Assembly: GCA_903889655.1 (NCBI GenBank)
Contig: CAISYL010000194.1
Span: 1 to 39,110, forward strand
Source of the DNA: an uncultured Alphaproteobacteria bacterium
Lineage (GTDB): Bacteria; Pseudomonadota; Alphaproteobacteria; Parvibaculales; Parvibaculaceae
Length of the DNA stretch: 39,110 nt
Reading direction: 5' to 3'
The position numbers and the translations under genes were made by a program. Positions 1 through 39,110 of this stretch are shown here, one piece after another. Under the pieces are notes generated by a model. The model was not told where the DNA came from and did not search any database. It saw only the letters and a list, made by a program, of their open reading frames with translations. Each line of letters opens with the position of its first letter. Positions within the stretch are counted from its first letter, which is position 1.

Positions 1-1652
1 CGGACAGCTACGATCCGGATCGCCTGACCTACGACCGTGAACTTCTGCGCCGCTTCTATCTCTCGAAGGGCTACGCGGACTTCCGCGTCGTCTCGGCGGT
101 CGCCGACCTGAGCCGCGACGATGCCGCGTTCCACATCACCTTCACGGTGGAAGAGGGCGACGTCTACAATTTCGGCAAGATCGAGATCAAGACGAACCTC
201 GAAAAGCTCAACAAGGATGAGCTCAAGGAGCTCGTGCTGACCAAGAGCGACGAGACCTATAATGCGTCGCTGATCGACAAGTCGGTCGATGCGCTGACCT
301 TTGCGGCTGGCTCCAAGGGCTATGCCTTTGCCGAAGTTCGCCCGCGCGTCCATCGCGACAAGAAGAAGCGCGTCGTCGATCTCACCTACAATATCGCCGA
401 AGGCCCGCGCGTCTATGTCGAGCGTATCGACATCGTCGGCAACCAGCGCACACTGGACCGCGTCATCCGTCGGCAGATGAAGCTCGCGGAAGGCGACGCC
501 TTCAACAAGGTGCTGCTCGACAAGTCCGAGAAGGACATTCGCGGGTTGCAGTATTTCGCGAAGGTGGACGTCTCGCAGCAACCGGGTTCGGCGCCTGACA
601 AGACGATCATCAATGTTGCCGTGCAGGAACAGTCGACCGGTTCGCTCTCGTTGAGCTTCGGCTTCTCATCGCTCGACAACGTCGTCGCGGGCGTCGGCCT
701 CAGCGAACGCAACTTCCTCGGCCGCGGCCTGCAGGTGGGCACCAATGTGTCGCTGTCGAGCCGTCAGCAGTTGATCGAGTTCCACTACACAGATCCCTAT
801 TTCCTGGATCGGGATCTCGTCGGCGGCGTCGATCTCTTCGGCAGCGAGACGAACTACCAGACGGAAGCGTCCTTCGACTCGCGCACCAAGGGCGCCGGTC
901 TTCGCTTTGGTTTCCCGCTCTCCGACACGAGCCGGCTTCTGACGCGCTATCAGTTGCGCTTCGAAAGCATCTTCAACGTGGATACGAATGCGTCGCCGAT
1001 CATCAAGGCGGCGGCGGGTTCGCAGGTCCGGTCGGTCGTCGGCTACGACTATTATATAGACGAGCGCAACGATCCCGTGTTGCCGACGGCTGGTTGGGAC
1101 TTCCTCTTCAGCCAGGACTTTGCCGGTGTCGGCGGGTCGGTGCGGTATCTCTCCAACCAGATTCTCGTGCACAACTATCATCAGCTTGCCGAGGGCTATG
1201 TGCTGACCTTGAGGGCCGACCTTGGCTATATCCAGGGCATCGGCGACGAGGTCGGCCTGAATGACCGCTTCTTCAAGGGCGGTCAGGATTTCCGTGGCTT
1301 CAAGTCGGCGGGTCTCGGTCCGCGCGATACGACCACCGACGATGCGATCGGTGCCAATGGCTACGCCTTCGGTACGGCTGAAGTCAGCTTCCCGAATGGT
1401 CTGCCCGAGGCACTCGGCATCACGACGAGCCTGTTCACGGATTTCGGTGTCATCGGCGGCGCCACAATCGACAGCGGACTGGCGGGGACCGATACCTACA
1501 AGACCGGTTATGCGCCGCGTGTGTCGGCCGGTCTCAGCCTGAACTGGAAGTCGCCTTTCGGTCCGGTGCGCCTCGACTTCGGTCAGCCCTTCGTCAAGGA
1601 AGATTACGACAAGACCGAAATCTTCCGCTTCAGCGCGGGTACGCAATTCTAG
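1..1652 (+). CDS. bamA: BamA, outer-membrane protein assembly factor (5' end outside window)
   Basis: The reading frame is open from base 3 and has lost its start, so about 549 C-terminal residues are visible of a protein usually 760-850 long. BamA is the Omp85 core of the complex that inserts beta-barrel proteins into the outer membrane. The visible part starts inside the POTRA repeats (for example GDVYNFGKIEI and GPRVYVERIDIVGNQRT) and continues into the 16-strand barrel, with the family motif GVGLSERNFLGRG and the loop-6 signature FRGF. It ends in Phe (SAGTQF), the terminal aromatic typical of outer-membrane barrels. It stands directly upstream of the skp chaperone and the lipid A genes, the usual alphaproteobacterial order. 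Function is secure; only the N-terminus is missing. Confidence 0.97.
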   Translation, partial: DSYDPDRLTYDRELLRRFYLSKGYADFRVVSAVADLSRDDAAFHITFTVEEGDVYNFGKIEIKTNLEKLNKDELKELVLTKSDETYNASLIDKSVDALTFAAGSKGYAFAEVRPRVHRDKKKRVVDLTYNIAEGPRVYVERIDIVGNQRTLDRVIRRQMKLAEGDAFNKVLLDKSEKDIRGLQYFAKVDVSQQPGSAPDKTIINVAVQEQSTGSLSLSFGFSSLDNVVAGVGLSERNFLGRGLQVGTNVSLSSRQQLIEFHYTDPYFLDRDLVGGVDLFGSETNYQTEASFDSRTKGAGLRFGFPLSDTSRLLTRYQLRFESIFNVDTNASPIIKAAAGSQVRSVVGYDYYIDERNDPVLPTAGWDFLFSQDFAGVGGSVRYLSNQILVHNYHQLAEGYVLTLRADLGYIQGIGDEVGLNDRFFKGGQDFRGFKSAGLGPRDTTTDDAIGANGYAFGTAEVSFPNGLPEALGITTSLFTDFGVIGGATIDSGLAGTDTYKTGYAPRVSAGLSLNWKSPFGPVRLDFGQPFVKEDYDKTEIFRFSAGTQF

Positions 1653-1761
1653 GACCGCAGCGCGGAGAGACGAAACTTCAGCCGATCATGATCAACAGAT
1701 CGGGGCGAAATCGAGATAGGGATCGGTTTCGTCCCAAGACTTCAAAAGGATATTTCGAACC

Positions 1762-2352
1762 ATGACGTTCCATCGTGTTGCCACGCGCCTGCTCGCGGCT
1801 CTGGCATTTGTGTCTCTCGCCACCGCGGCGGCTGCTCCGGCCGCTTTCGCGGCTGCTCCGGCGGTCATCCTGATCGTCAATACGCAGCAGATTTTCGCCC
1901 AGTCGAAGGTCGGCGTGAGCATTCGCACGCAGTTGCAGGATCAGGCGAAAAAGCTCCAGGCCGAAGACAAGAAGGGCCAAGCGGCGGTTCAGGCCGAAGC
2001 CAAGGCGCTTTCCGACCAGCGTTCCCTGCTGAGCCCGGAAGACTTCAAGAAGAAAGTTCAGGCGCTCGAAGAGAAGGAAAACGACCGCCAGGCCAAGATG
2101 CGGGCGAAGGGCGAAGCCTTGCAGCTCGGCGTCAACAAGGCTCGGCAGGAAGTCGAAGCGGCGATCCGTCCGATCTTTGCCGATGTGATGAAGAAGAACG
2201 GTGCGACGCTCCTTCTCGACCAGTCTGTCGTGCTCGCGGGCGGCGTCGATCTCGACATCACCGACGACGTTCTGAAGCAGCTCGATGAAAAGCTGAAGAC
2301 CGTGGTCGTGAAGCCGGTAGCGCCGACCGACGCCGACAAGGCGCCCCAGTAA
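1762..2352 (+). CDS. skp: OmpH/Skp family periplasmic chaperone
   Basis: A 196-residue secreted chaperone that would hold unfolded outer-membrane proteins in the periplasm and deliver them to BamA. The first 30 or so residues form a Sec signal peptide (basic MTFHRVATR, then an Ala-rich hydrophobic core, cleavage near AFAAAP). The middle (about 60-140) is strongly charged and rich in Lys, Glu, Gln and Ala, as expected for the two long coiled-coil tentacles of Skp. The start is the ATG at 1762, preceded by AAAGGA at 1745-1750. It lies 109 bp after bamA. No separate terminator is seen between them, so co-transcription is likely. Confidence 0.93.
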   Translation: MTFHRVATRLLAALAFVSLATAAAAPAAFAAAPAVILIVNTQQIFAQSKVGVSIRTQLQDQAKKLQAEDKKGQAAVQAEAKALSDQRSLLSPEDFKKKVQALEEKENDRQAKMRAKGEALQLGVNKARQEVEAAIRPIFADVMKKNGATLLLDQSVVLAGGVDLDITDDVLKQLDEKLKTVVVKPVAPTDADKAPQ

Positions 2353-2369
2353 CCTATATGCGGAGACGG

Positions 2370-2391
2370 GCCCGGCTCTCCTGAGCCGGGC
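2370..2391 (+). other. Perfect 9-bp hairpin between skp and lpxD
   Basis: Arms GCCCGGCTC and GAGCCGGGC enclose a 4-base loop (TCCT). There is no T-run after it, so it is not a standard intrinsic terminator. It sits directly before the possible GTG (2394) and ATG (2403) starts of lpxD, where a folded RNA could limit translation or stabilise the skp message. The structure is seen in the sequence; the role is inference. Confidence 0.55.
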
Positions 2392-2402
2392 ATGTGGCAG
2401 CC

Positions 2403-3479
2403 ATGGCGGATTCTCGTTTCTTTGCGAATAAAGGACCGTTCGCACTTGGCGAGATCGCCGTGCGGGTGGGGGCGGAACTCGGCCCCCATGCCGACCCGTC
2501 GCTGCAGATCGTGGATATCGCCGCGCTCGACGCAGCGGGTCCGGAGCATTTGAGCTTCCTCGACAATCCCAAATATGCAGGTGCCTTCGCTGCGACAGCG
2601 GCGGGTGCCTGTCTCGTTCATCCGCGTTTTGTCGAACGCGCGCCGGCGGGGCTTGCGCTGCTGGTGACGGGCGAGCCTTACCGCGCCTATGCGCTGGCGA
2701 GCCAGCTCTTCTACCCGGAGGAAATTCAGGGCAGCGATACGTTCGGCGAGCCCGGCATCGTCCATTCGCGCGCGGTCGTTCATCAGAGCGCTAAGATCGG
2801 AGCGGGGGCGACGATCGAGCCGGGCGCCGTCATCGGTGCCGACGTTGAAATCGGCAGCGGCACCATCGTCGGGTCCAATGCGGTGATTGGCAAAGGTTGC
2901 ACCATCGGGCGTGATTGTTTTGTCGGCCCCAATGTGACGGTCAGCCACGCCCATATCGGCGACCGCGTCATCCTGCATCCCGGTGTCGCGATCGGTCAGG
3001 ATGGGTTCGGGTTCGCCATGGGTTTCCCGCGCCATGAGAAGGTGCCGCAGCTCGGACGCGTCATCATTCAGGACAATGTCGAGATCGGCGCCAATACGAC
3101 AGTCGATCGCGGGGCCGGGCCGGACACCGTCATCGGCGAAGGCAGCAAGATTGATAATCTCGTGCAGATCGGCCACAACGTCACCATGGGCCGTGGCTGC
3201 GTGGTCGTCGCGCAGACGGGCGTTTCGGGCAGCGCGAAGCTTGGGGATTATGTCATTCTGGCGGCCCAGGTGGGGGTCACCGGGCACCTGACGATCAACT
3301 CGGGCGCGCAGATTGCGGCGCGCAGTGCGGTCGTTCACGATGTGCCGCCGGGGCAGAGATATGGCGGCGTCCCGGCAAAGCCGGTGCGCGAATGGCAGCG
3401 CGAACTGGCGGCGGTCAAGAATCTTGGCAAGCGCCGCAAGCCCGGGCAGGCTGCCGGTCCGGCGGATGAAACAGATTAG
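2403..3479 (+). CDS. lpxD: UDP-3-O-acylglucosamine N-acyltransferase
   Basis: Third acylation enzyme of lipid A synthesis; it transfers a 3-hydroxyacyl chain from ACP to the 2-amino group of UDP-3-O-acyl-glucosamine in the cytoplasm. The N-terminal uridine-binding domain (about 1-105) is followed by a left-handed beta helix of hexapeptide repeats and a C-terminal helix. The catalytic His is in VQIGHNV (residue 258 with this start). The 358 residues compare with 341 in E. coli. I chose ATG 2403 (MADSRFF) because relatives begin this way; an in-frame GTG at 2394 would add three residues, and neither has a strong ribosome binding site. Part of the skp-lpxD-fabZ-lpxA-lpxI-lpxB run. Confidence 0.95.
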
Positions 3480-3523
3480 CGACGGAGACAAGCGGTGCGA
3501 GCCGTGCGAGAGAGGATAAGAGG

Positions 3524-4000
<477 letters not shown>

Positions 4001-4002
4001 GC

Positions 4003-4791
4003 ATGACCAGTATTCATCCGACCGCTATCATCGACCCGAAGGCGGAACTCGCCTCCAGCGTCAAGGTCGGTCCCTACAGCATCATCGGACCGGACGTGAA
4101 GCTGGGCGAGGACGTTACCCTGCATTCGCATGTCGTTCTTGCCGGACGCACGACGATCGGTGCACGGACGGAAATATTTCCGTTTGCCTCGATCGGGCAG
4201 CCGCCGCAGGATCTCAAATATCACGGCGAGCCGAGCACGCTCGAGGTCGGTACCGACAATCTGATCCGCGAATATGTGACCATGAATGCCGGTACCGAAG
4301 GTGGCGGCATGGTGACGCGTATCGGCAATCACAATGTTTTTCTCGCGAGTGCGCATGTCGGCCATGACTGCAGCATCGGCGACCATGTCATCCTGTCGAA
4401 CACCACATTGCTGGCGGGCCATTGCCGCGTCGCCGACTTCGTGATTTTCGGCGGCGGTGCCGCCGTGCATCAGTTCGTGCGTGTCGGCAAGCACGCCTTC
4501 ATCGGCGGCGCGAGCGCGGTCGAGAGCGACATCATTCCTTTCGGTCTCGTCGTCGGAAACCGTGCGCATCTCATGGGCCTCAATCTGGTCGGCCTCAAGC
4601 GCCGCGGTTTCACGCGCGAACAGATCAATGCGATGCGCGATGCCTATGGTCAGATATTCGCGCAGGATGGCGCATTGCGCGACCGGGTTTCCGCGGTTGG
4701 CGAACGGTTCGCGGATAACGCCGAGGTGATGGAGATCGTCAACTTCATCAAGGCCGATGCGGACCGGCCGCTCTGCCTGCCGCGCCATTAG
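4003..4791 (+). CDS. lpxA: UDP-N-acetylglucosamine O-acyltransferase
   Basis: First committed acyl transfer of lipid A synthesis: moves a 3-hydroxyacyl chain from ACP to the 3-OH of UDP-GlcNAc. The protein is a left-handed beta helix of hexapeptide repeats (about 1-190) with a helical C-terminus. The catalytic His is His121 in the [13 protein letters not shown] motif, matching E. coli His125. The length, 262 residues, is the same as in E. coli. The ATG is 2 bp after the fabZ stop, indicating translational coupling. Confidence 0.97.
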
Positions 4792-4815
4792 GAAGCCCTG
4801 CCGGGATTGCCGCGA

Positions 4816-5691
4816 ATGAGCGCCTCCGCCGACAGATCGCGCAAGCTCGGCATCGCTGCCGGAGGCGGACCGTTGCCGCTGGCGGTGGCCGATGCCGCGC
4901 GGGCTTCCGGTCGCGATGTCTTCATCGTCGGCGTCAGAGGGGCAGCCGGACCGGGCATCGAGCGCTATCCGCATGGCTGGGTCCGCGTTGGCGCAATGGG
5001 CCGGTTTCTCAAACTGTTCAAGAGCGCCGGCTGCACGGAAGTTGTCATCATCGGCCCCATGACCCGGCCGACGCTCCGCGACATCGTGCCCGACTTTCGG
5101 GGATTGCTCTTGCTGCCGCGCTTCATCAGGCGCATGAAAACGGGCGACGATGCGCTGCTGCGCGGTGTGGTCGAGTTTCTCGAAGATAACGGAATTCGCG
5201 TCATCGGCGCCGAAACCGTGCTTCCGAGCCTGCTGGCTGCCGAGGGTCTGCTCAGCCGGGCCGCACCGAGCCCGTCGCAGGAAACCGATATCGATGCGGC
5301 GATCCGCGCTGCGCAGGAGATCGGCGCGCGGGACATCGGGCAGGGGGCTGTCGTCTGCCGCGGCAAGGTCCTCGCGCTCGAGGACGTGAAGGGAACGGAT
5401 GCGATGCTGGGCCGTGTTGCCGCCATGCCGCCGGAAGGTCGCGGTTCCGTCACCGCGCGAGACGGTGTGCTTGTGAAGCTGCCGAAACCGGCGCAGGAGC
5501 GTCGCGTCGATCTGCCGACTATCGGGGTGCGTACCGTCGAGCGCGCGGCGGCGGCGGGCCTTGCCGGCATTGCGGTCGAAGCGGGCGGCGCCATTGTTGC
5601 CGATGCCGAAGGGGTTGCGCGCAAGGCCGACGAGTTCGGGCTTTTCGTGCTTGGGTTCCCGCATAGCCGCACACTTGGTCCGAAACCATGA
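4816..5691 (+). CDS. lpxI: UDP-2,3-diacylglucosamine pyrophosphatase LpxI
   Basis: Hydrolyses UDP-2,3-diacylglucosamine to lipid X and UMP, the step done by LpxH in E. coli. LpxI (old DUF1009) is the unrelated alphaproteobacterial enzyme. The N-terminal half has the GIAAGGGPLPLAVADAA signature and the C-terminal half the VKLPKPAQERRVDLPTIG stretch; the conserved Asp of DLPTIG is in the region known to hold the catalytic Asp in the Caulobacter enzyme. I chose ATG 4816 (291 residues); an in-frame TTG at 4807 would add three residues. The stop overlaps the lpxB start as ATGA, so lpxI and lpxB are coupled. Confidence 0.93.
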   Translation: MSASADRSRKLGIAAGGGPLPLAVADAARASGRDVFIVGVRGAAGPGIERYPHGWVRVGAMGRFLKLFKSAGCTEVVIIGPMTRPTLRDIVPDFRGLLLLPRFIRRMKTGDDALLRGVVEFLEDNGIRVIGAETVLPSLLAAEGLLSRAAPSPSQETDIDAAIRAAQEIGARDIGQGAVVCRGKVLALEDVKGTDAMLGRVAAMPPEGRGSVTARDGVLVKLPKPAQERRVDLPTIGVRTVERAAAAGLAGIAVEAGGAIVADAEGVARKADEFGLFVLGFPHSRTLGPKP

Positions 5692-6869
5692 AGGACAATG
5701 TCAGCACACCGCACATCATGCTCGTCGCGGGCGAGCCCTCGGGCGATGCGCTGGGCGGCGAGTTAATGGAGGCGCTGAAGCATCTCACTGGCGGCGCGGT
5801 GAGGATCACCGGCGCGGGCGGGCCGAAGATGATTGCCGAGGGGCTAACCTCTATCTTTCCAATGTCCGACACTTCCGTCATGGGGCCGCGCGAGGTCATC
5901 CCGCGCCTGCCGCTCATCCTCCGGCGCATGCGCGAGACGGCGGATTTCGCAGTGCGGGAGCGACCGGATGTGCTGGTCATCATCGACAGTCCGGACTTCA
6001 CGCATATGGTGGCGAAGCGTGTTGCCAAACGCGCGCCGGATATCCCGATCGCCAATTACGTGTCGCCGAGCGTCTGGGCCTGGCGTCGCGGGCGCGCTCG
6101 CGCGATGGCGAAATACATCAAGCGTGTGCTGGCGCTGCTGCCTTTCGAGCCGGATTTCTTCCGTGCCGAGGCGGGGCTCGATTGCGTCTATGTCGGCCAC
6201 CCGGCGATCGAGCGGCTGCCCGTTGCCGGAAGCGGCAAGGCATTCCGCGCGGCGCGTGGCATCACGCCCGATCAACCCCTGCTGATGCTTCTGCCTGGCA
6301 GCCGCACCAATGAGGTGAAGCGGCTCATCGTCGGTTTTGGTGCGACGGCGGCGCTTCTCGCCCGCGACATTCCGGACATCAAATTCGTCCTGCCGACGGT
6401 GCCGCATGTGCGCCATCTGGTCGAAGAGGCGATCAAGAGCTGGACGGTACCGGTCGAACTTATCGAAAGCGAAGACGAAAAGCGCGCGGCCTTCGATGCC
6501 GCGACCGCGGCGCTGGCAGCGTCGGGAACGGTGTCGCTCGAACTCGGGCTCGCGCGTGTGCCGATGGTGATCGCCTACAAGATCGATCCGATCGCCGCGT
6601 GGGTGGTCTCGGGCCTGCTCAAGGTACCGTCGGTCGTGATCGTCAATCTGATCCTCGATCGGCCGTCGGTCCGCGAGTTCCTGCAGTACGCGGCAAAGCC
6701 CGCCGCGCTCGCCGAAGCGCTGAAGCCGCTTCTCCGGGACACGCCGGAGCGCCGGCGAGCGATTGCCGATCTCGACGAACTTCGTGAGATCATGGGCGTC
6801 GGCGGCGACCGGCCGAGCCTGCGCGCGGCGCGCGCGGTGCTCGAGATGCTGCCGCCGCGGCTGAAATAG
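5688..6869 (+). CDS. lpxB: Lipid A disaccharide synthase
   Basis: Condenses lipid X with UDP-2,3-diacylglucosamine to the lipid A disaccharide at the inner membrane face. A GT-B type glycosyltransferase of family GT19, 393 residues, near the E. coli length of 382. Recognisable motifs are VAGEPSGDALGG near the N-terminus, SPSVWAWRRGR in the middle and LPGSRTNEV at the start of the C-terminal Rossmann domain. The ATG overlaps the lpxI stop by 4 bases. It is the last gene of the lipid A operon and is followed by a hairpin shared with gltA. Confidence 0.97.
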   Translation: MKDNVSTPHIMLVAGEPSGDALGGELMEALKHLTGGAVRITGAGGPKMIAEGLTSIFPMSDTSVMGPREVIPRLPLILRRMRETADFAVRERPDVLVIIDSPDFTHMVAKRVAKRAPDIPIANYVSPSVWAWRRGRARAMAKYIKRVLALLPFEPDFFRAEAGLDCVYVGHPAIERLPVAGSGKAFRAARGITPDQPLLMLLPGSRTNEVKRLIVGFGATAALLARDIPDIKFVLPTVPHVRHLVEEAIKSWTVPVELIESEDEKRAAFDAATAALAASGTVSLELGLARVPMVIAYKIDPIAAWVVSGLLKVPSVVIVNLILDRPSVREFLQYAAKPAALAEALKPLLRDTPERRRAIADLDELREIMGVGGDRPSLRAARAVLEMLPPRLK

Positions 6870-6882
6870 CTCTCCAAAACAA

Positions 6883-6907
6883 AAGAGGCGCCACGAGGGC
6901 GCCTCTT
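6883..6907. terminator. Intrinsic terminator shared by lpxB (+) and gltA (-)
   Basis: A perfect 10-bp stem (AAGAGGCGCC with its complement) and 5-base loop lie in the 62-bp gap between the two converging genes. On the minus strand the stem is followed by TTTTGTTTT, a good U-tract for ending gltA. On the plus strand the tail is poorer (TTCCGGTTTCT). The hairpin most likely ends gltA efficiently and lpxB partly. Confidence 0.85.
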
Positions 6908-6931
6908 CCGGTTTCTGAGCAAGCCTGAAGC

Positions 6932-8248
6932 TTACTTGCGCTTCTCGAAGGGCACGTAGTCGCGGCGCGGCGCGCCCGTGTAGAGCTGGCGCGGACGGCC
7001 GATGCGCTGGTCCGGATCCTCGATCATCTCGTTCCACTGGGCGACCCAGCCGACGGTGCGCGCGAGAGCGAAGAGCACCGTGAACATGGTCGTCGGGAAG
7101 CCCATCGCCTTCAGCGTGATGCCCGAATAGAAATCGATGTTCGGGTAGAGTTTCTTTTCGATGAAGTAGTCGTCGCTGAGCGCGATCCGTTCCAGCTCGA
7201 TCGCCACATCGAGCAGCGGATCGTCCTTGATACCGAGGATCTGGAGCACCTCGTGGCAGGTCTTCTGCATCACGCGGGCGCGCGGATCGTAGTTCTTGTA
7301 GACCCGGTGGCCGAAGCCCATCAGGCGGAAGGGATCGTTCTTGTCCTTCGCCTTCTTGATGAATTCCGGGATGCGATCGACGGAGCCGATTTCGCGCAGC
7401 ATGTTGAGCGCGGCTTCGTTCGCACCGCCATGCGCCGGACCCCAGAGGCAGGCGATACCGGCCGCGATGCAGGCGAAGGGGTTCGCGCCCGACGAACCGG
7501 CGAGGCGCACGGTCGAGGTCGAGGCGTTCTGTTCGTGATCGGCATGGAGGATGAAGATACGGTCCATCGCGCGGGCGAGGATCGGATCGACCTTGTATTC
7601 CTCGGCCGGAACCGAGAAGCACATGTGGAGGAAGTTCTCCGCATAGCCGAGGCTGTTCTTCGGATAAACGGTCGGCTGGCCGACCGAATATTTGTAGGCC
7701 ATGGCCGCGATGGTCGGAATCTTCGCGATCAGGCGACGGCTCGCGATCATGCGCTGGACGGGATCGTTGATGTCCGTCGAGTCGTGATAGAAGGCCGAGA
7801 GCGCGCCGACCATGCCGCACATGATCGCCATCGGATGCGCGTCGCGGCGGAAGCCGCGCAGGAAGAACTGCATCTGCTCATGAACCATCGTGTGGTTCGT
7901 GATCGCCTTGTCGAATTCCTTGAATTCGCCGGAGGTCGGCAATTCGCCGTTCAGCAGCAGGTAGCAGGTTTCGAGGAAATTGCCACGTTCTGCCAGCTGT
8001 TCGATCGGATAGCCGCGATAAAGGAGAACGCCTTCCTCGCCGTCGATATAGGTGATCTTCGACTCGCAGCTCGCCGTCGAGGTGAAGCCGGGGTCATAGG
8101 TGAAATGGCCGGTCTGGCCGTAGAGCTTCGAAATGTCGATGACGCTCGGGCCGATAGAGCCGGGAGTGACGGACAGGTCGAAATTCTTTCCGTCGATCGC
8201 GAGCGTCGCGTTCGACTTGGCGCCGCCTTCGGTTCCAGTTTTCGTCAT
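6932..8248 (-). CDS. gltA: Citrate synthase (type II)
   Basis: Condenses acetyl-CoA with oxaloacetate to citrate at the entry of the TCA cycle. The 438-residue length and the N-terminal beta domain mark the hexameric, Gram-negative type II form. Catalytic residues are visible: His in [12 protein letters not shown], His in [14 protein letters not shown], and Asp in [13 protein letters not shown]. The ATG at 8248 is preceded by AAAGGA with a good spacing. It lies 95 bp downstream of gltX on the same strand, so it could be read from the gltX promoter, its own, or both. Confidence 0.98.
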
Positions 8249-8343
8249 GCCTGCCTGTCCTTTGCTGTTTGTCGGTCCGGGCGGAGAGCCGCGGTCCGTC
8301 GATTGTTGAACATTCTAGTCGGCGGCGTGAGCCCGTGCGAGCG

Positions 8344-9768
8344 TCACGCAGCCTGATCCCTGATCCTTCCAAGCGACTCTTCGCGACCGAGGGTCGCCAG
8401 GACGTCGAAAATGGGTGGCGATACCGAACTGCCAGTCACCGCTGCGCGTAACGGCTGCGCGACCTTGCCGAGCTTGAGGTTTTCGGTGTCCGCGAATTCG
8501 CGCACCGTGGCCTCGATCTCGCCGGCCGCCCAATCCTGACGCGTTTCGAAGGTTGCCAGCAGACGCCGGAGCAACGCGCGGGCTTCATCGTTGAGGAGCT
8601 TCTGCGCATTGTCGTCGAGCGGGATCGGCCGTTTGGCGCGCAGGAATTCGGCGCCCTTGCCGATATCGAGCAAGGTCTTTGCGCGTTCCTTCAGGCCCGG
8701 CATGGCAGCGATCAGCTTGGCGCGGAAGTCGGAGCCGAAATTGCTGCCATCGTCCCAGAGGCCGAGATGCTTCATCAGGGCGATCGTCTCGTCCGCCAGC
8801 CGCGTGTCGTCCGTTACGCGGATGTAATGTCCGTTGAGGTTCTCGAGCTTGACGAAGTCGAAGCGCGAGGGCGAGCGGCCGATATGTTCGAGATCGAACC
8901 ACTGGATCGCCTGTTCGGTCGAAAAGATCTCCTCGTCACCGTGACTCCAGCCGAGCCGCGCAAGATAGTTGCGCATCGCTTCGGGGAGATAGCCCATGTC
9001 GCGATAGGCGTCGACGCCGAGTGCGCCATGACGCTTGGAAAGCTTCGCGCCATCGGCGCCGTGGATCAGCGGCACATGGGCGAATTCGGGAATATCCCAG
9101 CCCATGGCGGCATAAATCTGGCTCTGCCGGCCGGCATTGGTCAGGTGATCGTCGCCGCGGATGATGTGGGTCACGCCCATGTCGTGATCGTCGACCACGA
9201 CCGAAAGATTGTAGGTCGGCGTGCCATCGCTCCGCACAATGATGAGATCGTCGAGCTGCTCGTTCGCAAAACGCACATCGCCCATGACATGGTCGCGGAC
9301 GATCGTCTCGCCCTCGTTCGGCGACTTGAAGCGGATGACAGGTTTGACGCCGGCCGGCGCTTCAGAGGGATCGCGGTCGCGCCAGCGTCCGTCATAGCGG
9401 ATCGGCCGGCCCTCGGCCTTGGCCTTCTCGCGCATCTCCTCGAGTTCCTGCGCGCTCGTATAGCAGTGATAGGCCTTGCCCTGACGCAGCAGTTCCTCGG
9501 CGACTTCGCGGTGCCGCGCCTGGCGCGCGAACTGGTAGGTGACCTCGCCGTCCCAGTCGAGGCCGAGCCAGCGCAGGCCCTCGAAGATCGCTTCGATGGC
9601 GGGCTCGGTCGAGCGCTCGCGGTCCGTGTCCTCGATGCGCAGCAGGAATTTGCCGTTGTGCCGACGGGCATAGAGCCAGCTGAATAGCGCCGTGCGTCCG
9701 CCACCGATATGCAGATAACCGGTCGGCGAGGGAGCAAAGCGGGTTACGACTTGCTTCTGTTCCGTCAT
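8344..9768 (-). CDS. gltX: Glutamyl-tRNA synthetase
   Basis: Charges tRNA-Glu (and in many bacteria tRNA-Gln) with glutamate. Class I synthetase: [13 protein letters not shown] carries a variant HIGH motif, and GAKLSKRHG is the KMSKS equivalent. The C-terminal third is the helical anticodon-binding domain. The frame stays open 63 bases further upstream, but ATG 9768 ([17 protein letters not shown]) has a GGGAG ribosome binding site and matches family N-termini, giving 474 residues. Alphaproteobacteria often carry two gltX copies with different tRNA preference; which one this is cannot be told here. Confidence 0.96.
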
Positions 9769-10011
9769 GATCTCCCGAGGTCCCACCTTTTGGGCCGCAC
9801 CCGTGAAGGGCGAACCCAGGCAGGTAGGCAAGGCGATTTATTGTTGGCATGCTTCGATCCGGAAGCGCGACAAGCGGGCATTCGGATCTGCTGCGGGGCA
9901 GGGTTTTCTAGCACATTGCGGCAACGCAGCGTAAGCCCGAAGGGGTGGCCGAACCAAGGGTTTTTGGCCTTTGTTCACGGCCTGTTCGGCACTTCTGCAA
10001 GAGGGGGCGGG
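9769..10011. promoter_or_regulatory. Divergent gltX/comEC intergenic region
   Basis: 243 bp between divergent starts, which must hold the promoters of both genes. I see no clear -35/-10 pair, no RNA gene and no reading frame with family resemblance. Confidence 0.4.
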
Positions 10012-12201
10012 GTGAGCACCGCGGCGGACACGGAAACGGCTGAACCCGGCAATGGCCCCTTGCAGGAGGTGGTTGTGCCGCGTCTTCGCGCGGGCGTCGG
10101 TTACGTGACTTCGTCCTTCTTCGGGGAGAGCGACCGCTGGTTTCTCTGGTCGCCGGTCCTGCTCGGCCTCGGCATCGCGCTCTATTTCGGCCTCCCGTTC
10201 GAACCGCCGTTCTGGTCCGCGATCGCGGTGCTGGCGATTACCGGGATCTGGCTTGCCGTGGCTCTGCGGCGAGGAACGACAGGCGTTTTTGCCGCAGCTT
10301 TTTTCTGTGTCGCTCTCGGTTTCGGGCTCGCCTGTATACGCACCGCCGCCGTCTGGGCGCCGGTGTTGCAAAAGCCCTGGGCCGGAACCGTCGAAGGGAG
10401 AGTTGTCGAAGTCGAGCGCACAGAAAAAGGGGCGCTGTCGGTCACCTTGCAACCGCTATCGATGGAACGGGTCGCCGCCGAAGCGCTTCCGGCGCGGGTT
10501 CGTCTGCAGGTTCGCTTTCCGGACAGCGTCATCGAGCCCGGCCAGAGGATCAGGCTGCGCGGGCGATTGATGCCGCCGCCGGAGCCTGTCGAGCCGAGTG
10601 GCTTCGACTATGCGCGTCAGGTCTGGTTCGAAAGTCTCGGCGGTGTGGGCTTTGCCTTCGCGGCGCCAGAGATCGTCGCACCGCCGCCGGAGGACTGGAC
10701 GACCGGGCTCGCCACCCTCCGGCACGGCATCACGGCGCGGGTGCAGAACGGCATTGGCGGCGCTTCGGGAGCCATCGCGGCTGCCCTCATCACCGGCGAG
10801 CAGCGGGCCATTCCCGAGTGGGCGGCGGACGATCTGCGGAATGCCGGCCTCTCCCACGTGCTGTCGATTTCCGGCCTTCACATGGTGCTCTTCGGCGGAT
10901 CGCTCTTCTGGCTGGTGCGCGCGGTCTTCGCGCTGGTGCCGGCTATTGCGTTGCGCTATCCGATCAAGAAATGGGGCGCGGCGGCGGCGCTTCTCGGGTC
11001 GACGGGCTATCTGCTTATTTCGGGTGCGGAAGTTGCGACGCAGCGCTCGTGGATCATGATCGCGCTGATGTTCGTCGCAATCCTGTTCGACCGGCCGGCG
11101 CTCAGCATGCGGAACGTCGCGCTGGCTGCGCTGATCGTTCTCGCCTGGCAACCAGAAAGTCTGCTCGGCGCGAGTTTCCAGATGTCCTTTGCCGCCGTGG
11201 TGGCGCTGATTGCCTTTTACGAAAGCCCGCTCGCACAACGCTTCACCTCGGCGATGAGCGAGCGCGGCGATGGGCCGGTGGTGGCCGCCCTGCGCTTCGG
11301 CTTCAACCATCTGACCGGCATCATGCTGACGACGACGGTCGCCGGTTTTGCGACCGGCGCTTATGCCGCCTATCACTTCGGACGGGTGGCTCTTTACGGC
11401 ATGGCGGGCAATCTTGGCGCGTTGCCCATCGTCAGCGCCTTCGTCATGCCGGCGGCGCTCGCCGCCTTGATCCTGATGCCGTTCGGGCTCGAAAAACCCG
11501 CGCTCTGGGTCATGGGCAAGGGGGTCGACGGCATGCTCTGGGTGGCGCATGCGGTGTCGAGCTGGGAAGGCGCCGACCGGGTCGTGGCTTCGGCGCCCAT
11601 GGCGTCGCTGGCATTGCTGACGCTGGGCGGATTGTGGCTCGCCCTCTGGCGCGGGAGCTGGCGTCTCGTCGGCATCGCTCCGATGGCGCTCAGCATTGCG
11701 CTCTGGGGCTCGGGCGCGCGGCCGGATGTCCTCATCGACCGCGACGGCGCGCTTGCCGCCGTGCGTGGAAACAACGGATTGCTCGGTCTCACCTCGGCGC
11801 GATCGTCCTATGCGGCGGAGCAATGGCTGCGGCATGACGGCGACCGGCGAGAGCCGAAGCTTGCCGCACAGCCGTCATCCCTGCATTGCGACGCGGAAGG
11901 ATGCGTCTGGCGGGAGGAGGGAAGGCCGCTCGTCGCCTTTCCCGAAGGGATCGATGCATTGACCGACGATTGCGCGAAAGCGGATGTCATCATCGCGACC
12001 GTTCCCGTGCCGCGACGGTTGCGGGCGCATTGCCGGGCACAGCTCGTCATCGATCGTTTCGATCTCTGGCGAAATGGCGCGGTGGCTCTCTATTACGAAG
12101 AGGATGGTGGGATCAGAATGGAAACGTCGCGCGACGAGCGCGGCCGACGTCCCTGGGTGCAGCGGCAGCCTGTCGTGAAGACCGCTGCGGAAGATCAATA
12201 G
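10012..12201 (+). CDS. comEC: ComEC/Rec2 family DNA-uptake channel protein
   Basis: Inner-membrane protein of 729 residues, related to the channel that passes single-stranded DNA into the cytoplasm during natural transformation. An N-terminal DUF4131-like part with two or three membrane spans and an OB-like region is followed by the Competence domain, with the family motif [16 protein letters not shown] and several later hydrophobic spans. The C-terminal region (about 560-729) is where many ComEC proteins have a metallo-beta-lactamase domain, but I see no HxHxDH metal motif. The start is GTG 10012 after GAGGGGG; the longer open frame upstream overlaps gltX and has no family resemblance. Its stop overlaps that of lexA. 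Confidence 0.88.
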
Positions 12202-12905
12202 CGGCGCAGGAGACCGACCAGCTTGCCCTGCACCTTGACGCGGTCCGGCCCGAAGATGCGCGTCTCGTAAGCCGGGTTTGCCGCTTCAAGCGCGATCGAG
12301 TCGCCCTTGCGGCGCAAGCGCTTCAGCGTCGCCTCCATGCCGTCGACAAGCGCGACGACGATCTCGCCGCTGTTCGCGGTATCGCAGCGCTGGATAAGCA
12401 CCGTGTCGCCGTCGAGGATGCCGGCGTCGATCATCGAGTCGCCCTTGACCTCGAGCGCGTAATGTTCGCCGGAGCCGAGCAGGGTCAGAGGCACCGCGAC
12501 CTGATGGCTTTCCTCCTGCAACGCCTCGATCGGCGTACCGGCGGCGATGCGGCCCATGACCGAAAGAGTGACCGTGTTTTCGGATTGATGCGCGGGCTGC
12601 AGATCGCGACTCAGCGGCTTACCGCGGCTGCCTTCGATGACGCTCGGCGAGAAGCCCTTGTTGCGCGAGATGGCGAGGCTCGGCGACGCGGATTCGGGCA
12701 GCTTCACGATCTCCAGCGCGCGGGCGCGATGCGCGAGGCGGCGGATGAAACCGCGCTCCTCCAGCGCTGTGATGAGGCGGTGGATGCCGGATTTGGAGCG
12801 CAGATCCAGCGCTTCCTTCATCTCGTCGAAGCTCGGGGACACGCCACCCTCCTTGATGCGCTCATGAATGAACATCAGGAGTTCGTGCTGTTTGCGTGTG
12901 AGCAT
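12195..12905 (-). CDS. lexA: LexA SOS repressor
   Basis: Represses DNA-damage genes and cuts itself when RecA is activated. The N-terminal winged helix (1-70, starting [17 protein letters not shown]) is joined to an S24 peptidase domain. The cleavage site is Ala122-Gly123 in GRIAAGTP, the nucleophile Ser157 in VKGDSMID, and the general base Lys195 in EATLKRL. It has 236 residues; ATG 12905 is the conserved start, although the frame is open further upstream. The promoter carries a LexA box over its -10, so it is self-repressed. The 3' end overlaps the comEC 3' end by 7 bp. Confidence 0.97.
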
Positions 12906-12925
12906 GCTTTCCGGCCCCAAATATG

Positions 12926-12940
12926 GAACAAACCATAAAC
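12926..12940 (-). promoter_or_regulatory. Possible second, weaker LexA box
   Basis: GAAC-N7-AAAC lies between the lexA -10 and the start codon. It has the right spacing but one mismatch in the second half-site. It could add to autorepression or be chance. Confidence 0.3.
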
Positions 12941-12950
12941 CTTGCCACAC

Positions 12951-12979
12951 GTTCTAGTTTGGTTCTTTTATGGCGTCAA
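12951..12979 (-). promoter_or_regulatory. lexA promoter with LexA box
   Basis: On the minus strand TTGACG (12974-12979), a 17-bp spacer and TAGAAC (12951-12956) form a sigma-70-like promoter. GTTC at 12951-12954 and GTTC at 12962-12965, seven bases apart, match the alphaproteobacterial LexA box GTTC-N7-GTTC; the box covers the -10. This is a classical autorepression layout. Confidence 0.88.
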
Positions 12980-13118
12980 GCATTTCTGTGGATAAAATTC
13001 ACCGGAATTCCCCGCAATAGCAGCACAGCGTCGTAAGCCCGCCCGCGACATGGTGCGAGCGCGGAGGAAAGGTTTTCAAGGATTTTGCCTGACGTGGTTA
13101 TGCTTCCTTACAAGTAGA

Positions 13119-13147
13119 TTGCTTCCTTATAAGGAAGCTGCTATAAG
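13119..13147 (+). promoter_or_regulatory. Promoter of the accessory gene at 13175
   Basis: TTGCTT (13119-13124), a 17-bp spacer and TATAAG (13142-13147) make a good sigma-70-type promoter. A start near 13154 would leave a leader of about 20 bases containing AGAGGAG (13161-13167). The spacer is almost filled by a perfect palindrome. Confidence 0.7.
13121..13138. promoter_or_regulatory. 18-bp perfect palindrome, probable operator
   Basis: GCTTCCTTATAAGGAAGC is self-complementary over all 18 bases and lies between the -35 and -10 of the accessory gene. A second copy of its left arm, GCTTCCTTACAAG, stands 19 bp upstream (13102-13114), and a degenerate copy (TATAAGAAGGAA) follows from 13142. This arrangement is typical of repressor binding sites in tandem. 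The repressor is not identified. Confidence 0.65.
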
Positions 13148-13174
13148 AAGGAATGATTTTAGAGGAGTGCCCAC

Positions 13175-13729
13175 ATGGCCAGTGTTTCGTTCATCCCGAC
13201 GTCAAAACTAACTTCTCTGCTCGCCGCCGCTGACCCTCAGAAGGCGCTGCTAGTGCGTGTACTGAACACAACGCGTCTGTCGCTCGAAACGGACTCATTT
13301 CAGCAGGTCTCGATCATCGATCTTGCCGAAGAAAAGATCATTCCAGGGAATAGTCCGGTGGAAAACCCTGTCACCGCTCCCAAGGCTTCGCGGAAGAGCG
13401 GGAAGTATCAGTTGATTTGGTTTGGCGAGACCGTAGACACTTATTCGCTCAAAGACCTGCTGAGTGCGGGGCTTCAAGCGCTTGAAAAAGCCAAGCCCGG
13501 CACCCTTGAAAAACTGTCTAAGGTGAAAAAAAGCACCAAACGCATTGTTGCTCAGAACCCTTCGGATTTGTTTGACACCCCTGGCTTGTCGGAAACCTAC
13601 AGCCAGAAGCTCATGGAAGGCTGGTGGTATGGAACCAACAATTCGGCGCAAGAGACCAACGCTTGGCTTGAGCGTGCTTGCGAGTGTGCGGGCGTAAAAT
13701 GGGGAAAGGACTTCTCCACCAGCCTTTGA
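13175..13729 (+). CDS. Unrecognised 184-residue protein, accessory
   Basis: I do not recognise the family. The protein is soluble, without signal peptide or membrane span. An N-terminal part (about 1-65) is followed by a Pro/Ala/Ser/Lys linker (about 62-75). A second domain runs from KYQLIWFGETVDTYSLKDLL through a Lys-rich helix (LEKLSKVKKSTKRIVAQ) to GWWYGTNNSAQETNAWLERA and KWGKDFSTSL. The basic helix and the Trp-rich segment suggest a nucleic-acid or protein contact, but that is a guess. It has its own promoter with an operator-like palindrome and a strong ribosome binding site. Base composition looks lower in G+C than the neighbours. It separates moeA from lexA, which often adjoin in relatives, so a late insertion is likely. 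Confidence 0.75.
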   Translation: MASVSFIPTSKLTSLLAAADPQKALLVRVLNTTRLSLETDSFQQVSIIDLAEEKIIPGNSPVENPVTAPKASRKSGKYQLIWFGETVDTYSLKDLLSAGLQALEKAKPGTLEKLSKVKKSTKRIVAQNPSDLFDTPGLSETYSQKLMEGWWYGTNNSAQETNAWLERACECAGVKWGKDFSTSL

Positions 13730-13784
13730 GACGTTTCATTCCAGCGCCTCTACGAGATCGATGTTGTTGATACGATTCCGGGAA

Positions 13785-13818
13785 CACAACACCTGCTTTG
13801 TAACACAAGCGGGTTGTG
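13785..13818. terminator. Imperfect hairpin between the accessory gene and moeA
   Basis: CACAAC, CC and GCTT pair with AAGC, GG and GTTGTG (12 pairs, two single-base bulges, 8-base loop). It lies in the gap between two converging genes. A plus-strand T-run (ATTTTT, 13838-13843) follows some 20 bases later after a 4-bp mini-stem. It may end either transcript, or mark the edge of the inserted segment. Confidence 0.4.
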
Positions 13819-13848
13819 GATATGCTCCGTCAGCGGAATTTTTCTAAA

Positions 13849-15060
13849 TCACTCCCGCAACGGCATGATCGTCACCACATCGCCCGCCTTAGCGGGCGGG
13901 GCTTCCTGCGCGCGGATGAGGAGGCAATCCGCTGCCGACAGGGCCGACAGCATGGAGCTGTCCTGCGTTTCGAAGGGCGTCGCCACCGGAAGTTCGCCCG
14001 GCACATGGTCGAGCCGGGCGCGGAGATAGTCCTCGCGGCGATCATTCTCGGGGAGGCTCCGGCCGAGCCGGGCGAGCGTCGTCCGGGGCGTTGTCGCGTC
14101 CGAGCCCTGAAGCTTCGAAATCGCGGGCATAAGGAAGAGAAGCGCGCAGACGAGTGCGGAGACGGGATTGCCCGGCAGGCCGAGCATCGGCACCCTGCCA
14201 TAGCGGCCGAACATCAGCGGCTTTCCCGGACGCATGGCGATGCGCCAGAAATCGATGTCGAGCCCGTCTTCGACCAGCGCCGACTGGACGAGATCGTGGT
14301 CGCCGACCGAGGCGCCGCCCAGCGTAACGAGCATGTCGGCCCCTGCAGCCTTGCGCGCCGTCGCGCGGATCGCCTCGCTGCTGTCGGGCGCGATGCCCAG
14401 GTCGATCGGGATGCCTCCCGCCGCCGCAATCAGTGCGGCGAGGCCGTCATTGTTGGCGGAGACGATCTGGTTCGGACCGATCGCCGCGCCAGGGCGCACG
14501 AGTTCGTCGCCGGTCGAGAAGAAGGCGATCCGCGGGCGCTTGCGGACTGAGAGCGTCGGCACGTTCATCGCCGCCGCCAGCGCGATATCGGCGGGTGAAA
14601 GCAGGCGCCCCGCGAGAAGGCCCGTCGCGCCTTCGGTGAAATCGAGACCGGCGCGGCGGATGTGCCGTCCGGGAACGGAGCTTTCCCGCGCGATGACGAT
14701 GTCGTCGTAGCGCTCCATATCTTCCTGAATGACGATGGTATCGGCGCCTTGCGGCACCGCCGCGCCGGTGAAGATGCGGACGGCTTCGCCTTCTCCAACG
14801 ACGCCTTCATAGGCGCCGCCCGCCGGTGCTTCGCCGACGACGCGCAGACGCGCCGGCACGCTTTCCACATCGACGGCGCGGACCGCATAGCCATCCATGG
14901 CCGAAAGATCGGCGGGCGGTTGCGTCCGTCGCGCCACGACATTCTCGGCGAGCACGCGCCCTGCGGCCTGCGCAAGCGGCACGGGCTCGGTCGCGGTCGG
15001 CACCAGCGTCGCCAGAATACGGGCGCGGGCTTCCGTGACGGGGATCAGGGCTTGCGCCAT
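13849..15060 (-). CDS. moeA: Molybdopterin molybdenumtransferase MoeA
   Basis: Inserts molybdate into adenylated molybdopterin in the last step of molybdenum cofactor synthesis. The 403 residues are the usual length. Landmarks are LSAMDGYAVR in domain I, FFSTGDELVRPG and DMLVTLGGASVGDHDL in the MPT-binding domain, and LGLPGNPVSALV near the C-terminus. The start codon directly abuts the moaC stop, so the two are coupled. It is the last gene of the trpG-D-C-GNAT-moaC-moeA run; lexA, the expected next gene, is displaced by the accessory gene. Confidence 0.97.
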   Translation of the reverse strand: MAQALIPVTEARARILATLVPTATEPVPLAQAAGRVLAENVVARRTQPPADLSAMDGYAVRAVDVESVPARLRVVGEAPAGGAYEGVVGEGEAVRIFTGAAVPQGADTIVIQEDMERYDDIVIARESSVPGRHIRRAGLDFTEGATGLLAGRLLSPADIALAAAMNVPTLSVRKRPRIAFFSTGDELVRPGAAIGPNQIVSANNDGLAALIAAAGGIPIDLGIAPDSSEAIRATARKAAGADMLVTLGGASVGDHDLVQSALVEDGLDIDFWRIAMRPGKPLMFGRYGRVPMLGLPGNPVSALVCALLFLMPAISKLQGSDATTPRTTLARLGRSLPENDRREDYLRARLDHVPGELPVATPFETQDSSMLSALSAADCLLIRAQEAPPAKAGDVVTIMPLRE

Positions 15061-15543
15061 CTACTTTGCCTTATAGGTACCGGATTTGCCGCCCGTCTTA
15101 TGGGTCAGCCGGATGTCCGCGATCCGCATCGAACGGTCGACGGCTTTCGCCATATCGTAAAGCGTTAGGCAGGCGACGCTGACGGCGGTGAGCGCTTCCA
15201 TCTCGACGCCGGTCTGACCGGAAAGTTTCACCGTCGCCTCGACTTCGATGCTCGATGTTTTCGTGTCGGGCGCGAAGTCGACCGAAACCTTCGCGATCAT
15301 CAGCGGATGGCAAAGCGGAATGAGATCGGACGTTTTTTTCGCCGCCATGATGCCGGCGAGACGCGCGACTTCGAGGGCATTGCCCTTCGCGAGGCCGCCG
15401 CCTGTGACGAGTTTCAGGGTTTCCGGTTCCATGACGATGCGGCCCTTTGCCGTCGCGGTCCGCTCGGTCACTTTCTTCGCCGACACGTCGACCATGCTGG
15501 CGCGGCCGCCGGCGTCGAGATGCGTGAGTTTCTTTTTCGGCAC
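15061..15543 (-). CDS. moaC: Cyclic pyranopterin monophosphate synthase MoaC
   Basis: Converts 3',8-cyclo-7,8-dihydro-GTP to cyclic pyranopterin monophosphate in molybdenum cofactor synthesis. Family marks are [28 protein letters not shown] and [19 protein letters not shown]. At 160 residues it is full length. The start is a GTG at 15543 with GAGGTAGG just upstream, inside the end of the preceding acetyltransferase gene (gap 4 bp). The partner moaA is not in the window. Confidence 0.97.
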
Positions 15544-15547
15544 AGGC

Positions 15548-16078
15548 CTACCTCAATTCCTTGCGCATGAAGCAACGCCGGTCGACGGGCAGCTCCAGAT
15601 CGATCTCGCGAGCATGCAGCACATGAAGGGCGGGCGTCCACTCGTGGAATTGAAGTTCGCGGAAACCGAGCCGCTCGTAGAACGGCCCGTTCCAGGCGAG
15701 ATCGCGGAAGGTCGCCAGCGTCATCGCGTGTGCGCCGCGCGCATAGGCGACGCCACAGGCGGCATCGACGAGCCGCTTGCCGAGACCGCGCCGCCCGTGG
15801 TCGGGATGCACCGACAATTCATAGAGATGGCCCTGCGTGTCGAGCGGGGCCGAAAGCGCGAAGCCGACCGGAATGTCGTCGTTGTCGACCGCGACATGTG
15901 CCGCGCCGGCGCGCGCGAAGGATTCGATGAATTCGGTCGAGACGGGCGGGTTGTCCGCCACGTCATCAAGGCCTGCTTCGGCGAAAAGGCGTCCGGCGGC
16001 CAGTTCGATGCCGGGAAGGACCGCAAAATCGTCGAGCCGGGCGAGGCGAATGACATAGCGCACGGTCCGGCTCGTCAT
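15548..16078 (-). CDS. GNAT family N-acetyltransferase
   Basis: A 176-residue single-domain acetyltransferase using acetyl-CoA. The hallmark motif A is visible in [20 protein letters not shown] (the Gln/Arg-x-x-Gly-x-Gly/Ala pyrophosphate loop), followed by [19 protein letters not shown] and the motif-B region ending FYERLGFRE. The substrate cannot be told; similar proteins acetylate small molecules or peptides. The start at ATG 16078 is supported by AAGGA upstream, although the frame is open further. It lies 34 bp after trpC and 4 bp before moaC, so it is co-transcribed with both, but neither pathway needs an acetyltransferase. Confidence 0.9.
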
Positions 16079-16112
16079 GAGCGAGGTCCTTCGGTCGGGC
16101 CTTGCCGAAACA

Positions 16113-16901
16113 TCAGGCGAGCAGCGTCCGCGTCGCGGCCTCGACATCGGCCTGCCGCATCAGGCTTTCGCCGACAAGGAAGGCCCGCACGCCGACCCTG
16201 GCGAGGCGCGCGAGGTCGTCCGGTGTGAAGATGCCGCTTTCGCCGATGACGAGGCGCTCCTTCGGGATGCGCGGCGCGAGCCTTTCGGTGGTCGTCAGCG
16301 TCGTCTCGAAGGTTTTCAGGTTGCGGTTGTTGATGCCGATCAGCGAGCTCTTCAAGTTCAGCGCGCGGTCGAGTTCTGCCTCGTCATGCACTTCGATGAT
16401 CGCATCCATGCCCCAATCGAAGGCGGCGTCCTCGAGTTCGCGTGCCTGTGCATCCGAAACGGAAGCCATGATGATGAGAATGCAATCGGCATTCATCGCC
16501 CGGGCTTCGGCCACCTGATAGGTGTCGTACATGAAATCCTTGCGGATCACCGGTAGCGAGACGGCGGCGCGGGCAAGGGTGAGATAATCCGCGCTGCCCT
16601 GGAATGAGGGGCCGTCGGTCAGCACGGAGAGGCATGTCGCGCCGCCGCGTTCATAGGCGCGGGCGAGTGCGGGCGGATCGAAATCGGCGCGGATCAGGCC
16701 CTTCGAGGGGCTTGCCTTCTTCACTTCGGCGATCAGCGCATATTGTTTCGCTTCGACCTTGCGCGCGAGGGCGGCGGCGAAACCGCGCACCGGCGAAGCC
16801 GCGCGCGCGGCGCGCTCGACATCGGCGTAGGGCCGGGCCTTCTTTGCCGCCGCGATCTCCTCGAGCTTGTAGGCGCCGATCTTGTCGAGAATGTCAGACA
16901 T
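16113..16901 (-). CDS. trpC: Indole-3-glycerol phosphate synthase
   Basis: Closes the indole ring from 1-(2-carboxyphenylamino)-1-deoxyribulose 5-phosphate in tryptophan synthesis. A (beta/alpha)8 barrel of 262 residues without a fused TrpF. Active-site segments: [36 protein letters not shown] and VIGESGIF. The ATG at 16901 lies inside the end of trpD, an 8-base overlap (ATGTCTGA), giving translational coupling. The frame is open much further upstream, but that part only shadows trpD. Confidence 0.97.
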
Positions 16902-17922
16902 GGGCGGCCTCTTCATTGGAAGCGGCGACGAGGCGCGCGAGGGCCTTCTTCGCCGCGCCTTCGTCGAGCGCGCGGGCAGCCTGCGCCGCGCCGTCCTTGA
17001 GCGTCGTGGCCTTGCCGGTGACGATGAGCGCCGCGGCGGCGTTGAGCAGAACGATGTCGCGATAGGCATTCTTGGCACCGTCGAACAGCGCGACGATGGC
17101 GGCGGCGTTATGCGCGGGATCGCCGCCACGCAGATCGGCAAGCGTAGCGCGCGGCAGGCCTGCCTCTTCCGGCGTCACCTCGAAAGTGCGGATCCTGCCC
17201 TCGTTCAATTCGGCGACATAGGAGACGCCCGTCGTCGTCAACTCGTCGAGCCCGTCCGTGCCATGCACGACCCAGGCGCGCACTGAGCCGAGATTGCGAA
17301 GCGTCTCCGCGAAGGGTTCGACCCAGCGCGGGGCATAGACGCCGATCGTGTGGTGTTTGACACCCGCCGGATTGGAGAGGGGCCCGAGAAGATTGAAGAT
17401 CGTGCGAACGCCGAGCTCCGCGCGCACAGGGCCGACGTGTTTCATCGCCGCGTGATGCGCCGGTGCGAACATGAAGCCGATGCCAGCCTCGGCTATGCAA
17501 CGCGCGATGGCGTCCGGCCCGATGTCGAGCTTGACGCCGAGCGCGGTCAGCGCGTCCGCCGTGCCGGATTTCGAGGAGGCGGCGCGGTTGCCATGTTTGG
17601 CGACCGGCACGCCCAGTGCGGCGACCACGAGCGCCGTCGCGGTAGAGACGTTGTAGGTCTGATGGCCGTCGCCGCCCGTGCCGACAATGTCGACGGCACC
17701 TTCGGGCGCCTTCACGGCGAGCGCTTTTGCGCGCATGACGCTGGCGCCTGCCGTCAGCTCGACGACGGTTTCGCCGCGCATGCGGAGCGCCATCAGGAAG
17801 CCTGCGATCTGCGCGGGCGTCGCTTCGCCCGACATGATGATCGAGAAGGCTTCTTCCGCCTCGGCGCTGCCGAGCGTGTGACCGTCGGCGACCTTGCCTA
17901 TGAGTGCCCTGAAATCCCCCAT
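16894..17922 (-). CDS. trpD: Anthranilate phosphoribosyltransferase
   Basis: Transfers phosphoribose from PRPP to anthranilate. Family marks: [20 protein letters not shown] (PRPP loop), [17 protein letters not shown], and [18 protein letters not shown]. The 342 residues are typical. I chose ATG 17922 ([10 protein letters not shown]); a GTG at 17928 would add two residues. It lies 13 bp after trpG and overlaps trpC, forming a trpG-D-C unit. Confidence 0.97.
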
Positions 17923-17935
17923 GCGCACAAATCCG

Positions 17936-18529
17936 TCAGGCGAGGGCGCGCGTTTTCACGCCCGTGATCTCGAGGAAATTGCACAGGATGTCGTGGCCGC
18001 GTTCGGTCGCGATGCTTTCGGGGTGGAACTGCACGCCATGGATCGGCAGTTCCCTGTGCTGCAACCCCATGATGACGCCGTCGGAAGAGGTCGCCGTCAC
18101 TTCGAGGACGGGCGGGAAGCTCGCCGGGTCGATGGTCAGCGAATGATAGCGTGTCGCCTGTAGCGGGCTCGGCAGGTTGCGGAAGACGCCCTTGCCGGTG
18201 TGCTCGATCGCATCGACCTTGCCATGCATCAGCGTCGGCGCGCGGACGATCCGGCCGCCGAAAGCCTGGCCGATGGCCTGATGGCCGAGGCAGACGCCGA
18301 ACAGAGGGATGCGATGTTCGGCGGCCGCCTTGATGAGATCGAGGCAGATGCCGGCCTTGTCCGGATCACAAGGGCCGGGCGAAATGACGATCGCATCCGG
18401 GCGCTTCGACAGGGCCTGTCCGACCGACAGCTTGTCGTTGCGGTGCACCTCCGTCTCGGCCCCCAGATCGCCCAGGAACTGCACGAGATTGTAGGTGAAG
18501 CTGTCGTAGTTATCGATCAGGAGCAGCAT
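17936..18529 (-). CDS. trpG: Anthranilate synthase component II (glutamine amidotransferase)
   Basis: Releases ammonia from glutamine and passes it to TrpE for anthranilate synthesis. A class I amidotransferase of 197 residues: [15 protein letters not shown] at the N-terminus, nucleophile Cys in [15 protein letters not shown], and the His-Glu pair in GVQFHPESI. The start ATG 18529 is set by the family N-terminus. Its partner trpE is 2 kb away, on the other side of a plus-strand deacetylase gene and murI, so the two subunits are made from separate transcripts. Such a small subunit sometimes also serves folate synthesis (PabA role). Confidence 0.96.
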
Positions 18530-18693
18530 GATGAACCTATGGCGCGACAGAACGGACCGCCGGACGGCAAATGGCCGCCTTTGAAGCAAACTTATAGGCC
18601 GCAGCGGCGCGGCGGGGCAAGGCGGACGCTTTACGGCCGGAGCCGGGCCGTGCTCGTATCCACCCTTATATAGTGTCCGAGTCGCAGGGTTTC
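18530..18693. promoter_or_regulatory. Divergent trpG/deacetylase promoter region
   Basis: 164 bp between divergent genes. TTATATAG (18665-18672) is a -10-like AT island in an otherwise G+C-rich stretch, facing the deacetylase gene. I see no Trp-rich leader peptide and no attenuator hairpin pair before trpG. Confidence 0.35.
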
Positions 18694-19674
18694 ATGCCGC
18701 ATAGAAAAGCTCTCAAGCATATCAGGAAGCTCTGGACGGAGGCTCAATTCCGGCGGGATCTGGCGGTCGGCGCTCTTTCGGTCGTCCTCGCGGTCGGCCT
18801 TGCGCTTTACTGGCGGGCAGGGCATCAGCCGGCCCCGCCGCCACCTGCCGGGCCCCGGGTGCCGATCGAAGGGCACGAGACGCCACCACCACCGGTGCTG
18901 CCGCCCCAGGCCGCCATTGAAGCGCCCGCGCCGGTCAAGCCGGTGCCTGTCGAGCAGCCGGCCTGGAAGCGCAATGCTGTCGTTCTGGCGACACCGCCCC
19001 AAGCGCCGATGATCGCCATCGTACTCGACGACATGGGACCGAACCGCAAGGGCACCGAGCGCGCGCTCGATTTGCCGGCGCCGGTCACGTTCTCATTCCT
19101 GCCTTATGCGCCCAAGGTTGCTGCCTTCGTCAAGGCGGCCCGGGACCGCGGCCACGAGATCATCGTTCATGTGCCGATGGAGCCGGTTGGCCATGCCGAT
19201 CCGGGGCCGCATGCGCTGCGCACCGGCGAGACCGACCAGCAGCTCGATGCCGACCTCGTCTGGAACCTCAGCCAGTTCGACGGATATGTCGGTATCAACA
19301 ATCATATGGGCAGCCGCTTCACGGCCGACGCCAAGGGCATGGCGCTCGTCATGAAGACGCTGAAGGCGCGTGGGCTGATGTTCCTCGACTCGCGCACCTC
19401 CGCGCAGACGGAGGCCGCGAATGCCGCGCGCGCGGCCGGCCTTCCCACATTGTCCCGCGACGTCTTCCTCGACAATGACGAGGAGGGCACGGAGGTGACG
19501 GCGGAACTCGGACGGGTGGAGGAGATCGCGCGCAAGCGTGGCGCGGCCATTGCCATCGGCCACCCTCACGCCGTCACGCTCGACATGCTGGAGAAATGGA
19601 TCCCACAAGCCCGCGCCCGCGGCTTCACGCTGGTGCCGCTGACCGCGATCCTGAAATATCACGAGGCGACGTGA
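18694..19674 (+). CDS. Divergent polysaccharide deacetylase family protein (YibQ/DUF610-like)
   Basis: An N-terminally anchored periplasmic protein of 326 residues: a basic cytoplasmic head, one membrane span near residues 22-40 (AVGALSVVLAVGLALYW), a Pro-rich linker (about 45-90) and a catalytic-type NodB-like barrel. Conserved spots are IAIVLDDMG with the Asp pair, EIIVHVPMEP, GINNHMGSRFT and GHPHAVTLD. Its substrate is unknown; relatives are thought to act at the cell envelope. I chose ATG 18694, preceded by CAGGG; a GTG at 18673 without a ribosome binding site would add seven residues. It is transcribed against murI (6-bp gap) and divergently from trpG, splitting the trp genes. Confidence 0.85.
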   Translation: MPHRKALKHIRKLWTEAQFRRDLAVGALSVVLAVGLALYWRAGHQPAPPPPAGPRVPIEGHETPPPPVLPPQAAIEAPAPVKPVPVEQPAWKRNAVVLATPPQAPMIAIVLDDMGPNRKGTERALDLPAPVTFSFLPYAPKVAAFVKAARDRGHEIIVHVPMEPVGHADPGPHALRTGETDQQLDADLVWNLSQFDGYVGINNHMGSRFTADAKGMALVMKTLKARGLMFLDSRTSAQTEAANAARAAGLPTLSRDVFLDNDEEGTEVTAELGRVEEIARKRGAAIAIGHPHAVTLDMLEKWIPQARARGFTLVPLTAILKYHEAT

Positions 19675-19680
19675 CGCCTT

Positions 19681-20478
19681 TCAGGCCGTTGCGATCAATC
19701 CATCGCTCTTGAGAAGAGATGCGAGCGGTGGCGGGACGGGGCGTCCGCTTGTGAAGAGGGCGATGCTCTCGCCGCCCGGTCCCGGTATCGCGCCGTTGAG
19801 GATCGACACGAGCCGCCGCGCGATGGCGGGGGCGGGATCGAGCCATGTCACCGGCCAGGGAGCGACCGCGTTCATCTCTGCGATCAGGAACGGATAATGC
19901 GTGCAGCCGAGCACGACGATGTCGGTGCGCTTGCCGTCGATCTCGACGAAGCAGGGCGCGATTTCTTGACGGATGATCTCGCGGTCGATCGCGACGCCGC
20001 GCAGCAGGTCTTCCGCGATCGTGGCGAGCCGAGGCGCGGCGACGAGCTGGACGCGCGCCGATTGCGCGAAACTCGCGATGAGCTGGCGCGTGTAGTCGCG
20101 CGCGATGGTCGCGGGCGTGCCGAGAACTGCGATGACGCCGGTCTTCGTCTGCTCGGCGGCGGGCTTCACGGCGGGCACGGTGCCGACGAAGGGAATAGCG
20201 AATTTGGCGCGGAGCGGCGGCAGCACAAGCGTCGATGCCGTGTTGCAGGCGATGACGATGGCGGCGGGATCGTGCGTGGCGATAAGGTCGCCCATCAGTC
20301 GCACGATATGCGCACTGAGCTCGTCTTCCTTCCAGTTGCCATAGGGAAAGGCCGCGTCGTCGGCGACATAGACGAGGCGCTGCGTCGGCATCAGCTTGCG
20401 GATGGCGGCGAGCACAGAGAGCCCGCCAATGCCGGAATCGAAAACGAGGACAGGCTTGCCCCCGGGTTCGCCGCTCAC
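19681..20478 (-). CDS. murI: Glutamate racemase
   Basis: Makes D-glutamate for peptidoglycan. The two catalytic cysteines are Cys78 in IACNTAS and Cys192 in GCTHYPF; the N-terminal VFDSGIGGLSVL is also diagnostic. At 265 residues it is normal length. It starts with GTG at 20478, sharing GTGA with the trpE stop, so it is translationally coupled to trpE. The link between amino-acid and cell-wall synthesis looks like plain operon packing. Confidence 0.96.
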   Translation of the reverse strand: MSGEPGGKPVLVFDSGIGGLSVLAAIRKLMPTQRLVYVADDAAFPYGNWKEDELSAHIVRLMGDLIATHDPAAIVIACNTASTLVLPPLRAKFAIPFVGTVPAVKPAAEQTKTGVIAVLGTPATIARDYTRQLIASFAQSARVQLVAAPRLATIAEDLLRGVAIDREIIRQEIAPCFVEIDGKRTDIVVLGCTHYPFLIAEMNAVAPWPVTWLDPAPAIARRLVSILNGAIPGPGGESIALFTSGRPVPPPLASLLKSDGLIATA

Positions 20479-21986
20479 TGCCGTCTCCCGCCTCTCGAAG
20501 CGTAGCGCACAGCTTCCTCGGCCGCACGGAAGAGCGCCTTCGCCTTGTTGACGGTCTCCTGATATTCGCCTTCCGGCGTCGAATCCGCCACGACGCCGCC
20601 TCCCGCCTGAACGTACATCTTGCCGTCCTTGACGATGGCCGTGCGCAGCACGATACAGGTGTCCATCTGCCCCGCCGCCGAGAAGTAGCCGACGCAGCCG
20701 GCATAGGCGCCGCGCTTGTCGAGTTCGAGTTCGTCGATGATTTCCATCGCGCGCACTTTCGGCGCGCCGGATACCGTGCCCGCCGGGAAACCGGCGATCA
20801 ACGCCTCGATGGCATCGTAATGCGGGTCGAGTTCGCCTTCGACATTCGAGACGATGTGAATGAGATGCGATGTGTATTGCAGCGCGAATTTCTCTGTGAC
20901 CTGCACGGTGCCGATCTTCGAAACGCGGCCGACATCGTTGCGTCCGAGATCGAGCAGCATCAGATGCTCGGCGCGCTCCTTCGGGTCGGCAAGCAGTTCC
21001 TCGCCGATTTCGGCGTCCTCGCTCGCATTCTTTCCGCGATGCCGCGTGCCGGCGATCGGACGGATCGTGACCTCATTGTTGCGTACACGGACGAGAATTT
21101 CCGGGCTTGATCCGACGATCGAGAAATTCTCGAAATTGAGGAAATAGAGATAAGGCGACGGGTTAATGCGACGCAACGCGCGGTAGAGCGAGAAGGGCGG
21201 CAGCGTGAACGGCGTCTCGAAACGCTGCGAGAGCACGACCTGGAAGATGTCGCCCGCCGCGATGTAGTCCTTCGCCTTGCGGACCATCTCGTAATAGGTT
21301 TCCTGCGGCGTGTTCGATTTCGGCGCCGGCAGATCGCCGATGTTCTCGATCTGATCGACATGCGGCAGGGAGCGATCGAAATCCGAAACGACATCCGTCA
21401 GGCGTTCCCCGGCGCGCGCATAGGCGGCGCGGGCGCTGACGCCCGGCTCGGGGCGTACCGGCGTCACGATGGTGACTTCGTCCTTCACGGAATCGAAGAC
21501 GGCGATGATCGTCGGACGCAGGAAGAGCCCGTCGGGCAGGCCGAGCCGGTCCGGATTCTGGTTCGGCAGATTTTCGATAAGCCGGATCGTATCGTAGCCC
21601 ATATAGCCGAAGACGCCCGCCGCCATGGGCGGCAGATCGTCGGGCAGCTCGATGCGCGACTCCTCGATCAGCGCGCGCAGCGAGGCGAGCGCGCCGCCGA
21701 CGCTCGGCTCGAAGGCCTGAGTGTCGACCAGAGCCCGGCGATTGATCTCCGGCTTGTCGCCCTGCGTCCGCCAGATCACGTCCGGCTTCAGGCCGATGAT
21801 CGAATAGCGGCCGCGCGTGTCGCCGCCATCGACGGAATCGAGCAGGAAGCTGTTCGGCCGCCCGTCGGCGATTTTCAGCATCGCGGAGACAGGCGTTTCG
21901 AGATCCGCGACGAGCCGCGTCCAGACGACCTGGGCCGCGCCGGAGTTGTAGATGCGCTCGAAATCCGCGAAGGCGGGAAGAATCAT
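20475..21986 (-). CDS. trpE: Anthranilate synthase component I
   Basis: Converts chorismate plus ammonia to anthranilate, the first step of tryptophan synthesis. A chorismate-binding enzyme of 503 residues. The N-terminal LLDSVDGGDTRGRYSIIG is a variant of the LLES feedback motif for tryptophan. The active site includes PSPYLYFL, IAGTRHRGK, LLDLGRNDVGRV and the GAPKVRAMEIIDELE helix. The ATG is 33 bp after ppiD, which leaves no room for a leader peptide; inhibition by tryptophan at the enzyme is the likely control. The stop overlaps the murI start. Confidence 0.97.
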   Translation of the reverse strand: MILPAFADFERIYNSGAAQVVWTRLVADLETPVSAMLKIADGRPNSFLLDSVDGGDTRGRYSIIGLKPDVIWRTQGDKPEINRRALVDTQAFEPSVGGALASLRALIEESRIELPDDLPPMAAGVFGYMGYDTIRLIENLPNQNPDRLGLPDGLFLRPTIIAVFDSVKDEVTIVTPVRPEPGVSARAAYARAGERLTDVVSDFDRSLPHVDQIENIGDLPAPKSNTPQETYYEMVRKAKDYIAAGDIFQVVLSQRFETPFTLPPFSLYRALRRINPSPYLYFLNFENFSIVGSSPEILVRVRNNEVTIRPIAGTRHRGKNASEDAEIGEELLADPKERAEHLMLLDLGRNDVGRVSKIGTVQVTEKFALQYTSHLIHIVSNVEGELDPHYDAIEALIAGFPAGTVSGAPKVRAMEIIDELELDKRGAYAGCVGYFSAAGQMDTCIVLRTAIVKDGKMYVQAGGGVVADSTPEGEYQETVNKAKALFRAAEEAVRYASRGGRRQ

Positions 21987-22019
21987 GACGATACCGGCGG
22001 GGTCAGGGAATGAAGCGCA

Positions 22020-23921
22020 TCATTGCTGGCTGTTATCCGAAGCGATGGCGCGTTCCAGAAGCTTCGTATTGATGTCGACGCCGAGGCTTTTTTCGAGGCT
22101 TGCGACATAGGTCGTGATCATGTCGGTCTGCACCGCATCGAGAAGGTCGGCTTGCAGTTTCTTGTAATCGGCCGATTGCGGATCGGGCTTCGGATCGTTG
22201 ATCGTCTTCACCTGCATCACGAGGAGGCTGTCGCCGAAACCGACAGGGCCATAGGCAAAACCGCCCTGGGGCGCGGCGAAGGCCCGCGTGACGGCCATGC
22301 GCGAGAAGGTGTCGTTTTCCGAGAAACGCTTCAACTCGGGCGAGTCGAGCGTGCTACGGCCGACGCTTGCCGCAAGCTTGTCGAAGCTTTCGCCCTTGTT
22401 GCCGCGCTCGACCAGCGACTGCACCAGCACGTTGAGGTCGGCCTTGCGCTTTTCGGTCTTCCAGAGTTTGACGACGTCGTCGCGCACCTTGGCGAGCGGC
22501 TGCAATTCAGCCGGCTTCACGCTGTCGACGCGGACCCAGTAATAACCGCCATGGCCCGTGTCGCCCGGTGGGATCTGGTCGCCCTGTTCGCTCTTGAAGA
22601 CGGTGTCGAGGAGGTCCTTGTAGTCAGGCAGGCCGTCGATCTTCTTACCGTCCGCAGTGAGGCCTCTCTCGGACACGCCATTGAACTTGACGAGTTTGAG
22701 GCCGTTCTTCGAGGCGATGTCCTCGAGCGACGCGCCGCCGGCGCGCGCGTCCTCGATGGTGTTCTGCACGTCGTAAACGTCGCTCCGCGCCTTGTCGCTG
22801 GCGAGGTCGGCGCGCAGTTTGTCTTTTTCCTGTTCGAAGGTGCTCGCCTTGCCGGGTTCGATCGCCGTCACATGAAGGATGACGGCGCCGAGCGGGCCCT
22901 GAACCGGCTCGCTATATTCGCCGATCTTGAGCGTGAAAGCCGCATCGGCCACCGTCGGAGACACCATCTGGGCGCGGGTAACCGAGCCGAGCGCGACATC
23001 GGATTTCGTCAGCCCGAGTTCGCCGACGATCTTGTCGAGGGACTCGCCCTTCCTGAGACGCGCATCGGCAGCTTTGGCAGCGTCCATCGTCGCGAAGGGA
23101 ATCTGGTCGACGGTGCGCTTCTCCGGCACGTCGAATTCGGCGCGGCGCTGCTCATAAGCCTTCTTCAGCTCATCGTCGGTGATCGAGACGGTCGCCGCGA
23201 GATTGTAAGGTTCGAGCGCCATGACCGTGAAGTCGCGCGTCTCGGGCAGCGTGAAATGGATTGCAGCCTTCTTGTGGTAGGCCTCGAGTGTCTTGTCGTC
23301 GGGGTCCTTGATGTCGCCGACCGCGCTCGGCGGCACGATGATATAGGAGACGACGCGGGTCTCCTGCTGATAGGTCGAAATCGCGTCGAGGAGCGCCGTC
23401 GGCGCCTTCACGCCGGCCGTCAGCACGTCGTTGACCTGGCTGCGCTCCATATAGGCGCGGCGGTCGGCGATGAATGCCTTTTCGGTGAGGCCGGCCTGCT
23501 GCAGCGCCTGACGGAAGGCGGCACGGTCGAAATGACCGAAGCCGCTCTGAAGGCTCGGATCGGAGGCGATGTTGTTTGCCACCGCTTCGTCGCTGACCGC
23601 GAGCTTCATCTGGCGGACGCCGCCATCGAGAGCGGCGAGGGCAATCAGCCGCGTCATGGCTGCATTGACCACGCCATAGGCCTGCGCCTGCGCACGGGTC
23701 AGCGGTTGGCCGAGGCGCTGCGAGAACTGCTTTGTCTGGTTGTCGAGTTCGCGTTCGAACTGCGGAAGCTTGATTTCTTCCTTGCCGACCTTGGCGACGA
23801 CGTCGGTCGAATAGCCGCGGAAGATATCCGCGACGCCCCAGATGCCGAAGCTGATCACCAGAAGGCCCATCAATGCCTTTGCGATCCAGCCGCTGGCGCC
23901 TCTCCTCAGGGTTTCAAGCAT
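22020..23921 (-). CDS. ppiD: Membrane-anchored SurA/PpiD-like peptidyl-prolyl isomerase
   Basis: A periplasmic folding factor tethered to the inner membrane next to the Sec translocon. The 633 residues begin with a short basic head and one membrane span (about 14-33, IAKALMGLLVISFGIWGV), followed by a SurA-N-like helical chaperone region. A parvulin (PPIC) domain follows at about 245-355 (FDVPEKRTVDQIPFATMDAA through GPLGAVILHVTAIEPG), then a long C-terminal chaperone-like part. E. coli PpiD is 623 residues. No strong ribosome binding site is seen before ATG 23921. It is the first gene of the ppiD-trpE-murI unit and diverges from tpiA. Confidence 0.9.
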   Translation of the reverse strand: MLETLRRGASGWIAKALMGLLVISFGIWGVADIFRGYSTDVVAKVGKEEIKLPQFERELDNQTKQFSQRLGQPLTRAQAQAYGVVNAAMTRLIALAALDGGVRQMKLAVSDEAVANNIASDPSLQSGFGHFDRAAFRQALQQAGLTEKAFIADRRAYMERSQVNDVLTAGVKAPTALLDAISTYQQETRVVSYIIVPPSAVGDIKDPDDKTLEAYHKKAAIHFTLPETRDFTVMALEPYNLAATVSITDDELKKAYEQRRAEFDVPEKRTVDQIPFATMDAAKAADARLRKGESLDKIVGELGLTKSDVALGSVTRAQMVSPTVADAAFTLKIGEYSEPVQGPLGAVILHVTAIEPGKASTFEQEKDKLRADLASDKARSDVYDVQNTIEDARAGGASLEDIASKNGLKLVKFNGVSERGLTADGKKIDGLPDYKDLLDTVFKSEQGDQIPPGDTGHGGYYWVRVDSVKPAELQPLAKVRDDVVKLWKTEKRKADLNVLVQSLVERGNKGESFDKLAASVGRSTLDSPELKRFSENDTFSRMAVTRAFAAPQGGFAYGPVGFGDSLLVMQVKTINDPKPDPQSADYKKLQADLLDAVQTDMITTYVASLEKSLGVDINTKLLERAIASDNSQQ

Positions 23922-24170
23922 TGGTGGTCATTTCCGTTTCTGAAGGAGCGGGCCGTTTCCGCAGGCAGGCCGTTTCTTTGGTGTGGCCGGGAACCGGCCT
24001 TTCTGGAAGCGCGGCATGATAGGTGCGGGTCCTTTCTGCCGCAAGCGGGCAAACCCCGCTTTCCGATTGATTTTCCTCGCGAAAACGCGTTGGCGAGGCG
24101 CGGCCACTCTGGTAAATCCGCGGGCGGCCTATTGCAAGTTTAACCGGGCTCCCAAAGGCGGGGATAAGGC
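23922..24170. promoter_or_regulatory. Divergent ppiD/tpiA intergenic region
   Basis: 249 bp with the promoters of both genes. Visible structure: two imperfect copies of GGCCGTTTC (23951 and 23968 regions) and a 6-bp hairpin GGCCGG-GAA-CCGGCC (23985-23999) followed by TTTCT. No gene is recognisable, and I could not assign promoters. Confidence 0.35.
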
Positions 24171-24944
24171 ATGGCGGCAGGAAAGAAAGCACCGCGGATC
24201 ACGGCGTTGGTCGCGGGCAACTGGAAGATGAACGGGTTGAAGGCTTCCCGAAAGGAAGTCTCGGGTCTTGCCCGGCGGCTGGCGAAAGCAGAACGCGTGG
24301 GATGCGACGTGCTGGTCTGTCCGCCGGCAACGCTGATCTCGTTGCTGAAGGAAGAAGCCAAGGGCTCGAAGATCGCCATTGGCGGTCAGGACTGCCACGC
24401 CAACGCGTCGGGCGCCCATACGGGCGACATCAGCGCCGAGATGCTGAAGGATGCGGGCGCAGGCTTCGTCATCGTCGGACATTCGGAGCGCCGGGCCGAT
24501 CACGGGGAAACGGACGCAACCGTCCGGGCCAAAGCGGAAGCTGCGCACCGGGCGGGTCTCGTCGCCATCGTCTGCGTGGGGGAGACCGAGCAGCAGCGCG
24601 ATGCGGGCGAAACCCTCAAGGTGATCGGCGGGCAGCTCGCCGGCTCGCTGACGGATGCCGCAACCGCGAAGACGACCGTGGTCGCCTATGAGCCGGTCTG
24701 GGCGATCGGCACCGGCCGTACCCCGACTGCGGATGACGTCGCCAAGGTCCATGCGGCCATCCGGGAGACCCTGGTCGGGCGGTTCGGGGAAGAGGGCGCC
24801 GCCATGCGCATTCTCTATGGCGGCTCGGTAAAGCCCTCCAATGCGGCCGAGCTTATGGCGGTGCCGAACGTTAACGGTGCTCTGGTCGGCGGCGCCAGTC
24901 TCAAGGCCGAGGACTTTTTCGGCATTATTTCAGCCTATATATGA
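24171..24944 (+). CDS. tpiA: Triosephosphate isomerase
   Basis: Interconverts dihydroxyacetone phosphate and glyceraldehyde 3-phosphate. Full-length TIM barrel of 257 residues with Lys19 in GNWKMNG, His104 in VGHSERR and Glu174 in [11 protein letters not shown], plus the phosphate loop YGGSVKP. GGGGATAAGG precedes ATG 24171. It heads the tpiA-secG-pyrG-kdsA run, which mixes glycolysis, export, CTP and Kdo synthesis in the order common in alphaproteobacteria. Confidence 0.98.
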
Positions 24945-24987
24945 CGCAGCGCCGCGGGGCTGGAAACGCAGGCCCGCATGCGCTACA

Positions 24988-25021
24988 AACCGCCCCGTCG
25001 GCCGGCCCTTACGGGGCGGTT
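24988..25021 (+). other. 11-bp hairpin between tpiA and secG
   Basis: AACCGCCCCGT and ACGGGGCGGTT pair perfectly around a 12-base loop. No T-run follows, so it is not a full intrinsic terminator. It may stabilise the tpiA message or damp read-through into secG. Confidence 0.5.
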
Positions 25022-25061
25022 ACGCCATGACCAGTACGAACAGATCGGATTCCGCCCCGCC

Positions 25062-25460
25062 ATGACTACCATCCTCCTGATTATCCATCTGATGGTTGCG
25101 GTGGCACTCGTCGCCCTTGTGCTGCTTCAGCGTTCCGAAGGCGGTGCGCTGGGTATCGGCGGCGGTGGTGGCGGTCTGATGACGGGGCGCGGCGCGGGCA
25201 ATGCCTTGACTCGGGCGACGGCGGTGGCGGCAGCCCTGTTCTTTGCGACCAGCCTCAGCCTCGTCGTGATCGCCTCGCGGAGCGGCACGGGCGGCTCCGT
25301 GCTCGACCGTATTGCTCCGCCTCCGGTGAGCAGCCAGGGACCGGTGGTCCCGCCGCCGCCCGGCTCGGGCCTCGACCAGACGGGGAAACCGGCTCAAACC
25401 GGCACAACGCCGGCCGCTCCGGCGGCGCCCAGCGAGCCGAGCGTTCCGCGCGCGCAATAA
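25062..25460 (+). CDS. secG: Preprotein translocase subunit SecG
   Basis: Small inner-membrane subunit that assists SecYE. Two membrane spans are visible: about 2-20 (TTILLIIHLMVAVALVALVL) and about 50-72 (ALTRATAVAAALFFATSLSLV), joined by LLQRSEGGALGIGGGGGGLM, the family signature. The C-terminal tail (about 85-132) is Pro/Ala/Gly-rich, as is common in alphaproteobacterial SecG. ATG 25062 gives 132 residues; the frame is open upstream, but only this start gives the SecG N-terminus. Confidence 0.94.
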   Translation: MTTILLIIHLMVAVALVALVLLQRSEGGALGIGGGGGGLMTGRGAGNALTRATAVAAALFFATSLSLVVIASRSGTGGSVLDRIAPPPVSSQGPVVPPPPGSGLDQTGKPAQTGTTPAAPAAPSEPSVPRAQ

Positions 25461-25520
25461 AAGAACTCGCCCTGGTTCGCCGGGGCACACGACCCACAGT
25501 TATTTTCGTCAGGCGGCCTC

Positions 25521-25553
25521 ACGATGATCGTTTGGCGATCCGAATCGTTTTTT
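25521..25553 (+). terminator. Probable intrinsic terminator after secG
   Basis: ACGATGATCG pairs with CGATC and ATCGT (10 pairs, 3-base bulge, loop TTTGG) and is followed at once by six T residues (25548-25553). A smaller hairpin with a TTCG loop (25469-25486) stands closer to the secG stop. If this ends the tpiA-secG message, pyrG must have a promoter in or after it. Confidence 0.65.
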
Positions 25554-25568
25554 GTTGGTGTACTTTAA

Positions 25569-27203
<1,635 letters not shown>

Positions 27204-27211
27204 GTCATTTC

Positions 27212-28045
27212 ATGCAGGCGAATGCAGTCGTCAGAGTCGGCAATCTCGAAATTGGCAACGACAAGCCCTTCACGTTGATTGCGGGCCCCTGTCAGCTTGA
27301 GACGCGGCAGCACGCCTTCGACATGGCGGGCGGCATCAAGGAGATCACGGACAGGCTCGGGATCGGCCTCATCTACAAGACGTCCTTCGACAAGGCGAAC
27401 CGCACCAGCCGCAATGCCAAGCGCGGTCTCGGGCTCGAGCTCGCGATGCCGATCTTCGAGGATCTGCGCAAGGAATTCGGCGTGCCGGTTCTGACCGACG
27501 TGCATGAGCGCGAGCAATGCGCGGAAGTCGCGGGTTCGGTCGATGTGCTGCAAATCCCCGCGTTTCTTTGCCGCCAGACCGATCTTCTCGAAGCGGCCGC
27601 GCAGACGGGCCTCGCCGTCAACGTCAAGAAGGGACAATTCCTCGCGCCCTGGGACATGAAGAACGTCGTTGCGAAGATCGTCGATGCCGGCAATCCCAAT
27701 GTCCTCGCGACGGAGCGTGGCGTCAGCTTCGGCTACAACACGCTGGTCAACGACATGCGCGCGATCCCCATCATGAAGGAGCAGTGCGCATGCCCCGTGG
27801 TGATCGACGCCACGCATTCGGTGCAGCAGCCCGGAGGGCAGGGCAACGCATCCGGTGGCGACCGCCGCATGGTGCCCTATATCGCGCGGGCGGCAGTTTC
27901 TCTCGGTGTCGGCGCCGTCTTCATCGAGACGCATGAAGACCCGGACAATGCGCCTTCCGATGGGCCGAACATGGTGAAGCTGACGGAACTGGAGGCACTG
28001 CTTGCCAATCTCCAGAAGTTCGACCGATTAGCCAAAGCAGCCTGA
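27212..28045 (+). CDS. kdsA: 3-deoxy-8-phosphooctulonate (Kdo-8-P) synthase
   Basis: Condenses phosphoenolpyruvate and arabinose 5-phosphate to Kdo 8-phosphate for the inner core of lipopolysaccharide. A 277-residue TIM barrel with IAGPCQLETRQHAFD, YKTSFDKANRTS, VLQIPAFLCRQTDLL and FIETHEDPDNAPSDGP. ATG 27212 is 8 bp after pyrG and has AGG nearby; the longer frame upstream only overlaps pyrG. In many relatives eno follows, but here eno is 8.7 kb away. Confidence 0.97.
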   Translation: MQANAVVRVGNLEIGNDKPFTLIAGPCQLETRQHAFDMAGGIKEITDRLGIGLIYKTSFDKANRTSRNAKRGLGLELAMPIFEDLRKEFGVPVLTDVHEREQCAEVAGSVDVLQIPAFLCRQTDLLEAAAQTGLAVNVKKGQFLAPWDMKNVVAKIVDAGNPNVLATERGVSFGYNTLVNDMRAIPIMKEQCACPVVIDATHSVQQPGGQGNASGGDRRMVPYIARAAVSLGVGAVFIETHEDPDNAPSDGPNMVKLTELEALLANLQKFDRLAKAA

Positions 28046-28082
28046 CGCAGAACTGTCATGTGAAGCGATATAAAATTCACGA

Positions 28083-29009
28083 ATGGACGAGATCGCTTCA
28101 CAATTCAGCTTCGCCTCCCCGGAAGACGGTCCGATCCGTCGGGCCTTGATCCGGCTGGTCGAAAGGCTGACCGGACAACCCAAGCTTCTCGAAATCTATC
28201 TGGACAATCTGCTTCATCCGGTTCCCGGCGAGAGTTTCTTCGACGCTGCGCTGAGACGGCTTGGGCTGCAAGTCCAATACGACGCGGCGCAGCTCGCCGG
28301 TGTTCCGCAGACGGGGCCGCTCGTCTTCGTGTCGAATCATCCCTATGGCGTGCTCGATGGGCTGGTCGCCTGCGCGCTTGCGCATCGGGCCCGGCCGGAC
28401 TTCAAGATACTCATCAATTCGATCCTGACGCGGCCACCCGAAATGGCGGCTTATTCGCTGCCGATCGATTTTCGCGACGTGCCGGAAGCCATCGAAACCA
28501 ATCTGCGTACCCGTGCCGAAGCCCGTAGACATCTCGCCGAAGGCGGCGCGCTCCTGATTTTTCCGAGCGGCACGGTTTCGACGCGTATCTCGCTCTTCGG
28601 CGCCCCGCCAGCGGCCGATCCGGCCTGGAAACCTTTCGTCGCGCAACTCGTGCAACGGAGCGGTGCCGGTGTTGTGCCGTTCTATTTCGAGGGCGAGAAC
28701 AGCTGGGCATTTCACGCGGCGAGCCACATGAGCCTGACCTTGCGTCTCGCGCTGCTCTTCAACGAAGTGCAGTCGCGCATCGGCAGCTCGATGTCGGTAA
28801 AGATTGGCGATCTTGTTTCGAGCGAGGCGCTTGAGCGGATCGGCGGGCGTTATGCCGTCGCGCAATATCTGCGTGCGCTCACCTATCGAACCGGGGGACG
28901 GGATACTCCCGGGCAGTTCGGGCCGCGCCTTGCGCGACGACTCGGGCTCGACCTACCGCCGGCAATAGACGCGCCGGATCGCTTCGAGAGGCTGCGTGCC
29001 GCTTATTGA
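28083..29009 (+). CDS. PlsC-like lysophospholipid acyltransferase family protein
   Basis: A 308-residue acyltransferase of the PlsC/LPLAT superfamily. The catalytic motif is NHPYGVLDG (His86 and Asp92, an HX5D spacing as in the hemolysin/ornithine-lipid acyltransferase branch). The second conserved block is IFPSGTVS (about 159-166). No clear membrane span is seen apart from the moderately hydrophobic PLVFVSNHPYGVLDGLVACALA. The substrate may be a glycerophospholipid, an ornithine lipid or lipid A. It lies 37 bp after kdsA, and no Shine-Dalgarno sequence precedes ATG 28083; TATAAA at 28069-28074 suggests its own promoter and an almost leaderless message. Confidence 0.85.
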   Translation: MDEIASQFSFASPEDGPIRRALIRLVERLTGQPKLLEIYLDNLLHPVPGESFFDAALRRLGLQVQYDAAQLAGVPQTGPLVFVSNHPYGVLDGLVACALAHRARPDFKILINSILTRPPEMAAYSLPIDFRDVPEAIETNLRTRAEARRHLAEGGALLIFPSGTVSTRISLFGAPPAADPAWKPFVAQLVQRSGAGVVPFYFEGENSWAFHAASHMSLTLRLALLFNEVQSRIGSSMSVKIGDLVSSEALERIGGRYAVAQYLRALTYRTGGRDTPGQFGPRLARRLGLDLPPAIDAPDRFERLRAAY

Positions 29010-29027
29010 AACTGCCCGACATCCGGT

Positions 29028-30425
29028 CTAGGCGGCGTTCGAGTTCTCGGCAGTCTGCTCGACGATGGCCGGCTGTTCAATGGTGGCCGGGAGAACGAGT
29101 GTGGCGACCGTGCCCCGGCCGCGCCTGCTCTTCAGCGAAAAATCGGCGCGCATCACAATTGCAAGCTCGCGTACCAGGGCGAGGCCGAGCCCCGTTCCAT
29201 CGTAGCTCCGGTCGAGTCCGCTATCGGCTTGCCAGAACGGCTTGGTGGCGTTCTGCAATTCCTCTTCGCTCATGCCTATCCCCGTGTCGCGGACGCATAG
29301 GACGACGCTGCCATCCTGCCTATGTGCCACTTCGACCACGATGGAGCCGTTATGCGGCGTGAACTTCACCGCGTTCGTCAGAAGGTTGATGAGAATCTGC
29401 TTCAGTCGGCGTTCGTCGGTTTCGACCTGCGGAAGATTTGGCTCGGATTTGAATGCGAGCGAGACCCCACCGCGTTGAGCGCGCTCTCGCACGATGGAGA
29501 TGCAATTATTGCAGACGCGATCCATGTCGACCGGTTGCACGACAAGATTTTTCTCGTCGAGCTGAATGCGCGAAAGATCAAGGATGTCGTTGACCAGCGA
29601 CAGCAAGTGCTGACCTGCATCGAAGATGGTGTTCGTATATTCCTTGTACTTCTCGTTGTTGATCGGACCGAACATCTCCCGCGACATCATTTCCGAAAAA
29701 CCGAGGATGGCATTGAGCGGCGTTCTGAGTTCGTGACTCATATTGGCCAGGAATTCGGTCTTTGCCTTGTTCTCCTGCTGGGCGGCCGAATAAAGTTTCG
29801 CCTGTGACAGGGCTTCGGCGAGCTTGTGCTCGCGTTCGTTGGCTTCCGATCGCATTTTTATAAGACGGCGATTGACCCGAACGCGCAGGTCCTGGGCGAG
29901 GAGGCCGATCACGATCGCCTGCGTATTCATGATCGAAAAATGCAGGATCTCGTGCTGTGTGTCGGCAATCGTCATGGCCAGATAGAGCCAGACGGCGAAC
30001 GTCACCGCATAGGCAATGGCGAGGCGCCGGCGAGACAGAAAGAAGAGGCCGACGGCCACATAGACAAGCGCGAAGTTTGTCGACTGGTCGATATCCTGAA
30101 CCATCCACATGTGGATGGCGGAGTTCGACAGGCCAAGCGCGAAGAGGGCAAAGGCGGCATGATAGGCATGATCTACCGTGATCCTGCCTGTACGCGCCGA
30201 AAATCCGATCGCGGCCGAGAGCAGACCGCTCGCGACGGCGATCAACGTCATCTGCATACCTATCGGCGGCGGCAGCAGAATGCCGTGCAGAACGGAAAAG
30301 AGCGCGAAGAGGCCGGACAGATACATCGAAACCGGGAATACCGACTCGAGCAGAATGGCGTCGAGCTCGTTGCCAACGAGGTCTTCGTCATCAGTCTGTC
30401 TACGAACGATATTTTCGAGCCACAC
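29028..30425 (-). CDS. Membrane sensor histidine kinase, orphan
   Basis: A 465-residue kinase with about six membrane spans in the first 185 residues and no large periplasmic domain. A coiled-coil linker (190-220) leads to the HisKA dimerisation helix with phospho-acceptor His231 in LANMSHELRTPLNAILGFSEMM. The HATPase domain has NLLTNAVKFT (N box), RDTGIGMS (G1), FWQ (F box) and GTGLGLALV (G2). The H-box resembles the PleC/DivJ/PdhS group, which controls the cell cycle in alphaproteobacteria. No receiver domain or response-regulator gene is near. It starts with GTG at 30425 after GGGAGTAAGG. The signal is unknown. Confidence 0.92.
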   Translation of the reverse strand: MWLENIVRRQTDDEDLVGNELDAILLESVFPVSMYLSGLFALFSVLHGILLPPPIGMQMTLIAVASGLLSAAIGFSARTGRITVDHAYHAAFALFALGLSNSAIHMWMVQDIDQSTNFALVYVAVGLFFLSRRRLAIAYAVTFAVWLYLAMTIADTQHEILHFSIMNTQAIVIGLLAQDLRVRVNRRLIKMRSEANEREHKLAEALSQAKLYSAAQQENKAKTEFLANMSHELRTPLNAILGFSEMMSREMFGPINNEKYKEYTNTIFDAGQHLLSLVNDILDLSRIQLDEKNLVVQPVDMDRVCNNCISIVRERAQRGGVSLAFKSEPNLPQVETDERRLKQILINLLTNAVKFTPHNGSIVVEVAHRQDGSVVLCVRDTGIGMSEEELQNATKPFWQADSGLDRSYDGTGLGLALVRELAIVMRADFSLKSRRGRGTVATLVLPATIEQPAIVEQTAENSNAA

Positions 30426-30512
30426 CGCGCCTTACTCCCGCAGAACGGATAGTCATACATCCGTTCGATCCGATGATACGGGGCGCGTGTAAATCAAAAC
30501 TTAACTAAAATT

Positions 30513-30529
30513 GCGGTTTCATTAACCGC
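30513..30529 (-). terminator. Possible weak terminator after queF
   Basis: On the minus strand GCGGTT-N5-AACCGC forms a 6-bp stem whose loop holds the queF stop codon, followed by AATTTTAG. Short stem and weak U-tract, so low confidence. Confidence 0.4.
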
Positions 30530-31001
30530 GTCCGCGGTAAGGCGCGACACCTTGATCGGGCGCCCAGACACCTGCGGGAAGCTTTCCCGTCTGCCAGAAT
30601 ACATCGATGGGAATACCGCCGCGCGGATACCAGTAACCGCCGATGCGGAGCCAGCGCGGCGCGAGCAGCTTTGCCAGTCGTTTGCCGATCGCGACGGTGC
30701 AATCCTCGTGGAAGGCACCGTGATTGCGGAACGACTGCAGATAAAGCTTCAGCGATTTGGATTCGACGAGCCATTTTCCGGGCACATAATCGATGACGAG
30801 ATGCGCGAAGTCCGGCTGGCCGGTGACTGGGCAGATCGACGTGAATTCCGGCACCGTGAAGCGGGCAACATAATTTGTATCCGCGTGCGGGTTTGCCACG
30901 CGCTCGAGTTCTGCCTTATCGGGCGAAGCGGGGATCGCCACATTCGCGCCGAGCTGCGTCAGCGGGCCTTTCGCTGGCGTCTTCCTGGTTATCCGGGTCA
31001 T
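30522..31001 (-). CDS. queF: NADPH-dependent 7-cyano-7-deazaguanine reductase QueF
   Basis: Reduces preQ0 to preQ1, the last free-base step of queuosine synthesis. The short, single-domain form (159 residues). Cys57 in [15 protein letters not shown] is the covalent nucleophile and Asp64 the acid; [20 protein letters not shown] is the QueF signature that binds NADPH. Its start overlaps the queD stop as ATGA. Last gene of the queC-E-D-F operon. Confidence 0.97.
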
Positions 31002-31369
31002 CGGGATTTCTCCGGTCCGTCGTAGATGCAGCCTTCGCGGCAGGATGCGCGGTGTATCTCGATACGGGCGAGTTCGGGCAGCGGTTTCTCGAGTTCGCGC
31101 CAGATCCAGGCGGCGATGCGTTCAAGCGTGGGAAGTTCGAGGCCTTCGATTTCATTCAACAGGCGGTGATCGAGCTTTTCACGGACGCGCATGAGTTCTC
31201 GTTCGACGTCTTCGAAATGGCGCACGAGGCCGGTGTCCGGCGCCGGCGTTCCGGCGAGCCAGACGACGACGCGGAACGAGTGGCCGTGCATGCGACGATT
31301 CGGATGCCCTTCTTCCGCATAAGGAAGAAAGTGCGCCGAGTCGAAGAAGAATTCCTTATAGATACGCAT
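30998..31369 (-). CDS. queD: 6-carboxy-5,6,7,8-tetrahydropterin synthase QueD family, Asn at the usual catalytic Cys position
   Basis: Makes 6-carboxytetrahydropterin from dihydroneopterin triphosphate in the preQ0 pathway. Zinc ligands His13, His28 and His30 ([15 protein letters not shown]), the Asp67-His68 pair (LDHRLLN) and Glu104 (RIEIHRAS) are in place. In E. coli QueD the catalytic Cys lies four residues before the second zinc His; here that residue is Asn24 ([10 protein letters not shown]). The C-terminus has two cysteines, Cys110 and Cys114 ([11 protein letters not shown]), which could matter instead. I chose ATG 31369, which shares a base with the queE stop and gives 123 residues; the frame is open 45 bases upstream. 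The operon context supports the assignment. Confidence 0.87.
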
Positions 31370-32001
31370 CACGGTATACCGATCATCTTGTGTGTCTGGA
31401 GCGATAGACGCCATTTCGGATGTGCGAGGCAGTAGTCGGTCGCCGCCCTGGTGTTTTCCGCGGCATCCGGACCATCCATCGGCTGCAGGAGGAAATGGCG
31501 GAAGGCGAGGGATTCGAAACGCTCCGGGCGAGCCTTCGCCTGTGGAAAGACGAGTTTGATCTCGTCGCCCGACATCTGCTTCAACGGTGCGTCGGCCTTG
31601 GGGCTGACGCAGATCCAGTCGAGACCTTCGGGGGCGGCGATGGTGCCGTTGGTTTCGACCGCGATTTCAAAGTCGCGCTCGTGCAACGCTGAGATCAATG
31701 CCGGGTCGAGCTGGAGCAGGGGCTCTCCGCCCGTGCAGACGACGAAGCGGTTTTCCCGTGTGCCGGTTTTCCATGTGCGTTCGACGGCGCTGGCGAGTGC
31801 TTCCGCATCGGCGAACTTGCCGCCGCCTTCGCCGTCGGTGCCGACGAAATCGGTATCGCAGAAGGTGCAGACGGCGCGGGCGCGATCTTCCTCGCGGCCG
31901 GTCCAGAGGTTGCAACCCGCGAAGCGGCAGAAGACGGCCGGTCGACCGGCGTTCGCGCCCTCGCCCTGCAATGTGTAGAAAATTTCCTTCACGGAATACA
32001 T
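31369..32001 (-). CDS. queE: 7-carboxy-7-deazaguanine synthase QueE (radical SAM)
   Basis: Radical-SAM ring contraction of 6-carboxytetrahydropterin to 7-carboxy-7-deazaguanine. Cys30, Cys45 and Cys48 form a CX14CX2C cluster motif in place of CX3CX2C, as known for the Burkholderia multivorans QueE type. YTLQGEGANAGRPAVFCRF precedes it, and VVCTGGEPLLQ is the SAM-binding GGE motif. It has 210 residues from ATG 32001. Its stop overlaps the queD start, and it lies 4 bp after queC. Confidence 0.96.
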   Translation of the reverse strand: MYSVKEIFYTLQGEGANAGRPAVFCRFAGCNLWTGREEDRARAVCTFCDTDFVGTDGEGGGKFADAEALASAVERTWKTGTRENRFVVCTGGEPLLQLDPALISALHERDFEIAVETNGTIAAPEGLDWICVSPKADAPLKQMSGDEIKLVFPQAKARPERFESLAFRHFLLQPMDGPDAAENTRAATDYCLAHPKWRLSLQTHKMIGIP

Positions 32002-32005
32002 TGCG

Positions 32006-32716
32006 TCAGGTCCTCGCTGCGACCCAGGTCGCGTATCCGTTCGCGCGCAGCTCGCAGGCAGGACAGGTACCACAACCGTATCCCCACTCGTGGCGATGGG
32101 TGCGGTCGCCGCGGTAGCAGCTGTGCGTGTCTTCGAGAATTAGGTCGACGAGTGCTTGCCCGCCAAGTTTCTCCGCGAGAACCCACGTGGCCGCCTTGTC
32201 GAGCCACATCAAAGGCGTCTCGATGGTGAACTCGCGAGCCATGCCGAGGCTGATCGCGTGGCCTAGCGTTTGCAGCGTGTCGTTGCGGCAATCCGGATAG
32301 CCGGAGTAGTCGGTCTCGCACATGCCGCCGACGAGATGCGTCGCGCCGCGTCGATAGCCGAGCGCAGCGGCATAAGTCATGAAGAGAAGGTTGCGGCCGG
32401 GAACGAAGGTCGTCGGCAGACCGTTGTCGGCCATTTCAATGGCGACATCGCGGGTCAGAGCGGTCTCGCTGATATTGCCGAGTTCGCGAAGCGAGATCGT
32501 ATGATCCGGCCCAAGGGCGGCTTCCCAGCCCGGAAACCGCGCGAGCTCCGCCCGCAGCCTCTCGCGGCAGGCCAGCTCGATCAGATGCGACTGACCGTAG
32601 TCGAAACCGACGGTTTCTACGGTTTCGAAACGGTCGAGCGCCCAGGCAAGGCAGGTCGTCGAGTCCTGCCCACCCGAGAAAAGCACAAGCGCCTTGCCGT
32701 TTTTTGCGTCCGACAT
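32006..32716 (-). CDS. queC: 7-cyano-7-deazaguanine synthase QueC
   Basis: ATP-dependent conversion of 7-carboxy-7-deazaguanine to preQ0. PP-loop ATPase motif [12 protein letters not shown] (about 12-23) and a C-terminal zinc site of four cysteines ([24 protein letters not shown], split here by the spacing C-x-n-C-x2-C-x2-C). ATG 32716 gives 236 residues; a longer frame would run through the terminator of the upstream gene. First gene of the operon. I see no preQ1 riboswitch in the 65 bp before it. Confidence 0.96.
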
Positions 32717-32781
32717 CGAAATATCCGCTCCGTTTCCGGTGTTGAACAGGAGCCGGGCCCCGACGTCAAGCGCAGCAAAAA

Positions 32782-32810
32782 GCCGCTCCGGAGAAGACAT
32801 CCGGAGCGGC
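32782..32810 (-). terminator. Intrinsic terminator of the DUF1302 gene
   Basis: On the minus strand an 11-bp perfect stem (GCCGCTCCGGA and its complement, 7-base loop) is followed by TTTTTG (32777-32781 as A5 on the plus strand). It stands 28 bp after the DUF1302 stop and insulates it from queC. Confidence 0.92.
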
Positions 32811-32838
32811 CATGTTGAAGTGTCCGTCGTGGGACCGA

Positions 32839-34788
32839 TCAGAACGAGTAGGAAACGCTCGCCGTGATGAAGTCCTTGTCGGATTCCGAATTGTACCAGC
32901 CGCCACCGAAGCTGTTGGTGTAGCTCAGCGAACCCTTGATGCGTGTCTGGTAGTCCGCAGAGACGCCAATCTCCGCCTCCTTCACGCCCTTGACGTAACC
33001 CGCCGTGATCGGACCGGGCGCATAGCCGAGGACGTCGTGCCGCCAGGCGATATAGGGGCTGAGTGTCAGTGGCAGGCCGACGGGGTTGGTGTAGTCGATC
33101 GATAGGATCATTCGATAACCTGCCGAGAAGCTCGTCGCGTATTGCGGATTCGTCTGTCCGTTGGTCAGCAGAGCCGCGGCATAGGGATTGCCAATTGCTC
33201 CGATGTTGCCGCCGCGCGACAACGGATAGTCGCCCGCGTCCGGCACATAAACGAAGCCTGCATTGACGATGAAGAGACCACCATCGGCATTCAGGAAGGA
33301 CGGGATCGGATCGCTCGTGTTGAAGGTCGAGATCGTATTGAACTGACCCTGCCAGGTTTGCAGATCGATATGAGTAAGGGTTGACTGCCCGGGACCTGGC
33401 GAATAGCCGAGATCGCTGAACTTATCCGAGGCGCCGCCTGAGAGCGGCCCGCTGGCGCCCAAGCCATCGATCTGGGAGGCATTCATCTCCGAGTCGGGAA
33501 GCGCGAGCGGCATTTGTGGTGTGAAGCTCACTTCACCGGCGAATGCAACGTCTCCGACGGTTGTGCTGAAGCTCGCACCCAGCATGTCGATGCTGCTCGG
33601 GTAATCGAAGAAGTAGGTCGACTGGTTGGCGCCATATGCGAACGCCGCCTGCGCGCCGGTCGACGAAGCGCAGCTCAACCCGGTCTGACTGAATACGTCA
33701 CCGCAAGCCTGAGAAAACGTCTGATTGCCGTTGGTGAAGCCGAGGAAGGGCAAGCGGCTGCTGTAGCGAACGTAATAGAGGCCGAGATCCGTGCCGTTTC
33801 CGAGATCCTCTGCGTAGTAGTGAGCAGCAACGCCAAACTGGTTCGAATTGCTTTGCCCCCTGTCGCCTGTGCGATCGAGCGCGATGGGTACTCCGCCGGT
33901 CAAAGCCGCAATGATTGTGGCCAAGGCGTTTCCGGGAGGGGCCGCGAGATCGGGATTATCCACGCCTGCTGCGGACAAGGCCGGCAGGGCGCCTTCGCCC
34001 ACGATATCGTCAGTCGAGAAGAACGAACCGGCGGCCGGCAAATCGCTCTTTTCGTAGCGGAACTGCCAGAAAGCTTCGACGGTCAGCTTGTCGGTGACGG
34101 CGAAGGAGCCGTAAACCATCGGCATCGGCGTCATCGCGTCCTTCAGTTCCGAGCCGGGCTGTTGGAGAGCGTTCACGTCAAAAGTCTGAAAAGCGTTGAT
34201 GCCGCCCGGAATGAGAAGGCTCTCACCCCAGTTCAAGGCCTGCTTGCCGACGCGAACCGTCGTCGAATGACCATCGACGTCCCACTTGCCGTAGAGGAAA
34301 GCATCGAGAACCTTCAGGCCACCCTGCATCTGATCGCGACCATCATGATTCAGATCGCGAAAACGCATGTCGTTGTTTGCATAGACGAGATCGTAGAAGG
34401 CCGTGGGGCGGACAAAGACGCCGTAATTCTGCCATTTGGCTTCGACGTCGACCGTTGCGCGAGCAAGGGCGCTGGTGAAGTCCCACTTGTCGAAGTTCAG
34501 GTTTCCGTTGTCTGAATTGATGCTTTGTTCATCACCGGTCGGCGTCTTGCAGCCACCGCTCACGGTATTGATGAACTGACACTCCCGGGCACTCGCCCGG
34601 ATCGTCGTGCCAGCGGAGAGGGTCGTGTCGACCGACACGTCCACATCGCCGACTTTGAATTTTTCTGCGTAGGCCGGCGCAGCTCCGATCAGGGTTGCCG
34701 CAACGGCAGCGCCGAAAAATAGAGATTTCAGTGTAGCCCCTTTTGCCTGTTCTGTCGTGACAGGCGACGTTCCCGCCGATACTCTCAT
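32839..34788 (-). CDS. DUF1302 family outer-membrane protein
   Basis: A 649-residue protein from ATG 34788. A signal peptide ends near APAYAEKF; the mature part is rich in alternating polar/hydrophobic strands with Tyr, Asn, Gly and Ser, and it ends in Phe (ASVSYSF), as outer-membrane barrels do. Segments such as [18 protein letters not shown] and [26 protein letters not shown] are typical of DUF1302 proteins. The role is not settled; the family often occurs with DUF1329 proteins near RND/MMPL exporters and acyl-CoA genes, suggesting transport of lipids or hydrophobic compounds. No good ribosome binding site precedes the ATG; AAAGGGG stands before an in-frame CTG at 34731, which would give a standard 22-residue signal peptide. 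Divergent from padR. Confidence 0.88.
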
Positions 34789-34814
34789 TTTGAGGGTTTC
34801 TCCCGCTTACTCAG

Positions 34815-34841
34815 ATTCGGAGCCCCCCGTGGGATCCGAAT
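34815..34841. repeat. Inverted repeat in the DUF1302 leader
   Basis: ATTCGGA (34815-34821) and TCCGAAT (34835-34841) flank a 13-base C/G-rich loop, 27 bp upstream of the DUF1302 ATG. It would fold in the mRNA leader. Role unknown. Confidence 0.4.
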
Positions 34842-34881
34842 AGACGGCAACCGGTTACTCGCAGGGAGAGCCGATCGCCGG

Positions 34882-34898
34882 TAGGTGGTGCCGACCCG
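34882..34898. promoter_or_regulatory. Degenerate copy of the TAGGT-N7-ACCTA dyad
   Basis: TAGGT, seven bases, then ACCCG: a full left half-site with three of five matches on the right. Its centre (34890) is 53 bp, about five helix turns, from the stronger dyad at 34934-34952, on the DUF1302 side. It may be a second, weaker binding site. Confidence 0.35.
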
Positions 34899-34933
34899 GC
34901 ACAGAGGAGGTGAGGGTCAGTCGTTCTTATTGA

Positions 34934-34952
34934 TTAGGTAAAAAAAACCTAA
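34934..34952. promoter_or_regulatory. Dyad TTAGGT-N7-ACCTAA in the padR/DUF1302 promoter region
   Basis: A 6-bp inverted repeat around seven A residues, centre 34943. It is 82 bp from the padR start and 155 bp from the DUF1302 ATG. A further TAGGT half-site follows at 34971-34975. The same half-site and spacing occur between the TetR and DUF1329 genes at 38682-38698. Confidence 0.65.
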
Positions 34953-35024
34953 GTCGAGAAACTTTATAAATAGGTCATACAAAGCTTCGCAAGAGGCTGA
35001 TCTGCTGACGGGGAGGGAAGCGGG

Positions 35025-35591
35025 TTGAATACGAAGGAACTGTTGCTCAGTGTCCTCATGTCGGGACCGGCAACGGGCTACGACATCAAGAAGGTGCTTG
35101 AGAACGAGGTGTCGAACGTAATCGATGTCACGATCAGCAATATCTATCCGGCGCTGAACGAATTGGCGTCCGAGGGCCTGGTCAGCTGCGAGCGGGTGGA
35201 GCAGGAGAATCGGCCGAACAAGAAGGTTTACGAGATCACCGAAGCGGGAAAGTCGGTGTGTCTTCACACATTGATGACGGAGCCCGCCAAGCATAGGCTG
35301 CGCTCGGAATTCATGTTCATCCTCAGCTTTGCTCCATATTTGCCGGCGAGGCGCGTCCGCGAACTTCTCGATCAGCGTCTCGCCGAGATAGCAGGCACGG
35401 AAGCGACACTTCAGGCGATTGAAGGCAAAGATGGAACCTTCGGATATTCGCTGCCGGCGGGCCAGAAATTCTGTGTCGGTCTCGGCCGCGCGATGATCGA
35501 AGCGGAGCGGGCGTACATCGCGCAGAATCGCGAGTGGCTGCTAAATCGGACGCCAGAAGAATCGATTGCGCGGGAACTCACGTCGACATGA
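35025..35591 (+). CDS. PadR family transcriptional regulator
   Basis: A 188-residue DNA-binding regulator. The N-terminal winged helix (about 1-85: LLSVLMSGPATGYDIKKVLE, then SNIYPALNELASEGLVSCE and NKKVYEITEAGK) is the PadR domain; the C-terminal helices (95-180) are the Vir_act_alpha_C type dimerisation part. PadR proteins usually repress an adjacent operon and release it on binding a phenolic or other hydrophobic ligand. The start is TTG at 35025 with a strong GGGAGGG ribosome binding site, a setting that keeps levels low. It diverges from the DUF1302 gene, its likely target, and its end overlaps the methyltransferase gene by 14 bp on the other strand. Confidence 0.92.
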   Translation: MNTKELLLSVLMSGPATGYDIKKVLENEVSNVIDVTISNIYPALNELASEGLVSCERVEQENRPNKKVYEITEAGKSVCLHTLMTEPAKHRLRSEFMFILSFAPYLPARRVRELLDQRLAEIAGTEATLQAIEGKDGTFGYSLPAGQKFCVGLGRAMIEAERAYIAQNREWLLNRTPEESIARELTST

Positions 35592-36576
35592 TGGCGGCCG
35601 ATGACTGATCGATCCGGCTCGCCCATTTTCTGAAGATCCCGTCCTTGTTCTTGACGGCGAGGAACGAACGCAGATTGCCGTCCTTATAGAGGCGCGTGTC
35701 CTTCGCGCCGCTTCCCAGGATCTCGTAGACCTCAGTGAAGCCGACGGCGAAAAGACCGTCGATGACGCCCCGATAGGTCGGCATGAATTCGAAGTGGGTC
35801 TCGCCTTCGGCGGTGTAGCCGATGTCCTTCGAGCAGATGAGATGGAAGCCCGAGAAAGGATGCTTCTGGCAAAGCGTATCAAGAATCAGGAACTCTTTCG
35901 TCGTCTCGAAGAGATCGGTCAATAGCTCCATCGGAAAGGTGACGTGATAAAGCAGTCCGCCGCAGAAGACGATATCCGCCTGCTCGCGCATGCCAAGATT
36001 GCGGACGTTGCCTTGCTCGAAACGAACGCCGTCGATCCGGTAGGCGTCGGCGAGGAAACGTGCCTGCGCCAGATTTTCGTTGCGCAGGTCGAGGCCGGTT
36101 ACCGAACCGAAGCCGTGCTCCGCGAACTGTAGTGAAAAAACGCCGCAATGCGATGCGACATCGAGCACGGAAAGGTCCGTCTGCTGCCCGCCAGCGATCT
36201 CCGCGGCAAGGTCTACAAGCGCGTTGGCGCGATATCGATGAATATACCAGTCGAGTTCGTCCCGCCTGTTACGGGTGGAGACCGGCCCGAATTCAAGCTG
36301 ATAATGCCATGGGCCGAGCGAGGCGATTTCCGCCGGAGTCGGGGGCACGATATCGGATCCGGCAAAACGGGTTTCATAGAGAAACGGGGTCGTTTCGGTG
36401 GGGACGATGATCTGCGGCAGAAGATATTCGATCGGATTGAAGTCGTTCGCTTCGGCCCACATGCAGAAAGCCGTGTAGCGGCTCGCCTGTTGCCGGGCGG
36501 CAAGGCCAGGCGAGTTCCTGTAAATTCGCCTGTGGTGGCCGTCGATCGGCGTATCCGTGACCAGCTTTATCGGCAT
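35578..36576 (-). CDS. Class I SAM-dependent methyltransferase, function unknown
   Basis: A 332-residue protein with a Rossmann-type methyltransferase domain from about 130 to 260. Motif I is VLDVASHCGVFSLQFAEHG (137-155; the usual glycine loop is partly replaced by S-H-C-G), followed by GLDLRNENL (acidic ribose-binding residue) and ADIVFCGGLLYHV (motif IV). The N-terminal 120 residues and the C-terminal 70 are not recognised. The domain layout resembles small-molecule or CmoB-like enzymes, but no substrate can be given. It has a good promoter (36601-36629) and GGGGGA before ATG 36576. Its 3' end overlaps padR tail to tail. Confidence 0.85.
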   Translation of the reverse strand: MPIKLVTDTPIDGHHRRIYRNSPGLAARQQASRYTAFCMWAEANDFNPIEYLLPQIIVPTETTPFLYETRFAGSDIVPPTPAEIASLGPWHYQLEFGPVSTRNRRDELDWYIHRYRANALVDLAAEIAGGQQTDLSVLDVASHCGVFSLQFAEHGFGSVTGLDLRNENLAQARFLADAYRIDGVRFEQGNVRNLGMREQADIVFCGGLLYHVTFPMELLTDLFETTKEFLILDTLCQKHPFSGFHLICSKDIGYTAEGETHFEFMPTYRGVIDGLFAVGFTEVYEILGSGAKDTRLYKDGNLRSFLAVKNKDGIFRKWASRIDQSSAAIMST

Positions 36577-36600
36577 TGTTTTCCCCCGGGGCCTAGGCGA

Positions 36601-36629
36601 AAACTAGAGAGGCCCCTGAAAGCTGTCAA
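36601..36629 (-). promoter_or_regulatory. Promoter of the methyltransferase gene
   Basis: On the minus strand a perfect TTGACA (36624-36629), 17-bp spacer and TAGTTT (36601-36606). An inverted repeat GGGGCCT/AGGCCCC (36588-36594 and 36610-36616) spans the -10 and the expected transcription start, a possible operator. Confidence 0.6.
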
Positions 36630-36637
36630 TTTGCGTC

Positions 36638-36655
36638 GGCGCACGATCGTGCGCC
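36638..36655. promoter_or_regulatory. 18-bp perfect palindrome upstream of eno
   Basis: GGCGCACGATCGTGCGCC is fully self-complementary and lies 99 bp before the eno start, between eno and the divergent methyltransferase gene. It could be an operator, or a 7-bp hairpin with a GATC loop followed by CTCTTTC. Confidence 0.5.
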
Positions 36656-36747
36656 CTCTTTCGCTCGGCCGCTCTCTCCGATAGAAACGCGGTGTCTCGG
36701 CAGCTGGTGCGGTTTGCCGGGCGCCTTCCAACTGAAGCGGAGATTGA

Positions 36748-38035
<1,288 letters not shown>

Positions 38036-38044
<9 letters not shown>

Positions 38045-38620
38045 CCTGATCGCCTTCAGCATGAAATCGGAAAGCGCGACCGCCTGTTCCGTCAGGCTGT
38101 CGGTGTGATATTGCGCGACCATGATCGGGTTGTGAAATTTCAGCATGGCCGAGATCATGATAGCCGCCGTCTGGTCGATGTCGTCGATCTCGAATTCACC
38201 GGTGTCGACGCCGTCTCTCAGGATGGACGCAAAGATGTCGGTGAGCATCTTCTCGTGCCGGAAGACGATCGGCCAACGCTCGCTGGTCGCGGCAACGCAG
38301 GTCTCGTGCACCTCGCCATCGCGGGTGTAACGGTCCCGGTTGAATTCATGTACCCCGAGGACATATTCCCGCACACGCGCAGCGGCGCTGCCCGGCTGAC
38401 GGGCGATGGCGCGCGCGTTGTCTTCCGCCATCGAGAGCCAGATTTCCGAGACCGCCTCGATCAACGCGGCCTTGGTTGGAAAGAAGCGATAGATGTTGGC
38501 CGGCGACATGCCGCAATGCTTCGCGACGTCCGCGACTGTCGTCTTGATATGGCCGTGTCGTTGTATCTGCGCTGACGCAGACGCGAGAATCCTGTCTCGC
38601 GTGTCCTCCATTACGCTCAT
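38036..38620 (-). CDS. TetR family transcriptional regulator
   Basis: A 194-residue repressor type protein. The N-terminal helix-turn-helix is clear: RDRILASASAQIQRHG, then TTVADVAKHCGMSPANIYRFF and TKAALIEAV (about 5-62). The C-terminal ligand and dimer domain is variable and does not show the ligand. ATG 38620 has GGAGG 10 bases upstream; a longer frame exists but lacks support. It diverges from the DUF1329 gene, its probable target, and ends against eno with a 7-bp gap. Confidence 0.92.
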
Positions 38621-38670
38621 GTCGCCATTCCTCCCCAGTAACGGCTGACGAAATTTATCATATCGCCAGT

Positions 38671-38709
38671 GCCCCACAAGCTAGGTGTTATTGACCTACT
38701 TTGTGGGGC
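38671..38709. promoter_or_regulatory. 39-bp nested dyad in the TetR/DUF1329 promoter region
   Basis: Outer arms GCCCCACAA (38671-38679) and TTGTGGGGC (38701-38709) and inner arms TAGGT (38682-38686) and ACCTA (38694-38698) share one centre, 38690; 14 of 19 positions per half are paired. The centre is 70 bp from the TetR start and 158 bp from the DUF1329 start. The inner dyad is the same as that at 34934-34952. Confidence 0.7.
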
Positions 38710-38760
38710 GGTCTTCGCGCGGGTAGGCCGAGATGCATGACGCCTCCGTCAGGTTGATTG

Positions 38761-38766
38761 TTGACA
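38761..38766 (+). promoter_or_regulatory. Candidate -35 element for the DUF1329 gene
   Basis: A perfect TTGACA opens an A+T-rich stretch (38758-38804) unlike its surroundings. No convincing -10 is found at 16-18 bp, so the promoter is only suggested. A start codon follows at 38848 with GAGAGGGAGG 17 bases upstream of it. Confidence 0.35.
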
Positions 38767-38847
38767 AAAAACGATTATTATCAGTCAATAGTCGAAGAAA
38801 ATTAGAACACACGCTCTAGTCTGAGTTGGAGAGGGAGGTTTCCGTCA

Positions 38848-39110
38848 ATGAAAGTTTCAAGAGTCGCCATTGCGCTCGCCGTGTGCGCGCCGATGGCAGC
38901 GAATGCTGCCGTGCCCGATGGGCAGGCCAGTCGTCTGGGGAATGATCTGACGCCGATCGGCGCCGAAAAGGCGGGTGAGGGCGACATTCCGGCCTGGACC
39001 GGCGGTCTGACGACCGTGCCGAGCAATGTCAGCTACAAGGCCGGCGATCATCTTCCGGATCCGTTCAGCAGCGATCCGATCAAATACACGATCACCTCGG
39101 CCAATGCCGC
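38848..39110 (+). CDS. DUF1329 family protein (3' end outside window)
   Basis: The first 87 or so residues of a secreted protein; DUF1329 proteins are usually 400-460 long. The signal peptide is MKVSRVAIALAVCAPMAANA, cut before AVPDG. The mature N-terminus LGNDLTPIGAEKAGEGD and IPAWTGGL is highly characteristic of the family. DUF1329 proteins are predicted periplasmic or outer-membrane associated and often pair with DUF1302 proteins; the biochemical role is unknown. It diverges from the TetR gene and shares the TAGGT-N7-ACCTA dyad with the DUF1302 locus. Confidence 0.9.
   Translation, partial: MKVSRVAIALAVCAPMAANAAVPDGQASRLGNDLTPIGAEKAGEGDIPAWTGGLTTVPSNVSYKAGDHLPDPFSSDPIKYTITSANA

Follow-up and report, generated by a model that had tools for sequence, protein, structure and literature searches.

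A phage-associated SeqA-fold protein of Alphaproteobacteria that probably reads a palindromic operator in its own promoter

The gene that separates lexA from moeA in the DNA analysed here encodes a stand-alone protein of 184 amino acids (aa) whose C-terminal domain is predicted to adopt the fold of SeqA, the Escherichia coli protein that holds on to newly replicated DNA. We consider it likely that this is a phage-spread protein that represses its own gene and reads the palindromic core CCTTATAAGG, not hemimethylated GATC; both the binding and the repression are steps that we infer. The window, that is, the whole stretch of 39,110 nucleotides, is the entire contig C194 of a 4.36-Mb genome, and the locus comprises the following features:

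12198-12905, minus strand: lexA coding sequence, a neighbour, with the stop codon extending to 12195 (open reading frame list)
12997-13844: segment of 848 bp with a G+C content of 0.52, missing from relatives at the lexA-moeA junction (blastn against 11 relatives)
13106-13115: second operator box, CCTTACAAGT, matching at 8/10, 19 bp upstream of the main box (box scan)
13119-13124, plus strand: weak -35-like hexamer TTGCTT (read from the sequence)
13121-13138: main operator box, the 18-bp perfect palindrome GCTTCCTTATAAGGAAGC, with the core CCTTATAAGG at 13125-13134 (core conserved upstream of homologues)
13142-13147, plus strand: -10-like hexamer TATAAG, separated from the -35-like hexamer by a 17-bp spacer (identical layout in the Mesorhizobium locus L012)
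13161-13167, plus strand: ribosome-binding site AGAGGAG (read from the sequence)
13175-13729, plus strand: coding sequence of the SeqA-fold stand-alone protein, 184 aa (open reading frame; homologues 73/64/64/47/41% identical; purifying selection)
13175-13345, plus strand: alpha+beta domain at the N-terminus (aa 1-57), distinct from SeqA_N and presumed to serve oligomerisation (AlphaFold2 secondary structure; no Pfam match)
13415-13726, plus strand: C-terminal domain, aa 81-184, with the predicted SeqA C-terminal DNA-binding fold (AlphaFold2, Foldseek, VIA-align)
13849-15060, minus strand: moeA, a neighbour (open reading frame list)

The initial annotation had described a gene of unrecognised family and lower G+C lying between lexA and moeA, and all three points were borne out. 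Searches of Pfam, NCBIfam, PHROGs and PADLOC with the 184-aa protein alone returned no family match, and the G+C content of the gene is 0.528 compared to a window mean of 0.625, with 1.6% of 555-bp tiles being equally low. Differences between the gene and its Mesorhizobium copy are distributed as 35/23/104 over the three codon positions, which indicates purifying selection and thus a maintained protein. Beside lexA, at 12951-12965, lies a GTTC-N7-GTTC box.

Structure prediction assigned the C-terminal half of this unrecognised protein to the SeqA fold. With the AlphaFold2 model (pLDDT 87) as query against the PDB, ranks 1-5 of the Foldseek results were all SeqA, with probabilities of 0.98-1.00, although the E-values were no better than 0.019-0.11. 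VIA-align to SeqA chains gave Z 9.5-10.2 over 96-101 residues, the best being 1lrr_A (Z 10.2 over 101 residues), while the next non-SeqA chain reached Z 4.5, on the other domain. Compared directly by sequence, the protein resembles SeqA weakly (hhalign probability 23%; hmmsearch E 0.055 against 3sk7), so that the assignment rests on the fold and on intermediates; the 184-aa protein itself gave no match at the curated cut-offs of Pfam SeqA and Pfam SeqA_N. Two sphingomonad relatives (L023 and L025) passed the Pfam SeqA_N cut-off, and a nuclease-fused relative (L006), linked to the 184-aa protein by tblastn (E 2e-12), matched Pfam SeqA at exactly its 25.5-bit cut-off. The model of a sphingomonad homologue matched full-length SeqA (3fmt_B; E 3.9e-4, Z 11.4), and its N-terminus matched SeqA-N (1xrx) with 37% identity over 35 residues. 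Annexin and phycocyanin entries in a PDB profile search had E-values like those of SeqA, but were rejected as covering one helix stretch only. A BFVD search gave no meaningful match, and a PF03925 search for the SeqA family in the source genome retrieved nothing. Together, the computations show a SeqA fold for the modelled C-terminal domain.

The N-terminal domain of the model consists of one helix and four strands. A SeqA_N oligomerisation domain, present in the sphingomonad relatives, was not found in the 184-aa protein, and a MapZ-like identity for this region was discarded, as the best PDB match (Z 4.5) was not meaningful. We presume it to be an oligomerisation domain.

Overall, the protein resembles SeqA of E. 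coli and Vibrio (PF17206 SeqA_N plus PF03925 SeqA; PDB 3fmt, 1lrr, 1iu3, 3sk7) in its C-terminal DNA-binding fold (Z about 10), in its two-domain layout, in retaining Asn150 and in having a basic residue at the position of Arg118. Its putative sites likewise come in pairs separated by some tens of bp, and SeqA itself works with pairs of GATC at distances of up to 31 bp (PMC6225831). In contrast to SeqA, the 184-aa protein (~10% identity) has a different N-terminal domain and Ser in place of Asn152, its sites lack GATC and are sparse whereas those of SeqA are genome-wide, and its gene is patchy and phage-linked (1/40 family genomes), while SeqA is a conserved chromosomal core gene that acts at oriC.

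Upstream of the gene, the initial annotation had recognised a clear -35/-10 pair, with an 18-bp perfect palindrome filling the spacer and two further partial copies. The palindrome was confirmed and the -10 hexamer TATAAG is good; however, the -35 hexamer TTGCTT is weak, and a consensus promoter scan at the 184-aa gene reported no site and did not find it. Rather than filling the spacer, the main palindrome occupies most of its 17 bp and also overlaps the -35-like hexamer. One of the further copies was upheld, spanning 13102-13119, 19 bp upstream of the first, but the third, over the -10, is a half-match that does not exceed chance. A genome search, as had been proposed, allowed up to three mismatches and found no further GCTTCCTTATAAGGAAGC in the 4.36-Mb genome, save one site with three mismatches.

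The site is convincing as an operator because it is conserved across relatives, and not from this single locus. Within 150 bp upstream of the gene, CCTTATAAGG is found at 8/10 or better in 13 of the 14 stand-alone members, being exact in 10, whereas none of 13 control genes has it at 8/10; the controls were of two kinds, fusions to a nuclease or another domain that have the C-domain in common, and SeqA_N-like proteins that lack it. A conserved operator in the gene's own promoter, one of the features expected of a self-repressing regulator, is present in this family, and the palindrome is conserved upstream of homologues, a point on which the initial annotation had staked its proposal. Among 1008 background tiles, 18 reached at least 8/10 and one 10/10. 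The operator usually consists of two boxes with a spacing of 14-38 bp, some of them far from the ATG (up to -148), and the members preceded by CCTTATAAGG boxes include the sphingomonad proteins of about 20-25% identity. The sole exception among the stand-alone relatives, L034:1492-2007, adjoins a gene for an XRE-type regulator.

Alternatively, a host regulator that alphaproteobacteria share, distinct from the SeqA-fold protein, could bind the boxes, with the SeqA-fold gene as a mere target. Such a regulator would fit ordinary-looking palindromes that are only putative sites of the SeqA-fold protein, and the lack of boxes at L034. However, seven genomes contain between 0 and 2 exact sites each, and in five of the seven the exact site lies ahead of the family gene, which leaves a host regulator almost no other targets. 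Moreover, the boxes accompany the gene in phages, Rhizobiales, sphingomonads and the family of the window, with no other shared neighbour. We regard this explanation as improbable. The other exact CCTTATAAGG in the source genome (L077:1501-1510, on contig C265) consists of one box, some 8 bases ahead of the start codon of what is presumably a HigA-like antitoxin gene; this second exact operator is at the count expected from the control.

The initial annotation had left it between the gene product and a protein elsewhere to act as the repressor. Repression by the protein itself is the best-supported reading, given its SeqA-type DNA-binding fold and an operator that travels with the gene; a suggested role as a stress gene found no support. 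The C-domain is the only part common to all operator-bearing members, and is thus the likely part to recognise CCTTATAAGG. The N-terminal domain would join subunits, so that one complex could grip two neighbouring boxes. Since the main box covers part of the -35-like element and the greater part of the spacer, protein bound between -35 and -10 should block RNA polymerase, and the protein would thereby repress its own gene. As the exact site is found no more than twice in a genome, this promoter is probably the protein's strongest target, and exact sites are too few for it to organise the whole genome in the way SeqA does. Its spread by phages and its SeqA fold suggest that it acts on DNA that is replicating or entering the cell; a wider, SeqA-like job of binding such DNA for the mobile element is most likely, but a guess.

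Does the protein read DNA modification, as SeqA does? The SeqA residues that touch GATC are Arg116, Thr117, Arg118, Asn150 and Asn152 (PMC6225831), and the 184-aa protein has Ser, Thr, Lys, Asn and Ser at these positions, so that only Thr117 and Asn150 are identical; the counterpart of Asn150 is Asn155. Across 18 aligned proteins, the Asn150 position is Asn and the Arg118 position basic (Lys/Arg) in all 18, while every aligned stand-alone member has Ser at the Asn152 position and Arg116 is not retained in the stand-alone group. GATC is not enriched in the operators (8 found versus 7.1 expected) and GANTC is depleted (2 found versus 7.2 expected), which looks like recognition of sequence and not of hemimethylation. 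As Asn152 is replaced by Ser and GATC is not in excess, hemimethylation reading of the SeqA type is unsupported. These residue and operator data also count against a role in defence or counter-defence in which modified DNA (hemimethylated or m6A) is what the protein recognises and the boxes are secondary control, as does the empty PADLOC search. Nevertheless, a homologous domain is fused to HSDR_N-type nucleases, two of these fusions (L006 and L007) retain the SeqA-like Gly-Arg-x-Arg contact motif exactly, and an AbiJ-type abortive-infection gene neighbours the Mesorhizobium copy. We therefore hold this role to be doubtful, while granting it some weight.

Regarding the origin of the gene, blastn against 11 relatives showed that homology on the lexA side stops at ~12996 and restarts on the moeA side at ~13845. 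lexA and moeA adjoin in most relatives, and the gene was found in 1 of 40 family genomes, namely the source genome, and was absent from the 39 others; it is thus not general at this place, which agrees with the initial proposal of a small, horizontally acquired cargo, as do the closest copies in Mesorhizobium and Sphingomonas. One genome of the same genus encodes a 21%-identical domain within a nuclease-fused protein of 370 aa at another genomic place. The junction is a variable spot, as it holds a TetR gene and a desaturase gene in the nearest relatives, a different TetR gene in another relative, or nothing. This variability within the genus would also suit a resident chromosomal gene that most relatives have lost, with no recent arrival. 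Yet the gene is missing from nearly the whole family, its nearest copies are in other groups, its G+C is low and prophages carry copies, which makes long residence very improbable. No tRNA or Rfam element was found at the junction, and no phage genes were seen beside the 184-aa gene in the window. By eye, a short TGTGGATA repeat can be made out at either side of the insert, but it was absent from the output of the repeat search, and we make no claim of a target-site duplication.

Single-sequence scans of genome and viral contigs detected nothing, while an alignment of two sequences as query reached relatives. The copy of Mesorhizobium ventifaucium (L012) is 73% identical to the 184-aa protein, and those of Sphingomonas parapaucimobilis and Sphingomonas sp. 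are about 65% identical; the two-sequence search added one alphaproteobacterial metagenome-assembled genome and three viral contigs, whereas tblastn of the 184-aa protein against plasmids and annotated phages gave no match. The block common to the window and L012 comprises window positions 13107-13725, from operator to stop codon, and nothing else. In an S. parapaucimobilis prophage with an integrase, the gene has the terminase large subunit gene on one side and a head protease/capsid gene on the other, two viral contigs carry it in the same terminase-to-capsid position, and in L018 it adjoins phage tail and lysis genes, in line with the phage link suspected initially. In L013 and L018, the gene has its own promoter, stands among phage structural genes and is variably present, as is expected of a phage moron or cargo gene. 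The gene is best explained as a cargo of one gene that spreads horizontally in association with phages. Around the Mesorhizobium copy, an AbiJ/Abi_C abortive-infection gene lies upstream (L012:3162-4349) and a weak MTES_1575 nuclease match downstream (L012 7380-7832).

Profile searches revealed more distant relatives in sphingomonads and the Mesorhizobium family. The stand-alone sphingomonad proteins L023-L028 (about 20-25% identity) share the C-domain and the CCTTATAAGG boxes with the 184-aa protein, but differ in having a true SeqA_N oligomerisation domain and in often lying beside a moeB/thiF-like gene, as is the case in four genomes (L024, L025, L026, L027). Viral contigs and plasmids yielded no protein of this type, whose prevalence in sphingomonads may be underestimated because no more than eight candidates were scored per genome. 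The HSDR_N nuclease fusions (L004, L006, L007, L086, L087 and L092; about 370 aa) have a homologous C-domain, but differ in carrying a type I restriction-type nuclease domain and in lacking CCTTATAAGG boxes. Several of them keep a Gly-Arg/Lys-x-Arg motif together with Asn150, and we consider the fusions candidate modification-dependent restriction enzymes. Three sphingomonad mini-proteins (L088, L089 and L090, near 1490-1950) have weak SeqA_N and weak RAMA matches, both below the Pfam cut-offs, and no CCTTATAAGG boxes. The small proteins L091, L093 and L094 combine a SeqA_N-like start (22.8 bits in L094, against a cut-off of 23 bits) with an unrelated C-terminus.

According to a 2018 review, homologues of SeqA are lacking in alphaproteobacteria, and some other protein might play the role of SeqA (PMC6090056). 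Within the open-access literature, to which our search was confined, we found no account of a SeqA or a SeqA-nuclease fusion from alphaproteobacteria. Yet alphaproteobacteria do have proteins of the SeqA fold, in some cases with the complete SeqA layout; what sets the present one apart is a SeqA fold with different sites and a different N-terminus that is mobile, in a family that comes with an obvious candidate DNA target. The nuclease fusions suggest that the fold is also used in restriction. We tentatively propose, as a possibility that falls a little short of probable, that alphaproteobacteria and their phages carry an overlooked, self-controlling branch of SeqA that switched from hemimethylated GATC to CCTTATAAGG. 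The full-architecture sphingomonad members could then be the missing sequestration factor that has been proposed for the class, and the phage-borne members could tamper with sequestration.
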